NCBI RefSeq assembly: GCF_902498745.1
Contig: NZ_LR701479.1
Span: 872,292-936,291, forward strand
Reading direction: 5' to 3'
From: Erythrobacter sp. EC-HK427
GTDB lineage: Bacteria > Pseudomonadota > Alphaproteobacteria > Sphingomonadales > Sphingomonadaceae
Length of the DNA stretch: 64,000 bases
The translations under genes were made by a program, and so were the position numbers. Below, piece after piece: positions 1 through 64,000 of this stretch. The notes beneath the pieces were generated by a model. That model was given only the letters and a program-made list of their open reading frames with translations, was not told where the DNA came from and made no database searches. The first letter of the stretch is position 1. Each line of letters begins with the position of its first letter.

Positions 1-196
1 CGAGCATGGTTGCAGGGAGTTGGTAGGTGAGCGATTTGCCCGCGCCCGTCGGCATCACCGCCAGCGTCGATTGACCACCCAGCACGCGCGCCACCACATC
101 GGCCTGCACGCCGCGAAAATCGGCAAAGCCGAACAGGCGGCGCAGTTCCGCGCGCGCTGCAGCGAGCGGTTCGGGAGCAAGGGCGGTGGAAGTCAT
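1..196 (-). CDS. recQ: RecQ-family ATP-dependent DNA helicase, N-terminal part
   Basis: Read on the minus strand from the ATG at 196, the fragment gives about 65 residues and runs off the left edge of the window. It contains the RecQ-type N-terminus: an LFGFADFRGVQADVV segment, which is the Q motif region that contacts adenine, followed by VMPTGAGKSLTYQLPA, the Walker A motif in its RecQ form. RecQ helicases unwind DNA 3'-5' in recombination and fork repair. The rest of the helicase and the RQC/HRDC domains lie outside the window. The next gene on the plus strand diverges from it, leaving 118 bases between start codons. Confidence 0.88.
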   Translation of the reverse strand, partial: MTSTALAPEPLAAARAELRRLFGFADFRGVQADVVARVLGGQSTLAVMPTGAGKSLTYQLPATML

Positions 197-314
197 CGCC
201 CCGCTTGTGGCAGAAGCGCCGCGCTGCGAACAGAGTTGCATCGGGGCATTTCCACGCGCGCGCGCCTGCGCTATCTTGTGCTTCCTGTTTTTGCATCCTC
301 GAAGGGGAAGACTC

Positions 315-626
315 ATGAAGAAACTTGCATTTGCCGCCACCGCTGCGGCCTTCGCTCTGGCCGCTTGCGGCGAGACCACCGACGCTTCGGAAGAAGCGCA
401 GGCCGATACGGTCGAAGTCGCTGCCGACGAAGCGATGGAAGGCGTGCCCGAGCCGGTGGAAGACGAAGCCGCGACCGAAGAAGTGACCGAGGAAGAGGCC
501 GAGACGCAGATGAATGTGACCGAGGAAACCGCCAATACTGCGGCAGACAATGCCGAAGCCGCGGTTGACGATGCACTCGCTGCTGCCGAAGCCGCTTCGG
601 CCGAGCTGGAAGACGCCGCCGAATAG
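315..626 (+). CDS. Small acidic lipoprotein, Glu/Ala-rich
   Basis: A 103-residue protein starting at an ATG preceded by the purine-rich stretch GAAGGGGAAG. It has a Lys-Lys N-region, a short hydrophobic stretch and a lipobox ending in LAAC, so it should be cleaved by signal peptidase II and anchored by a lipidated Cys at about residue 17. The mature part is almost entirely Glu, Ala, Asp, Thr and Val and is probably disordered. The DTVEVA motif also occurs in the lipoprotein at 1788-2063 on the other side of phhA, so the two look like paralogues. No catalytic motif is visible and the function is unknown. Confidence 0.75.
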   Translation: MKKLAFAATAAAFALAACGETTDASEEAQADTVEVAADEAMEGVPEPVEDEAATEEVTEEEAETQMNVTEETANTAADNAEAAVDDALAAAEAASAELEDAAE

Positions 627-649
627 GCGCCTCGTTCAGACTTTGCAGC

Positions 650-683
650 GCGCCCGGTGCCCCTGTGCACCGGGCGCGTTGTT
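650..683 (+). terminator. Rho-independent-type hairpin after the acidic lipoprotein gene
   Basis: A perfect 11-bp inverted repeat (GCGCCCGGTGC at 650-660 and GCACCGGGCGC at 667-677) encloses a 6-base loop. It lies 24 bases after the lipoprotein stop codon and is followed by a weak T-rich run (GTTGTTG). The hairpin is very stable, but the short T tract makes termination efficiency uncertain. Confidence 0.7.
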
Positions 684-749
684 GCATGTGGCAGAGATAG
701 TATCGCTTGAAACTGGAATGCTGCGCGTGGCCGTGGTATTTTGCCCCGC

Positions 750-1697
750 ATGACCATTCAGGCCAACCTGCCCGCCGAGTCGGTGGATTATTCCGCCCTC
801 CCCGATGTCTCCAGCGACGTGTTCACCGCGCCGCTACAGCGCCCGGCCCATATCGGCGCGGATTGGCTGGAGCCTGCACAGACGCAATATTCCTCCGCCG
901 AGGACGCCATTTGGGACGATCTCTTTGCCCGGCAAATGGAGATCCTGCCCGGCCGCGCCTGTTCGGCGATGCTCAAGGGGCTCGACACGCTTGATCTGGG
1001 CAAAGGCGGCGTGCCCGATTTCGGCGCGCTAAGCGAGGAGCTGGGCGCGCTGACCGGGTGGAGCGTGGTGCCCGTCCCCATGTTGATCCCCGATCATGTG
1101 TTCTTCTGGCATCTGGCCAACCGCCGCTTCCCTGCAGGCAATTTCATCCGCACCCGCGAGACGTTCGATTATATCCAGGAGCCCGACGTTTTTCACGACG
1201 TGTTCGGCCATGTCCCGCTGCTGACCGACCCGATCTTTGCCGATTATATGCAGGAATATGGCCGCGCCGGGTGGAAGGCGATGCGCTACAACAAGCTGAA
1301 GGCGCTGGGCGCGCTTTACTGGTATACGGTGGAATTCGGCCTGATTATGGAGGAAGGCGAGCCGCGCATTTTTGGTGCAGGAATCCTCTCCGGCCCGCAG
1401 GAAGCGGTTTTCGCACTGGACGGGCAATCGCCCAACCGCATCATGCTGAATGTCGACCGGGTAATGCGCACCGACTATGTGATCAGCGATCTGCAGCCGA
1501 CCTATTTCGTGATCGAGAGCTTTGACGACCTCTATCACCAGACGGTCGAGCGCGATTTTGACCGTCTTTACCGCAGCCTTGGCCCCGGTTTCACCTATGC
1601 CAATTCGGCAGTGATCGATGTGGATGATGTGCTGCATCGCGGCACGCAGGAATATTTCCTGCGCGGCGGGCGCGGGTCAAACGCTGTCCCGGTGTAG
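750..1697 (+). CDS. phhA: Phenylalanine 4-monooxygenase (phenylalanine hydroxylase)
   Basis: This 315-residue protein belongs to the tetrahydropterin-dependent aromatic amino acid hydroxylases and converts phenylalanine to tyrosine with O2. The non-heme iron ligands are visible: His149 and His154 in FHDVFGHVPLL, and Glu195 in YTVEFGLI. The 5- and 41-residue spacing matches the bacterial single-domain enzymes, which lack the regulatory ACT domain. The length is that of the catalytic core only. An in-frame TTG lies nine bases upstream at 741, but the ATG at 750 is the simpler start; neither has a strong Shine-Dalgarno sequence. No pterin recycling gene (phhB) is adjacent. Confidence 0.93.
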   Translation: MTIQANLPAESVDYSALPDVSSDVFTAPLQRPAHIGADWLEPAQTQYSSAEDAIWDDLFARQMEILPGRACSAMLKGLDTLDLGKGGVPDFGALSEELGALTGWSVVPVPMLIPDHVFFWHLANRRFPAGNFIRTRETFDYIQEPDVFHDVFGHVPLLTDPIFADYMQEYGRAGWKAMRYNKLKALGALYWYTVEFGLIMEEGEPRIFGAGILSGPQEAVFALDGQSPNRIMLNVDRVMRTDYVISDLQPTYFVIESFDDLYHQTVERDFDRLYRSLGPGFTYANSAVIDVDDVLHRGTQEYFLRGGRGSNAVPV

Positions 1698-1719
1698 GGA
1701 GCGTGGGCTACCCAGCAAA

Positions 1720-1750
1720 AGGGCCAGCCCCGCAATGCGGAACCGGCCCT
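1720..1750. terminator. Inverted repeat between convergent phhA and lipoprotein genes
   Basis: AGGGCC at 1720-1725 pairs with GGCCCT at 1745-1750, and a shorter CCGC/GCGG stem sits inside. The repeat lies between the stop codons of two convergent genes, where a bidirectional terminator would be expected. The stem is short and no clear T tract follows on either strand, so this is tentative. Confidence 0.4.
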
Positions 1751-1787
1751 CTGCAGCGCGCATTGCAGCGCGCAAAAAGCGAAGAGC

Positions 1788-2063
1788 TTACTCGGCCTTG
1801 GCGCCGCCTTCTTCCGCGACTTCGACCGTGTCTCCGGCAGGCTTTGCACCATCGTCAGCGGTCGCCTCTTCAGCCATCGCTTCGCCTTCCATGGCCTCGC
1901 CTTCCATCGCGCCGTCTTCCGCTGTTTCTTCGGTCGCGGTTTCTTCAGCAGCAGCGTCTTCGGTAGCGGTTTCTTCTTCGGCGGTGTCTTCCGCCGCTTC
2001 GCCACACGCAGCGAGCGACAGGCCGAGCGCGGCGGCCGAAGCGAAAGCAACTATCTTCTTCAT
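1788..2063 (-). CDS. Small acidic lipoprotein, paralogue of the one at 315-626
   Basis: A 91-residue protein read from the ATG at 2063, with GGAAGGG upstream as ribosome binding site. The N-terminus (MKKIVAFASAAALGLSLAAC) is a lipoprotein signal peptide with an LAAC lipobox. The mature part is Glu/Ala/Thr-rich and contains a tandem MEGEA repeat, then a DTVEVAEE segment shared with the lipoprotein upstream of phhA. It is probably disordered and negatively charged in the periplasm or at the inner face of the outer membrane. No enzymatic motif is present and the role is unknown. A longer in-frame start at 2084 would add seven residues ahead of the lysine pair and fits a signal peptide less well. 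Confidence 0.75.
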   Translation of the reverse strand: MKKIVAFASAAALGLSLAACGEAAEDTAEEETATEDAAAEETATEETAEDGAMEGEAMEGEAMAEEATADDGAKPAGDTVEVAEEGGAKAE

Positions 2064-2213
2064 TACGGATTTTTCCCTTCCCATAGGCCCGCACCCCCTG
2101 CGCAGGCCTGCAACGAATCGCCCGCGCAGGCGGACGAGTCGTGCGCGGGGGATATCGTAAAATGGCAGCAGGCAACAGATTGTCGCGGAACAAACTGCTG
2201 AAAGGTGCGCGGC

Positions 2214-3059
2214 CTAGAAGAACGAAAGCAGCGCCACACCCATCGCGATGCGGTAAAGCACGAAGACCAGCATACTGGCTTTCTTGAGGAAGTTCATCAG
2301 GAAGGCCATGGTGGCAAAGGCAGCGATAAAGGTCAGCACGCCCGCGATCAGCGCTTCCACCGCCAGATCCCCGCCCGCTTCGAAAATCTCCGGCACGATC
2401 AGCACGCCGGCGCCCGCCACGGCAGGGATCGACAGGAGGAAGGAAAAGCGTGCCGATTCGAAGCGGCTGTAACCCAGCACCCGCGCCGCCGTCATGGTGA
2501 CGCCCGAACGGCTCGTCCCCGGAACAATCGCCAGCGCCTGCGCCAGGCCGACAATCAATCCGTCACGCCAGGTCATGTCTTCGAACTTCTTCACCTCGCG
2601 CCCGAAATGGTCAGCGAGGCCCAGCAGGATGCCGTAGAAGATAAGGTTGAAGGCGATGAGATCGGTAAAGCGGATCGAGGCCATCAGATCGCCATCGGTG
2701 ATGGTGATACCGAAGACGCTGCTCACCAGCCCGTTGAAGACGCCCAGCTTGATCGACAGGCCGAACACGACGGCGGGGATTGTGCCCAGCACGATCCACC
2801 AGAACAGTTTGCGCTCTGCCGGAGCCTGCCCGATGCCCACGCTGGCAAAGCCGCCGCGCGCCAAGGACACCACATCCTTGAAGAAATACGCCATGATCGC
2901 CAGAAGCGAACCCACGTGCACCGCCACGTCGATCAGCGGCCCCTGATCGGGAAAATCGGTGAGATAGGGGATCAGGATCAAGTGGCCCGACGAGGAGATC
3001 GGGAGGAACTCGGTGATCCCCTGCACGACGGCAATCAGCAGCAATTGGAGAAAGGTCAT
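2214..3059 (-). CDS. uppP: Undecaprenyl-diphosphatase (BacA/UppP family)
   Basis: A 281-residue polytopic membrane enzyme that dephosphorylates undecaprenyl pyrophosphate, recycling the lipid carrier used for peptidoglycan and for surface glycans such as the exopolysaccharide encoded at 35-56 kb. The two family signatures are visible: the glutamate-rich N-terminal motif in QGITEFLPISSSGHL and the PGTSRSGVTMTAA motif in the second half. Hydrophobic segments run through the whole length. The ATG at 3059 is preferred over a GTG three codons upstream, because the family begins directly before the first membrane helix. Confidence 0.95.
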   Translation of the reverse strand: MTFLQLLLIAVVQGITEFLPISSSGHLILIPYLTDFPDQGPLIDVAVHVGSLLAIMAYFFKDVVSLARGGFASVGIGQAPAERKLFWWIVLGTIPAVVFGLSIKLGVFNGLVSSVFGITITDGDLMASIRFTDLIAFNLIFYGILLGLADHFGREVKKFEDMTWRDGLIVGLAQALAIVPGTSRSGVTMTAARVLGYSRFESARFSFLLSIPAVAGAGVLIVPEIFEAGGDLAVEALIAGVLTFIAAFATMAFLMNFLKKASMLVFVLYRIAMGVALLSFF

Positions 3060-3126
3060 AGACTGCACGGTGTCCGGTTGGTCGGTGCGGAAATGCGCCC
3101 GAATGCTGGCGTGCCAACATACGCAA

Positions 3127-3155
3127 ACGGGGGCGAAGTCAAGCCTCGCCCCCGT
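3127..3155 (-). terminator. Hairpin terminator of the M13 peptidase gene
   Basis: A perfect 10-bp stem (ACGGGGGCGA at 3127-3136, TCGCCCCCGT at 3146-3155) with a 9-base loop lies 26 bases past the stop codon of the minus-strand peptidase gene. On that strand it is followed by TTTGCG. It also separates this gene from uppP, which reads in the same direction. Confidence 0.7.
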
Positions 3156-3180
3156 CGCAAATGCAATTCCGCAAACGCGT

Positions 3181-5301
3181 TTACCAGATACGGATACGCT
3201 CTTCCGGCGGCAGATACAGATCGTGCTCCTCGGTCACACCGAAGGCTTCGTACCAGGCATCGGTGTGGCGCACCGCATTGTTCAGGCGGAATTCGCCCGG
3301 CGGGTGGTTGGCGGTCATCACGCGGTTGCGCAGGGATTCCTCGCGCTCCATCCCGCGCCAGATCTGCGCGTAGCCGAGGAAGAACCGCTGGTCGCCGGTA
3401 AGGCCGTCGATCACCGGCGGCTCTTGGCCGTTCAGCGACAGGCGGTAGGCGCGGTAGGCCATTTGCAGGCCGACCACATCGCCCAGCGTTTCACCCATCG
3501 ACTGGCGGGCGCGCAGGCATACCGGGCCTTCCGCGCTGTTCACGGGGCAATAGGCCTCGATCAATTCGCCCATCTGGCGGGTGAAATCCTCGAACCCGGC
3601 GCGGTCTTCTTCCTGCCACCAGTTGCGCAGCGTGCCGGTCGCGTCGAATTGCGAGCCCTGGTCGTCATAGCCATGGCCGATTTCGTGACCAATGACTGCG
3701 CCAATGCCGCCGTAATTCACCGCCGGATCGGCATCCATGTTGAAGAAGGGCGGTTGCAGGATCGCGGCGGGGAAGACGATGCGGTTGGTCAGCGCCGAGT
3801 AATAGGCGTTCACCGTCTGCGGCAGCATCCCCCATTCGCTGGGATCGACCTGCGTGCCGAGCCGCGCGTAATTGTCTTCATTGCGCCAGCGCGCCGCGCT
3901 CATGGCATTGGCCAGCGGATCGCCTGCGGTCACGGTCAGCCCGTCATAGGTTTCGAATTCGTCCGGGTAGCCGATCATCGGCACAAAGCCGTTCAACTTG
4001 TTGCGCGCTTCGGTGAGCGTTTCGGCGGTCATCCACTCGTTTTCGTCGAGCGACATGGACATGGCGCGCGACAGATTGGCCACCAGCTCGTCCATCTGCG
4101 CCTTGGCTTCGGGCGGGAAATAGCGTTCGACATAAAGCGCGCCAAGCTGCTCGCCGAGCATCCCTTCAACCGTGCCGATCGCCCGCTTCCAGCGCGCTTC
4201 CTGCTCTTCAGCCCCGCCAATCGTGCGGCCGTAGAAATCGAAATTCGCCTCGTCGAGCGCGCTCGACAGCACCGATGCGTTCCCGGACAGGAAGCGCACG
4301 GCCATATAGGCCTGGATGGTCGGCAGCGGAGTTTCGGTCAGCAGCTCCATCATCGCGGGCAAGCCGCCACCGATCAGCGCGAGCTGTTCTTCGGTCAGCC
4401 CCAAAGCCGCGATTTCCTCGTCGGTCGGCGGCAGCTGGCTGGCAAGGAAGCGGTCTTGATCGGCGAAGCGCCCGGCTTCAAGCAGAGCGCCGATGGGGAA
4501 ATCACCCGCCATCGTATCCAGCTCTTCGCGGCTCAGCACGTTGTAAGTGAGCTGCGGGATGCGGAACATCTGCCGCGCCCACTCGATCTCGGCGACTTCA
4601 TGCTCAAAGGCGTAGACCGCCTCGGCCGCGCCCGCCGGATCGGGGTAGCCCGCTGCTTCCAGCATCGTCGCGAGATAACCCATATAGGCTTCGCGGATCG
4701 CCAGATTGCTTTCCGAATCGACCAGATAATAGTCGCGGTCGGGCAGCCCGGTGCCGTCAAAGCCGATCGAAACGGCATATTCGGTCGGGTTGCGCGCATC
4801 GATGCCGACGCCTGCCGACACGAGGCTGGGATAGCCCGGCTCTTCCATCAAGCGCACAAGCGCTTGCAGATCGGGCGCGCTGAAAATCCGCTCCAGATAG
4901 GGATAGGCGGGTGCGAGGCCGCGGGCATCGATTGCTTCGACATCGAGATAGGCGTTGTAAGCGTCGACTATCCGGCGCTCGGTGGTGCCTTCGGCGGGGT
5001 TCGACGCAACCAGATCGGCCATCAGCCGCTGCACATCGACCACCGACTGTTCGCGCAGCATATCAAACGCGCCGTAACGCTGGCGGTCAGCCGGGATCTC
5101 GTTGGTCTCGATCCAGATGCCGTTGGCATAGGCGTTGAAATCGTCACCGGGCTGCAAATCGGCGTCGATATAGTCGAGGCCCACACCCCATTCGCCAAAG
5201 TCCATGGTGGGGCCCGAAGGCGCCTGTTCCTGCGCTGCGGCGGGCATGGCAATCGCCATGCCTAGCGCCGAAACGGATGTGACGAGCAAAGTGCGGATCA
5301 T
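3181..5301 (-). CDS. M13 family (neprilysin/PepO-like) secreted zinc metallopeptidase
   Basis: A 706-residue exported peptidase. The start is the ATG at 5301, with GAGGAC as ribosome binding site; 19 more codons are open upstream but carry no signal. The N-terminus is a Sec signal peptide with a likely cut after AMPAAA. The M13 N-terminal domain follows, then the catalytic domain with NAYYSALTNRIVFPAAIL (substrate-binding Asn-Ala-Tyr type motif), the zinc motif HEIGH in VIGHEIGHGYDDQG, and GETLGDVVG supplying the third zinc ligand Glu and the Asp. All key residues are present, so it should be active on small peptides in the periplasm. It is transcribed alone. Confidence 0.93.
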   Translation of the reverse strand: MIRTLLVTSVSALGMAIAMPAAAQEQAPSGPTMDFGEWGVGLDYIDADLQPGDDFNAYANGIWIETNEIPADRQRYGAFDMLREQSVVDVQRLMADLVASNPAEGTTERRIVDAYNAYLDVEAIDARGLAPAYPYLERIFSAPDLQALVRLMEEPGYPSLVSAGVGIDARNPTEYAVSIGFDGTGLPDRDYYLVDSESNLAIREAYMGYLATMLEAAGYPDPAGAAEAVYAFEHEVAEIEWARQMFRIPQLTYNVLSREELDTMAGDFPIGALLEAGRFADQDRFLASQLPPTDEEIAALGLTEEQLALIGGGLPAMMELLTETPLPTIQAYMAVRFLSGNASVLSSALDEANFDFYGRTIGGAEEQEARWKRAIGTVEGMLGEQLGALYVERYFPPEAKAQMDELVANLSRAMSMSLDENEWMTAETLTEARNKLNGFVPMIGYPDEFETYDGLTVTAGDPLANAMSAARWRNEDNYARLGTQVDPSEWGMLPQTVNAYYSALTNRIVFPAAILQPPFFNMDADPAVNYGGIGAVIGHEIGHGYDDQGSQFDATGTLRNWWQEEDRAGFEDFTRQMGELIEAYCPVNSAEGPVCLRARQSMGETLGDVVGLQMAYRAYRLSLNGQEPPVIDGLTGDQRFFLGYAQIWRGMEREESLRNRVMTANHPPGEFRLNNAVRHTDAWYEAFGVTEEHDLYLPPEERIRIW

Positions 5302-5440
5302 ATGGCAGTCCTCTACGATGAAACGGTTGGCATAAGCGATAACACGAAGGCGCGTCACGCCAAGAAGAAGTTACAGATGTGACATTCGTCAATCGACCAA
5401 ATACCGACTCCTGTCGACACACGGCATGGGCGAGAAAGCG

Positions 5441-7237
5441 TCAGGCCGCTGCCACTTCGTCAAACTGCAAGGCGGCAAGCCGCGCATAAAGGCCGCCCGC
5501 CGCCGACAGGCTGGCATGGTTGCCCTGTTCGACGATCCGGCCGTTTTCCAGCACCACGATCCGGTCTGCCGCGCGCACGGTGGCCAGCCTATGGGCGATC
5601 ACCAGCGTGGTGCGGTTGGCCATCAGCTTTTCGAGCGCATCCTGCACCAGCCGTTCGCTTTCCGCATCGAGTGCACTGGTGGCCTCGTCCAGCAGCAGGA
5701 TCGGCGCATCGCGCAACAGCGCGCGGGCAATCGCTACGCGCTGGCGCTGTCCGCCCGAAAGCCGCGCCCCGCCTTCGCCAAGGAAAGTGTCGAGCCCTTC
5801 GGGCAAGTCGCGCAGGAATTGCTCCGCATTGGCCGCGCGCGCTGCCTCCCAGATAGCGTCCTCGCTTGCATCCCACGCGCCATAGCGCAGATTGTCGCGC
5901 GCATTGGCGGCGAACAGGATGCCTTCTTGCGGCACTAGCGCCATGCGGCGGCGGATTTCGGCAGGATCAGCCTGGGTGAAGGGCACGCCGTCGAGCTTGA
6001 TAGTGCCCGCTTGCGGATCATAAAACCGCTCGGCCAGCTGGAAAATGGTCGATTTGCCCGCGCCCGAAGGCCCGACAATCGCCACCGTCTCGCCCGGCTC
6101 CACCGCAAGCGTGAAATCGTCGAGCGCGGTGTCGCCCGGCCGCGTGGGATAGCGGAATGTAACGCCCGAAAAGGCCAGCGCACCGCGCGGCGGAACGGGC
6201 AGCGCCTGCGGGCGGGCAGGCGGCGCAATCACCGGCTGTTCGTTGAGCAATTCGTTGAGCCGACTCGCCGCGCCCGCCCCGCGCAGCAAATCGCCATAGA
6301 CTTCGGTCAGGGCGCCGAATGCGCCCGCCGTGATCGCCCCGGCAAAGATGAAGGCGGCAATCGTGCCCCCCGATATCAGCCCTTCGCTCACCATCGTGGC
6401 ACCGCGCCACATCAGCACCGTGATCGCGCCGAATATCAGCGTGATAATCAGCGCGGTCATCACCGCGCGGATCAGAATGCGCACTTTGGCGACGGCAAAG
6501 GTCTTTTCGACCGCTTCGGCAAACCGCCCGGCCTCGCGCGCTTCCTGATTGAAACCTTGCACGATTTTCATCGCCGACAGCATTTCGGTGGTGATGCCGC
6601 CGACGGAGGCGACATTGTCCTGGCTATCGCGGCTGACATTGCGCAGGCGGCGGCCGAAAATCGTGATCGGGATAATCACCAGCGGAATCCCCGCCAGCAG
6701 CCACACCGCCAGTTGCGGTGCCTGCCAGAACAGGTAGCCCGTCCCCAGCACCGCCATGATCGAATTGCGCAAGGCGACCGAAACCGTCGTGCCGACAACC
6801 TGTTCGATAATCGCGGTGTCCGCCACCATCCGGCTGGAGATTTCTTTGGGACTGTTCTCTTCGAAAAAGCTCGGCGAAAGGCGCAGCAAGTTCTCGTAAA
6901 CCTCGCGGCGGATATCCGCGACCACCCGCTCGCCGATCCAGCTGACGAAATAGAAGCGCAGCGCAGTGCCCATGCCCAGCACGCCCACCAGCAGCAGCAG
7001 ATAACGGAACCAGCGGCCGATATCCCCGCTGCCTTCGCCCGAATCGGCAAAGCCCCGGTCGATGATGAATTTCAGCGCATTGGGCAAAGCCCAGGAGATA
7101 ATCACCGCCGTGATCAGCAGCGCAATTGCCGCCAGTGCGATTTGCACCGGATAGCGCGCCGCTGCACGCCAGATCATCCGCAAGGGGCCGAGCGACTTGG
7201 CGGGCTCGACCTTATCGATTTCAAGAACGTCATCCAT
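5441..7237 (-). CDS. ABC exporter with fused membrane and ATPase domains
   Basis: A 598-residue half-transporter of the type-IV (MsbA-like) exporter fold. The start is the ATG at 7237 with AGGGGA eight bases upstream; the longer open frame to 7345 lacks a signal. The six-helix membrane domain occupies roughly residues 20-320. The ATPase domain then shows Walker A (GPSGAGKSTIFQ), the signature LSGGQRQRVAIARA, and Walker B/D-loop (ILLLDEATSALDAES). It would act as a homodimer. The substrate cannot be read from sequence; lipid, drug and peptide are all possible. Its neighbours do not form an operon with it, and phaZ diverges from it. Confidence 0.9.
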   Translation of the reverse strand: MDDVLEIDKVEPAKSLGPLRMIWRAAARYPVQIALAAIALLITAVIISWALPNALKFIIDRGFADSGEGSGDIGRWFRYLLLLVGVLGMGTALRFYFVSWIGERVVADIRREVYENLLRLSPSFFEENSPKEISSRMVADTAIIEQVVGTTVSVALRNSIMAVLGTGYLFWQAPQLAVWLLAGIPLVIIPITIFGRRLRNVSRDSQDNVASVGGITTEMLSAMKIVQGFNQEAREAGRFAEAVEKTFAVAKVRILIRAVMTALIITLIFGAITVLMWRGATMVSEGLISGGTIAAFIFAGAITAGAFGALTEVYGDLLRGAGAASRLNELLNEQPVIAPPARPQALPVPPRGALAFSGVTFRYPTRPGDTALDDFTLAVEPGETVAIVGPSGAGKSTIFQLAERFYDPQAGTIKLDGVPFTQADPAEIRRRMALVPQEGILFAANARDNLRYGAWDASEDAIWEAARAANAEQFLRDLPEGLDTFLGEGGARLSGGQRQRVAIARALLRDAPILLLDEATSALDAESERLVQDALEKLMANRTTLVIAHRLATVRAADRIVVLENGRIVEQGNHASLSAAGGLYARLAALQFDEVAAA

Positions 7238-7280
7238 CGCGGCGTCCCCTAGCCCAAGCCGCGCGAATATTGAAGCACTG

Positions 7281-7370
7281 CAATGGGCCATTGCCCCGCT
7301 TTGCCACAGCAAGCCGCGTCTCATCCTTTTGCCGCGTTGCAACATGAAACGAAAAGAGGCATATCGCCTC
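7281..7370. promoter_or_regulatory. Divergent intergenic region with two short palindromes upstream of phaZ
   Basis: The 196 bases between the ABC exporter and phaZ contain CAATGG at 7281-7286 facing CCATTG at 7288-7293, and GAGGC at 7356-7360 facing GCCTC at 7366-7370. Such sites could be operators for a regulator of PHA breakdown or of the exporter. No clear -35/-10 pair is visible and no regulator gene is adjacent, so this is only a candidate control region. Confidence 0.25.
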
Positions 7371-7433
7371 CTATCGCGGCGCTAACGGACAGATCCGGCC
7401 CGCAACCCATACGATCCGCAGGGGACGCGATTT

Positions 7434-8654
7434 TTGCTGTATTCCGCTTATGAAATGCAAAAGGCGTGGCTGAGTTCAGCCAGCCAATGGGCCAGTGTCG
7501 GCGCAGAGCTGCTCGACAATCCGGCGCTGCCGATGGGCTATTTCGGCATGGGGCCCGCCGCCGCCAGCGCGCTCAAGCTGTTCGCCCATCTGTATGAAGA
7601 CCGCGGCAAGCCCGTGTTCGATATCCAGCCGGTGACCGTCGATGGCGCGGACAAGGCTATCACCGAAACCGTGGTGCTGGAGAAGCCCTTCGGCAGTCTG
7701 CGCCGCTTTGTGCGCGATGATCTGCCCGCCGATGCGCCCAAACTGCTGATCGTCGCGCCGATGAGCGGCCACTTCGCCACGCTGCTGCGCGGCACTGTGC
7801 AGCGTCTGGTGCAAAACCAGCAGGTGTGGATCACCGACTGGGCCGATGCGCGGATGGTGCCTTTGTCAGCGGGCCATTTCGATCTTGATGACTACATCGA
7901 CTATCTGATCGAATTTATGCGGTTTATCGGGCCCGATACGCATATGCTGGCGGTTTGCCAGCCCTCGGTGCCCGCCTTTGCTGCCACGGCCGTGATGGCC
8001 GCCGCCAAGGACAAATGCCGCCCCAAATCGCTCACCATGATGGGCGGCCCGATCGATACCCGCGCCAGCCCCACCAGTGTCAACGATCTGGCGATGGAGA
8101 AGCCGCTGAGCTGGTTCCAGAACAATGTGATCGCCACCGTACCGTTCAATTATCCCGGCGCGGGCCGCAAGGTTTATCCCGGCTTCCTGCAACTCGCCGG
8201 TTTTCTCAGCATGAATCTCGCCGATCACATGATGAGCCACTACGAAATGTTCAAACACATGACGATGGGCGATCAGGACAGCGCCGATCGCACCAAGTTG
8301 TTTTACGACGAATATCTGAGCGTCTGCGACATGACGGAGGAATTCTACCTGCAAACCATCGTGCACGTGTTTCAGGAACATTCGCTGCCCAAGGGCGAAT
8401 TCGTCCATCGCGGCAAGGCGATTGATCCCGATGCGATCCGCGACACGGCGCTGCTCGCCATCGAAGGCGAGCTGGACGATATTTCCGGCATCGGCCAGAC
8501 CCGCGCCGCGCTCGATCTCGCCCCGCATCTGCCGGAAGCGAAGAAGCGCTATTACCTCGCCAAGGATTGCGGGCATTACGGGATCTTCAACGGCAGCAAA
8601 TGGCGCAATAAGATAGCGCCGGTGGTGGAAGAATGGATTGTGGCCAATTCTTGA
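7434..8654 (+). CDS. phaZ: Intracellular polyhydroxyalkanoate (PHB) depolymerase
   Basis: A 406-residue intracellular PHA depolymerase that attacks native storage granules. The start is TTG at 7434: AGGGGA ends eight bases before it, and the translated MLYSAYEMQ matches the usual N-terminus of the family, whereas the next in-frame ATG would remove it. The fold is an alpha/beta hydrolase. The nucleophile region is AVCQPSVPA with Cys175, as in Ralstonia PhaZ1 where a Cys replaces the lipase-box Ser. Later motifs GELDD (acid) and CGHYGIF (His) complete the triad. It works opposite to acetoacetyl-CoA reductase PhaB at 62406-63128. A PHA synthase gene is not in the window. Confidence 0.92.
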   Translation: MLYSAYEMQKAWLSSASQWASVGAELLDNPALPMGYFGMGPAAASALKLFAHLYEDRGKPVFDIQPVTVDGADKAITETVVLEKPFGSLRRFVRDDLPADAPKLLIVAPMSGHFATLLRGTVQRLVQNQQVWITDWADARMVPLSAGHFDLDDYIDYLIEFMRFIGPDTHMLAVCQPSVPAFAATAVMAAAKDKCRPKSLTMMGGPIDTRASPTSVNDLAMEKPLSWFQNNVIATVPFNYPGAGRKVYPGFLQLAGFLSMNLADHMMSHYEMFKHMTMGDQDSADRTKLFYDEYLSVCDMTEEFYLQTIVHVFQEHSLPKGEFVHRGKAIDPDAIRDTALLAIEGELDDISGIGQTRAALDLAPHLPEAKKRYYLAKDCGHYGIFNGSKWRNKIAPVVEEWIVANS

Positions 8655-8659
8655 TTTTC

Positions 8660-8943
8660 GAGGGCGCATCCGCGCCCTCGTCCTCGGTGCTATTCGCTCC
8701 GCCGGGACCCTTTGTTAGGCCTCAAGCGCCGGCGTTCGCATCCGCTCACTTGGCTTTCGGCCTACCGGCCGGCCCGCAGTCGCGGGCTGTCGTCGCCTGC
8801 GGCGCCGATTCCAGCTCTAGTCAGATAGAGAAGCACTGATCTCGGGCGCGACCAGCGCACGACCTAGGGCGACTGCCCGCCCGCAGCGGGCGCGTAGCGA
8901 AGCGGAGCGCGTCTAGCGAGGACGAGCCTGCGGATGCAGGCTC
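8660..8943. repeat. REP/BIME-like extragenic palindromic element
   Basis: This element fills the 315-base gap between phaZ and the DUF4126 gene; I see no gene in it. Its ends are two inverted, related hairpins. The left one, 8660-8679, is GAGGGCG-CATCCG-CGCCCTC. The right one, 8924-8943, reads GAGCCTG-CATCCG-CAGGCTC on the minus strand. The six-base loop is identical, while the stems differ by paired, compensatory changes. Both hairpins are followed inward by GTCCTCG and then a CGCTCCGC box. Several smaller palindromes lie inside (for example CGCCCGCTGCGGGCG). The layout resembles the REP pairs mobilised by RAYT (TnpA-REP) transposases; no RAYT gene is nearby. The left hairpin may also terminate phaZ transcription. 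Confidence 0.7.
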
Positions 8944-8969
8944 GCAAGAAGACAATTCGGACACTCCCA

Positions 8970-9590
8970 CTAGGCTTCCATTTCGGGCTTACGCTTCCCC
9001 AATAATCGCTTCAGCAGTCGTCGGAGCGCAACGATCAACCCGATCGCCAGCACCAGCAACAACGCCGCCACACCTGCTGCTGCCCAAGGGTATTCGTAAA
9101 CGACCCATAGCAAGCCCACGGTCGCCACGTCCTCGGCTGTGGAGGCGACGATATTCGAGACGGGCTCGGGTGAGGTGTTGATCGCTGCTCGTGCACCCGC
9201 TTTGCCGCCATGCGCCAGCAATGCGCCGCCGCCGCCGAGCAAGAACGCGACGACCTGCATCGCCGGATCGCCCGGATCGACAATCGCCAGCGCCAGCAGC
9301 GCCCCGCCCACGGGCCGCACCAGCGTGTGCACCGTGTCCCACGCGCTATCGAGCCACGGCACTTTGTCGGCAAAAAACTCCGCCGCCGCGCCGAAACCGG
9401 CGATGCCCAGCACCCACGGATTGGCGAGCACTTGCAGCGATTCGAGATGATCGGGCAGCGGCACCACGCCGCTGCGCATGGCAAGCCCCGTCGCCAGAAT
9501 GACGAGATAGAGCCGCCACCCCGCCAGCAGGCTGGCGCTGGCGGCAATGCCGAGAATTTCCATGACTCCGAGAGCAGCGACACCATCCAT
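8970..9590 (-). CDS. DUF4126-family integral membrane protein
   Basis: A 206-residue protein with about five hydrophobic segments, recognisable as DUF4126 by the segment PDHLESLQVLANPWVLGIAGF and the glycine-rich FLLGGGGALLAHGGKAGARA, followed by the SPEPVSNIVAS motif. The C-terminus is a Lys/Arg-rich tail after the last helix. The function of the family is unknown. It reads in the same direction as the exosortase-associated genes upstream, 48 bases from the O-glycosylation ligase stop side, and could be transcribed with them. Confidence 0.85.
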   Translation of the reverse strand: MDGVAALGVMEILGIAASASLLAGWRLYLVILATGLAMRSGVVPLPDHLESLQVLANPWVLGIAGFGAAAEFFADKVPWLDSAWDTVHTLVRPVGGALLALAIVDPGDPAMQVVAFLLGGGGALLAHGGKAGARAAINTSPEPVSNIVASTAEDVATVGLLWVVYEYPWAAAGVAALLLVLAIGLIVALRRLLKRLLGKRKPEMEA

Positions 9591-9638
9591 CGCGCCCGCT
9601 TATCCTACGCCGCCCCGCCTTTGTCGAGAGGCGCGCGG

Positions 9639-11006
9639 TCAGGCGGTTGCGGCGCGCCGGGTTGCCGCCAGTTTCGCGGCCACCGGCGAAGGCTCGAACC
9701 CGCGCCGCTTCTGCCGCCACTGGCTCCACAGCGCCGCCTGGAACGCCAGCAGGATGAACACGAAGGACTGGAAGGCGATGCCGACAAACAGCGCGCCGAC
9801 CAAGAAGATGATCTGCGCGTGCTGCAAGGCAGTGGCGAGATCGAACATGAAAATGTCCCGATCCGGCCGCTTCTTGCCCTCGCGCCAGCGGATGCGCTCC
9901 ATCTGGTACAGGCCGAGGCCTTGCAAGGACAGCCACAGGAACAGGCCGAGCCAGCCCTGTTCACCCAACACTTCGAAATAGGACGAGTGGTAGGCGCGCG
10001 CCTGATCGGTGATTTCGCGGTAAGTCACGCGGCGGTTGTTGCCCTCGCCCTCGACATCGGGAATCTCGTACGTAAAGCTGTTGCCGCGATAGGCGTCAAA
10101 CCCGCCGCCGGTTGGGTTGGCGAGCACGTAGTGATACGTCCATTTCCACACCTCGATGCGGGTAGACGCGCTTTCGTCCGAGCGGAAACCGGTGATCGTC
10201 TCCATCCGCTCCTTATATTCCTGCGGCAGGAAGGGCGTTGCGGCGACCACGGCGACCGCGCCGAGGCCTGCAATCAGGAAGCGGTATTTCACCTGCCGCA
10301 TCAGCAGCACCCCGAACACCGCGATGCAAATCAGGCCGGTGCGCGCGCCGGTGCCAATGGGAATCAGCATACAGGCAAAAATCAGCGCGGCGGAAAACAC
10401 CCAGACCGTCCAGTGCGGAGGGAAAATCGATCCGCGTCGGGCGAGGAAGAGGATCAGCGGGATGCTGGCAATCGCCGCAGTCGACATGATCGAGCCTTCG
10501 TAAAGGCCCGCATCGACATTCACCAGCAGCACCAGCTGGCCATAGCCACCCCCGCCAAGGACAGTTTTCAAACCGCCGCTGATCGCATTCGCCCCGATCG
10601 ACAGCACGAACACCACCAGCGCCGCTTCCAGCCGCAACCTTGTGCGCAGGGTAAGCGGGAGGAAAGCGGCGAAGAAGATGCTCTTCCACACCCAGTCCCA
10701 TTTCTGCCACGCGAATTCCTGGAAAACCGCGCCCAGCGTCGTGTAGCCGCACCACGCGAGCAGCGCGACCATCAGCGCCTGGGTGATGGTGAAGCGGCTG
10801 TTCTCTTTGGTATCGAGCACGACATAGCCGACAAAGGCGGCCACGAAGGCGACAAGCGAGAGTTGCAGGCTGCGGATAAAGCCCCAGCCGATCATCTGCG
10901 GCGAGACGATATCGACATAGATATACAGCAGCACCCAAAGGAAGGGCCGCTTGAAGCCCATCGCCAGCACCAGCGCGATGAAGATGAAGAGGACGATATC
11001 ACGCAT
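9639..11006 (-). CDS. Putative O-glycosylation ligase, exosortase A system-associated
   Basis: A 455-residue membrane protein with about ten transmembrane segments. The N-terminus (MRDIVLFIFIALVLAMGF, then YIYVDIVSPQMIGWGF) and the large loop with RMETITGFRSDESASTRIEVW fit the O-antigen-ligase-like family found with exosortase A/PEP-CTERM systems. Such proteins are thought to transfer or polymerise lipid-linked glycans, perhaps onto sorted proteins or in making the accompanying exopolysaccharide. Its start overlaps the stop of the 58-residue gene upstream by eight bases, so the two are coupled. The exosortase gene itself is not in this window. Confidence 0.85.
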   Translation of the reverse strand: MRDIVLFIFIALVLAMGFKRPFLWVLLYIYVDIVSPQMIGWGFIRSLQLSLVAFVAAFVGYVVLDTKENSRFTITQALMVALLAWCGYTTLGAVFQEFAWQKWDWVWKSIFFAAFLPLTLRTRLRLEAALVVFVLSIGANAISGGLKTVLGGGGYGQLVLLVNVDAGLYEGSIMSTAAIASIPLILFLARRGSIFPPHWTVWVFSAALIFACMLIPIGTGARTGLICIAVFGVLLMRQVKYRFLIAGLGAVAVVAATPFLPQEYKERMETITGFRSDESASTRIEVWKWTYHYVLANPTGGGFDAYRGNSFTYEIPDVEGEGNNRRVTYREITDQARAYHSSYFEVLGEQGWLGLFLWLSLQGLGLYQMERIRWREGKKRPDRDIFMFDLATALQHAQIIFLVGALFVGIAFQSFVFILLAFQAALWSQWRQKRRGFEPSPVAAKLAATRRAATA

Positions 11007-11175
11007 CGGCGCGCGGCTCCTGCGGTTCTTGCTGGGGCTGGCGGTTCTTCAGCCACGGCTTCACCGGCTTGTCTGCTGCCATGCTTTCATCATCCAGTTC
11101 AGGCCGGAAAATGATGCGCCACATGGCGACCAGAATCAGGCCGTGCGACAGTCCGATGGCAAACAGATCGATCAC
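10999..11175 (-). CDS. Small membrane protein coupled to the O-glycosylation ligase gene
   Basis: A 58-residue open frame on the minus strand starting at GTG 11175 and ending at 10999-11001, eight bases inside the following ligase gene. It has one hydrophobic segment (LFAIGLSHGLILVAMWRIIF) followed by a charged, Pro/Gln-rich tail ending QPQQEPQEPRADA. The overlap with the ligase and the membrane-plus-tail design make it a credible gene despite its size and the lack of a strong ribosome binding site. It could be an assembly factor for the ligase. I do not recognise a named family. Confidence 0.6.
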   Translation of the reverse strand: MIDLFAIGLSHGLILVAMWRIIFRPELDDESMAADKPVKPWLKNRQPQQEPQEPRADA

Positions 11176-11267
11176 GTGGGGTTGTTCATCCGCAGAGCTT
11201 TGTAAGGGCCGCTTTAGGCCAAAGCTCTTGACGGCCCGTTAAGCACAACCGGGTTAATGCGTCCGCC

Positions 11268-12497
11268 ATGACCCGGATTTTGCACGTTCTTGATCATTCG
11301 CTGCCACTGCATAGCGGCTACACCTTCCGCACCCGCGCGATCCTGACCGCGCAGCAGGCGCTCGGCTGGGAGGTGCGCGGGATTACCGGCTTGCGGCATT
11401 CGGAACCCGGCCCGCCGGTGCAGAAAGTGGACGGCTTCACCTTCCACCGCACGCCGGGCAAGGCCGAAGGGCCTGCGGGCATCAAGGAATGGCGCGAAAT
11501 CGGCGCGCTGACCGACGCGATTGTGGCGCTGGCACAGGAATGGCGGCCCGATATCCTCCACGCCCACTCGCCTGCTTTGGACGGCTTGGCCGCGGTGCGC
11601 GCGGGCAAGCGGCTGGGCATTCCCGTCGTCTACGAAATCCGCGCCTTCTGGGAAGATGCGGCGGTGGGCAATCTCACCGGGACCGAAGGCTCGCTCAAAT
11701 ACCGCCTCACCCGCCAGTTGGAAAATATGGCGGTGGCAGGGGCCGACCATGTGATGACGATTTGCCAGGGGCTGAAGGACGATCTCGTCAAACGCGGCGT
11801 TGCGCCCGACAAGATCGGGATCATGCCCAATGGCGTCGATCTCACCATGTTCGGCAATCCTACAGCGCGCGACGAGGCGCTGGCCGAGGAACTCGGCATT
11901 GGCAGCGGGCCGGTGATCGGCTTTATCGGCAGCTTCTACGATTACGAAGGGCTGGACGATCTGATCGCCGCCATGCCGCTGCTCATTGAACGCCATCCCG
12001 ATGCGCGGCTGTTGCTGGTGGGCGGCGGGCCGATGGGCGATAGCCTGAAAGCGCAAGCCGAAGCCTCGCCCGCCGCGCACGCCATCCGCTTTACCGGCCG
12101 CGTGCCGCATCACGAAGTGGAGCGGTATTATGCGCTGACCGACATTATGGCTTATCCGCGCAAGGCCAGCCGCCTCACTGATTTGGTGACACCATTGAAG
12201 CCCTTGGAAGCGATGGCGCAGATGAAAATCGTCGCCGCCAGCAATGTTGGCGGGCACCGCGAACTGGTGACCCACGGACAGACCGGTGTGCTGTTCGCGC
12301 CCGATGATCCGGGCGCCTGCGCAGCGACACTCGCCGATCTGCTCGACCGGCGCGGCGAATGGGATGCCATCCGCGAACGCGGTAAGGCGCATGTGAAAGA
12401 ACAGCATGACTGGCACGCCAATGTTCAGCGTTATCAGGTCGTTTACCAAACCCTGTTAGGCAGAAATGTGAACCGCCGGATATCCGCTGCGGCCTGA
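11268..12497 (+). CDS. Glycosyltransferase family 4, exosortase A system-associated
   Basis: A 409-residue GT-B glycosyltransferase. The N-terminus MTRILHVLDHSLPLHSGYTFR is characteristic of the GT4 subfamily linked to exosortase A/PEP-CTERM loci. The C-terminal Rossmann half carries the family motifs GFIGSFYDYEGLDDL, VGGGPMGD and the donor-site region DLVTPLKPLEAMAQMKIV with the usual E residue. It would add a sugar to a lipid-linked glycan on the cytoplasmic side. It diverges from the ligase/small-protein pair, with 92 bases between starts, so the three genes could share a control region at 11176-11267. Confidence 0.87.
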   Translation: MTRILHVLDHSLPLHSGYTFRTRAILTAQQALGWEVRGITGLRHSEPGPPVQKVDGFTFHRTPGKAEGPAGIKEWREIGALTDAIVALAQEWRPDILHAHSPALDGLAAVRAGKRLGIPVVYEIRAFWEDAAVGNLTGTEGSLKYRLTRQLENMAVAGADHVMTICQGLKDDLVKRGVAPDKIGIMPNGVDLTMFGNPTARDEALAEELGIGSGPVIGFIGSFYDYEGLDDLIAAMPLLIERHPDARLLLVGGGPMGDSLKAQAEASPAAHAIRFTGRVPHHEVERYYALTDIMAYPRKASRLTDLVTPLKPLEAMAQMKIVAASNVGGHRELVTHGQTGVLFAPDDPGACAATLADLLDRRGEWDAIRERGKAHVKEQHDWHANVQRYQVVYQTLLGRNVNRRISAAA

Positions 12498-12541
12498 CAC
12501 GTTCGGGCCAAGGCGCGCACGGCGCAGGACAGGAATTTAGC

Positions 12542-14509
12542 GTGGCGACCATGCCTATGGACAATACATCCACCCCGCGCGGCCGCGGCAAGCCGCCGGT
12601 CAGCGCGCATCCAGCATTCCCTGCCGTTGTGGCATTGTGGTTTGCCGCCCTGTTGGGGATCGGCAGTCTGATCCTGCCTGTACGCCTGTATGAAACAATC
12701 CTGACCGCCACCGGCATTTCCAGCATGGTGACAGCCGCCGCGCCGCCGCTGGGCTTTACCGCGCGCGCGCTGATCGCGCTCGTCGCTACGGTTTGCGGTG
12801 CCGGCCTTGGCCTTTACGCCGCCCGCCGGATGAGCGGGAAAAGCGGCACTGTCGGGGCGTTCCGCCGCGAAGACACCGGCCGCCGTGCCTTCAACGCCGC
12901 CGAAGAAATCGCGGAAGACGGGATTGCGGAGGACGAAGACGATCTCCCGCCCATGCGCGAGGCGATTATCCCCGCCGGTCGCCGCCGCGCGCTGGCGATG
13001 GTCGAAGATGAGGGCCCTAGCGAGCTGCTCAATGCTGCACCGCTGCCGGGCGAACAGACCGGCCTCTGGGGCGGCCTTGGCGGCGCTGTGATGCAGGCGG
13101 ACGATGCGCTCGAACTGTTCGAGGAAGTCGAACCCGAGGCATATGCCGATCTGCCGGCGCAGGATTTTGCCGTGCCGCGACAGGAATTCATGCCCGACGC
13201 CGAACCGCGCGAAGCCGAAATGGCAGGCGCGGACGCGGCTCCGCTAGACCTTGTCAGCGTGGCCGAGGAACCGACGCTGGCCGAACCGCTCCCGTTCTCG
13301 CCGCCCTCGCTCACCCGCAAGGATGCGCAGCCGTTTGACGCTCCGCAGGCAGTTCCCGGCCCGGGATTCCTCAAACCCGCCACCCCGCGCCTGTTCGAAT
13401 CGCCCAAGGCGGCGACACCCACATTCCAGATCGAAGCGCCGGAAGACTCCAGCGTTCCCGATACCTGCCCAATTCTCAGCGAGGACACTGTGTCAGACAA
13501 GCCCTTCACCCAAGACACCACCCATGCCGATCCTTTGGCGGCCAAGCCCTTCGACGCACCTGCGGGCTCGCTTGCCGAGGGCGCGCAGGGCGAAAGCGGT
13601 GCAGGTCTTGTGCAACTGGTGCAGAAGCTGGGCAGCACGCTCGAAAAGCACCGCGAGTGGAGTGCGCAGCGCGCGGCTCAAGGCTTCGCCGCCAAGGCAG
13701 TCGCGCCCGCGCCGCACACCGACGCACACTCCGAAATGCCTGGCGAGGCGATGCTGGCGGAGGAATTTGACCCCGCCGCGCCCGATGAAGCCGCAGAAGC
13801 GATGGCCGCCTATTTCGGCAAGCGGGCTGCCAGCACGATGCCAAGCGTTGCAGCAGAAGCAGAAGAGAGCGCAGATGATCCGCGCCCCTTCGCTGCTCCG
13901 AAGCAAGTCTTCCAGCCGGTCGCAGATGCCCCCATTGCAGAAGATCAACAGCACCCCACGTCCCCCGCTCCGGTAGCAGGCGAAGCCTATGCCCCGTTCA
14001 CCGGCTTTGCGGCAAAGGCCAATGAATCCTTTGCCGAGGAGTTCGAGGAAGAGGACGAAGTGGCCAGCCTTGCAGCCTCGTTCCAGCTGCCGATTGCGGC
14101 CAAGCCTGCGCCTGCTCCAATGGCCGTCGATCCGGTTGAAAGCGAACCGCTGGCCTTCTCGCCGCGCCCGGCCTTTGACATGCCGCCGCCTTCGGTTGTT
14201 CCCGCTGCCCGCGCCGAAAGCAATCGCGACGCCGATTACTCCGCCGTCGCCGCGCACAATCCGTTCAAGGCCAATGCCGAAGACTTCGTGCGCATCAACG
14301 AGCCCGAGCCCGATACGGCAGAGCCCGCCGTGGTGTTCCCCAACCAGCAGCGCCGCACCGGTTCGCTCGGCCTCACCCCGCCGCCCGCAGTAGGCGAGCA
14401 CACTGGCGGAGCGTTTGCTGCGCCCGCGCCCAACGCGGCCGCTTCGAACGACGATAACGAGCGCGCGCTGCGCGAGGCTCTGATGAACCTGCAGCGGATG
14501 GGCAAGTAA
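12542..14509 (+). CDS. Large disordered membrane-anchored protein of unknown function
   Basis: A 655-residue protein that I cannot assign to a family. GTG at 12542 is preferred because AGGACAGG ends eight bases upstream; an ATG three codons later is possible. Two hydrophobic helices lie at about residues 25-47 and 70-93. The remaining 550 residues are Ala/Pro/Glu-rich, acidic and without predicted globular blocks, apart from short basic and Gln stretches. The C-terminus ends in a helical segment (NDDNERALREALMNLQRMGK). This design suggests an inner-membrane anchor with a long flexible cytoplasmic arm. It follows the exosortase-associated glycosyltransferase by 44 bases and may be cotranscribed. 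Confidence 0.7.
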   Translation: MATMPMDNTSTPRGRGKPPVSAHPAFPAVVALWFAALLGIGSLILPVRLYETILTATGISSMVTAAAPPLGFTARALIALVATVCGAGLGLYAARRMSGKSGTVGAFRREDTGRRAFNAAEEIAEDGIAEDEDDLPPMREAIIPAGRRRALAMVEDEGPSELLNAAPLPGEQTGLWGGLGGAVMQADDALELFEEVEPEAYADLPAQDFAVPRQEFMPDAEPREAEMAGADAAPLDLVSVAEEPTLAEPLPFSPPSLTRKDAQPFDAPQAVPGPGFLKPATPRLFESPKAATPTFQIEAPEDSSVPDTCPILSEDTVSDKPFTQDTTHADPLAAKPFDAPAGSLAEGAQGESGAGLVQLVQKLGSTLEKHREWSAQRAAQGFAAKAVAPAPHTDAHSEMPGEAMLAEEFDPAAPDEAAEAMAAYFGKRAASTMPSVAAEAEESADDPRPFAAPKQVFQPVADAPIAEDQQHPTSPAPVAGEAYAPFTGFAAKANESFAEEFEEEDEVASLAASFQLPIAAKPAPAPMAVDPVESEPLAFSPRPAFDMPPPSVVPAARAESNRDADYSAVAAHNPFKANAEDFVRINEPEPDTAEPAVVFPNQQRRTGSLGLTPPPAVGEHTGGAFAAPAPNAAASNDDNERALREALMNLQRMGK

Positions 14510-14713
14510 GCCCGCCCGCCCGGCATCACGCTTACACATACTTATGCGCCTCTTGTGCGGCGCACCAAAACTTGCAATTGGCTTTTCCTGTCGCCATGAG
14601 GACGCTTCGCGACATTTTCGTGCAGCAAAGGGCTGTTGATTCGCGTTTCGTTGCCGATGAAACCGGTTTCGAGGCGCGTTTTCCAGCCGCCCCGCAACAG
14701 GAAGAGTGCCAGT

Positions 14714-19381
<4,668 letters not shown>

Positions 19382-19394
19382 GGGTTACAGAACA

Positions 19395-20831
19395 ATGGGA
19401 AAAGAAACCGGCTTTCTCGAAGTCGACCGCCAGGATCGCAGCTATGCCGATCCTGCCGAGCGGCTGAAGCATTACCGCGAATTCATCATCCCGCACAGCG
19501 AGGAGGCGCTGCAAAAGCAGGCGAGCCGCTGCATGAATTGCGGGATTCCCTACTGCCATAACGGCTGTCCGGTGAACAATATCATCCCGGACTGGAACCA
19601 TCTGGTGTATGAAGGCGACTGGCAGAACGCGCTGGAAGTGCTGCATTCGACCAACAATTTCCCTGAATTTACCGGCCGCATCTGCCCCGCCCCGTGCGAG
19701 GCGAGCTGCACATTGAACATCTCCGATGCGCCGGTGACGATCAAAAGCATCGAATGTTCGATCATCGATCGCGGGTGGAAAGAAGGCTGGGTCAAGCCGC
19801 AAGTGCCGTCCGAGAAGACCGGCAAGAGCGTCGCCGTGGTCGGTTCCGGCCCGGCAGGCATGGCCTGCGCGCAGCAACTCGCGCGCGCGGGGCATTCGGT
19901 GACCGTGTTCGAAAAGTCGGACCGCGTCGGCGGCCTGATGCGTTACGGCATTCCCGATTTTAAAATGGAGAAAACGCTCATTAACCGCCGCGCGGTGCAG
20001 ATGGAGGCCGAAGGCGTCACCTTCCGCACCAGCACCGAAGTGGGCGTCGATGTGTCGATGAAAAGCCTCAAGGAGAATTTTGACGCGGTCGTGCTGGCGG
20101 GCGGGGCAGAGCATCCGCGCGGGCTGGAAATTCCCGGCGCGGAAATGCCGGGCGTGCGCCTCGCCATGGAATTCCTCACCCAGCAGAACAAGCGCAATGC
20201 GGGCGACGATGAAACCCGCGCCGCCCCGCGCGGCACGCTGACCGCAACGGGCAAGCACGTCATCGTGATCGGCGGCGGGGATACCGGCAGCGACTGCGTC
20301 GGCACCAGCAACCGCCAAGGCGCGGCGAGCGTGACGCAGATCGAAATCATGCCGCAGCCGCCCGAGAAGGAAAACAAGCTGCTCACCTGGCCCGATTGGC
20401 CGATGAAGCTGCGCACCTCCACCAGCCATGAAGAGGGCGTGGAGCGTGATTGGGCAGTCCTGACGCGGGAAGTCATCGGTGAAGGCGGCAGGGTCACCGG
20501 CCTCAAATGCGTGCGCGCCGACTGGTCGGAGGGCCAGCTGAAGGAAGTGCCGGGCAGCGAGTTTACGCTGAAGGCCGACCTGATCCTGCTCGCCATGGGT
20601 TTTCTCGGCCCGCGCAAGCAGGGGATGCTCGAACAGGCGGGTGTCGAATTGACCCAGCGCGGCGCTGTCGCCGCGAACGAGAGCGATTATCGCACCTCGG
20701 ACGAACAGATCTACGCTTGCGGCGATATGCGGCGCGGGCAGAGCCTTGTCGTCTGGGCGATCCGCGAAGGCCGCCAATGCGCCGCCAGTGTTGACGCGGC
20801 GCTGATGGGAGCTACGCAATTGCCGCGATGA
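19395..20831 (+). CDS. gltD: Glutamate synthase (NADPH) small subunit
   Basis: The 478-residue beta subunit takes electrons from NADPH and passes them through FAD and iron-sulfur clusters to GltB. The N-terminal cysteine cluster region reads [17 protein letters not shown], and a second set is in [10 protein letters not shown], for 4Fe-4S centres. The FAD site is [15 protein letters not shown] and the NADPH site [13 protein letters not shown]. It lies 13 bases after gltB in one operon. Its last four bases (ATGA) overlap the start of the next gene, a possible 2OG oxygenase, which makes that gene part of the same transcript. Confidence 0.96.
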
Positions 20832-22078
20832 GCGGCGAATCCACCTCCCTGCGGGACAACGCCCTTGCCGCATTCCGGCGCGGGGCGGGCGATGCGGCGG
20901 CCCTGTTGACGCAGGCGCTGGAGGCGGCCCCGCATGATGGCGCGCTGCTGATTGCCGAGGCGGAGGCGCTGGCAGAGGCCGGGGTCGATGCGCCCTTCGC
21001 GCGGCTCGAAGCGATGCTCGGCCAAGCGCCCGACTGGATTTCGGGCCATCAGGCGCTCGCGCGGCTCAAAAGCGAATTCGGCCACCCCGATCCGCTCGCC
21101 ACGATCGAGGCCGCGCTGCGCAAGCTGGGCCTCCATCCCTCGCTCTGGCACGCGTATCTCGGGCTGCTGGCGGGGCGGGAACGGTTTGCCGAGGCAGCGG
21201 ACCATGCCGCGCAATTGCAGCGCACAGTCGGCGCTGTGCCCGAATTGCTGCTGCTCGAAGCGCGCTACGCCGGGCTGGCGGGCGATGCCGGGCGGGGGCG
21301 GGCGCTGCTCGGCCAAGTGCCTGCGGGCACGTTCGACTACGCCTACCAATGCGCACGCAACGCGCTCCAGCGCGGGGCGGTGGAGGAAGCGGTTGCGGCG
21401 CTCGATGCAGAGCCTGCCAAGCGCGGGGACGGGGCACGGCTGTGGGCCTTGCGCGAGGTGAGTTGGCGGGCGAGCGGGGATGCGCGGCACACCTGGCTGA
21501 TGGGGCATGACGCGCTGGTGGCGGGCTTCGCGCTCGACCTCGCGCCCGCACAGCGCAGCGCCATGTGCGAGGCCCTGCGCACCCTGCACAAAGCCCGCGC
21601 CGCGCCGCCATCGCAGAGCGTGCGCGGCGGCACCCAGACGCGCGGCGCGCTGCATTTGCGCGCGGAGCCGCTGTTGCAGGAGCTGTTCGCCGGGTTCGCG
21701 GCGAAGCTGGCCACATATTGCGCGCAGCTCACCGGTCTGCCGCCCGATCACCCGCTGGGCGACATGGGCGCGCAGCCTGCGCAGATCACCGCCAGCTGGT
21801 CTGTCCGGCTGACGAGCGGCGGGCATCACGTGCCGCATTTGCACGATACCGGGCGCGTTAGCAGCGCGTGCCACCTCGCCCTGCCCGAAGGCGCGGGGGC
21901 GGGCGAAGGCGCGCTCGAACTGGGCCGCCCGCCTGCCGATATGGCGCTTGCGCTGGCCCCCCTCGCGGTGATCGACCCGCAACCCGGCCGCCTGATCCTG
22001 TTCCCCAGCTTCCTCTACCACGGGACGACACCCTTCGGCACAGGCGAACGGCTGAGCGCGGTGATCGACGCGGGTTAG
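20828..22078 (+). CDS. TPR-like protein with C-terminal 2OG-Fe(II) oxygenase domain
   Basis: A 416-residue protein. The first 280 residues are Ala/Leu-rich helical repeats of TPR type. The last 120 resemble the putative 2OG-Fe(II) oxygenase family: [10 protein letters not shown] offers His337/His339 as first metal ligand, [17 protein letters not shown] gives the distal His398, and GERLSAV the arginine that would hold 2-oxoglutarate. It would hydroxylate an unknown substrate, possibly a protein held by the repeats. It overlaps gltD by ATGA, so translation is coupled to glutamate synthase, an enzyme that consumes 2-oxoglutarate. Its stop codon interlocks with that of the convergent gene at 22075. 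Confidence 0.72.
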
Positions 22079-23064
22079 AGGCCCGTCGCTTTTCGCAAAG
22101 CCGCCTGAAACGCCGCGGGTTCGTCGAGTCGAAGAGCGACACGGTCGATGGTGCGGGTGCCGATCAGGCCGGGCATTTCGACCGGGCGCGCAAGGCGCAG
22201 CGTTACATTGGGCGCGCTCATGATCGCGGTATCGAGCGTCGATCTGGCCTTGAGAGTTTTGGCATCGAAGGTCTCGCCAATGCTGGCGATGGCGTCCAGC
22301 GGGATGGTGCAGTCATGCAGAATGCCCGTGCGCACGCGCAGACTGTCTTGCGTCAGCAACACCGGATTGAGCCGAAGGCTTTTGGTGAGCGCAATGAACC
22401 ACAATAGCCCCGCCAGCGTCGGCGCGAAGACAAGCCACGCAACAAAGGGGCTCCACAGGCTAAGCAGCAAGTGGACGACGCCCAGCTCAATCACCTGAAG
22501 GGCGATAAACACCCCCATCATCGGCGCGAGATAGCGATGATAGCCAAACGCCTGCGCGCCTTTGGGCACGTCCGGCTTGCCGTTCCACACGAAGAGCGCG
22601 AGATGCATCATCCGCACTTCCGTGAGGAAGAATTTGAGGAACGGGCCGGGCATGACTTCGCTCAAGGCCGCCTCGATATCCGCCCCGTCGCGCCATGCCT
22701 TGGTAACGCGGCGGGCGGCAACCGCGAACCACAGCATTGCCGTGAGGCCCAGCGCGGTGAGCAACGCGGGCAGCTCGAAAATCCGCGCGCGCACCGCAGG
22801 CGATGCACCGATAATGACGATGCACACCCCAAGCGCAGCCGCGCCAAGAATGGTGTGGATTGCGGGCTTCTTCTCGACAGCCTTGGCAATGGTGGCGAGG
22901 CACAGCGCGTCCATGACGATCCACGCAAACAGCAGCGCCGCGAGCGTCGCATTGGCCGCTGCCCAATCTGTGTAGGTCATCAGCCGCGCCAAGCCGATAG
23001 CGATCACTGGCAGCACGAATGGCGCGAATTTGCGAGCAAGCACGATGGGACGGGCGCTGGTCAT
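22075..23064 (-). CDS. Integral membrane protein of unknown function
   Basis: A 329-residue protein with about eight hydrophobic segments in two groups (residues ~15-130 and ~170-240). A soluble C-terminal part of about 85 residues contains LLTQDSLRVRTGILHDCTIPLDAIASIGE, reminiscent of bacterial PH-like membrane-associated domains. I do not recognise a named family. The gene starts at ATG 23064 with a four-base ATGA overlap to the membrane protein upstream, so the two are cotranscribed. Its stop overlaps that of the oxygenase gene on the other strand. Confidence 0.65.
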   Translation of the reverse strand: MTSARPIVLARKFAPFVLPVIAIGLARLMTYTDWAAANATLAALLFAWIVMDALCLATIAKAVEKKPAIHTILGAAALGVCIVIIGASPAVRARIFELPALLTALGLTAMLWFAVAARRVTKAWRDGADIEAALSEVMPGPFLKFFLTEVRMMHLALFVWNGKPDVPKGAQAFGYHRYLAPMMGVFIALQVIELGVVHLLLSLWSPFVAWLVFAPTLAGLLWFIALTKSLRLNPVLLTQDSLRVRTGILHDCTIPLDAIASIGETFDAKTLKARSTLDTAIMSAPNVTLRLARPVEMPGLIGTRTIDRVALRLDEPAAFQAALRKATGL

Positions 23065-23645
23065 GGAGAGACTTTATCGCCGGATTGCAAAAGCGAAAGT
23101 GCCCACTTTCGCATCCGCGTGACGTAGGACGCAAGAACTAGGACAACCTTCATGATTGTCAGTCCTAGGAGTGCCAAGACTAGGGCCAAAAAGATCACAT
23201 CCTTCCACCAAGGTGTCCAGGCTCCGCAGCCATCGAAGGCAAATGCGGCCGGAGAATCTATGACTTCGGGGCACCCTAGGTCATTAAGCCAATCCGTCCT
23301 GTAGAAGAGCAGCGAGGCGCCGAGCAGCAAGAGCAACACCGATATCAAACGATGGTCTGTAAACCGCATAAGCCAGGGGTTTGACCACGGCGCCTGCTGG
23401 AAGAAATCGGCCATATGCCAGAACCAGAGCAAGACGAAGAATATGATATAGCCTCTTAGCGCCTCGCCGAGTGGCCCGTAAAGCCATTCGTCGCGGAAGC
23501 GTCCAACCTCCCGTACAGAGTAAACCTCTTCCAGCCAATCATAGAGAGAGGTTGCCAGGATAAGCAGACTGAGCACCAGCATACTCGTCAGCCAGTTGAC
23601 CAGCTTCTGCCGATACTCCGCGCTCACCTCCCACACCCCGCGCAT
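23061..23645 (-). CDS. Small integral membrane protein, unusual base composition
   Basis: A 194-residue protein with four likely transmembrane segments (about residues 20-35, 65-85, 97-115 and 150-172) and a Trp/Tyr-rich loop. No family is recognised. The coding sequence is visibly poorer in G+C than its neighbours and uses codons such as CTA, AGA and ATA that are rare around it, a sign of recent acquisition or low expression. A GTG at 23627 is an alternative start. It is coupled by ATGA to the next membrane-protein gene. The 247 bases upstream, to the end of ung, hold nothing I can identify. Confidence 0.6.
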   Translation of the reverse strand: MRGVWEVSAEYRQKLVNWLTSMLVLSLLILATSLYDWLEEVYSVREVGRFRDEWLYGPLGEALRGYIIFFVLLWFWHMADFFQQAPWSNPWLMRFTDHRLISVLLLLLGASLLFYRTDWLNDLGCPEVIDSPAAFAFDGCGAWTPWWKDVIFLALVLALLGLTIMKVVLVLASYVTRMRKWALSLLQSGDKVSP

Positions 23646-23892
23646 CCCGCCATGCCCGGATCAGAGCATAGCCGCGCTGTAAACGCCGTGCGGGGATGAG
23701 CCTCAGTCACCGCAACAGCTTTCCTACAGCCGGGGGAGTTGTCAATTCGGAAGATATGAACCCTCTACCATTGTTTTCCTCGCCACAACCCTGTCCGTCC
23801 GCCCGAAAGGTGAGCGCAATTATCACTCAAAATCAATGCCATGGAAAGCGATTGCGAAAGTGACAGCGTGTAACCTTTGTCACCCAGCTACG

Positions 23893-24576
23893 CTACAGCG
23901 ACCAGTCGATCGCGCCGCGCCCGTGCTCTTCCAGAAACGCATTCGCGCGGCTGAAGGGTTTGCTGCCGAAGAAGCCGCGATGGGCGGAGAGCGGGCTGGG
24001 GTGCGGGCTGGCGATGATGCAGTGGCGCGTGGCGGGCCCAAGCGCGGAGATGCGTTTCGCTTTGCCCTGCGCATGGCTGCCCCAGAGGATGAACACGCTC
24101 GGCAAATCACGCTCCGCCACCGCCGCCACCAGCGCATCGGTAATCGCGTCCCATCCGCGCCCCGCATGGCTGCCCGCCTGCGCCGCCTCCACCGTCAGCG
24201 TGTTGTTGAGGAGCAGCACGCCTTGCCGCGCCCAGCTTTCCAGATTGCCGTGGCGGGGGCGGTGAATGCCCAGATCGCTCTCCAGCTCCTTGCAGATATT
24301 GACCAGCGATGGCGGCTGCCGGACGCCCTCGGGCACCGAAAAGCAAAGCCCGTGCGCTTGGCCCGGCCCATGATAGGGGTCTTGCCCCAGGATCACGACT
24401 TTCACGCTGTCCAGCGGGGTGAGTTCGAGCGCGCGCAGGCGGCAGCCCCTTGGCGGGTAGATCACCTTGCCCGCCGCCTCCTCGGCGCGCAGCCAGCCGC
24501 CGAGTTGCCGTGCCTCCGGCGTGGCCAGCGCGGGTTCGAGGACGGGCTTCCAGCTATCAGGGATCGCTTCGGTCAT
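23893..24576 (-). CDS. ung: Uracil-DNA glycosylase, family 1
   Basis: A 227-residue base-excision repair enzyme that removes uracil from DNA. The start ATG at 24576 gives MTEAIPDSW, typical for the family; the frame is open for 20 more codons without support. The water-activating motif [13 protein letters not shown] contains catalytic Asp66. The uracil-recognition Asn lies in LLLNNTLTV. The DNA-intercalation loop with catalytic His is [13 protein letters not shown]. It diverges from the RNase D-like gene with 80 bases between the starts. Confidence 0.96.
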
Positions 24577-24656
24577 GCTCTGTTGTTTACGCTTGGCCAG
24601 CAGCGAGGCAAAGCCGCCCTTCCCCTCCATCCCCAATGCGACTAAGGCGCGATGCG

Positions 24657-25274
24657 ATGACTGTTCACTATCACGAAGAAGACCTGCCCGCAGGCGTGCT
24701 CGCCGATGGCCCCGTGGCCGTCGATACCGAAACCATGGGTCTTGTCACTCCGCGTGACCGGCTATGCGTTGTCCAGATCAGCGATGGCAAGGGCGATGAA
24801 CATCTGGTGCGCTTTGCCAATGGCAGCGCCTATGATTGCCCCAATTTGAAAGCCGTGCTGGCCGATCCGGCACGGGTGAAAATCTACCACTTCGCCCGCT
24901 TCGATCTCGCCGCGATCGAGCATTATCTGGGCGTGGAGGCAGGGCCGGTGTTCTGCACCAAGATCGCCAGCAAAATGACGCGGACATACACCGGCTATCA
25001 CGGGCTCAAATCCATCGTCGAGGAATTGCTGGGCGAAAGCATTTCCAAGCAGCAGCAGAGCTCCGACTGGGGCGCGCCCACGCTGTCCGATGCGCAGCGC
25101 GAATATGCTGCGTCCGATGTGCGCTATCTCCACCGCTTGCGCGAGGTATTTATCGAACGGCTGGAGCGCGAAGGCCGCATGGCGATGGCGCAGGCCTGTT
25201 TCGATTTCCTCCCCACGCGCGCGCGGCTGGACATTGCCGGATGGGCCGAAGAGGATATTTTCAGCCACGCGTAA
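24657..25274 (+). CDS. rnd: RNase D-type 3'-5' exonuclease (DEDDy)
   Basis: A 205-residue exonuclease domain. The DEDDy residues are visible: Asp23 and Glu25 in [10 protein letters not shown], Asp in [12 protein letters not shown], and Tyr/Asp in [12 protein letters not shown]. It lacks the HRDC domains of full-length E. coli RNase D, so it is the short form common in alphaproteobacteria, active in RNA 3' trimming. The ATG at 24657 is chosen because it directly precedes the conserved domain. The lptC gene follows after 36 bases in the same direction, as often seen in this class. Confidence 0.88.
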
Positions 25275-25310
25275 GGCAGGATTCGCCACACGGGCGCTTG
25301 GGATTGAGTG

Positions 25311-25982
25311 ATGACAGCAGCTGCCGACAGAATGCGCTCCAAGCGCCAGGCCTTCGCGGCTCCCGGCAGTGCGCTCGATAGCATTGTCCGCGTGCTGGCG
25401 TTGGGCCTGCCTGCGCTGGTCGGCGTGATTGCAGCGATGATGGTGATTTCCCCGCTGTCGCCGCGCGGCGAAGTCAGCTTCCTGCTCGATCGCAACAAGG
25501 TCGCCGTGGCGGATGACCGGATGCGGGTGGATAGCGCGCTCTATCGCGGGCAGGATGATAGCGGGCGGCCCTATTCGCTTGGCGCCGGTGTCGCGGTGCA
25601 GCGCAGCAACAGTGTGCCGCTGGTCGAGCTGGAAGACCTGACCGCGCGGATCGTTCTGCCCGAAGGCCCCGCCATGCTCACCGCCGCCGCAGGCACATAT
25701 GCGATTGATGACGAGCGGGTGAGCGTTCCCGGCATCGTGCAATTCACTGCGTCAGACGGCTATGATATGTCGGCGCGCAATGTGACGATTGATCTGGCGA
25801 ACCAGTTGCTGGTGGGCACCGGACGTATCAGCGGCGTAATCCCCGCAGGCACTTTCAGTGCGGATTCGATGACGGCCAATCTGGCGAGCCGAGAGATTAC
25901 CCTTCGCGGCAATGTGCGCGGACGGATGGTGCCCGGGCAGTTGCGCCTGCCGCGCGGGATGGACATGGACGATTTCGAGTAA
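25311..25982 (+). CDS. lptC: LPS export protein LptC
   Basis: A 223-residue bitopic inner-membrane protein of the Lpt bridge, handing LPS from LptBFG to LptA. One transmembrane helix lies at about residues 25-46 (VLALGLPALVGVIAAMMVI) after a basic N-terminus. The periplasmic beta-jellyroll follows, with VDSALYRGQDDSGRPYSL, the pattern of the LptC family. It is followed immediately by lptA. An alternative GTG start lies one codon upstream. Confidence 0.88.
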   Translation: MTAAADRMRSKRQAFAAPGSALDSIVRVLALGLPALVGVIAAMMVISPLSPRGEVSFLLDRNKVAVADDRMRVDSALYRGQDDSGRPYSLGAGVAVQRSNSVPLVELEDLTARIVLPEGPAMLTAAAGTYAIDDERVSVPGIVQFTASDGYDMSARNVTIDLANQLLVGTGRISGVIPAGTFSADSMTANLASREITLRGNVRGRMVPGQLRLPRGMDMDDFE

Positions 25983-25992
25983 GGTGATGGTG

Positions 25993-26562
25993 ATGACAGC
26001 ACAATCGGTTGCAACACGCCCTTCGCTCCCCACACTCGCTTTGCGCGGGCTGGCGGGCGGTTTGCTGGCAGGGGCGGTTGTCTCCGCCGGGTTCGGCTCG
26101 CTGGCAGGGGCGCAGGAAATTTCCGGCCTAGCGAGCAACGAGCCGGTCAGCTGGGCTGCCGATTTCGGGCAATTGCAGGATCAGCAGAACCGCGTGGTGC
26201 TGCAAGGCAATGTCGAGATTACGCAGGGCGATTTGCGTCTGACGGCAGAGCGCACGACCATCGCTTACACGGACAATGGCGCGCTGCGCATCCAGCGGAT
26301 CGATGCGAGCGGCGGCGTAGTCGTCACCCGCGGAGCCGAGCGCGCGCAGGGCGATGCAGCGGTGTATGATTTCAACCAGCGGGTGATTATCCTGTCGGGC
26401 GGTGTGGCGATCAATCGCGGGGCTGACCGGCTCGATGGCGGGCGGCTGACGATCGATCTCGATAACGGCGTCACCAGCGTCGACGGTGCCGGTTCGCGCC
26501 CTGCCAACGGCCAGAATGCGGGACGCGTGTCGGGTGTGTTCGAAGTTCCCGAGCAGGACTAA
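25993..26562 (+). CDS. lptA: Periplasmic LPS transport protein LptA
   Basis: A 189-residue periplasmic protein with a Sec signal peptide ending near SLAGAQE, followed by the OstA-like beta-jellyroll (VVLQGNVEITQGDLRLTAERTTIAY), which polymerises head to tail to carry LPS across the periplasm. AAGG at 25981-25984 sits eight bases before the ATG at 25993, so this start is preferred to the ATG at 25987. lptB is not adjacent here. The stop codon interlocks with that of the convergent gene at 26559. LptE, another part of the system, is encoded at 57656-58162. Confidence 0.88.
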   Translation: MTAQSVATRPSLPTLALRGLAGGLLAGAVVSAGFGSLAGAQEISGLASNEPVSWAADFGQLQDQQNRVVLQGNVEITQGDLRLTAERTTIAYTDNGALRIQRIDASGGVVVTRGAERAQGDAAVYDFNQRVIILSGGVAINRGADRLDGGRLTIDLDNGVTSVDGAGSRPANGQNAGRVSGVFEVPEQD

Positions 26563-27263
26563 TCGGCGCAGGCTTCTCGTAGGCTTTGCGCGGCTGTGGC
26601 ATGGCCCTCGGCTTCGTATTGCGCGGCAATGCGGGTCAGGCGCGGGCAATCGAGGGCGGCGTCCTGCTCGCCTGCCAGCGCCATCGTGGCGGCAAAATCG
26701 TCGGGTGCGGCGGCATTGGACAAGGCATCCGGAACCTGCCTCTGCCAATGCCCTGCCTTGGCAAAGCGCGTGGCAAAGGCAGCGCGGCCCTCTGCGGTCG
26801 AGACAAGCTGCGCCGCATACAGGCTCGCCCCTTCCCCCTCGCCAATCGCATAAAGCGCGGCGATGCGCATGGCGGCGATATCGTGCGCACCTTGGGCAAT
26901 GGCGGCGGCCGCCCCCGCCTGCTGCGCCAGCGGATCGCGCCAGCCGCGCTGCATCGCCAGTTCGAGCGCGGCGCGCGAGCGTTCCTCCTCACCCGCCATC
27001 GCTGCGGCGACGGCGAACAGGCCGAGATGCTCGGCGGGCAAAGGGCGGCGGGCGAGCAAGGCTTGGGCCTCGGCCAAAGCGTCCTCGCCATCCTGCGCCG
27101 CGATGGCGTGGCGCGTGCGCTGCTCTGCAGCAAAGCCGGAGAAAGCAGGCGGCACCGCGCCTGCCAATTGGGGCGCGAAACGCGCTGTGCGGTCAAGCTG
27201 CGCAAAGCCCGCCACCAGCGCCAAGCCTGCCAGCGCCAGCCAGAAGAGAAGGCGCCTCATCAC
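26559..27263 (-). CDS. Membrane-anchored TPR-like protein of unknown function
   Basis: A 234-residue protein with one N-terminal hydrophobic segment (LLFWLALAGLALVAGF) and an Ala-rich helical remainder in pairs of helices, as in TPR or Sel1-type repeats. No catalytic motif is visible. It starts inside the stop codon of the O-antigen-ligase-like gene (ATGA overlap) and is probably a partner of that enzyme; small TPR proteins often accompany Wzy/ligase genes. Function not established. Confidence 0.6.
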   Translation of the reverse strand: MMRRLLFWLALAGLALVAGFAQLDRTARFAPQLAGAVPPAFSGFAAEQRTRHAIAAQDGEDALAEAQALLARRPLPAEHLGLFAVAAAMAGEEERSRAALELAMQRGWRDPLAQQAGAAAAIAQGAHDIAAMRIAALYAIGEGEGASLYAAQLVSTAEGRAAFATRFAKAGHWQRQVPDALSNAAAPDDFAATMALAGEQDAALDCPRLTRIAAQYEAEGHATAAQSLREACAD

Positions 27264-28561
27264 CGTTCAGCCTCCCGCGCCCGCACCAGCAGCACGACGA
27301 GCACCGCACCCATGCAGAGCATAGTCTGGTTGCGCAGCGGGTAATCGAGCAGCGATTGCAGCGCGATGGCGGCCAGCCCCGCCCCCGCGCCCAGCCTCAG
27401 CCAAGTGCCTTGCGGGGAACCACCGCGCAGGCTCGCCCGCGCAATCCAGAGCAGCCAGCCCAGCGCGATCAGCAGGGCGGGAACTCCGCCCTCGATAGCG
27501 ATTTCCAGCCAGTCGCTATGCGCTCTGCCTGCCTTGCGCGGCGAGACGTGTTCGAGCGATTCGTGCAGCTGGAACACCTCGTCAAACGTCCCCATCCCGC
27601 TACCGACCGGCGCATAGAAGCGCGCTGCGTAAACACTGTCTTCCCACATTTCAGGCCGGTCGCTCGCTCCGCCTGCAAACCGGTCAAGACTTGTGGCGAG
27701 ACGGCTTTCGCCGCTCACTGTGAGCGCCATCGCGCCTGCACCCAGCACGCCCGCGCCCAGCAACAGCGCCGCAATCGGGGCCAGCGGCCTGCCCGTCATG
27801 CGTTTGGCGAGGATCAGCCGCAGCGCCAGCACCAGTACGGGAAGCGCGAGCAGTGCCATGCCCGAACGCGATTGGGTGAGCACCACGGCGACGGCAAACA
27901 GGGCCCCCGCTCCACCCCAGGCCCAGCGGCACAGCACATGGCGCGGCCATGGCAGCGCGGCGAGTAGCGTGAGCGCGGTCACAAATAGCAGTGCGGTCGA
28001 ATTGCGATTGGCGAAGGTCGCGTAGAACACATCGGCGCGCGGGCGCTCGGCATACAGCAGGCCGATGGCATTGCCCGAGAGCAGTTGCATCGCGCCCAGC
28101 GCGAATGCCGCAACGCAGCCCCAGAGCAGCGTGTGCGCCAGCGCCAGCTTGTCCTCGCGCGGCAACGCACTGCCCAGGATGATAATCGTCGCCGGAGCCA
28201 GCGTCCCGCAAAAAGCCACCAGCGTGCGCATCGGGTCAAGGCTGAGGGGAAACCAGCGCGCGCCAAGCTCTGCCAGCGCGAAACTCTCTGCCACAGCGCC
28301 GCGCCCCGGCAAGGCCTGCCACAACGCGGGCGGCAGCGGCAGCAATTGCAGCAGCGGCAGCGCCAGCGTTGCCAGCACCAGCGCCCGCAGTCCCCAAGGC
28401 GCAGTCCGGACGAAACCGGCAACGCGCTGCGGATGGGCAGCCAGCACACCGAGCGCCAGCAGCTGGATCGCCAGATTGCGCAGTCCATAGGCAACGCCAC
28501 CGCCGCCAAGCAGCAGCGCAGCGACACATAAAAGCTGGAGATGGAACCGGGCCGAGCGCAC
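27260..28561 (-). CDS. O-antigen ligase/polymerase-like membrane protein
   Basis: A 433-residue protein with 10-12 transmembrane segments. The central ligase-type region has LTQSRSGMALLALPVLVL and a large periplasmic loop containing GSGMGTFDEVFQ and AHSDWLEIAIEGG, the RG/H-type signature of the O-antigen ligase family (PF04932). It would join lipid-linked glycan units to an acceptor or to each other. GTG at 28561 (or TTG at 28564) is the only reasonable start. It lies apart from the polysaccharide locus and is coupled to a TPR-like gene downstream. Its substrate is unknown. Confidence 0.75.
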   Translation of the reverse strand: MRSARFHLQLLCVAALLLGGGGVAYGLRNLAIQLLALGVLAAHPQRVAGFVRTAPWGLRALVLATLALPLLQLLPLPPALWQALPGRGAVAESFALAELGARWFPLSLDPMRTLVAFCGTLAPATIIILGSALPREDKLALAHTLLWGCVAAFALGAMQLLSGNAIGLLYAERPRADVFYATFANRNSTALLFVTALTLLAALPWPRHVLCRWAWGGAGALFAVAVVLTQSRSGMALLALPVLVLALRLILAKRMTGRPLAPIAALLLGAGVLGAGAMALTVSGESRLATSLDRFAGGASDRPEMWEDSVYAARFYAPVGSGMGTFDEVFQLHESLEHVSPRKAGRAHSDWLEIAIEGGVPALLIALGWLLWIARASLRGGSPQGTWLRLGAGAGLAAIALQSLLDYPLRNQTMLCMGAVLVVLLVRAREAER

Positions 28562-28588
28562 CAAGGGTCAGGTCACGCGCGGCGGCGC

Positions 28589-28879
28589 TCAGCCACCCGT
28601 GCCGGGCGATGCATTATCGCCGGGGCCGTCATCTTCCTCGACATCGCCGCCCAGCGCGAACAGCGCGCCGCCCAGAATGCCAAGGCCAATCAGGAATACT
28701 TCCCACGGCATGCGTCCGGGGAGCAGGAAATCCTCTTCGTCGGGGATCAGGGGCGACCAGCCAGTCGCGCCCAGCGAGATCGCGGCATCGACCGCACGGG
28801 TATTGTCCTGCGCGGCAACGGCAATGGGCGTCACAGCAAGGCTGATGGCAGCCATTCCGGCGATTGCATTCCTGATCAT
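28589..28879 (-). CDS. Small exported protein with C-terminal membrane segment
   Basis: A 96-residue protein with a Sec signal peptide (cut near AVAAQD), a short soluble part and one hydrophobic segment (WEVFLIGLGILGGALFALGG), ending in an acidic Gly/Pro tail. AGGAGG lies seven bases before the ATG at 28879. Similar small proteins with a predicted lumenal stretch and a glycine-rich helix are frequent in sphingomonads, but I cannot name a family. It lies between the O-ligase-like gene and the divergent lasso-like locus. Confidence 0.6.
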   Translation of the reverse strand: MIRNAIAGMAAISLAVTPIAVAAQDNTRAVDAAISLGATGWSPLIPDEEDFLLPGRMPWEVFLIGLGILGGALFALGGDVEEDDGPGDNASPGTGG

Positions 28880-29053
28880 CTCCAGCCTCCTGCTGCCACT
28901 TGCTCGCGAAATTAGGGCAAATCCGCTATGTCCGCAATGCGCATAGCAGATCGCGCCTAACATTTCGCCAAGGCAGCGGTAAATTGCTGTCACCCTCTTG
29001 CGCCAATCACACTGGCGTAAATGCCGCTCCTGCGTGCTATAGATGGCGCCGCC

Positions 29054-29914
29054 ATGTCCCAGCCGCTGAGCCAACGCCTGCAAGATCCCGCTTATCGCGA
29101 CGCGCATCTGTGCGCCGCGCTGGTGCTGCGGCAGGAGGCGCGGCTGGCTTGGTATGACAGCTTTTTCCTGCGCCGTTTCGCCTTGGCGCGCCGCTTTCTC
29201 GAGGTGCATTCGCCCGGCGAAGTTGCGCGCTTTGTGGAAGGCTTCGCGCCGCTCCAGCCGCCGCCGGATGTCGCACCGTCCCTGCTGCCCGCATTGTTCG
29301 ACGCGGCTCAGCAAAAAGCTATCATGGAGGAAGTCGCCGCGATCCGCCCTGATGCGCTGGAAACACACGAGATTGCCGCGTTTGGCCGCCACGTGGTGCA
29401 CGATCACCCGCCGTTTCTCGCTTTGCAGCGCGCGCTTCTGCCCAAGGTAAGCGCGCTAGTCGGCTGCGAGCTTGCCTTGGGCTACAATTTCCTCAGCCTC
29501 TACGGGCCGACGGGGCGCTGCGATCCGCATATGGACCAGCCGCTCTCGATGTATACGCTCGATTATTGCATCGCGCAGAATGTGCGCTGGCCGATCCGGT
29601 TCAGCAGGCGGATCGATTGGATGGACGTGGCGCAGCGCCCCGCTTCGCCACAAGATGTGCTGGACGATCCGGCGCTGGACTTCACCCCTTACGAACTGGG
29701 CCAGAATGACGCGCTGCTGTTCTGCGGCAGCGCGCAATGGCATTACCGCGAGGCGATGCCGCCGGGCGGTTACAGCCATCTGCTTTTCTTCCATTACTAT
29801 CCGGCGGGGTGCGAGGCGCTGGTCAATCCGGCGCAGTGGCCTGCCCATTTCGGCCTGCCGCAATTACAGGCGCTGCTCGATCTGCTCGACGATCCGCAGG
29901 TCTATGGCGGATAG
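29054..29914 (+). CDS. Putative Fe(II) dioxygenase of the lasso-like locus
   Basis: A 286-residue protein. A helical N-terminal half precedes a cupin-like core with HMD (His159, Asp161) in GRCDPHMDQPLSMYTLD and a distal His230 in GSAQWHYREAMPPGG, the facial triad arrangement of 2OG-Fe(II) oxygenases. It stops seven bases before the cyclase-like gene, so it is the first gene of that transcript and could hydroxylate the precursor peptide. It is not a B2 leader peptidase: the transglutaminase-type Cys-His-Asp pattern is absent. The assignment rests on the HxD...H motif and position only. Confidence 0.55.
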   Translation: MSQPLSQRLQDPAYRDAHLCAALVLRQEARLAWYDSFFLRRFALARRFLEVHSPGEVARFVEGFAPLQPPPDVAPSLLPALFDAAQQKAIMEEVAAIRPDALETHEIAAFGRHVVHDHPPFLALQRALLPKVSALVGCELALGYNFLSLYGPTGRCDPHMDQPLSMYTLDYCIAQNVRWPIRFSRRIDWMDVAQRPASPQDVLDDPALDFTPYELGQNDALLFCGSAQWHYREAMPPGGYSHLLFFHYYPAGCEALVNPAQWPAHFGLPQLQALLDLLDDPQVYGG

Positions 29915-29920
29915 CTGCCG

Positions 29921-31789
29921 ATGAGCGGGATTGCGGCGATGTTCCGCGCCGATGGCGGGCCGGTCGATGCCGCCGTGCTGGAGGCTATGGCGGGGGCCAT
30001 GTCCTATCGCGGCCTGACGGGCAGAAGCGGGGGCGGAACCGCGATGCTCGCCCATGCCGGGGAAGTCGGCCCCGCGTCGCAAACCCGCTTCCACATTGCC
30101 TTTGACGGCTATCTGCTCAACGGGCCGGAGTTGCGACGCGAGCTGGCGGAGCGCGGAGTGCACCTGCCCGGCACCAGCGATGCCGAAACGGCGCTGCACG
30201 CCTTTTCGCAGTGGGATGAGGCGGCGCTGGCGCGGTTCGAAGGCGAATTCGCACTGGTGATCTGGGATGCGCAGGAGCACCGCCTCACCTGCGCGCGCGA
30301 CCATCTGGGCCTGCGCCCGCTGTGCTGGCATTGGGACGGAAGGCAGCTGCTGGTCGCCTCGGATATCGCTGCGATCATTGCGGCGATGCCCGAACACCCG
30401 CCGATCAATACCGGCTATATGGCAGAGCATCTCGCCAATTGCTGGTACACGCAGGATGAAACCGTGTGGCAAGGCGTCAACAAGCTGCGGCCCGCGCATT
30501 GGCTGGCGTTTGCACAGGGGGGCAGCACCCCCGCGATCCGCGAATATTGGACGCTGCCGACCGGGGTGACGATCCGCTATGCAAGCGATGCGGACTATGT
30601 AGAGCACTATCTCGCGCTGCTAGACGAAGTGGTGCGCGGCGCGGCCACCAGCGATGCGCCGGTTGCTGCCGAAGTCAGCGGCGGGCTCGATTCCTCGGCC
30701 ATTTTCGCGCTGGCAGCGAAGTCGCAGCAAGACGGCGCGCTGGCTGCGCCCGGCCTCCACGGTTTCGCCCTGCGCGGCCATCCGGGCGACTATTCGGACG
30801 AAATCGCCCATGCCCGCAGCGTTGCCGCGCATTGGGGGCATGGATTAACCGAATGCGCGCTGTTCGAACCATCGCTCGACTGGTTTTGTGAGCAAGGGCG
30901 CAACGATGCCACGCTGGCTTTTGCTCCCAATGCGGCAATGATGGCGGGCCTGCACGCAGCGATGGCAGAGGCGGGTGTGCGCGTCTGCCTCAACGGGCAT
31001 GGCGGCGATGTCTGGCTCAATGGCAGCAATGCGCAGTTCAACCAGACGCTGCGGCTGCGCGACTGGAGCGGGGCTGCACGCAGCCTGGCGGCTGACCGGC
31101 GCGATTTCGGTGCGGCCTATGCGCTGCGCAAGGGTGTGCGGCAGGGCTTGGGGCTGATTGCTCCGACAGCCGCCAAACGGGTGCTGCGCCGCATCGAAGC
31201 ACAAGCGCCGCACCCGCTCGAAACGCTGTTCTGGTTGAGCGAGGAAGCCAAGCAGGCGCTGGCGGAGCGGCGCGCGCGCTTTGAAGCGGAGCTGGAAGCC
31301 GCACCGGAACACGAGCGACACAAGCTGGCGCGGCTGAAGGAACCCTTCACCGTGCTCGTCAACGAAATCACCAATCTGATGGCCGCGAAACAGAGCATCG
31401 AATATCGCAGCCCGATGCAGTCGCGGCGCTTTGTCGAATTTTGCGCGGCGACGCCTGAACATCTGAAACGGCGCGGAAAGCTGCGCAAATGGCTCCACCG
31501 CGAGGCGATGCGCGGCATTCTGCCCGAAAGCGTGCGGATGCGCGGCGACAAGGCCTTTTTCGATTCCACCTTCCGCCGACTGCAAGGCGAAACCCGCGCC
31601 TACTGCTCGCAACACATGGCGGCCAAACCCTTCGCCGAACTGGTTCGCGCAGACGGCGTGGAGGCGCTCTTCAGGCAATTTTACGCCGCAGAAATTGACG
31701 CAGGGGCCATTTGGGAGCTATGGGGAGCGTTCTCCAGCGTAGCGTTTTGCCGCGATTTTGCGGCTCCAGAGCAGGAACAGGTGCAATGA
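29921..31789 (+). CDS. Lasso-cyclase-like asparagine synthetase homologue (C protein)
   Basis: A 622-residue homologue of asparagine synthetase B. The N-terminal class II glutaminase fold is kept, but the protein starts Met-Ser-Gly-Ile where active enzymes have Met-Cys-Gly-Ile, so the nucleophile Cys2 is missing and glutamine cannot be hydrolysed. The synthetase half keeps the ATP pyrophosphate loop SGGLDSS at about residues 253-259. This combination is typical of lasso-peptide macrolactam synthetases, which activate an Asp or Glu side chain as the AMP ester and close the ring with the core N-terminus. The stop codon overlaps the precursor gene by ATGA. Confidence 0.8.
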   Translation: MSGIAAMFRADGGPVDAAVLEAMAGAMSYRGLTGRSGGGTAMLAHAGEVGPASQTRFHIAFDGYLLNGPELRRELAERGVHLPGTSDAETALHAFSQWDEAALARFEGEFALVIWDAQEHRLTCARDHLGLRPLCWHWDGRQLLVASDIAAIIAAMPEHPPINTGYMAEHLANCWYTQDETVWQGVNKLRPAHWLAFAQGGSTPAIREYWTLPTGVTIRYASDADYVEHYLALLDEVVRGAATSDAPVAAEVSGGLDSSAIFALAAKSQQDGALAAPGLHGFALRGHPGDYSDEIAHARSVAAHWGHGLTECALFEPSLDWFCEQGRNDATLAFAPNAAMMAGLHAAMAEAGVRVCLNGHGGDVWLNGSNAQFNQTLRLRDWSGAARSLAADRRDFGAAYALRKGVRQGLGLIAPTAAKRVLRRIEAQAPHPLETLFWLSEEAKQALAERRARFEAELEAAPEHERHKLARLKEPFTVLVNEITNLMAAKQSIEYRSPMQSRRFVEFCAATPEHLKRRGKLRKWLHREAMRGILPESVRMRGDKAFFDSTFRRLQGETRAYCSQHMAAKPFAELVRADGVEALFRQFYAAEIDAGAIWELWGAFSSVAFCRDFAAPEQEQVQ

Positions 31790-31917
31790 AGCAACCCATG
31801 GCGAAAAAGGCCCGGTACGAGCGCCCCGTGCTCACCGTTTTCGGCAGCGTCCGCAACCTGACGGGTGGCAGCGGCGGCATGCTCAACGGCGACAGCACCT
31901 CGATGGATATGCTCTAG
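31786..31917 (+). CDS. Lasso-peptide-like RiPP precursor (A peptide)
   Basis: A 43-residue peptide, translationally coupled to the cyclase-like gene (ATGA). The leader carries YERPVLTVFG then SVRNLTG, matching the lasso leader pattern YxxPxLxxxG bound by PqqD-type proteins, with a Thr at the penultimate leader position (Thr26). Cutting after Gly27 gives the core GSGGMLNGDSTSMDML: Gly1 and Asp9 are ideally placed for a nine-residue isopeptide ring with a seven-residue tail. Ring, tail and cut site are inferred. An internal ATG at 31798 would give a shorter leader. Confidence 0.8.
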   Translation: MKQPMAKKARYERPVLTVFGSVRNLTGGSGGMLNGDSTSMDML

Positions 31918-31949
31918 GCTCTCTGGGTGCGGGCAAGAAAGCTGACAAG

Positions 31950-31976
31950 AGAGCGCCTGCGGGCGCTCTTTTTGTT
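31950..31976 (+). terminator. Rho-independent terminator/attenuator after the precursor gene
   Basis: An 8-bp stem (AGAGCGCC at 31950-31957, GGCGCTCT at 31962-31969) with a four-base loop is followed by a run of T (31969-31973) and GTTGG. It lies 33 bases after the precursor stop and before the methyltransferase gene. Partial read-through here would make the precursor mRNA more abundant than the tailoring-enzyme mRNA. Confidence 0.85.
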
Positions 31977-32023
31977 GGCCCGGTCTGTTCCTCGCACCGG
32001 CATTGTGCAAAGAACGCATCGCC

Positions 32024-32971
32024 ATGCCCTCGGTGCTCAACGAACATTACCGCTATCTTACGCTGGCAAAGCGCAACGCCGCCTATGCGCGTGCGCTGGG
32101 CGAGGTGGTGCAACCGGGCGACGTGGTGGCCGATCTGGGCAGCGGGTTCGGCATATTGGGCATGCTCGCACTGGAAGCCGGGGCAAAGCACTGTCACGGC
32201 ATAGACCAGACCGCCGCCATCGAAATCGCCCGCGAGACCATGCGGCGCGAAGGGCTGGCAGACCGCTTCACCGCCATGCGCGGCTCCACCTTCGAGACCG
32301 ATTTGCCCACGCCCGTAGACCTGCTGGTGTGCGACCATATCGGCTATTTCGGCTTCGATTACGGGATCATCGCGATGCTCGCCGATGCGCGCAAACGGAT
32401 GCTGAAAGCGGGCGGGCGGATCATGCCGCAAAGCATGGATATGCATATCGCGCTCGCCGAAAGCCCGTTCTTGCGCGACAAGGCGGCGCGCTGGGACGTG
32501 CCCGGAATGCCGCCTGCCTTTGGCTGGCTGCGCGAATATGAAGCCAATGCGATCCACTCGCACCGCTTTCCCGCAGAAGCGATGCTCAGCGGCCCTGCGA
32601 CCATCGCCACCGTCGATTTCCGCGAGGATGCCCCCGACCTCTTTACTTTCAAGGACACGCTGACCGCCACGCGCGACGGGGTGGTGGACGGGATTTGCGG
32701 CTTTTTCGCCGCGGCGCTCTGCGACACGGTCAGTATGACCAACAGCCCGTTTGCTGCCGACGCTATCGGGCGGGCCAATGCCTTTTTGCCATGCCGCACG
32801 CCCTTTGCCGTGCGCGCAGGCGATGCCATCGCGGTGAGCCTTTCGATCCGCCATGATCCGCGCATCGTCAACTGGACGATCACGCCTCCCGAAGGTGGAG
32901 AGAAGCAGGCAATGTCGACCTGGCATTCGCAGATCCTCTCCAGCGAAGGGCTGGGCATGGCCGGGGCATGA
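32024..32971 (+). CDS. PRMT-like SAM-dependent methyltransferase of the lasso-like locus
   Basis: A 315-residue class I methyltransferase. Motif I is VADLGSGFGILGMLALEAGA (from about residue 35), close to the protein arginine methyltransferase form. The C-terminal half is beta-rich, as in the PRMT barrel. The region equivalent to the PRMT double-E loop reads CDHIGYFGFDYG, with Asp104 and Asp112 where PRMTs have Glu, so arginine may not be the target. The ATG at 32024 is chosen over a TTG at 32003. Its stop overlaps the kinase-like gene (ATGA). It is a candidate tailoring enzyme for the precursor, but methylation of another substrate is possible. Confidence 0.72.
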   Translation: MPSVLNEHYRYLTLAKRNAAYARALGEVVQPGDVVADLGSGFGILGMLALEAGAKHCHGIDQTAAIEIARETMRREGLADRFTAMRGSTFETDLPTPVDLLVCDHIGYFGFDYGIIAMLADARKRMLKAGGRIMPQSMDMHIALAESPFLRDKAARWDVPGMPPAFGWLREYEANAIHSHRFPAEAMLSGPATIATVDFREDAPDLFTFKDTLTATRDGVVDGICGFFAAALCDTVSMTNSPFAADAIGRANAFLPCRTPFAVRAGDAIAVSLSIRHDPRIVNWTITPPEGGEKQAMSTWHSQILSSEGLGMAGA

Positions 32972-33813
32972 GCGACGGATACGCGCTGGCCGATGCGCGC
33001 GGGCAGGATGTGCTGGCGGCCCTGCCCTATGACCGCTGGATCGCGGCGAGCGGCGAAGTCATGGCAGAGTTCCACCGTGACCCGGCGGGCTTTCGCGTGC
33101 GCTTTCCCGGCAATGCCGACTTCGTGGTCGCGGCGGAGACGCTGGCGGTCCGCTGCGAACCCGTGCCCGGTACGGCGCGGGCCGATTGCGATACTCTGTG
33201 GCACAATGCGATTGTCCCGCTGCTCGACAATCATCGCGGCGCGGTCAGCCTCCACGGCGCGGCCTGCCTGATGGGCGACAAAGCCGTCGGTTTTGTCGGC
33301 GCATCGCGGCAGGGCAAGACGACGCTGGCCGCCGCCTGCGCGCTAGCGGGGCATCCGTTTCTGGCGGAGGATGCCATCCGGCTGGAAGGCAACGCCGCGC
33401 CTTACCGCGTGCTGCCGGCACGGCCGCTGCTGCGGCTGTTTGCGGATAGCGCGGCGCGGCTGTTGCCCGATGCTGGCGGCGCGCCGGAAGGCACGGACAA
33501 GCTAGACCTCGCCGCGTCGCACCGCTTACCGCACCACGCACACCCCGCCGGTCTGCGCGCGATTTACCTGCTGGGCGAGAATCGCGAAGGCCCGCCCGCC
33601 TTCACCCGCCTCGGCCAGCAGGCGGCGCTCGCCGAACTGATGCGCCATGCCTTTATCCTCGATATCGAGGACAAGCCGCGCCTCGCCGCGCATTTTGACC
33701 GGCTGGCGCGACTGGCGGGGACTGTGCCGATGATCCGCCTCGATTATCCGAGGCGATTTGATTGCCTAAGCAATGTCGTCGAACGGCTGGCGGAAGATGC
33801 GGCGAGCCGCTAG
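32968..33813 (+). CDS. HPr-kinase-like P-loop protein of the lasso-like locus
   Basis: A 281-residue protein with a fold like the catalytic domain of HPr kinase/phosphorylase. HGAACLMGDKAVGFVGASRQGKTT includes the P-loop at residues 111-119, and LAEDAIRLE is the downstream Asp motif. HprK-like enzymes occur in paeninodin-type lasso clusters, where the family member phosphorylates a Ser of the peptide. Here the core tail offers Ser10, Thr11 and Ser12 but no C-terminal Ser. The canonical P-loop GxxGxGK is changed to GASRQGK. The gene is coupled to the methyltransferase gene and followed by the PqqD-like gene after ten bases. Confidence 0.75.
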   Translation: MSDGYALADARGQDVLAALPYDRWIAASGEVMAEFHRDPAGFRVRFPGNADFVVAAETLAVRCEPVPGTARADCDTLWHNAIVPLLDNHRGAVSLHGAACLMGDKAVGFVGASRQGKTTLAAACALAGHPFLAEDAIRLEGNAAPYRVLPARPLLRLFADSAARLLPDAGGAPEGTDKLDLAASHRLPHHAHPAGLRAIYLLGENREGPPAFTRLGQQAALAELMRHAFILDIEDKPRLAAHFDRLARLAGTVPMIRLDYPRRFDCLSNVVERLAEDAASR

Positions 33814-33823
33814 AATACAGCGC

Positions 33824-34102
33824 ATGGCCGACACTCCAAGCATCGCCGTCAAGGACACGATCGTCGCCCGCGAAGTTGGCGGAGAAATGGTACTGCTCGA
33901 TCTCGAAGCGGGCACCTATTTCGGGCTCAACGCGGTAGGTGCGCGGATCTGGGCGGCGTTGGGAGAAGCACCGCAAACGCAGGCCGCCCTCACCACATTG
34001 ATTGCTGCCGAATTCGATGCGGAGGAGGCGGTGATCGCGCAGGATATCGCCGCGCTGCTTGCCGATTTGCAGACCAACGGGCTGGTAGACATCACCGCCT
34101 AG
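33824..34102 (+). CDS. PqqD-like RiPP recognition element protein (B1)
   Basis: A 92-residue PqqD-family protein: beta strands in EVGGEMVLLDLEAGTYFGLNAVG and a helical C-terminus (DIAALLADLQTNGLV) form the winged-helix RRE fold that binds the leader peptide. In lasso systems this B1 protein presents the leader to the B2 protease and cyclase. It matches the YxxPxLxxxG leader of the 43-residue precursor. It is the last gene of the methyltransferase-kinase-B1 set. Its last 11 bases overlap the 3' end of the convergent nucleotidyltransferase gene. Confidence 0.82.
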   Translation: MADTPSIAVKDTIVAREVGGEMVLLDLEAGTYFGLNAVGARIWAALGEAPQTQAALTTLIAAEFDAEEAVIAQDIAALLADLQTNGLVDITA

Positions 34103-35252
34103 GAACAAGCCGCCGCCACAGCGCGCTGCCGATCCTGCGCAAGCGCAAGGCGGTGAGCGGCCAGCGCGCCATGCCGGGATATTTGTCGCTGAGAAAGGCA
34201 CGACTGGGCAGCAGCGCGGCGCGCAGCACCTCCTTGCGCTGCGCCCAGCCATCCGCATTGGCCCAATTCGCGCGCAGATGCTCCCAGCCGTCCTTGTGGA
34301 AGACAAAGCGGTCGATCGCCCCGCCGTCACCCGCAGCCCGCAGCATCGCTAGAATTTGGGCTGGCACCGGGGCGGCGAAATCGTGCTGCGCTGCCTCTAT
34401 CGCTCGCAGAGCGACCAGAGCGGCCCCGCGCTCCATCGCCAGCTGCGCCAGCGCGCGCCACGCCTCCTCGTCAAAGGCATTCGCCTGCAACGCCGTGCCG
34501 TAAGACCATGCGAGGCGGCACGAACCGCGCCGGTACGCGCCTTCCACCAGATAACCCGATCGCGCGTGCAGCGCCTGGTTGAGCGCATCATTGAGGAACG
34601 TGCGCAGCGGATCGGTGGCGCGCGCCGTGGGCGAAAGGCGCGGCAGCGGCACCGCATGCGCCAGCGCTTCGGCGGGCGAAAACAGCGTTGCTGCCGCCGG
34701 AGCCGAGGCGCTATGCCAGTGCAGATCGAACTGGTGTGCAAAGCCGCTGGCTGTCTTGTCCAGCCAGATCTCCTGCATCGTGCCCGGCAGATCGAGTGTC
34801 AGCCCGAGCGACGCGAGCACATTGCGCGCCGCCGCCGCTTGCCCGGGCGTCACCAGCAGATCGCTATCCCCGCGCCGCCGCAGCGCGGGATCGGGATAGA
34901 CGCTGTAGGCGAGCGCGCTGCCCTTGGTCACCAGCACCTCAACGCCGCCCGCCGCCAGTGCATCGAGAACGCGGACGAGGCGCGCCTTGTGCGAGGCTTC
35001 CCACAGCGCCTGCAAGCGCGCTTCCTCCAGCAGCCGCGCGCGCAGAGCATCCGGCCAATCGGCGCAGCTGTTCCCCGCCTCGACAATCGCCAGCGCGCAG
35101 CCGTGAAAGGCAATGGCCTGCCAAGCAGCCTCGCTTTGGCCATCGTCCCAAGCGGGAAAGGGCCAAGGAGCCTCTCCCACCATTGCCCTCGCCAGAAAGC
35201 TGCGAAGCTCGGTCTCGCCGAAATCGTCAGTCACGGGCGCGCTTTGCTGCAT
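34092..35252 (-). CDS. Nucleotidyltransferase-fold protein (NTP_transf_5-like) beside the lasso-like locus
   Basis: A 386-residue protein with a nucleotidyltransferase core: [29 protein letters not shown] contains the GS and paired-Asp pattern (DSD) of the family, preceded by helices and followed by a His-rich strand (HQFDLHWH). Proteins of this type accompany many paeninodin-like lasso clusters, where their role is unclear. It lies on the opposite strand and converges on the PqqD-like gene with an 11-base overlap. The ATG at 35252 is preferred to a GTG one codon upstream. Confidence 0.75.
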
Positions 35253-35346
35253 CACCCAACCGATTGCGCGCGCCGCCCTGCGCTGTCAAATCTCCGCATC
35301 GGGTAACCTTCCCAGATTGTGTTTGACCCTCCCCGCCCGCGCTGCG

Positions 35347-36246
35347 ATGGATTCGCCCATGGCGAGCCAAGCGCGCAAGGGCATTATTCTGGCAGGCGGG
35401 AGCGGGAAGCGGCTCTATCCGCTGACGCGCGGGCTCTCCAAACAGCTGATGCCGGTGTTCGACAAGCCGATGATTTACTATCCGCTCAGCACGCTTATGC
35501 TGGCGGGCATTCGCGACATCCTCGTCATCACGTCCCCCGAAGACCAGGCGCAATTCCGGGCGATGCTTGGCGACGGATCGGATTTCGGCGTGGCGCTCTC
35601 TTACGCCGTCCAGCCAAAGCCCGAGGGGCTGGCGCAGGCCTTCCATATCGGCGCGAATTTCGTCGCGGGCGAGCCGAGCGCGCTCGTTTTGGGGGACAAT
35701 ATTTTCTACGGCCACGGCCTTGCGGGATTGCTGCAAAATGCCTCGGCGCAAGCGGCGGGCGGCACGGTGTTCGCTTACCGTGTGAGCAATCCTTCCGCCT
35801 ATGGCGTGGTGGAGTTTGACGCAGAAGGACGCGCGCGTTCCATCGAGGAAAAGCCCGCCGCCCCGAAGTCTTCCTACGCGGTCACTGGCCTCTATTTCTA
35901 TGACGACACGGTGGTCGAGCGCGCCCGTGCGCTTGTGCCCAGCGCGCGCGGAGAGCTGGAAATTACCGATCTCAACCGCTCCTATCTGGCAGATGGGGCG
36001 CTGTCGTTGGAGATCATGGGGCGCGGTTTTGCCTGGCTCGACACCGGCACCCACGCCTCGCTGCTCGATGCCGCCAGCTATGTGCGGATTACCGAGGAGC
36101 GGCAGGGGCTGAAGATCTGCTGCCCCGAAGAAATCGCGTGGCGGCAGGGCTTTATCGACGATGCGCAATTGGAAGCGATTGCCGCACCGCTTCGCTCGTC
36201 GGGCTATGGCGAATATCTGCTGGCGCTGCTGGCCGAGGGGCGCTGA
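35347..36246 (+). CDS. rmlA: Glucose-1-phosphate thymidylyltransferase
   Basis: A 299-residue enzyme making dTDP-glucose, the first step to dTDP-L-rhamnose. The nucleotide-binding N-terminus is [18 protein letters not shown], followed by [21 protein letters not shown] and the sugar-site segment [10 protein letters not shown]. An ATG at 35359 is an equally plausible start, since the family usually begins just before GIILAGG. It is the first gene of the rmlACDB set and of the polysaccharide locus, and it diverges from the nucleotidyltransferase gene. Confidence 0.95.
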
Positions 36247-36248
36247 CA

Positions 36249-36794
36249 ATGCAGGTGATCCCGACCGCGCTGGACGGCCCGCTGATTATCGAGCCAAAAG
36301 TGCACGGCGATGATCGCGGGTTCTTACTCGAAAGCTGGAATGCGCAGGCCTTTTCAGAGGCCGGGCTCGATATCGCTTTCGTTCAGGACAACCATTCCCG
36401 CTCGGACAAGGGGGTGCTGCGCGGCCTGCATTTCCAGCAGCCGCAGCCGCAGGGCAAGCTGGTGCGCGTGGTCAGCGGCGCGGTGTTGGACGTGGCGGTT
36501 GATCTGCGGCGCTCTTCGGCGACATTCGGCCAATGGATCGGCGTGGAGCTTTCCGCGGCGAACAAGCGGATGCTGTGGGTGCCGCACGGCTTTGCGCATG
36601 GCTTCCTGACTTTGGCAGACGGCACCGATGTCCTCTACAAATGCGATGCGCCCTATGCGCCAGAGCATGAGCAGGTGCTTGCCTGGGATGATCCCGATCT
36701 CGGCATCGAATGGCCGCTCGAAGGGCTGGAGCCGCGCCTCTCCGACCGTGACCGCGCGGGCCGCGCGCTAACGGACACCGGGGGTTTCGCGTGA
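36249..36794 (+). CDS. rmlC: dTDP-4-dehydrorhamnose 3,5-epimerase
   Basis: A 181-residue cupin that epimerises dTDP-4-keto-6-deoxyglucose at C3 and C5. The signature LRGLHFQ with its catalytic His is in DKGVLRGLHFQQPQ, and HGFAHGFLTL holds a further conserved His. It begins three bases after the rmlA stop, and its end overlaps rmlD by ATGA-type coupling (rmlD starts four bases before its stop ends). Confidence 0.95.
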   Translation: MQVIPTALDGPLIIEPKVHGDDRGFLLESWNAQAFSEAGLDIAFVQDNHSRSDKGVLRGLHFQQPQPQGKLVRVVSGAVLDVAVDLRRSSATFGQWIGVELSAANKRMLWVPHGFAHGFLTLADGTDVLYKCDAPYAPEHEQVLAWDDPDLGIEWPLEGLEPRLSDRDRAGRALTDTGGFA

Positions 36795-37648
36795 AGGTTC
36801 TGGTTCTGGGGGCCACGGGTCAAGCCGGCAGCGCGCTCATGCAAACAGCGCCTGCCGGTGTGGAAGTGCAAGGCGCGGGCCGGGCCGAGTGCGACCTGAC
36901 GGACGAGGTCGCACTCGAAGCCTTCATCGCGGCACAGCAGCCCGACCTCATTATCAACGCCGCCGCCTACACCGCCGTTGATGCAGCCGAGAGCGATGCC
37001 GATACTTGCTATGCCATCAACCGCGATGCTGTTGGCAGCTTGGCTCATGCGATGAACAGGAGCGGGGGCAGGCTGGTGCACCTTTCTACCGACTATGTCT
37101 TCGATGGCCAATCAAGCCGCCCCTATCTGCCTGACGATCACCGGCACGCACTTGGTGTCTATGGCAAGTCGAAAGCGGCGGGCGAAGACGCGCTGGGCGC
37201 AGATGATCTCCTCATCCGCACATCATGGGTCTATTCCGCAGGCCACTCCAATTTCGTCACGACCATGCTGCGGCTGATGCGTGAGCGCGACGAAGTGCGC
37301 GTCGTTGCCGACCAGATCGGCGCGCCGACATGGGCGATGAGCCTCGCCAACACGATCTGGAAACTCGTTGAAGCGGGCGCGAGCGGCACCTTTCACCACT
37401 GCGACGCGGGCGTTGCCAGCTGGTACGATTTTGCCGTCGCCATTCAGGAGGAAGCGCGCGCGATGGGCCTGCTGGAGACAAGCGTGCCGATCATCCCGAT
37501 CCGCACGAGCGACTATCCCACTCCCGCCCCGCGCCCTGCATTTGCGCTGCTCGATTGTGCGAAAACCCGCGCCTTGCTCGGCGACGGGCACACGCATTGG
37601 CGCACGAACCTTTGGCATATGCTGCGCGCGGAGAAATACCGTGGCTAA
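36791..37648 (+). CDS. rmlD: dTDP-4-dehydrorhamnose reductase
   Basis: A 285-residue short-chain dehydrogenase/reductase completing dTDP-L-rhamnose. The NAD(P) loop is VLGATGQAGSAL, the early motif NAAAYTAVDAAE is characteristic, and the catalytic Ser/Thr-Tyr-Lys region reads LSTDYVFDG and YGKSKAAGE. It overlaps rmlC by four bases and rmlB by eight. Confidence 0.95.
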   Translation: MKVLVLGATGQAGSALMQTAPAGVEVQGAGRAECDLTDEVALEAFIAAQQPDLIINAAAYTAVDAAESDADTCYAINRDAVGSLAHAMNRSGGRLVHLSTDYVFDGQSSRPYLPDDHRHALGVYGKSKAAGEDALGADDLLIRTSWVYSAGHSNFVTTMLRLMRERDEVRVVADQIGAPTWAMSLANTIWKLVEAGASGTFHHCDAGVASWYDFAVAIQEEARAMGLLETSVPIIPIRTSDYPTPAPRPAFALLDCAKTRALLGDGHTHWRTNLWHMLRAEKYRG

Positions 37649-38699
37649 CCTTCTCGTCACCGGCGGCGCGGGGTTTATCGGCGGCAATTTCGTGCATTAC
37701 TGGTCGCGCGAGAAGCCCGGTGACACGATCATTGTGCTCGACGCGCTCACCTATGCGGGCAATGCTGCAACCATCGCCGGGGTGGAGCAGGCCGAGCTGG
37801 TGGTGGGCGACATTTGCGACACCGTGCTAGTCGAGAAACTGCTGCACGAGCGCGAAATCGACACGCTCGTCCATTTCGCCGCCGAAAGCCATGTCGACCG
37901 CTCGATCAGCGGCCCGGATGCTTTTATCGCCGCCAATATCGTGGGTACCCACTCGCTGCTCAAGGCCGCGCAGGCGGTGTGGCTGGATAGCGGTTCGGGC
38001 AAGCCGCACCGCTTCCACCATATCTCGACCGACGAGGTTTACGGCTCGCTCGGCCCCGATGATCCCGCCTTTTGCGAGACAACGCCCTACGCCCCCAATT
38101 CGCCCTATGCGGCGAGCAAGGCCGCGTCCGACCATTTGGTGCGCGCATGGCACCACACCTTCGGGCTGCAGGTGACGACCAGCAATTGCTCGAACAATTT
38201 CGGGCCGTATCAACATCCCGAAAAGCTAATCCCGTTGTTCTTGCTCAATGCGCTGCATGGCCGCGCGCTGCCGATCTATGGTGACGGGATGAATGTGCGC
38301 GACTGGCTTTTCGTCACCGACCATTGCCGCGCGCTGGCCGCTTGCCTTGAACGCGGCGTGCTAGGCGAAGTCTATGCTATCGGCGGCGGGGCGGAATTGC
38401 CTAATATGGCAGTAGTGGACGCGATTTGCGCGCTGGTGGATACGGCCTTTGCCGCAGACCCAACGCTCGCCGCGCGCTTCCCCGATGCGCCCGCAGCAAA
38501 AGGCCAGCCGACCGCTTCGCTCAAACGCTTTGTGGAAGACCGCAAGGGCCATGACCGGCGCTATGCCATCGACGCGCACAAGGCGGCAGCCGAACTCGGT
38601 TTCACCCCCGCCCACGGTTTCGAAAGCGCGCTGAGGCAGACTTTGCGGTGGTATCTGGCTAATGCAGGCTGGTGGCGGCCCTTGCTGCCAGAGGCCTAA
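37641..38699 (+). CDS. rmlB: dTDP-glucose 4,6-dehydratase
   Basis: A 352-residue extended SDR enzyme. The start is GTG at 37641, inside the rmlD end, with GGAG seven bases upstream; the translated NLLVTGGAGFIGGNFVHYW is the expected N-terminus. AESHVDRSI, STDEVYGSL and the catalytic YAASKAASDHLV are all present. It closes the rml set in the order A-C-D-B. The next gene lies on the other strand. Confidence 0.95.
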   Translation: MANLLVTGGAGFIGGNFVHYWSREKPGDTIIVLDALTYAGNAATIAGVEQAELVVGDICDTVLVEKLLHEREIDTLVHFAAESHVDRSISGPDAFIAANIVGTHSLLKAAQAVWLDSGSGKPHRFHHISTDEVYGSLGPDDPAFCETTPYAPNSPYAASKAASDHLVRAWHHTFGLQVTTSNCSNNFGPYQHPEKLIPLFLLNALHGRALPIYGDGMNVRDWLFVTDHCRALAACLERGVLGEVYAIGGGAELPNMAVVDAICALVDTAFAADPTLAARFPDAPAAKGQPTASLKRFVEDRKGHDRRYAIDAHKAAAELGFTPAHGFESALRQTLRWYLANAGWWRPLLPEA

Positions 38700-38753
38700 C
38701 AGCGCGGAGAACGGCTCGTGCAGCGCATTCACCGGCACAAAGTCGCAAACCGG

Positions 38754-39182
38754 TCAGGCGGCCACAACCTTCGCCGGATTGCCGCGCACCCGCGTGCCCG
38801 GGGCGACATCCGCCGTCACAATCGCGCCGGGATCGACAATCGCGCCCGCGCCCACCCGCACGCCGGGCATCACAATCGCACGAATGCCGATGCGCGCGCC
38901 TTCCTCCACATAGGTATCGAGATAGAGCCCGCGCGACATATCATGCGCAAGGATGACCGCGTAATCCTCCACCACCGCGCCTGCCGCGATGTGGATACCC
39001 TTGGGCCAGGTGCGGTCGATATGCGCAGTCGCGGCAATGCGCGCTGCAGGGTGGATATCCTGCCGCCAGACCCAGCGGCGCAGCAGCTTTTGCAGGCTGA
39101 GATAGGGTGATGCAGGGCCGAGCATCTGCCTGCGATATGCCCTTGGCCTGCGCGCTGCAAGCAGGCGGGGACGCATAGCCAT
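38754..39182 (-). CDS. Hexapeptide-repeat (WcaF/CysE-like) acyltransferase
   Basis: A 142-residue left-handed beta-helix acyltransferase. Hexapeptide repeats run through IDPTW-like segment IDRTWPKGIHIAAGAVVE, IGIRAIVMPGVRVGAGAIVD and end in RVRGNPAKVVAA, the usual closing motif of serine/colanic-acid type acetyltransferases. It is short for the family. The ATG at 39182 overlaps the start codon of the divergent plus-strand acyltransferase at 39181; ATG 39176 and 39125 are alternatives, none with a good ribosome binding site. It probably acetylates a sugar of the exopolysaccharide. Confidence 0.78.
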   Translation of the reverse strand: MAMRPRLLAARRPRAYRRQMLGPASPYLSLQKLLRRWVWRQDIHPAARIAATAHIDRTWPKGIHIAAGAVVEDYAVILAHDMSRGLYLDTYVEEGARIGIRAIVMPGVRVGAGAIVDPGAIVTADVAPGTRVRGNPAKVVAA

Positions 39183-39642
39183 GGCGAGCTTGCGGAATCT
39201 GCGCGGACTGCGGAAAATCCTGCTGTCGATGCGGCGGCTATACCTTGGCTGGCGGCACGGGATTGTGATCGCGCCGGGCACGCAAGTCTCCCTCTCGGCG
39301 CGCTTTTTTCCGGCGGGTCGTGGTTCGATCCGCATCGGCACGCACAGCCTTGTCGCCTTCCACACCGTGGTGATGGCGCGCGAGGGTGCCGTGACGCAGA
39401 TCGGCGCGAATTGCTTTATCGGCGGCGGCGCGATGATCCTTCCCGGCGTGCGTATAGGCGACAATGCGATTGTCGGCGCGGGCGCGGTGGTTTTCGACGA
39501 TGTTCCGCCGCGCGCCATGGTGCTGGGAAATCCGGCGCGCGTAGTGCGCACCGATCTGCAAACCGGTGCCTTTGGTCGTCTGCCAGAGGCCGATGCCAAC
39601 ACCCAGCGCTATTATCATGCAGCGGACACGGCAGATGGCTGA
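39181..39642 (+). CDS. Hexapeptide-repeat acyltransferase
   Basis: A 153-residue left-handed beta-helix acyltransferase. A basic N-terminal helix is followed by repeats (RIGTHSLVAFHTVVMAREG, IGANCFIGGGAMILPGVRIG) and the end motif VLGNPARVVRT. GGGGA at 39167-39171 supports the ATG at 39181. The stop lies eight bases inside the pyruvyltransferase gene. Together with the divergent neighbour it gives the locus two different O-acyltransferases, so the polymer is probably acylated at more than one position. Confidence 0.82.
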   Translation: MASLRNLRGLRKILLSMRRLYLGWRHGIVIAPGTQVSLSARFFPAGRGSIRIGTHSLVAFHTVVMAREGAVTQIGANCFIGGGAMILPGVRIGDNAIVGAGAVVFDDVPPRAMVLGNPARVVRTDLQTGAFGRLPEADANTQRYYHAADTADG

Positions 39643-40945
39643 GCCCGCCCCGCGATCCACGCCACGGTTCGGCCTGATCGGCACTTTCGATGTGGAGAAT
39701 TACGGCGATTGCCTGTTCGCGCACGTCTATGCGCATTTGCTGCGCGGGCATTTCCCGGAGGCGGAGATCAAGCTGTATTCGCCCTTTGCGCGGGCAGCGG
39801 AGATTCTCGATTTCGCGCCGGTGCACGCGCTGCCCGCAACGCTCGGTGAACGTCCCATCGCGGCGGATGCATTGATCCAGACCGGCGGGGAGACGCTTGC
39901 GGTGGGGCATTCCTCGGGGACTTACCTGCTGCCCGATAAGACGCTCAGCCACTATCTGCGGATGTGGCTTGCGCCCACCGTGTGGAACGGGCGCGGCGCG
40001 GCGCGCTTTTTCGCGCATGGAGTGGGGGTGCCACCGACGCTGGCGCAAGGGCTCGGGCCAACCGCGCGGGTGCTGCACAGTGCGGAGCGGGTGCGCGCAC
40101 GCGACGCGGTCTCGGCGCAGCATCTCGGCTGCGAAGTCGCGGTCGATCCGGTCTTCCTGCTCGCCGATGTGCTTGCAGCAGACCAATGGCAAGAACGGGC
40201 ACGGCGCGCTTTGCCAGCGGGAGCAAGGCCGGGTGATTACATCGTCTGCCATATCTCGCCGCCCTATGCCGAGGGGCAGGATGCGGTGTGGCTGGAGCAA
40301 GTCATCGCGCTGCTCCGGCGCACGGGCGGCACGGCGTTGCTGCTGCCCGTCTGCCATTTTCTGGGCGATCATGCGTATTTGCAGCTCGCCGCGAAGGCCA
40401 TCGCCCGCCGCGCGCCCGATCTGGCAGGGCGGGTAATCGCACCTGAGGCCAATCTGCGCCCCGTGCTTGATACCGCCGCGATCATTGCCGCTTCGGCAGG
40501 GGTGGTCACCTCCTCGCTCCACGCTGCGGTGACGGCGGCCGCGTTTGGCCTGCCGCTGGCGGTCTATCCGGGTCGCGGCGGAGCGCATGGCAAGCATAGC
40601 CAGACGCTGCTGGCCGCTGGGGTAACGGACGGGATTGCGCTCACCATCGGCGATCTCGACAACACCTTCGCCGCCTCGCAGGCGAGCGACCGCTTGGCGC
40701 AGACTTCCATCGCCCGGCAGCGGGCGAAGGAGGGCTTCGATGCGCTTTGCGCCGCCATCTCCGGCGATGCGCGGACGACCGGCCCTGTGGCAGAGGCCGA
40801 TCTCGCCGAACTGATCCGGCTCGATCGCGTGGCGATGACGCCCGCCGCAAGCGCGCGGCGCGCCTTGCGGCGGATCGCGCACCGCTTCCCGCACTTGCGG
40901 GCAGCGCGCTTGCGCCATTCCTTCGCGCGGCGATTGGCTGTATGA
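39635..40945 (+). CDS. Polysaccharide pyruvyl transferase family protein
   Basis: A 436-residue protein of the pyruvyl transferase family (PF04230). FGLIGTFDVENYGDCLFAH is the family N-terminus, and the C-terminal GVVTSSLHAAVTAAAFGLPLAVY motif with its conserved S-x-H lines the phosphoenolpyruvate site. It would add a pyruvate ketal to a sugar of the repeat unit, giving negative charge. The ATG at 39635 sits eight bases inside the acyltransferase gene, so the two are coupled. The wzy-like gene follows. Confidence 0.85.
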   Translation: MAEPAPRSTPRFGLIGTFDVENYGDCLFAHVYAHLLRGHFPEAEIKLYSPFARAAEILDFAPVHALPATLGERPIAADALIQTGGETLAVGHSSGTYLLPDKTLSHYLRMWLAPTVWNGRGAARFFAHGVGVPPTLAQGLGPTARVLHSAERVRARDAVSAQHLGCEVAVDPVFLLADVLAADQWQERARRALPAGARPGDYIVCHISPPYAEGQDAVWLEQVIALLRRTGGTALLLPVCHFLGDHAYLQLAAKAIARRAPDLAGRVIAPEANLRPVLDTAAIIAASAGVVTSSLHAAVTAAAFGLPLAVYPGRGGAHGKHSQTLLAAGVTDGIALTIGDLDNTFAASQASDRLAQTSIARQRAKEGFDALCAAISGDARTTGPVAEADLAELIRLDRVAMTPAASARRALRRIAHRFPHLRAARLRHSFARRLAV

Positions 40946-40963
40946 GCGGGCCGAGGTTTCCAA

Positions 40964-42310
40964 TTGCACGCAGCCACCCTTCCTGATCCCTATCGCCCTG
41001 AAAGCGGGCAGGAAGCGCAAGTACCCGCTGGCGCTGTACTAGGCGCGTGGCAGCGCATTCTGCCCGCCGTCATCCTGATCTATTCGGTAATGCTGTTTTC
41101 GCCCGAGGTGCGGATTTCCGCCGCCGGGCTCAATATCTATTCCTACCGCATGGCGATCCTGCCGCTCCTGGCGGTTGTGGTGCTGCGCTATCTGCGCGGC
41201 CATACGCGCTGGAGCCTGACCGATACGCTGGTGATGCTCGCCGCCATCTGGATGCTGGCCTCCTTCACCGTGCATTTCGGTGTGGGCGACGGGCTGGTGC
41301 GGGCAGGCGCGCTGGTGGTGGATTTTGCCGGAGCCTATTTTGTCGCGCGGATATCGCTGGGGCAAATGGTCGATTTTCGCCGCCTGCTGGTGGCCATCGC
41401 GCCCGGCCTTGCCGTGGCAGGCGCGCTGATGACGTTGGAAAGCGTCACCCACCGCTTGCTGGTGCGGCCGTTCTGGCGGGAGATTTTCGGGCCGTTGCCC
41501 GAATATTTCGCCGGTGAAGCGGTGGCCGATCTGGTTTACCAGAACGAGATCCGCCTTGGTTTGTTGCGCAGCTATTCGGTGTTCTCGCACCCCATTCTGG
41601 GCGGCGCGGTGCTGATCAGCGCCTTCCCGCTCTTCCTGTTTGCCGGGCTTCGCGGCTGGCCGAAGCTGGCCGGGCTGGGCGCGGCGCTGGCGGGCTTCTT
41701 CTCGCTTTCCTCCGCCGCCATTCTGGGACTGTTTCTGGTGCTGGGACTGGCAGCGCTGGAATATCTGAAGCGCAGCATTGCCCGGCTGCGCTGGTCCGCC
41801 ATGGCCGCGATCGGCCTCGTGCTGCTGCTGGCTGCGCAGCTGTCTACGGCGAACGGGATTGTTGCCGCGCTGTCCCCGTTCACGATCAATCCGGCAACTG
41901 CCTATATCCGCCGCGTCCAGTGGCAATATGGCCTCGACGCGGTCGAGCGGCAACCGGTGTTCGGCTATGGCTACGGGCTGATCGAGCGCGCCGCGTGGAT
42001 GACCGACAGCATCGACGCGCACTTCCTTGTACTGGCGATCCGTCACGGCATTCTGGTGCCGCTGCTGCTGCTGGTGGCGATGATCGGCGTGATGGTAACA
42101 GCGGGCCTGCGCGCCGGGCGCGAAGCGGAGCATCGCAGCCTGCTGGTCGGGTATAATTTCTGCCTGTTCACCCTGATCTTCGTCGGCATGACGGTGACCT
42201 ATTTCGGCGAATCGCAAATCTGGCTGATGTTCATTCTCGGCCTTGGCGCATCGCTTGTCGCGGTGCCGGCTCTGCCTGCGCCGCCTGCGCTGCCTGCGCG
42301 GGACGGGTAA
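40964..42310 (+). CDS. Wzy-like polysaccharide polymerase (O-antigen ligase family)
   Basis: A 448-residue membrane protein with about 12 helices. The frame opens only after the stop at 40943-40945 and has no ATG before the first helix, so TTG at 40964 with GAGG seven bases upstream is the start. A large periplasmic loop carries RRVQWQYGLDAVERQPVFGYGYG and DAHFLVLAIRHG, the O-antigen-ligase/polymerase pattern. In this setting, next to the flippase, it should polymerise the repeat units in the periplasm. Confidence 0.82.
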   Translation: MHAATLPDPYRPESGQEAQVPAGAVLGAWQRILPAVILIYSVMLFSPEVRISAAGLNIYSYRMAILPLLAVVVLRYLRGHTRWSLTDTLVMLAAIWMLASFTVHFGVGDGLVRAGALVVDFAGAYFVARISLGQMVDFRRLLVAIAPGLAVAGALMTLESVTHRLLVRPFWREIFGPLPEYFAGEAVADLVYQNEIRLGLLRSYSVFSHPILGGAVLISAFPLFLFAGLRGWPKLAGLGAALAGFFSLSSAAILGLFLVLGLAALEYLKRSIARLRWSAMAAIGLVLLLAAQLSTANGIVAALSPFTINPATAYIRRVQWQYGLDAVERQPVFGYGYGLIERAAWMTDSIDAHFLVLAIRHGILVPLLLLVAMIGVMVTAGLRAGREAEHRSLLVGYNFCLFTLIFVGMTVTYFGESQIWLMFILGLGASLVAVPALPAPPALPARDG

Positions 42311-42320
42311 ACCCGCCGCC

Positions 42321-43772
42321 GTGACCATTGCCCGCAACAGTTTGTATTCGGCTCTCGGCGCGGGGCTGCCGCTGCTGGTGACCATCATAACTCTGCCGCT
42401 GCTGATCGGCCAGATCGGGCTCGAGAGGTACGGCGTGCTGGCGATTGCCTGGCTCATCCTTGTTTTTGCCGGGCAAGCCGATTTCGGCCTTGGCTATGCG
42501 ATCACCCAGCGCATCGCGGGCGGCAAAGATGGCGCGCCGCCCGACATTGCCGTTACCGGCTTTGTCCTCGCGCTTGGCGCGGGACTGCTTACCGGGCTGG
42601 CCGGCGCGCTGCTTGCCTATCTCTTCTTTGCCCACGGCATGGCGTTGTCACCCGCTTTGCAGGCCGAGGTGCTGCACGCGGTGTGGATGATCGGCGCGGC
42701 GACATTGTGCGTCACGCTGTTCGGCTGGGCCATCGGCTGCCTTGCGGGGGAGGAGCGCTTCGGCGCGGTCTCGCTGCACACGCTGGTGACCAATAGCGGC
42801 CTGCAATTGCTGCCGCTCGCCGCTGCTTTCCTCATCGCGCCCGATCTTGCCACTTTGCTTGCCGCGACACTGCTCGCGCGCCTTGCCGGACTGGTGCTGG
42901 CGACGCTGTCGGTCTGGCGCGCCATGCTGCGCGAAAGCGGCGGCACTTTCTCGCGCGCCATTGCCGCCAAGCTGCTCGATTTCGGGCGCTGGATCATGCT
43001 GTCGACCATCACCAGACCGGTGATCACCATGGCGGACCGCTTCCTGATCGGCGTGCAATTGGGCGCGGTGGCGGTCGCTGCCTATAGCGTGCCGTACCAG
43101 ATCGCCAGCCGCACCCAGCTGGTGCCGCAAGCGGTGATCCGCGTGCTGTTCCCGCGCTTTTCCGCGCTCTCGCCAGAGGACGCGCTGGCGACGGCGCGCA
43201 AGGCGGTGGTGATGCTCGCCAATATTTCCGCGCCCTTCATGCTGGTGCTGATCTGCCTTGCCGATCCGCTGCTGCGGGCGTGGCTGGGGAGCGAGCTTGA
43301 CGAACGCTCGATATTGCTCGCCCGCGTGCTGCTGGCGGCGTTCTGGCTGAGCGGCGTGTCGGTGCTAGCGGCGACATTTATTCAAGCACGGGGCGAGCCG
43401 CGCTTCACCGCGCTGTGGCATTTGGTGCAAGTGCCACTGTTTGTCGCCGCGCTGTATTTCGTCGCGCCCGTCTGGGGGCTGGCGGGCTTCGCGCTGGTGT
43501 TCCTGCTGCGCACCGTGATCGACGCGGGCGTGTTGATGGCGAAAGCAGGGCTGGCCACTGCGCCAGTGTTGCTGCGGCTGGCCCCGCCCGCCTTCGCCAT
43601 TACCGCTGCGATGGCGGCGCACAGCCTGCTGACGGGATGGGAGATTTCGCTCGCCGCCGCCGCAATCGGGGGCGCGGGCAGCGCAGTGATCGCGCATTTC
43701 GCCAGCCCGCGCGACTATCGCGACCGGCTCTACGCGCTCCTGCGACTGCGCCGCCCTGTCTTCAGTCGCTAG
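42321..43772 (+). CDS. wzx: Wzx-type oligosaccharide flippase
   Basis: A 483-residue protein with 12-14 transmembrane segments of the polysaccharide-exporter (MATE-like) fold. It moves the undecaprenyl-linked repeat unit across the inner membrane. GTG at 42321 gives TIARNSLYSALGAGLPLLV, the usual N-terminus of this group; no strong ribosome binding site is visible. DFGRWIMLSTITRPVITMADRFL marks the start of the second half. The stop codon TAG is part of CTAG shared with the convergent spike gene. Confidence 0.88.
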   Translation: MTIARNSLYSALGAGLPLLVTIITLPLLIGQIGLERYGVLAIAWLILVFAGQADFGLGYAITQRIAGGKDGAPPDIAVTGFVLALGAGLLTGLAGALLAYLFFAHGMALSPALQAEVLHAVWMIGAATLCVTLFGWAIGCLAGEERFGAVSLHTLVTNSGLQLLPLAAAFLIAPDLATLLAATLLARLAGLVLATLSVWRAMLRESGGTFSRAIAAKLLDFGRWIMLSTITRPVITMADRFLIGVQLGAVAVAAYSVPYQIASRTQLVPQAVIRVLFPRFSALSPEDALATARKAVVMLANISAPFMLVLICLADPLLRAWLGSELDERSILLARVLLAAFWLSGVSVLAATFIQARGEPRFTALWHLVQVPLFVAALYFVAPVWGLAGFALVFLLRTVIDAGVLMAKAGLATAPVLLRLAPPAFAITAAMAAHSLLTGWEISLAAAAIGGAGSAVIAHFASPRDYRDRLYALLRLRRPVFSR

Positions 43773-45769
43773 GCCGCGACCGCACCTTTCGCAGCCAGCG
43801 CGCCACGCTTGCGGCGCCCCTGCGCCGTCCGCACCACGGCTGGCACCGGCGTCGCCAGCAAATCGCCGCGGGGCGCGAAATCGCCTGCCGCAGCGTCGGC
43901 ATAGAGCGTCATCGCATCCCCGCCCGCCGTGCTGGCCGTATCCGCAGACTTACCCGCCTCCACCGCGTGCACATGGTTGTTCGCCATCGCCAGTGCGGGG
44001 CTCGGCCCGTTCTGCCAGATCAGCGCGCGCAGCGAATTGTTCGCCACCAGACAATAGGGATCGACCGAAAGCCCCGCGCTGTTGATGCGCAAAACCTGCG
44101 TCGCCATCGTGTTATGCGCCACGACAAAATGGCTACGCGCGCCGCTCACCGCGCTGCCCAGATCGCTCGAATTGGGCGCATCGGTCTTGTTGTGGAAGGC
44201 ATTGTTGAGCACCAGCACATCGGCGAGCAATTGGCCGGGCAGGAAGAGGTTCTGCGTCACCAGATCGATGCCGATGTTGTCCGCGACCACGATGTTCTCC
44301 AGCGTCGCGGCGGTGCTGACCTGGCACCAGTCTGCATGGATATCGAAACTGGTATAGAGCCGCAGCGGCACCGGCCCGACGCTGCGCGGGGCAAAGGACA
44401 AGCCCTTGCCGCCATCGACGCCCAAAGCCTGCGCCGCGCGGCTATCATCGAGCACGCTCGCCTGCCAACCCGGCCGCGTATTGAGCCATGCCGCCACATC
44501 CGCCACACTATAGGCATCGTGCGCCAGAAAGGCGGCCTGGGTGGTGTTGATCTGCAGCGTCTCGGTCACCGCGCCATAAGTGATGGTGAGCAAATTGTTG
44601 CTGGAAATGGCGATGCTCGCCCCCGCTTCCAGCCCCATATAGGCCACCTCGAGCGCGGCAATCTGGTCAACATAGGCGCGGCTGTCATGGCCCAGTACAC
44701 GATTGCCGACCATGCAGAAGGCATCGTTGAAAATGTCCGCCCAGCACTCGCGCACCACATTGCCGCGCGCCAGCAGGCATTTGTCGAGACTGTTATAGGT
44801 GTGGGTGAAGGTGCATTCGGTGAAATAGTGGCTCCCCCGGATCAGCCAGCCGAGGAATGTGCGCGTCGTCTTGCGCCACAGCGCATAGGCGCCGCGCGAC
44901 TGGGTGAAGCGGCAGCCATCAAACCAGCAGCCGGTTAACAGCTCCAGCTCGTGCGCATTGGCAAAATCGACGGTGATATTCTCACCGCGCAGGCGCAGGA
45001 ATTCGATGAAGGGGCGAAACCGCACGAAGGAACCGCCATCGAATGCCGCCGCATCGGTGGAAATGACCACCGGCGCGCTCGCTTCGATTGTGCAATAGCC
45101 TTGCGGAGCATAGGTGCCCGCAACTGCGCCCAGTTCATAGGAGCCGCCTTGGGTAATGCGCAGCAGCGGATGGCCCGCGCCTTGCGCCTTGGCATGGCTG
45201 GCGGCGGCAATGCTGGTGAAATCGCCACTGCCATCGGCGCGGATGTCGAGCACAAGGTCATGCGCGCTAGGGGCAGGGAAGACGCTGTAAGGGCCGATCA
45301 CCCGCGCCTGCATAGTGGCATCGCGCGGCACCGCTTCGATATAGAGCAGCGCCTCGCCATGCGTGCCGTTGTTCGCCAGCTCGGCCCAATAGCCGAAATA
45401 GTGGACGCTCTTGCCGTTCGCATCGCGAAAGCTGTGCACGCGCGGCTCGGTCACATCCACGCTGGTGCCTTCGTAATGGAAGGTCACCTTGGCCAGCCCC
45501 ATCGTGTCGAACAGGCTGCCGCCATCATTCGCCCCGGCATAAACGCCGACGGTTAGCCTGCCGGTAAACCGCTGGCGCGGCGGCACCAGCAACCGACAAG
45601 CGGGCTTCGCTGTCGTGCGCACAGGATCAAGCGGGAGCGCGGCAAAGCCGCTCCCGGGCGCTCCGGTAAAGGCGGGCGCGGGGACGAGCGCAGGCAGCGG
45701 AGCGGGCCGCGCAGCCGGTCTGCCACCGCTGGTCGAAGGGCGCACGCCCAAGCCTAAGGCAGCGCTCAT
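43769..45769 (-). CDS. Beta-helix surface/spike protein, GhsB-like
   Basis: A 666-residue protein. The Pro/Ala-rich N-terminus is followed by a beta-sandwich-like part (residues ~60-190) and a long right-handed beta-helix with repeated N/D turns (ADGSGDFTSIAAASHAKAQG, LLARGNVVRECWADIFNDAF, LVANNSLRALIWQ). There is no signal peptide. It is coupled by ATGA to a GhsA-type spike base gene, the arrangement of the Rhodobacter gene-transfer-agent head spike genes rcc01079-rcc01080, so it is likely the fibre that touches the cell surface. A polysaccharide lyase or phage tailspike relative is the alternative. It sits within the polysaccharide locus. Confidence 0.6.
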   Translation of the reverse strand: MSAALGLGVRPSTSGGRPAARPAPLPALVPAPAFTGAPGSGFAALPLDPVRTTAKPACRLLVPPRQRFTGRLTVGVYAGANDGGSLFDTMGLAKVTFHYEGTSVDVTEPRVHSFRDANGKSVHYFGYWAELANNGTHGEALLYIEAVPRDATMQARVIGPYSVFPAPSAHDLVLDIRADGSGDFTSIAAASHAKAQGAGHPLLRITQGGSYELGAVAGTYAPQGYCTIEASAPVVISTDAAAFDGGSFVRFRPFIEFLRLRGENITVDFANAHELELLTGCWFDGCRFTQSRGAYALWRKTTRTFLGWLIRGSHYFTECTFTHTYNSLDKCLLARGNVVRECWADIFNDAFCMVGNRVLGHDSRAYVDQIAALEVAYMGLEAGASIAISSNNLLTITYGAVTETLQINTTQAAFLAHDAYSVADVAAWLNTRPGWQASVLDDSRAAQALGVDGGKGLSFAPRSVGPVPLRLYTSFDIHADWCQVSTAATLENIVVADNIGIDLVTQNLFLPGQLLADVLVLNNAFHNKTDAPNSSDLGSAVSGARSHFVVAHNTMATQVLRINSAGLSVDPYCLVANNSLRALIWQNGPSPALAMANNHVHAVEAGKSADTASTAGGDAMTLYADAAAGDFAPRGDLLATPVPAVVRTAQGRRKRGALAAKGAVAA

Positions 45770-46035
45770 GCGAGCGCCACGATATCGGCGGCGCTGGTGC
45801 CGGTCGCGCGCACCGCCACCGCGCGCACGGGCAGAATGCTGCCCGGCTGCACATCGCGGAAGGTGACATCCGCGTCATCATCCTGCGCCCGCAGCACCAA
45901 ATCGCCGCCCAGCCCGACATACAGCGCCTTCGCCGCAACGGGGAATGTGCCCGTATCATCGGGCTGCACGGCAAAGCACGAGCGGGCGGGCGCAGTAACG
46001 CTGTCGCTGGCGGCGGTGTAACGGTCTTCGGGCAT
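45766..46035 (-). CDS. Spike base protein, RCAP_rcc01079 (GhsA)-like
   Basis: An 89-residue protein starting at ATG 46035 with AGGAG eight bases upstream. The pattern DSVTAPARSCFAVQPDDTG, ALYVGLGGDLVLR, and the ending PVRAVAVRATGTSAADIVAL is that of the small spike-base family named after R. capsulatus rcc01079 and also seen in phage-like elements. It would attach the larger beta-helix fibre to a capsid. The downstream fibre gene starts inside its stop codon. No other capsid or tail gene is in the window, as in Rhodobacter, where the spike genes lie apart from the main cluster. Confidence 0.72.
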   Translation of the reverse strand: MPEDRYTAASDSVTAPARSCFAVQPDDTGTFPVAAKALYVGLGGDLVLRAQDDDADVTFRDVQPGSILPVRAVAVRATGTSAADIVALA

Positions 46036-46156
46036 GGTAAGGCTCCTTCGATCAAGCAGGCCGAGCGAGTAGCGATTCGCAAAACCTGTAGGAAAGCGCG
46101 AAATGCGAACGCGCGCGGATTGTCTCGCCCTCGGAGCACTCCTAGAACGAGGGGCC

Positions 46157-47074
46157 ATGGCCGAACTCACCGTCATTCTCGTCAGCTTCAACACGCGCCA
46201 GCTGACATTGAAGGCGCTGGAGACGCTGTTCGCAAATGCAGGCCGGGTGGCGATGGACGTGATCGTGTGGGACAATGCCTCGCATGACGGCTCAGCAGAT
46301 GCGGTGGCGCAGGCCTTTCCGCAGGTGACGCTGGTGCGCAGCGCGAAGAATATCGGCTTTGGCGCGGCGCATAATGCGCTGACCGGCCGCATCACCACCG
46401 ACCATCTGCTGCTGCTCAATTCGGACACCGAAACGCTGCCCGGCGCGATTGCCGCGCTTCTTGAGTTTGCCCGGACGAACCCGCAAACGGGCATTGTCGG
46501 CGGGCGGACGCTGTTTGCCGATGGCAGTCTCAATCCCAGCTCGTGCTGGAACCGGATGACGCCGTGGAGCCTGTTTTGCTCCGCCACCGGCCTCACCCGC
46601 CTTTTCCGCCATAGCGCGCTGTTCAACCCCGAAGGAATCGGCGGCTGGCTGCGTGACAGCGTGCGCGCGGTCGACATCGTGTCGGGCTGTTTCCTGCTGA
46701 TCCGTACCGATTTATGGCGCGCGCTCGGCGGATTTCACCCGCGCTATTTCATGTATGGCGAGGATGCCGATCTATGTCTGCGCGCCAAGGCCATGGGCTA
46801 CCAACCGATGATCACGCCGGCGGCGCAAATCGTGCATCTGGGCGGTGGTTCGGTGACCCAGCGGGAGGAGAAGATGGTGCAGCTGCTGCGCGCCAAGGCC
46901 AGCCTGATCCGCGACCATTGGAGCACGCCTGCACAGCCCCTCGGCCTCGCTCTGCTGTGGTTGTGGAGCGCCGCGCGGCGCATTGGATCGCTCGCCAGCG
47001 GGCGCGGCGACGCGGTGCTATGGCGCAATCTGTGGCAGCGGCGGCGCGAATGGCTGCGCGGCTATGGCGGCTAG
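46157..47074 (+). CDS. Glycosyltransferase family 2
   Basis: A 305-residue GT-A enzyme close to rhamnosyltransferases. ELTVILVSFNTRQLTLKAL opens the nucleotide fold, LLLLNSDTE holds the metal-binding DXD-type motif, and YFMYGEDADLCLRAKAMGY contains the ED motif with the catalytic Asp. CGAGGGG precedes the ATG at 46157. With dTDP-rhamnose made by the rml genes, rhamnose transfer is a reasonable guess. Its stop codon shares CTAG with the convergent GT4 gene. Confidence 0.86.
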   Translation: MAELTVILVSFNTRQLTLKALETLFANAGRVAMDVIVWDNASHDGSADAVAQAFPQVTLVRSAKNIGFGAAHNALTGRITTDHLLLLNSDTETLPGAIAALLEFARTNPQTGIVGGRTLFADGSLNPSSCWNRMTPWSLFCSATGLTRLFRHSALFNPEGIGGWLRDSVRAVDIVSGCFLLIRTDLWRALGGFHPRYFMYGEDADLCLRAKAMGYQPMITPAAQIVHLGGGSVTQREEKMVQLLRAKASLIRDHWSTPAQPLGLALLWLWSAARRIGSLASGRGDAVLWRNLWQRRREWLRGYGG

Positions 47075-48276
47075 CGCAGCGCCTGCCGGAGCCCGCGGGC
47101 AAACGCCTCCCCAATCCCGGCGCGGGTAAAACGTTGCGCATCAGCCGAGCTTTGCCAATCGGCCAAGGCGGCCTTCAATCGCGCTTCGTCCCGCAGCAGC
47201 CGCGCCATTCCATCGGCAATCGCGTGATGTTCGTCCGGATCGACCCGCAACGCAAAGGGCGCATCGTCGAAATAGCCATCCACCGCGCGCCCTGCCGGAT
47301 AGAGAATCGGGAGGCCCGCAAACAGCGCTTCGGTAAACACCATGCCGAAACTCTCGCGCAGGCCGGGCAGCACGAAGCCGGCGGCGCGGTTCAACCGGGC
47401 GGGCAAGTCGGCGCTGGCGATGGGGCCTGCGAAACCCAGCCCCGGCACCTTGGCGAAGCGGGCGGCAAGGCTCTGCGCGAGCGCCGCGCTTCCTCCGCCG
47501 ACTATCTCCAGCCGCGCCTCCTCGTCCCGCTTGGCAAGGAGCGAAAGCGCATCCGCCATCCCGCGCAGATTCTTCCAGCGATGGCCCGCGAGATGGAACA
47601 CGCTCACCAAAACTTCGCCGCCCGCGCGCGGAGCGATCATGGTGTCGCACTCGAACGCACAGGGCAGAGCGATGCTTGGCCCTGTGCGCGCTCCGAGCCG
47701 GTCTTCAAGCAGCCGCAATGTCCATGGCGCGAAGGGGAAGACTACCCGCGCCTCGCGCAGGATCGCGGCAAAGCTGTGGCGCAAATCGGGGCGGGCGGCG
47801 GTAATCCGGCTGTCGGTATTGCCTTGCAGCGACAGGGCGAAGGGCACACCCAGACGCTGCGCCAGATGCCGGGCAACAATCCCTTCGATGGTGAGCTTGT
47901 GGCCGACGATCAGGTCCGGCCGCCAGTCCTTGCGCCAATGCTGGCCGAGCCGGTGCTCTAACTGGTGCTCCAGCCCCTGCGCCAGCCGCACCAGCGCGGT
48001 CTGGTGCAACACGCCTTTGGGCGGCGCGGCATAGGTGAAGGCGAGGCCCCGGTCGAAGGGCGTGGGCAGCCCGATCATCGCGTCCGCAGCGCCCGCTCCG
48101 CTCGCCAGCAAAGCCGCTTCCCGCGCCGACGGGGAGACACGGTTGAGGGAGATAACGCGGTGATCGAATTCGCCGGTGGTCAGCTCCAGCAGGCGCGCAA
48201 TCGCCTGCGTCTTCTCCGGCTGGATGGGATCGGGATAATCGCCCGAAAGATGCAGGATGCGCGGTCTGTCAGCCAT
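47071..48276 (-). CDS. Glycosyltransferase family 4
   Basis: A 401-residue GT-B glycosyltransferase. The N-terminal RILHLSGDYPDPIQPEKTQAI and the C-terminal LPGLRESFGMVFTEALFAGLPILYP with the EX7E motif are standard for GT4. The donor and linkage are not readable. The ATG at 48276 starts right before the first strand. It ends in the CTAG shared with the GT2 gene and follows wzc in the same direction, 26 bases away. Confidence 0.85.
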   Translation of the reverse strand: MADRPRILHLSGDYPDPIQPEKTQAIARLLELTTGEFDHRVISLNRVSPSAREAALLASGAGAADAMIGLPTPFDRGLAFTYAAPPKGVLHQTALVRLAQGLEHQLEHRLGQHWRKDWRPDLIVGHKLTIEGIVARHLAQRLGVPFALSLQGNTDSRITAARPDLRHSFAAILREARVVFPFAPWTLRLLEDRLGARTGPSIALPCAFECDTMIAPRAGGEVLVSVFHLAGHRWKNLRGMADALSLLAKRDEEARLEIVGGGSAALAQSLAARFAKVPGLGFAGPIASADLPARLNRAAGFVLPGLRESFGMVFTEALFAGLPILYPAGRAVDGYFDDAPFALRVDPDEHHAIADGMARLLRDEARLKAALADWQSSADAQRFTRAGIGEAFARGLRQALR

Positions 48277-48302
48277 GGCGCAGCAGCGCAGCACGCGCCC
48301 GC

Positions 48303-50516
48303 CTAGCGCGCATTCCCGCCTTCGCCGTAGCGGTAATACTGGTACTGGTAGGAGTAATCCTCCCCCACATCGAGCGCGCGGAACTTCGACAGCACGCCGC
48401 CGACCACCCGCGCGCCGCCTTCGCGCAGGCGGCGGATGCTGGCGCGGGTGCGGCCCGATGCCGCGCGGTTGGCCTCGATCACCAGCAGCGTCACATCGGC
48501 ATGGCGCGAAATCAGCGGCGCATCGGCAATGCCCAGCACCGGCGAGCTGTCGAGCAGGATGAGATCGTAATGCTCGCGCTGCGCGGCGATCAATTCTGCC
48601 AGCAGGCCCGAGGAAAGGACTTCGACGGGATTGTCGGGAATCCGCTCGATCGGCAGTACATCAAGCCCCGTCTGGTCATGCGGCAGCAGCGCCTCGGCCA
48701 GCGCGGCGCGGCCGTAAAGCACGGCCAACAGGCCGGTTTCCGGCTTTGTCCCGCTGAAAAGGCGCGCAAGCCGCGGGCGGCGCATATCGGTGTCGATCAG
48801 CAGCACCTTGCGCCCGACCATGGCAAACCGCCGCGCGAGCGCAATCGCTGTGGTGGTTTTGCCTTCGCCGCTTTCGCCGCTGGTGATGCTAATAACCTTG
48901 TGCCCTTCCTTCAGCACGTTGAAATCCAGCGTGGCACGGATGGCGGAATAGGCTTCGCTGACGGGGCTGAACCGGTCTTCCACCGCGTCAGCAATGGAAG
49001 CGGGATCGACATAGGGCGTTTGCCCGATGATCGGCAGGCCCACCTTCTGTTCGACATCCTGCGCCGAACGGATGCGGTCGTCGAAAATCTCGCGCAGCAG
49101 CGCAAGGCCCACGGCAAGCCCGATACCCGCCACAAGGCCCGCCAGCAGATTACGCAGCAGGTTCGGTTCAACCGGCCCGCCGGGCGCGATAGCCGGATCG
49201 ATCCGGCTGATCGTGCTGGTTCCCAGATTGGCCGCCGAGGCGATCTGGTTGTAGCGATCAAGGAGGTTCGAAAGCTGGAACCGCAGCGCCTGCGCATCGC
49301 GTTCGAGCAGATTGTACTGCACCCGCTCATCCTGCTCCGCCAGTGCGGAATTGGCCGAACGTTCCAGCTCCCGCCCCAGCGCCGCCTCCTGCCGCTGTGC
49401 CACTTCGTAGGCGCTGCGGATAGAGCGGCGGATATCGGCTTCGGCGCGTGCCTTGCGCTCTTCGGTTTCGGCGATCTCGGCCACAACTTCGCGCAGATCA
49501 GGATAATCGTCGAGATAACGCTGGCGCAATTGCGCTTCCCGCGCGCGCAGCGTGGCGAGCTGTGCGGCGAGCGCCTGCACCTGCGCGTTTTGCTGCACTT
49601 CGGGCAGTTGCGCGGCGGGCAATCCCGACACCGCCTGCCAGCGTTCCTGCGCGCGGATCCGGTCGGCGCGCGCCTCGCCATAGGCCTGGTTGACGCGGGC
49701 GAGATTGCTGGCGGTGAGAGTGGGGGCAGTGCCAGCCTCACCGCTGTCGCTATCCTCGCCCGTGGCAATGCCTGGGCCGATAATCGCATTGCGCCGCGCA
49801 AAATCGATCGCCTCTCGTTCGGCTTCCTGCAAGCGGATGCGGGTGTCGGCGATCTGCTCTTCGAGAAATTCGCGGGCAAAAGCGTTGGTTTCCAGACTGC
49901 GCGCGACGTCCTGCCTGAGCAGGTTCTCGCTCAGCGAATTGGCGATGCTGGCGGCGAGCTGCGGATCGGTCGAGCGGAAGGCGAGGGTAATGACGCGCGA
50001 ATCGTAAGGCACATCGGTGCTGACCCCGCCCTGCACGATCGCCGCAGCCGCGCCGCGCCGTTCGGCCAGCCACGCCTCGTCACTTTTGCCGACAGGCTGC
50101 CCGTCGCGCAGCATGTCGCCCAGCAGCGCCTCATTATCCTCCAGCCCCAAATCCTCGACCACCGCCAGCGCCATCGTGCGGCTTTCGGCAACCTCGGCAA
50201 TGGTGCGCATCACTGCGCCCACTTCGTTGGCGGAGACATAGCGTTCGAGGTCTTCTCCCGTCACCGTCGCCCCGCTCGGCGGGTCATAGCGGATCGTGGT
50301 TTGCGCCTCGTAGACCGGGGTCATCAGCAAAGTCAGGATCAGCGCCAGCAAGGCGGTGAGCGCGGTGACGATCACCAGCACATAACGCTGCCGCCACAGG
50401 ATGCCGCGAATCGAGGCAAAGGTGATTTCGCCAAACAGCCCGCGCCCCGTCCTTCCGGGCGCGGCCAGATAGCTGTCGAGAAAGGGCGCGCTGCCTGCGG
50501 GGTCGCTCTGTGCCAT
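48303..50516 (-). CDS. wzc: Wzc-like polysaccharide co-polymerase and tyrosine autokinase
   Basis: A 737-residue bacterial tyrosine kinase controlling polymer length and export. The Wzz domain is flanked by two transmembrane helices (about residues 45-66 and 450-470), with a periplasmic coiled coil between. The cytoplasmic kinase has Walker A SGESGEGKTT (Lys553), Walker A' VLLIDTDMRRPRL and Walker B LILLDSSPV. The C-terminal tail YSYQYQYYRYGEGG is the tyrosine cluster that is autophosphorylated. It lies 12 bases after wza in the same operon. Confidence 0.94.
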   Translation of the reverse strand: MAQSDPAGSAPFLDSYLAAPGRTGRGLFGEITFASIRGILWRQRYVLVIVTALTALLALILTLLMTPVYEAQTTIRYDPPSGATVTGEDLERYVSANEVGAVMRTIAEVAESRTMALAVVEDLGLEDNEALLGDMLRDGQPVGKSDEAWLAERRGAAAAIVQGGVSTDVPYDSRVITLAFRSTDPQLAASIANSLSENLLRQDVARSLETNAFAREFLEEQIADTRIRLQEAEREAIDFARRNAIIGPGIATGEDSDSGEAGTAPTLTASNLARVNQAYGEARADRIRAQERWQAVSGLPAAQLPEVQQNAQVQALAAQLATLRAREAQLRQRYLDDYPDLREVVAEIAETEERKARAEADIRRSIRSAYEVAQRQEAALGRELERSANSALAEQDERVQYNLLERDAQALRFQLSNLLDRYNQIASAANLGTSTISRIDPAIAPGGPVEPNLLRNLLAGLVAGIGLAVGLALLREIFDDRIRSAQDVEQKVGLPIIGQTPYVDPASIADAVEDRFSPVSEAYSAIRATLDFNVLKEGHKVISITSGESGEGKTTTAIALARRFAMVGRKVLLIDTDMRRPRLARLFSGTKPETGLLAVLYGRAALAEALLPHDQTGLDVLPIERIPDNPVEVLSSGLLAELIAAQREHYDLILLDSSPVLGIADAPLISRHADVTLLVIEANRAASGRTRASIRRLREGGARVVGGVLSKFRALDVGEDYSYQYQYYRYGEGGNAR

Positions 50517-50528
50517 TGCGCGCGCCGC

Positions 50529-51251
50529 CTAAAGACTGGTGAACAGGCCGAATGCGGGAAGCGTCCGCAACAGATCCTGCCAGAATTGCGAGAGATTGTC
50601 GGTGCCGACGACGATCCGGTCCCCGGGTTGCAGCACCGGATCGACCATTTGCCCGGCGCGCACCGCAACATAATCGAACCGGCCCACTTGCATTCCGGCC
50701 GCCGTCTCGCGGAAAATCGCGACATCGCGCAGATCGGACACGCGCGTGGCACCTTCGGCCAGCGCCAGCCCGCCCGATAGCCGCGTGCCCGGCGCAAACT
50801 GGTAAACGCCGGGGGTTTCGACCGAGCCTTCGACCGTTATCAGATGCGAGCCATAGGCCAGCACATTCACCGCCACGCGCGGGTCTCGCAAGAAACGCGC
50901 CCCCAGTCGCTGCTCGATCTCGCGCCCGACTTCGCTGCTGCTGCGGCCCGCCATCTGCACATCGCCGATCAAGGGCACGGCGACCACGCCGTCCGCCGCA
51001 ATCAGCACGCTTTCAAGCGAGATATCCTCTTCGCCAAAAACGTTGACCGCCACCGAATCGCCGGGGCGCAGGACATAGGCATCAACCACGGCGGGGGCGA
51101 AAACGACTTGCCCCATGGCGGGGCTGACAACCGGATCAATCGCGCCTGCGGGAACCGGCTGCGTTGCGACACAGCCGGACACAGCAGCAGCGATGACGCA
51201 AAGCGCCACGCTGTAGACCGGTGTCCGTGTTTGCGTGGCCTTTATCGGCAT
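50529..51251 (-). CDS. wza: Outer-membrane polysaccharide export lipoprotein
   Basis: A 240-residue export protein of the Wza family. The signal peptide ends in a lipobox AAAVSGC. The poly-export domain is marked by YVLRPGDSVAVNVFGEEDIS and is followed by one SLBB domain (ITVEGSVETPGVYQF). It is shorter than E. coli Wza and lacks the C-terminal membrane helix region in full form, as usual for the group 'short' alphaproteobacterial members. The ATG at 51251 is the best start, though without a strong ribosome binding site. wzc follows. Confidence 0.9.
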   Translation of the reverse strand: MPIKATQTRTPVYSVALCVIAAAVSGCVATQPVPAGAIDPVVSPAMGQVVFAPAVVDAYVLRPGDSVAVNVFGEEDISLESVLIAADGVVAVPLIGDVQMAGRSSSEVGREIEQRLGARFLRDPRVAVNVLAYGSHLITVEGSVETPGVYQFAPGTRLSGGLALAEGATRVSDLRDVAIFRETAAGMQVGRFDYVAVRAGQMVDPVLQPGDRIVVGTDNLSQFWQDLLRTLPAFGLFTSL

Positions 51252-51402
51252 CGTCGGGTCAGCACTGCCTGTCAGTTTTTCTGACACGTTGCCTAGCGCA
51301 ATCAAATGCGGCAGTGCAACGCTGCTCGGACGATAAGCGGGGAGTTTGCCGTTTGCAGCCGCTTCCGCCTGCCCCAGTGCGGCCTGCGAGCCGGAGAAAA
51401 GC

Positions 51403-51900
51403 GTGAGTTTTCCTGCCCTTCTCGGCATCCTGTCATATTGTGTAACCGCGCTTGCCTGCGGGTTGGCGTGGCGCGCGAGCCGGCACGGATTCTGGCTTGG
51501 GCTGGGCGGCGTGTTTTTGGCGCTGGTGGCGTGGCGATTCGCGGGCGCGGAAGAGCTGCTCCGCGATGGCCTGCGCACCCAATTGGCGAGCCGCGACCTC
51601 TATGCAGGACGGCGCGCCATTCAGGGGGTGATCGCGGGGCTCGTGCTGCTGGCGGGGGCCGGTGTGGGCGCATGGCTTTGGCGGCGACGCAGCAGGCCGG
51701 GTGCGCGGCAGCGCGCGCAATGGTGGGCCGAACTCGCGCTGGCGGGGCTCGGCGGGCTTATCCTCCTGCGGCTGATCTCCTTCTCGCCGATTGACCGGCT
51801 GCTGTATGGCGGCCCGGTGCATCTCAACTGGTTCCTTGAAGGCGGGCTGGTTGCGGTATGCGCGATGGCTGCCATCAGCGTCTGGCGACGAAATGGCTGA
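51403..51900 (+). CDS. Four-helix membrane protein in the polysaccharide locus
   Basis: A 165-residue protein with four likely transmembrane segments (residues ~5-22, 27-42, 62-83, 103-123) and a fifth near the C-terminus. GTG at 51403 has GGAG six bases upstream. No family is recognised. It diverges from wza and overlaps the following transferase by eight bases, so it is part of the polysaccharide transcript and may help anchor the transferase. Confidence 0.62.
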   Translation: MSFPALLGILSYCVTALACGLAWRASRHGFWLGLGGVFLALVAWRFAGAEELLRDGLRTQLASRDLYAGRRAIQGVIAGLVLLAGAGVGAWLWRRRSRPGARQRAQWWAELALAGLGGLILLRLISFSPIDRLLYGGPVHLNWFLEGGLVAVCAMAAISVWRRNG

Positions 51901-52918
51901 GCCTGCGCCCGCTCCGCTGCTATGCCTTGCCGCGTCGGGTGGCGGGCATTTGCGGCAGTTGCTCCAGATGCGCGGCTTCTGGAGCGATTATCCGCATTTC
52001 TTCGTGACCGAGGATACCGCGCTCGGGCGCTCGCTGGCGGAGCGGGAAGAGGTGCATTTCGTGCCGCATTTCGCGCTGGGGCAAGCGCGGCTGGGGCGCA
52101 AGCGGGCGATGCTGGGAGGCGCATGGCAGAGCCTGTGGCGATCACTCGCCATCATCCGCACAAAGCGCCCGCAATGGGTCATCACAACGGGTGCAGGCTC
52201 GCAGACCTTCGTCGTGCTCTGGGCGCGGCTGCTGGGCGCGCGGATCGTGCTGATCGACAGTTTTGCGCGGTTCCATGCGCCCAGCGGTTTTGCGCGCGTC
52301 GCCCGCTATCTGGCGCACCATGTGATTGCGCAGGCAGAGCCGGTGGGCGCGGCGCTGCGGGCCGAGGCGGTGTTCGATCCGATCGTGCCAAGCAGCGCCC
52401 CGCCCCCGGCCAAGGAGCCGCTGATGCTCGCCACCGTCGGCGCGACGCTGCCTTTCCCGCGCTTGGTTGATCTGGTCTACGAGGCAAAGGCGCGCGGAAT
52501 GATCGGCGAGCAGGTGCTGGTGCAGTGCGGGGACGCGGAGGCTGCCTCTGCCCCCGATGTCGACACGGTCACAACGCTTTCGCAGGAGGCTATGCAGGAT
52601 GTCCTGCGCCGCGCCCGCGTGGTCATCTGCCACGGCGGCACCGGCTCGATGCTCGGCGCGCTGGAGCAGCATTGCCATGTGATCGTCATCCCCCGGGAGG
52701 CAGGCGCGGGCGAGCATTATGACGACCACCAGCACGAAATCGCCGAGGCTTTCGCAGCGCGCGGTCTGGTGCAGGTGGCGCATGATGCGAAGAGCCTTGG
52801 CCAATGTCTCGCCGCCATCGAGACCCGCGCGCCGCTGGCCGTGCACAGCGATTATGGCGCGCTGTGCGACCATTTGCGCCACCTTATCGGCCCTGCGGAC
52901 ACACCCCAGGCGCAATAG
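51893..52918 (+). CDS. Fused PssD-PssE-type (Alg14-Alg13-like) glycosyltransferase
   Basis: A 341-residue protein. The N-terminal half, LCLAASGGGHLRQLLQM to GSQTFVVLWARLLG, is Alg14/PssD-like, giving the membrane-facing acceptor half. The C-terminal half, LATVGATLPFPRLVDLV to VVICHGGTGSMLGALE, is Alg13/PssE-like with the donor-binding HGGTGS loop. In Rhizobium these are two proteins acting as a glucuronosyltransferase; here they form one chain. Glucuronic acid transfer early in repeat assembly is plausible. It overlaps the membrane protein upstream by eight bases. Confidence 0.82.
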   Translation: MAEPAPAPLLCLAASGGGHLRQLLQMRGFWSDYPHFFVTEDTALGRSLAEREEVHFVPHFALGQARLGRKRAMLGGAWQSLWRSLAIIRTKRPQWVITTGAGSQTFVVLWARLLGARIVLIDSFARFHAPSGFARVARYLAHHVIAQAEPVGAALRAEAVFDPIVPSSAPPPAKEPLMLATVGATLPFPRLVDLVYEAKARGMIGEQVLVQCGDAEAASAPDVDTVTTLSQEAMQDVLRRARVVICHGGTGSMLGALEQHCHVIVIPREAGAGEHYDDHQHEIAEAFAARGLVQVAHDAKSLGQCLAAIETRAPLAVHSDYGALCDHLRHLIGPADTPQAQ

Positions 52919-52997
52919 GGCGCGCTTTTGCCAAACCCGCGCTTGAAACTCCGCCGCAAATACGCTTTTGCACCTGCGAACACCAAAGGGGTCCCGA

Positions 52998-54059
52998 ATG
53001 TCCAAGAAAGCTCTCATCACCGGCGTGACCGGACAGGACGGGGCCTATCTCTCGCATCTGCTGCTGGAAAAGGGGTATGAAGTGCACGGCGTGAAGCGCC
53101 GTTCTTCCAGCTTCAATACGGGCCGGATCGAGGATATCTATCAAGACCCGCATGTCGATAACCAGCGGTTCCACCTGCATTATGGCGACCTGACCGACAG
53201 CACCAACCTGATCCGCATCATGCAGGAAGTGCAGCCTGACGAGGTGTATAACCTTGCCGCGCAAAGCCATGTCGCGGTTAGCTTCGAAACGCCCGAATAC
53301 ACCGCCAATGCCGATGCCATCGGCACGCTGCGGCTGCTGGAGGCGATTCGCATTCTGAAACTGGAAGAGAAGACCCGCTTCTATCAGGCATCCACCAGCG
53401 AACTCTATGGTCTGGTGCAGGAAGTGCCACAGCGCGAGACGACGCCCTTTTATCCGCGGAGCCCCTATGCTGCCGCCAAGCTCTATGCTTACTGGATCAC
53501 AGTGAATTACCGCGAGGCCTACGGCATCCACGCCAGCAACGGCATTCTGTTCAATCACGAAAGCCCCTTGCGCGGCGAGACTTTCGTCACCCGCAAGATC
53601 ACCCGCGCGGCGGCGGCGATTGCGCTGGGGCGGCAGGAAAAGCTCTATCTCGGCAATCTCGATGCCAAGCGCGATTGGGGCCATGCACGCGAATATGTGC
53701 GCGGAATGTGGCTGATGGTGCAGCAGGACGAGGCGGATGATTACGTGCTCGCCACCGGCATCACCACCGAAGTGCGCGAATTTGTGCGCTGGGCGTTCGA
53801 AGATGCGGGCATTCCGGTCGAGTTTCGCGGCGAGGGCGTGAACGAGAAGGGCTATGCACTCAGCGATGGCCGCTGCCTGATCGCAGTCGATCCGCGCTAT
53901 TTCCGCCCCACCGAAGTCGAATTGCTGCTGGGCGATCCGGCGAAGGCCAAGCAAAAGCTCGGCTGGGAGCATGAAACCTCTCCGCGCGAGCTGGCGCGCG
54001 AAATGGTGCTCGCCGATCTCGAAGCGATGAAGGCCGAACCTATCGCGGGTTTCGACTGA
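52998..54059 (+). CDS. gmd: GDP-mannose 4,6-dehydratase
   Basis: A 353-residue extended SDR enzyme, first step from GDP-mannose to GDP-L-fucose. [18 protein letters not shown] is the NADP loop; [23 protein letters not shown] and [10 protein letters not shown] carry the binding and catalytic residues; [16 protein letters not shown] is the family's C-terminal signature. AAAGGGG precedes the ATG at 52998. The last base of its stop is the first base of fcl (TGATG). Confidence 0.96.
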
Positions 54060-54997
54060 TGGCCTATGATCTGGCGGGCAAGCGGATCTATGTCGCCGGC
54101 CACAAGGGCATGGTCGGCAGCGCGATTGTGCGGCGGCTGGCCAGCGAACAATGCGAGGTTCTGACCAGCGACCGCGCCACCGATCTGCGCGAGCAGGCAG
54201 CGGTGCGGGACTGGTTCGCGGCGAACACACCCAATGCGGTGATTGTGGCGGCGGCCAAAGTCGGCGGGATTCTGGCGAATGACAGCTATCCGGCCGAATT
54301 TCTCTACGACAATCTGATGATCGAGGCGAATGTGATCGAGGCGGCCCACCGCAACGGCGCGGAAAAGCTGCTCTTTCTCGGCTCCTCCTGCATTTACCCC
54401 AAGCTCGCGCCGCAGCCGATCCCCGAGGATGCGCTGCTCACCGGCCCGCTGGAGCCGACCAACGAATGGTACGCCATTGCCAAAATCGCCGGGATCAAGC
54501 TGTGCCAGGCGTATCGGCGGCAATATGGCGCGGATTTCATCAGCGCGATGCCGACCAATCTCTACGGCCCCGGCGACAATTTCGATCTCGCCAACAGTCA
54601 CGTCCTCCCCGCGCTGATCCGCAAGGCGCATGAAGCTAGGCAAGCGGGCGCGGACAGCATCGAGATCTGGGGCACCGGCTCCCCGCGCCGCGAATTTCTC
54701 CATGTCGATGATCTCGCCGATGGCTGCGTATTCCTGCTGAAGACCTATTCGGGCGAGGAACACGTAAACCTCGGCTCAGGTGCCGATCTGCCGATTATCG
54801 AGCTTGCGCAGATGGTGTGCGAGGTTGTCGGCTTCACCGGCGCTATCACCAAGGATGCCAGCAAGCCCGATGGCACGCCGCGCAAGCTGATGAGCGGGGC
54901 CAAAATCGCCGCCATGGGCTGGAAACCGCAGATCGCACTGCGCGACGGGATCGCCGATGCCTACCGCGCCTTTCTGGCGGGCGAACGCAAGAACTAA
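54059..54997 (+). CDS. fcl: GDP-L-fucose synthase
   Basis: A 312-residue SDR epimerase/reductase converting GDP-4-keto-6-deoxymannose to GDP-L-fucose. [18 protein letters not shown] is the NADP site, FLGSSCIYP holds the catalytic Ser/Cys, and [11 protein letters not shown] the Tyr and Lys. It is coupled to gmd by a one-base overlap. Fucose is therefore a likely constituent of the polymer in addition to rhamnose. The stop interlocks with that of the convergent priming transferase (CTAA). Confidence 0.96.
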
Positions 54998-56478
54998 AAC
55001 GCCCGTTCGTGCCGCAGCACTTGCAGCGTGCGCGCCAGAATCGCGATATCGCGCCACAGGCTCCAGCCTTGCATATATTCCAGATCAGCGAGCAGGCGGC
55101 TGGTCAGATCGGCCTCGCAATCGGTCGCACCGCGCAGGCCGCGCACCTGTGCAAGTCCGGTGAGGCCGGGCCGCAGGCCGTGGCGCTGCCAGTAGGTGTC
55201 ATCGACTTGCCAGAACAGCTTCTGCCCCGCCTTTGAACCCAGCGCGTGCGGGCGCGGGCCGACCATGCTCATTTCGCCTTTCAGCACGTTGATGAGCTGC
55301 GGCAGCTCGTCGATACTGGTGCGGCGAATGAGGCGCCCGACCCGCGTGACCCTCGCATCATCCTTGGCGGCCGATTGGGCGCCTGTGGCGTCACCCTCGC
55401 GCATCGAGCGGAATTTGAGGATATCGAACAGCCGGTTGCCGCGGCCCATGCGTTGCTGGACGAACAGCACCGGCCCGCCATCCTCCAGCTTGATGAGCAG
55501 AGCCGTGACCAGCAGCAGCGGCGAGAGCAGCACCAAACCCAGACCCGACACCACCAGATCGAACAAGCGCTTCGCCACCCGTGCGCGGATGCCCATCTGC
55601 CCGGCGGAAACCTTGAGCGCGGAAATGCCCGCTTCCTCGTGATGCACCACGCCGATGGCCCCGATCTCGCGAACAAGCTGGTGCGTCACTTCGCCATGGA
55701 TGCTGGTGCCTTTGAGCACCTGCGCCCAGGCGGCGCGGGTTTCGGCGGGGCAGGAGACGATCACCTGATCCATATTGCGCAAATAGCGGCTCAACCGGTC
55801 GAGCGCCTGCGGATCGTCCAGATCGGGCACAAGGCCGTGCTCGCCCGCATCGATATGCAGCGCGTGCGCCAGCGTCAGCGGCGGGCCGCCCGCCAGTAGC
55901 ACCAGCCGGTTCTGCGCCGTGCCACCCCAGCGCCGCCGGACGAAACGCACCATGGCGATCCGCGACAGCAGGATGGGGACAATCGCGCTGGCCAGCCCCA
56001 CCGCAAAGACCATGCGCGAGAGCTCGGCATTGCTCTTGGCGAAAAAGGCCAGCAGGTTGAGCAGCGCCGCCGACAGCACCAGCGCGACCAGCGCGCGCAA
56101 GGATGTCGCCTGCCAGTCGGTCAGCGCGCGGCGCGAATAGGTGCCGTTATACAGCGCAATCGTCAGATAGAGCGGCAGGATGATATAGGCCGAGACCATC
56201 CCGCGTTCGAGCAGCGACCAATTGTCGAGCGTGTTGAAATACAGCACCGAGACGGCGAAGAACGTCGCCAGAATGCTAATAACATCGCCCGCCAGCAGCG
56301 CCAGATAGGCCTGCAAACGCTTGCGTTCGAGCGAGGGGAGCAGCCCGTGCGTCGGGACAAGCGGGAGGACGCGGCCGGATGAATCATTGGCCGGAACGGG
56401 CGGCGCGAGTTCGCCGCCTTCCCCTTCTGGAAAGCTGCTGCCGGCAGTGAAATCGCGGCTATGCGCGGTATCGTCCAT
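54994..56478 (-). CDS. Priming polyprenyl glycosylphosphotransferase
   Basis: A 494-residue protein of the WbaP/WcaJ/ExoY-type family that transfers a sugar-1-phosphate to undecaprenyl phosphate, starting each repeat unit. About four N-terminal helices (residues 55-165) and a Rossmann-like linker precede the catalytic bacterial sugar transferase domain from about residue 300: [46 protein letters not shown], and VGPRPH. All family motifs are intact. It reads against the rest of the locus and marks its right edge. Confidence 0.92.
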
Positions 56479-56624
56479 CGTCGTTAAAGTCTCTGCCCGG
56501 CAGGATGCCGCGCGTCTCGGTAAAACTACCTATAACAGAGATCGGAAATCTTAACCCTCCACAAGCGGCGTTCTGCGCAAGTTTTGCGCCATTTTACGTC
56601 TGCTTGGTTCGTTTCGCGCGATAA

Positions 56625-57659
56625 TCAGCGCCGTGCGGCGGCGTAGCGGGCGATTTGGGTCAGTTCGCGAGCCAGCAGCAGCTCCGCCGTCTGGCTGTTC
56701 GCCAGCAGCGAACGGTGCAGATCGGCGAGGCGCGGGACGAGCCGTTCCAGCTTGCCCCCGCTCCACCGCATCAGCTGGTCTCCCACTTCGCGGTGTTCCT
56801 TGAAGAACACGCCATTGGCGCGAAGGAAGCTCTTCATATCATCCCCGCGCCGCAGCCGGGGCGCGAGCGTGGCGAGTTGCACCGCGCGCCGTTCCAGCGC
56901 CAGCACCACCGCGACGGGATTGAGCGACACTTCGCGCATTCGCGCCAGTTCGCCGGGCAGCTTGCCCAGCTCCCCGCCCAGCGCGGCATTGACGATCGGC
57001 ATAAAGCCGTCCTCCTCGGTGCTCGCACCAATCGCGTCCCACGCCGCCTGGTCGGCGCGCTTGGGCGCTTGCGGCGAGGCATCGAGATACAGCGCGAGCT
57101 TCTCGACTTCGGATTGCGCCAGCCGCACATCGAGCCCAGCAGCGCGGGCAATCGTTTCGGCGAGCGCGCCTTCCAGCCGCATTCCGGCCGCATCGGCCAT
57201 GGCCCGCACATCGCTTGTCACAGAGCCGAGATCAGGCGGATAGAATATCCCCACAAGCGCATCGTCGCGGTTCAGCAGCAATTTGGCGCTGCGCGATTTG
57301 TCGGTGGCGGACGTGGCGATGATGAAGATCGGCCAGCCCTCGCTCACTTCGCCCCGGTCCACCAGTTCGCACCAGCTTTCCAGCGCGGCGCAGGCATCCT
57401 CGCCCGACACGCGGGCGACGATATGGCGGGTATCGCCAAACAGCGAGGTGGAGCGCGCCTCGTCCACCAGCCGCGCGGGATCGGATTTGAGATCGCCGCC
57501 AGAGAGATCAACCCGCTCGCCCGCATCGGGCAGGGCTTCGATGATTTTGGCAGCGGCGGCAGAAGCGCCCGCCTCGTCCTGCCCGCACAGGAAATAGAGG
57601 CGGCAACGCGCGCCCGCCCGCTTGGCGGTTTGCAGGAAATCGCGATTGCTGGCCTTCAC
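56625..57659 (-). CDS. holA: DNA polymerase III delta subunit
   Basis: A 344-residue clamp-loader subunit. The N-terminal CRLYFLCGQDEAGASAAAAKII and the pattern of a degenerate AAA+ fold with a helical C-terminal collar (LLANSQTAELLLARELTQIA) match HolA. The start is GTG at 57659, overlapping the lptE stop (GTGA). The order DUF3576-leuS-lptE-holA is conserved in alphaproteobacteria and supports the call. Confidence 0.9.
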   Translation of the reverse strand: MKASNRDFLQTAKRAGARCRLYFLCGQDEAGASAAAAKIIEALPDAGERVDLSGGDLKSDPARLVDEARSTSLFGDTRHIVARVSGEDACAALESWCELVDRGEVSEGWPIFIIATSATDKSRSAKLLLNRDDALVGIFYPPDLGSVTSDVRAMADAAGMRLEGALAETIARAAGLDVRLAQSEVEKLALYLDASPQAPKRADQAAWDAIGASTEEDGFMPIVNAALGGELGKLPGELARMREVSLNPVAVVLALERRAVQLATLAPRLRRGDDMKSFLRANGVFFKEHREVGDQLMRWSGGKLERLVPRLADLHRSLLANSQTAELLLARELTQIARYAAARR

Positions 57660-58162
57660 TGCTCCTGCTCGCGCAGAACGCGCGTCAGGCGGAGCACGAT
57701 CTGGTCAGCCACATCCTCGGCGAGATTTTCCAGCGCGGTCTGTTCGGCAGCGATGGTCGCATATTCGCTGCCGACCACGTCGATACCGGCATCCGAGCCG
57801 GCGGTCGCATCGACCAGAATGGTGTCGGTGGCGATGTCCACCAGCTGATAGCGCGCACGGAGCGTGCGGCGTTCGCGCCCGATGGTGTCGTCGGTGAGCA
57901 GGCCGAATCCTTCGAGCGTATCGTCGAGCACTATGTCGAGCCGGTAACGCGCACTGCCGCCATTCGCGCCGCGCCCCAGCCGGTCTTCCAGCGCGTTTTT
58001 GACCAGCCAGCCTTCGTCGCCGGGGATCGGCGCGACTTCGACATCGGCGAGCCCGCGCGCGATCACGCCCTGCGAGCCGCCGGCATAGATCGGCTGGAGG
58101 CCGCAGGCAGAGAGCGACAAGGAAAGGCCTGCAAGGGCCAGCAAAGGCGCAGCAAAGCGCAT
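57656..58162 (-). CDS. lptE: LPS-assembly lipoprotein LptE
   Basis: A 168-residue lipoprotein with signal peptide and lipobox SLSACG, then LQPIYAGGSQGV, typical of alphaproteobacterial LptE, the plug inside the LptD barrel. The ATG at 58162 shares its A with the leuS stop (TGATG). The C-terminal helix ends RLTRVLREQEQ. Together with lptC and lptA at 25-26 kb, three parts of the LPS transport system lie in this window. Confidence 0.88.
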   Translation of the reverse strand: MRFAAPLLALAGLSLSLSACGLQPIYAGGSQGVIARGLADVEVAPIPGDEGWLVKNALEDRLGRGANGGSARYRLDIVLDDTLEGFGLLTDDTIGRERRTLRARYQLVDIATDTILVDATAGSDAGIDVVGSEYATIAAEQTALENLAEDVADQIVLRLTRVLREQEQ

Positions 58163-60702
58163 CACGTCACAATATTCACCAGCCTGTCGGGCACCACGAT
58201 CACCTTGCGAATGGTTGCTCCATCGATCGAACGCTGGACTTTCTCGCTGGCGAGCGCAAGCGCTTCCAAGTCTTCCTTGGGTGCGCCCTTGGGCGCGGTG
58301 AGCGTGTCGCGCAGCTTGCCCATGTGCTGCACCGCGATGGTGACTTCGTCGTCCACCAGCAGCGCCGGATCGACTTCGGGCCAGCGGTCTTCGGCGACAA
58401 GGCCGATGCCCAGATTGAATTGCGCGCGCGCTTCCTCGGCGAGATGCGGCATCATCGGCGAGACGAGGATCGCCAGCTTGCGGATCGCATCGGAGCGGGT
58501 GGACGAAAGCTCGGCCTTCTCCACCGCGCCGACCAGCTCATAAATCCGCGCCACCGCCTTGTTGAAGGACAGCGCTTCGATATCCGCGGCCACCGCCGCC
58601 ACGGTCTGATTGAGCTTGCGGTCGAGCGCCCTGTCGTGATTGGCATCGGCCCCGGCCCCGCCATTGCCGCATTGCGCGAACAGCCGCCACAGCCGCTGGA
58701 CGAACCGCCCGCAGCCTTCAATCCCCGCCTCGGACCACGGCAGATCGCGTTCGGGCGGACTGTCGGAGAGCATGAACCAGCGCACCGCATCCGCGCCGTA
58801 ATCGCGGATGATATCTTCCGGATCGACGACGTTCTTCTTCGACTTGGACATTTTGATGACCTTGCCGATGTCCACCGGCGCACCATCCGCCGTCAGCACC
58901 GCGCCGGTGCCCGACCGGTCGACTTCGGCAGGCGTGAAATAGACCTCGCGCCCGTCGATCTTGCGGCTGTAGGTCTCATGCGTCACCATGCCTTGGGTAA
59001 ACAGGCTGGCGAAGGGCTCGGTCACTTCCAGCTTGCCGATATGCGCCAAGGCGCGCGTCCAGAAGCGGGCGTAGAGCAGATGCAGGATCGCGTGCTCGAC
59101 CCCGCCGATATACTGGCCCACGGGCAGCCAGGTGGCGATTTCCGCCGGATCGAACGGTGTGTCCGCTGGCTGGCTGGCGAAACGCAGGAAATACCACGAG
59201 GAATTGACGAAGGTATCGAGCGTATCGGTCTCGCGCTCCGCCGCGCCGCCGCATTTCGGGCAGGCAACGTGTTTCCATGTCGGGTGGCGCAGCAGCGGAT
59301 TGCCCGGCTGCTCGAAGGAAACATCCTCGGGCAGTTTGACCGGCAATTGCTCCTTGGGCACCGGCACCACGCCGCAAGTCTCGCAATGGATGAAGGGGAT
59401 CGGCGTCCCCCAATAGCGTTGCCGCGACACGCCCCAATCGCGCAGCCGCCAGACCGTGGTGCCCTTGCCCCAGCCGCCCGCTTCGGCGCGGGTGATGACC
59501 TCGCGCTTCGCTTCTTCCACCGCCATCCCGGAGAGGAAACCGGAATTGACGATCACCCCGTCGCCCGCTTCGGCCTCGCCCGCAAACGGCTTGCCCGCTT
59601 CCTCGAGTGAGGAAGCAACCACGCGGGGGATCGGCAGGCTGTACTTGCTGGCAAATTCGAAGTCGCGCTGGTCGTGCCCCGGCACCGCCATGATCGCGCC
59701 GGTGCCATAATCCATCAGCACAAAATTGGCGATGTAGACCGGCAGCTCGGCCCCGGTGAAGGGATGCTTCGCGGTGATGCCGGTGTCGAAGCCCAGCTTT
59801 TCCGCGGTTTCCAGCTCCGCCGCCGTCGTCCCGCCCTTCTTGCACAGCGCGATGAAGTCGCGCGCCGCGTCGCTGTCGAGCGATTGCGCTACCGGATGAT
59901 CCGCCGCCACCGCCACAAAACTCGCGCCGAAAATCGTATCGGGCCGCGTCGTGTAAACCGGCAGCTTCTCGCCATTGGAAAGCTCAAACGAAAACTCCAG
60001 CCCCTGCGATTTGCCGATCCAGTTTTCCTGCATCAGCCGCACCTTTTGCGGCCAGTCCTCCAGCGTGCCGAGGCCGTCGAGCAAATCCTCGGCAAAATCG
60101 GTGATTTTGAGGAACCACTGGTTCAGTTTGCGCTTTTCGATATCCGCGCCCGAACGCCAGCCCTTGCCGTCGATCACCTGCTCGTTCGCAAGCACCGTCA
60201 TATCGACGGGGTCCCAGTTCACTTCGCTCTCTTTGCGGTACACGAGGCCGGCCTTGAACAGGTCGATAAACAGCGCCTGTTCGTGGCCGTAATAGCTCGC
60301 ATCGCAAGTGGCGAATTCGCGCGACCAGTCGAGCGCGAAGCCCAATTGTTTGAGCTGGCCCTTCATCGTGGCGATATTGTCGTAGGTCCAACCCGCCGGG
60401 TGGACGCCCTTTTCCATCGCCGCGTTCTCGGCAGGCATTCCGAAAGCGTCCCAGCCCATCGGGTGGAGCACTTCAAAGCCTTGCATCTTGCGATAGCGCG
60501 CCAGCACGTCGCCCATCGTGTAATTGCGCACATGGCCGATATGGATGCGCCCGCTGGGATAGGGGAACATCTCCAGCACATAGCTTTTGGGCTTGCTGCT
60601 GGCGCTGTCCGCTTCGAAACAGCGCGCCTCGTCCCACGCCGCCTGCCAGCGCGCGTCTGCGTTGCCAGGATCGAACCTGGACTGGAAATTCTCGTTGCTC
60701 AT
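58162..60702 (-). CDS. leuS: Leucyl-tRNA synthetase
   Basis: An 846-residue class I synthetase. The HIGH motif appears in [16 protein letters not shown] near the N-terminus, KMSKS in [16 protein letters not shown] at about residue 618, and the CP1 editing domain lies between ([18 protein letters not shown]). A Cys-rich zinc-type insertion CETCGVV...CPKCGG is present. It is coupled to lptE downstream and follows the DUF3576 gene by 19 bases. Confidence 0.97.
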
Positions 60703-60721
60703 GCTGGCCCCCTAGCGGAGC

Positions 60722-61174
60722 TTAGTTGATGGAGGAACGCCGGATATCGCGCGCAGTGGTGAGAATAATGTCCTCCAGCCGCTGCACCGTGGCCGCCGCC
60801 ACCGGCGCATCGACCCACTGGCCGCCCTGCAGCACCTGCCGCGTCGCATTCACCCGCAGCGCATCGGCGCGCAGCGTCTGGTCGAGGATGGTCACCGAAA
60901 TGCTAACCCGCTCGTTGGGATTTTCCGGCTGGCTGTACCAGTCGGTAATCAGCACACCGCCCGCGCTGTCTGCCGTGGTCAGCCGCGCGAACGACAGCGT
61001 TTCAAGGCTGGCGCGCCAGAGGTAGGAATTGACGCCGATGGTGGTCGTTTGCGCCGCCGCCAGATCGGTGCGCAGCCGCTCGTCATTGCCGCCGCCGCAC
61101 GCGACAAGGCCGAACGCCGCCGCCGAACAGATCGCGGCATTGGCAAAAGAGCGGAAAGTGAAATGTGCCATCAT
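60722..61174 (-). CDS. DUF3576-domain lipoprotein
   Basis: A 150-residue lipoprotein with the lipobox FGLVACGGG. The mature part, GVNSYLWRASLETLSFARL then GGVLITDWYSQPENPNERVSISV, is the DUF3576 signature, a family of alphaproteobacterial outer-membrane-associated proteins without an assigned role. It usually precedes leuS, as here. ATGs at 61174 and 61171 are both possible. The 335 bases from here to the next plus-strand start hold a divergent control region in which I see no gene and no clear promoter. Confidence 0.88.
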   Translation of the reverse strand: MMAHFTFRSFANAAICSAAAFGLVACGGGNDERLRTDLAAAQTTTIGVNSYLWRASLETLSFARLTTADSAGGVLITDWYSQPENPNERVSISVTILDQTLRADALRVNATRQVLQGGQWVDAPVAAATVQRLEDIILTTARDIRRSSIN

Positions 61175-61509
61175 GAAAACCCGTCAAAACCTTTCGTGCG
61201 GGGCGATTATGCCCGCGCTGTGCTGCCTCTATACCCACCGCGCCGCGCGCGGCAAGGCGCAGCAGCATTCGCGGCGGGCAAATGCACCCAAAGGGCGTGA
61301 ATGCGCGCTTAATGCCGGTGCCGCGCGGCGCTTTGCGACATTAAGATATTGTGGGTGTGGCGCAACACCTGTCAAAAACCGCAAGGAAGCTCTTGCAAAC
61401 GGTGGCAAAGCCGCGCGCGAGGGTCTAGCGTCAGTTTGAAGAGTTGCATCCCGTGAGTCGTTTATCGCATTCATGGCCGGTGCAGCAGGGGAGAGTTAAC
61501 GGGTCCGCA

Positions 61510-62283
61510 ATGGCACATCTGGGCAAAAAATCGGCACGAAGGAAGCTGGCGCTCGCTGCGTCGGCTACGCTCGTCGCCGCTGCTCTGCCAAGTTCGGTCT
61601 TCGCCGTGGGTGCGCTTTCGGGGGACCGCATGGCGGAAGCCGCGCAGTTCGTCTTCACTCCCGCAGCAGCCGATCCCGAAATTGCCGAGCTGGTGGCGCG
61701 CAGCGGCGCTGGTCAGGCACAAATGCTCCGCTTTACCCCCGCCGGGGCTACCGCGCCCGGACCCGAACGCTCGGTGACGGCGGCTGTCCGCGTTGACCAG
61801 CAGACCGCGCAGGCGCTCTCGGGTTCCAATGGCGCAGCCAGCAGCAATGCGGCGGCCGGTCTGCGGCTTGCGCCCTTGCGCTACAATCTGGGCATTGCCC
61901 GCGGCTACGCCGATTTCGCCCCCACGAGTGCCCGCGCCCCCGCCCGGCTAACAGCCCCCAGCGCGCCGGTGCTCTCGCGCCGGTTGAGCGAGGCCGATCT
62001 GCCCGAACTCAGTTCCTACGCGCCGCGCCGCGCGGGTGAGACGGACGAAAGCCGCTTCGCTGCCCGCGTCGCGCTGGAAGAAGGCCGCTCGGCCACCGCG
62101 CGCGAGGCGCAGAATTCGGTCAGCGACCAGCTGCTCGATGTTGGCGGCAGCTTCCGCCTGACCAACAATATCGATCTGACCGCCGGTGTGCGGGTGGAGC
62201 AGGATCGCGACATCGTGCCGCTGCCCGATGTTGACCAGCAGGACAGCCAGGCCGTCTATATCGGCACGCAATTCCGCTTCTAA
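61510..62283 (+). CDS. Exported protein with barrel-like C-terminus
   Basis: A 257-residue protein. The N-terminus (basic SARRKLALAA, then a hydrophobic stretch to SSVFAVG) is a signal peptide. The middle is Ala/Pro-rich and probably disordered. The last 55 residues resemble a few strands of an outer-membrane barrel (LLDVGGSFRLTNNIDLTAGVRV, AVYIGTQFRF) ending in Phe, the usual outer-membrane C-terminal signal. No family is recognised. The start is uncertain: GTG at 61453 is in frame, but ATG 61510 leaves a normal signal peptide. Confidence 0.6.
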   Translation: MAHLGKKSARRKLALAASATLVAAALPSSVFAVGALSGDRMAEAAQFVFTPAAADPEIAELVARSGAGQAQMLRFTPAGATAPGPERSVTAAVRVDQQTAQALSGSNGAASSNAAAGLRLAPLRYNLGIARGYADFAPTSARAPARLTAPSAPVLSRRLSEADLPELSSYAPRRAGETDESRFAARVALEEGRSATAREAQNSVSDQLLDVGGSFRLTNNIDLTAGVRVEQDRDIVPLPDVDQQDSQAVYIGTQFRF

Positions 62284-62307
62284 CGTTTAGGAAATTCGTA
62301 TGCCAAG

Positions 62308-62330
62308 CCCCGCTCCGGCGGGGTTTTTCT
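62308..62330 (+). terminator. Rho-independent terminator between the exported protein gene and phaB
   Basis: CCCCGC at 62308-62313 pairs with GCGGGG at 62318-62323 around a four-base loop and is followed by five T and CTTT. It lies 25 bases after the stop of the exported protein gene, so phaB has its own promoter in the next 75 bases. Confidence 0.88.
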
Positions 62331-62405
62331 TTGCGCCCGCGCCAAGCCGTGGCCTAAGACTGCGCAAGAACAGAGCATCGACTCGACTTCATGGGAGAAG
62401 ACAAT

Positions 62406-63128
62406 ATGGCACGTGTTGCAGTGGTCACCGGCGGAACGCGCGGTATCGGCAAGGCGATTTGCGAATCACTCAAGGCGGACGGCTTCACCGTTGTCGCCAG
62501 CTATGCCGGGAATGACGACGCGGCCAAGCGCTTCACCGAGGAAACCGGCATCGCCACCTACAAATTCGACGTGGGCGATCACGAAGCCACATTGGCCGCC
62601 TGCGCCAGAATCACCGATGACATCGGCCCGATTGATGTCGTGGTCAACAATGCCGGGATCACCCGCGACGGGACGCTGATGCGCATGAGCCTGCAGGATT
62701 GGGAAGACGTGATGCGCACCAATCTGGGCGGCTGCTTCAACATGGCCAAGGCCACGTTCGAAGGCATGAAAGACCGCAAATGGGGCCGCATCATCAATAT
62801 CGGCTCGATCAACGGGCAGGCGGGTCAATATGGCCAGGTAAACTATGCCGCCGCGAAATCGGGCATTCACGGCTTCACCAAGGCGCTGGCGCAGGAAGGC
62901 GCGCGCTACGGCATCACCGTCAACGCAATCGCGCCGGGTTATATCGACACCGACATGGTCGCCGCCGTGCCGGAGAATGTGCTGGAGAAAATCGTCGCCA
63001 AGATCCCCGTCGGTCGCCTCGGCCAGGCGAGCGAAATCGCCCGCGGCGTGAGCTTCCTCGCATCCGAAGAAGGCGCGTTCATTACCGGATCGACGCTGTC
63101 GATCAATGGCGGGCAGCATATGTATTGA
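62406..63128 (+). CDS. phaB: Acetoacetyl-CoA reductase
   Basis: A 240-residue SDR enzyme reducing acetoacetyl-CoA to (R)-3-hydroxybutyryl-CoA for PHB synthesis. VAVVTGGTRGIGKAI is the NADPH loop, NNAGITRDGTLMRMS the central motif, and catalytic Tyr147/Lys151 lie in QVNYAAAKSG after INIGSINGQAG. The PhaB/FabG split is by overall pattern (the FNMAKATFEGM and GGQHMY ending fit PhaB). GGGAG precedes the ATG at 62406. phaA and phaC are not in the window. Confidence 0.88.
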   Translation: MARVAVVTGGTRGIGKAICESLKADGFTVVASYAGNDDAAKRFTEETGIATYKFDVGDHEATLAACARITDDIGPIDVVVNNAGITRDGTLMRMSLQDWEDVMRTNLGGCFNMAKATFEGMKDRKWGRIINIGSINGQAGQYGQVNYAAAKSGIHGFTKALAQEGARYGITVNAIAPGYIDTDMVAAVPENVLEKIVAKIPVGRLGQASEIARGVSFLASEEGAFITGSTLSINGGQHMY

Positions 63129-63138
63129 TGGCGGTAGC

Positions 63139-63172
63139 GCGCGGGCGGTAGCTTACAGATCGCCGCCCGCGC
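63139..63172. terminator. Large hairpin at the phaB/membrane-protein convergent junction
   Basis: A perfect 10-bp inverted repeat (GCGCGGGCGG at 63139-63148, CCGCCCGCGC at 63163-63172) with a 14-base loop begins ten bases after phaB and reaches into the last codons of the convergent gene. It could terminate both transcripts. No T tract is present. Confidence 0.4.
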
Positions 63173-63584
63173 TCTCGCCTTCGTCGTCGCTGCCGCTGAA
63201 TTCGTAGATGATGACCAGCAACGCCCACAAGCCAAGGGTGACCAGCAGATAATCGCTCACTCCTGCGATGAGCCCGTCAACACGCACCAAGTAGTAGTAT
63301 CCGGCAAGGGCAATGAAGAGCTGCACGGCAGACCAGACGCGCCGCGATGTGTTTGCAACGATGAGGATTAGCGCGATCACGGCTGAGGTCAGGACAAGGA
63401 TCACGGTGTAATCCTTCAACGGCAATTGCTGCAGTGACGAGAAATTGACGCCGATGATCGCGCCAAAGAAGATGTTGAGGGCGTTAATCGACGCCCGGCG
63501 CTCATCCGTACGCATTCTTCCAAGGCTGAAAATGGCGCGCAGGAATTTCCTGCCCCGGCTTTGCGACGGCACCGTCTCGGACAT
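63153..63584 (-). CDS. Small integral membrane protein
   Basis: A 143-residue protein starting at ATG 63584 with GGGAG upstream. A basic N-terminus (about 40 residues, RGRKFLRAIFSLGRM) precedes four hydrophobic segments and an acidic SGSDDEGES tail. No family is recognised. It shares direction with the DUF4019 gene upstream, 53 bases away. Confidence 0.6.
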   Translation of the reverse strand: MSETVPSQSRGRKFLRAIFSLGRMRTDERRASINALNIFFGAIIGVNFSSLQQLPLKDYTVILVLTSAVIALILIVANTSRRVWSAVQLFIALAGYYYLVRVDGLIAGVSDYLLVTLGLWALLVIIYEFSGSDDEGESAGGDL

Positions 63585-63637
63585 AAGCGTCTCCCCTGTC
63601 AGGCCAACGCCTATCGCCTTCAACGGTGCTGCTCAAG

Positions 63638-64000
63638 CTATTCGAGCACGATGCCCACCACCCGCCATTCGCCGTCAACCCGCGCCAATGTCACCGTCTC
63701 GCTTGCCACGCCCGTGCGGTTGGCGAAGACGGTTTCGAACACCACGTCGGTATAGCCCTCGGGCCGGTCGGGCGATTGCACCGCGACGAGGCGGCGCGAG
63801 ACCGTAGCGCCCAGCGGAGCGCGCACGCTCGCCATCACGCGCTGCCAGACTTCCGGGGTGTTGAGCGCACGAAAGGCATGGCCGGTGCGGGCATAGCTTT
63901 CTTGCGCATTTCCGGCATCGACCAGTTCGAGCCATTCGCGCGCGGCGGTTTCCGCCTCGGTCGCCTGCACCTGGGATAGCGGGAACGTGTCGCCACCGCC
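63638..64000 (-). CDS. DUF4019-domain protein, C-terminal part
   Basis: The minus-strand frame is open from the window edge to a stop at 63638, giving about 120 residues. AREWLELVDAGNAQESYARTG, then MASVRAPLGATVSRRLVAVQ and FETVFANRTGVASETVTLARVDGEWRVVG, is the DUF4019 pattern. These are usually small periplasmic proteins of unknown function. The residues before (GGGDTFPLSQVQA) show that the gene continues past 64000, so a GTG at 63970 is not its start. Confidence 0.8.
   Translation of the reverse strand, partial: GGGDTFPLSQVQATEAETAAREWLELVDAGNAQESYARTGHAFRALNTPEVWQRVMASVRAPLGATVSRRLVAVQSPDRPEGYTDVVFETVFANRTGVASETVTLARVDGEWRVVGIVLE

Follow-up and report, generated by a model that had tools for sequence, protein, structure and literature searches.

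Can a lasso peptide be made and secreted from a locus that encodes neither a leader peptidase nor an exporter? The question is posed by positions 29054-35255 of the window (the whole stretch of 64,000 nucleotides analysed here), where a lasso-peptide-like locus had been predicted. The locus is real, with every named gene found in place and its frame intact: OX, C, A, MT, K and B1 follow one another on the forward strand and are met by a convergent N on the reverse strand.

Gene content of the locus

The genes and flanking features, in window coordinates, are as follows.

27260-28564 (-): O-antigen-ligase-like Wzy_C gene (Wzy_C, E 1.1e-17); left flank, also in relatives
29054-29914 (+): OX, 2OG-Fe(II) oxygenase-fold protein by predicted structure, with HxD (H159, D161) and H230
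29921-31789 (+): C, lasso macrolactam cyclase; asparagine-synthetase fold, no Cys2, SGGLDSS ATP motif
31786-31917 (+): A, 43-aa precursor, overlapping the cyclase stop (ATGA); leader residues 1-27 at 31786-31866, YxxPxL...GSVRNLTG
31867-31914 (+): predicted 16-aa core GSGGMLNGDSTSMDML, from alignment with relatives
31941-31979 (+): terminator-like hairpin with T run directly 3' of the precursor; presumed role
32024-32971 (+): MT (METHYLTRANSFERASE), PRMT-family protein with altered double-E loop, by profile and structure comparison
32968-33813 (+): K, putative HprK-like peptide kinase (weak TIGR04352 match), near C and B1 in most relatives
33824-34102 (+): B1, PqqD-like RiPP recognition element (PqqD, E 2.5e-18)
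34092-35255 (-): N, nucleotidyltransferase, convergent (NTP_transf_5, E 2.4e-21)
35359-36246 (+): rfbA-like nucleotidylyltransferase, named by eye from its sequence; right flank, syntenic in relatives

The domain matches of B1 and N bear out the PqqD-like protein and the nucleotidyltransferase of the original prediction. For the hairpin, the whole 68-nt stretch after the precursor gives a z value of -2.06, with 9 of 200 shuffles equally good. At 28589-28888 (-) lies a gene for a small protein, its N-terminus signal-like by eye, that adjoins Wzy_C in many relatives.

Paeninodin-type or BsfA-type lasso clusters, as outlined in a portion of PMC10368454, comprise A, B1, B2, C, D, a kinase and a nucleotidyltransferase. 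The window locus resembles them in having A, B1, C, a nucleotidyltransferase and a kinase candidate. Unlike the clusters outlined there, it is proteobacterial and lies beside polysaccharide genes, a PRMT-like methyltransferase and an oxygenase are added, and B2 and exporter are at another locus.

Cyclase, precursor and kinase

The cyclase matches Asn_synthase (E 1e-38) and begins M-S-G-I, so the amidotransferase Cys2 is absent, in agreement with its earlier description as a cyclase-like asparagine synthetase without this residue. Its best NCBIfam model is lass_lactam_cya, at E 1.5e-65 but below that model's own cut-off. The 43-residue precursor, first recognised by a lasso leader motif, scores 23.3 bits against lasso_leader_L3 (NF033521, cut-off 19), and no other frame of its genome exceeds the cut-off, two further matches falling below it. 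An alignment of 11 precursors, one from each of 11 genomes, shows no variation in the leader block VRNLTGGS.

The core GSGGMLNGDSTSMDML is preceded by Thr at -2, the position held by Ile in BsfA according to the relevant part of PMC10368454, and has Gly1 and an acid at position 9. The ring would thus run from G1 to D9, with a Met-x-Met tail; the computed lasso mass is 1553.616 Da.

A scan of named genomes with a single cyclase as query gave no match, and alignment A2 gave 79 loci from the best 80 of 193 matches, which together with the window and 26 relatives make up the 106 loci examined. Sixty-four distinct loci have precursor, K and B1, the remainder being duplicates or lacking one of these in the stretch covered. 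In all 64, which were searched for by the leader pattern itself, a leader of the VRNLTG type adjoins the cyclase, K and B1, and the ring acid, sought at core positions 7-11, lies at 7-9 (position 8 in 53, 9 in 10 and 7 in 1). Judged across these sequences, the conservation of the leader and its neighbourhood of cyclase, K and B1 exceed chance.

The call of K as an HprK-like kinase is plausible, though not proven: there is a Walker-A-like GASRQGKT (by eye), but the match to HprK_rel_A (TIGR04352; E 0.0037) stays sub-threshold.

The local B2 and exporter among relatives

Matches to NF033521 occur in 24 of 397 family genomes, not all of them at the window-type site, and a model of 11 precursors matches in 21 of 40 genus genomes. 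Both flanks (the Wzy_C gene and rfbA) are present at 21 of the 26 relatives' loci mapped. Nineteen of the 21 genus genomes were usable after exclusion of G410, where the locus runs into a contig end, and G416, where it is broken. The local B2 is kept in 13 of the 19 and missing in six: G000, which is the source genome, G103, G413, G405, G378 and G398. The local exporter is missing in 11, namely these six plus G359, G285, G408, G415 and G411, and kept in eight, counting as local the exporter of G402, ~5 kb away beyond Wzy_C. Six relatives outside the genus (G111, G121, G041, G260, G180 and G344) have both genes locally.

Genes for B2 and exporter are therefore found in close relatives and lost here, an outcome that the original prediction had named as counting against it; they were not simply lost, however, since the second site described below keeps both and the pattern recurs in other species.

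The position first taken for G285 from its NF033521 match showed no lasso gene, the real locus of this genome lying elsewhere. G317 and G356 were dropped as carriers after the regions examined gave no match to the reference genes.

A second lasso site in the source genome

A whole-genome search with PF13471 found two B2 genes, both outside the window and none in the lasso locus, and the one lasso-type exporter match in the whole genome is likewise outside the window. The absence of a transglutaminase-type B2 and of an adjacent exporter is thereby confirmed, and one of the two B2 genes lies beside the exporter. At this second site (~C2:3012838-3015061, about C2:3.013-3.016 Mb), B2 is located between a nucleotidyltransferase and an ABC exporter, flanked by an amidohydrolase and a PAS-LuxR gene, and no cyclase, kinase or B1 was found beside B2 and exporter. 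Along the contig, ~2.1 Mb separate this site from the window, or ~1 Mb if the contig is circular.

We then compared the genus genomes. The second-site exporter type (52% identity or more) occurs elsewhere in all 11 genomes without a local exporter, versus two of the eight with one (G251 at 60%, G403 at 52%; Fisher 0.001, or 0.006 without G397 and G407, which are each ~70% complete and make up two of the six negatives). It was found in none of the six relatives outside the genus and in three of 19 precursor-less genus genomes (G213, G399 and G409), six more matching at 31-33%; G213 and G399 have full second clusters, and the G409 contig ends too early for the second site to be read. A B2 lies beside the second-site exporter in six of six B2-less genomes, and no further B2 was found in five of them. 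Removal of the leader by an enzyme encoded elsewhere, one of the two possibilities first put forward, is thus supported by a PF13471 B2 beside an exporter at a second lasso site.

The source genome is the one with another candidate. Its second B2, at C2:3065449, is a solitary open frame with conserved Cys and His, and could remove the leader in place of the exporter-linked B2. We regard this as unlikely, as no lasso gene was found beside it, its branch is long (2.68), and the other five B2-less genomes show only the exporter-linked B2.

Complementary gene content of the two sites

A PAS-LuxR gene adjoins the second site in every mapped case but G403, and the amidohydrolase is present where that side was seen (G000, G103, G413, G405, G378, G398 and, in part, G359). 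The full second-site cluster (C, K, B1, B2 and exporter) is present in G405, G408, G359, G251, G213 and G399, the first five of which have a sulfotransferase-like gene (by eye) in the gap between K and B1. A search of the full second-site clusters L091, L092, L094, L172 and L174 found no recognisable precursor.

Eight second sites are without a cyclase. Five of them have B2 and exporter, with nothing else in G103, G413 and G398, with N in G000, and with N and B1 in G378; the other three have an exporter and no B2, this being all in G285 and G415 and accompanied by part of N in G411. The window-type loci of the first five are without B2 and exporter, and those of the last three are without the exporter only. 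The retained set is what the window-type locus misses in eight of eight cases, with no mismatch (Fisher for B2, 0.018). The full second sites of G405, G408, G359 and G251 do not discriminate between the readings.

G403 is outside this scheme. Its window-type locus is complete, and L178 (C29), which lacks a B2, combines C, K, B1 and N with an exporter of the second-site type; two B2 genes lie outside L178, one of them in a third cluster, L179. As the gene content of L178 indicates, B2-less clusters arise in another setting too.

Probable takeover, selection and remaining alternatives

Local and remote B2s form separate clades (support 98/94), and the Cys and His are retained in 33 of 33 B2 sequences. 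Given this separation, we rejected the idea of a local B2 that moved to the remote site, and the history looks like a takeover rather than a relocation. By a quick method, the absence of B2 takes three changes on the cyclase tree and that of the exporter two, so independent events are few and the counts among related genomes are not independent.

The local B2 of G408 (L128 6088-6651), a genome with a full remote cluster, has His-Ala-Leu for His-Ala-Trp and a long branch. Such divergence of its sequence suggests a gene turning dispensable.

Between G405 and G378, both without a local B2, pN/pS is 0.20-0.28 for C, A, MT, K and B1 and 0.34 for N, with 0.23 for the remote B2 and 0.17 for the remote exporter. 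As measured by this sequence comparison of the two genomes, purifying selection acts at both loci, and the low values of the remote pair may reflect G405's own full second cluster. For the remote B2 at the stripped sites of G103 and G413, pN/pS is 0.53, a weaker constraint.

These values bear on whether the pathway is dead, with B2 and exporter lost and the remaining genes decaying. G416 would be such a case, having a broken cyclase and, in its genome, no B2 and no such exporter found. For the window locus we consider decay very unlikely, given that all its frames are intact, that pN/pS is low in G405 and G378, relatives likewise without a local B2, and that the complement is kept at the second site.

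It is slightly less credible still that a housekeeping protease removes the leader, or that the leader is not needed. The pseudomycoidin study of Zyubko in 2019 reportedly describes synthesis without leader and leader peptidase, a precedent that nonetheless leaves unexplained why genomes without the local B2 retain one next to the exporter. Finally, K and N are loosely characterised, but that a locus protein not recognised as a peptidase cuts the precursor is scarcely conceivable, since every gene of the window locus also occurs in a relative with a standard local B2 (G359, for example) and no gene special to B2-less loci was found among those mapped; of the original interpretation, the enzyme encoded elsewhere is supported and the unrecognised local protein is not.

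Proposed pathway

In our view, the lasso locus very probably makes a tailored, probably phosphorylated GSGGMLNGDSTSMDML lasso peptide, with the second-site B2 and exporter acting in trans and the ancestral local pair lost once the second pair could serve both. The basis is the presence and absence of genes, the retained complement, the intact frames and the B2 Cys and His seen by comparison; from these we infer that the remote B2 cuts the window precursor, which way the loss went, how the steps follow one another and every modification.

Originally, the window-site cluster would have had a B2 and an exporter of its own. The pair of the second cluster would have become able to serve both, and the local copies would then have been lost. 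At present, B1 would bind and present the precursor, and MT, OX and K would modify it in linear form, as is the case for other lasso modifications covered in a section of PMC9266682. The remote B2 would cut after Gly27, C would close the ring from G1 to D9, and the remote ABC exporter would secrete the product. By their gene content, two lasso pathways appear to have merged into one.

Some elements have parallels. In the citrulassin pathway, as far as a portion of PMC12971885 relates, a tailoring deiminase is encoded outside the lasso cluster; the window pathway also has a part elsewhere in the genome, but here the outlying genes are those for leader peptidase and exporter, which seem to come from a second lasso cluster. 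Unclustered lanthipeptide proteases (discussed in part of PMC8960859) provide leader peptidases encoded away from the cluster, as in the window case. They belong to another RiPP class and other protease families and were linked by correlation over many genomes, unlike the complementary content of two lasso sites found here. Lasso/LPP pairs of Bacillota are two related RiPP pathways per cell that, in the account excerpted from PMC13381572, evolved to avoid interference; the window pathways are also two in one cell but appear merged.

If our reading is true, a RiPP pathway can remain functional after losing its leader peptidase and exporter by using the pair of a paralogous cluster, and genome mining bound to clusters would score such split loci as incomplete. 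For B1/B2 compatibility, the six species that lack a local B2 would be a natural test.

The source genome has one more cluster of C, K and B1 (L015 7256-12636; C2:93-99 kb), beside a recF-like gene and with a 2OG oxygenase (PF13640) and a weak sulfotransferase match. Its candidate precursor is MTKQTKTEAKRVWEAPTLTVVAMTSDVLGSIAMSTDEDFTGVPS, in which a core beginning at GSIA would put Val at -2, and no B2 or lasso exporter was found beside it. The remote B2 and exporter might serve this cluster instead or as well.

Methyltransferase, oxygenase and tail methionine

OX has no Pfam or NCBIfam match, and a sequence-only PDB search gave nothing credible. Its AlphaFold model (pLDDT 92, 15 sequences), on the other hand, matches 2OG-Fe(II) oxygenases in the PDB, including ALKBH6, BesD/HalD-type enzymes and prolyl hydroxylase, and all 15 aligned sequences share H159, D161 and H230. 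In its predicted structure, OX has the fold and the HxD...H of the 2OG-Fe(II) oxygenase superfamily, as anticipated when it was called a putative Fe(II) oxygenase.

The methyltransferase also holds up, as a PRMT relative by profile (PRMT1, E 5e-47) and by structure (PRMT3/CARM1, TM ~0.8). In the double-E loop of PRMTs, two Glu bind the guanidinium. The PRMT1 loop SEWMGYFLLYES aligns with CDHVGYFGFDYG of the MT profile and with CDHIGYFGFDYG in the window MT, where the first Glu is replaced by Asp and the second by Tyr. An arginine methyltransferase with this loop is therefore unlikely, and the core GSGGMLNGDSTSMDML contains no Arg. Like the MTs of L192 and L194, the window MT is without the ~52-aa C-terminal extension of most aligned relatives, which is PqqD-like by eye.

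Among the 64 distinct loci described above, with MT counted as present above 90 bits, a Met after the ring acid occurs in 35 of 38 loci with MT versus one of 26 without (Fisher 2e-13). Seven independent pairs taken across supported branches of the tree give a mean of 6.1 concordant and 0.1 opposite (median p 0.03). The exceptions are G400, G420 and L255, with MT and no tail Met, and G403, with a tail Met and no MT. The MT scores of G400 (101 bits), L255 (93 bits) and L213 (105 bits) are low, which fits the link as far as sequence scores go. OX was found only alongside MT, in 15 of the 15 loci with OX in this comparison.

From this association, MT may methylate methionine, although methylation of the C terminus instead is possible. 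Sulfonium methionine has a RiPP precedent in longipeptin A, reported in a part of PMC11285071. No report of an MT-methionine link or of lasso precursors with an S74 tail, the subject of the next section, was found among the matches listed from the open-licence PMC literature.

S74-tailed precursors in relatives

Near the cyclases of the window family examined (those from named genomes being the best 80 of 193 matches), 22 distinct leader-bearing precursors have a Peptidase_S74-like domain after the core: L023 (9928-10287), L063 (9712-10098), L126, L127, L128, L131, L135, L138, L140, L195, L197, L200, L213, L218, L222, L228, L235, L239, L240, L241, L248 and L253. The window precursor has no S74 domain. 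Hosts of the tailed forms include Sphingomonadaceae, Thiobacillaceae, Ramlibacter and Mesorhizobium. All ten precursors submitted to Pfam match the profile from its first position, as does that of G103. A core of normal length leads straight into the domain and its Ser/Lys dyad, and these cores are similar in length to unfused ones and often have the same Met-rich ends.

The endosialidase/MYRF intramolecular chaperone autocleavage domain (Peptidase_S74) has a self-cleaving dyad of Ser and Lys five apart, as set out in part of PMC3742443. The same spacing is present in 24 of 25 distinct S74-tailed frames near the cyclases examined, a count based on frames found by a block further into the domain, the other searches being biased by having the dyad in their pattern. 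L216 and L249 of these 25 are without the leader pattern used. Unlike in the MYRF and endosialidase account, the domain comes after a lasso core, and its conserved dyad indicates that the tail may be self-cleaving. No paper joining a lasso peptide with Peptidase S74, endosialidase or Aurantiacibacter was found in the open-licence PMC literature.

More tentatively, and with some doubt on our part, this could be a proteobacterial lasso family in which a PRMT-derived enzyme S-methylates the tail Met to a fixed-charge sulfonium, a self-cleaving S74 chaperone is a removable follower or stopper during ring closure, and, in Aurantiacibacter, two pathways were fused by reciprocal gene loss. The family offers two testable novelties: lasso precursors whose C-terminal domain may cut itself off, and a PRMT relative with methionine as a possible substrate.

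The one frame of the 25 that departs from the dyad spacing, L196 (8066-8500), is a separate S74-like frame that lacks the Ser and comes directly downstream of a precursor ending ahead of it, as though the fusion were on its way out. L226 and L253 come from two species of Mesorhizobium and have closely related cyclases, but only one of the two precursors carries the S74 tail.
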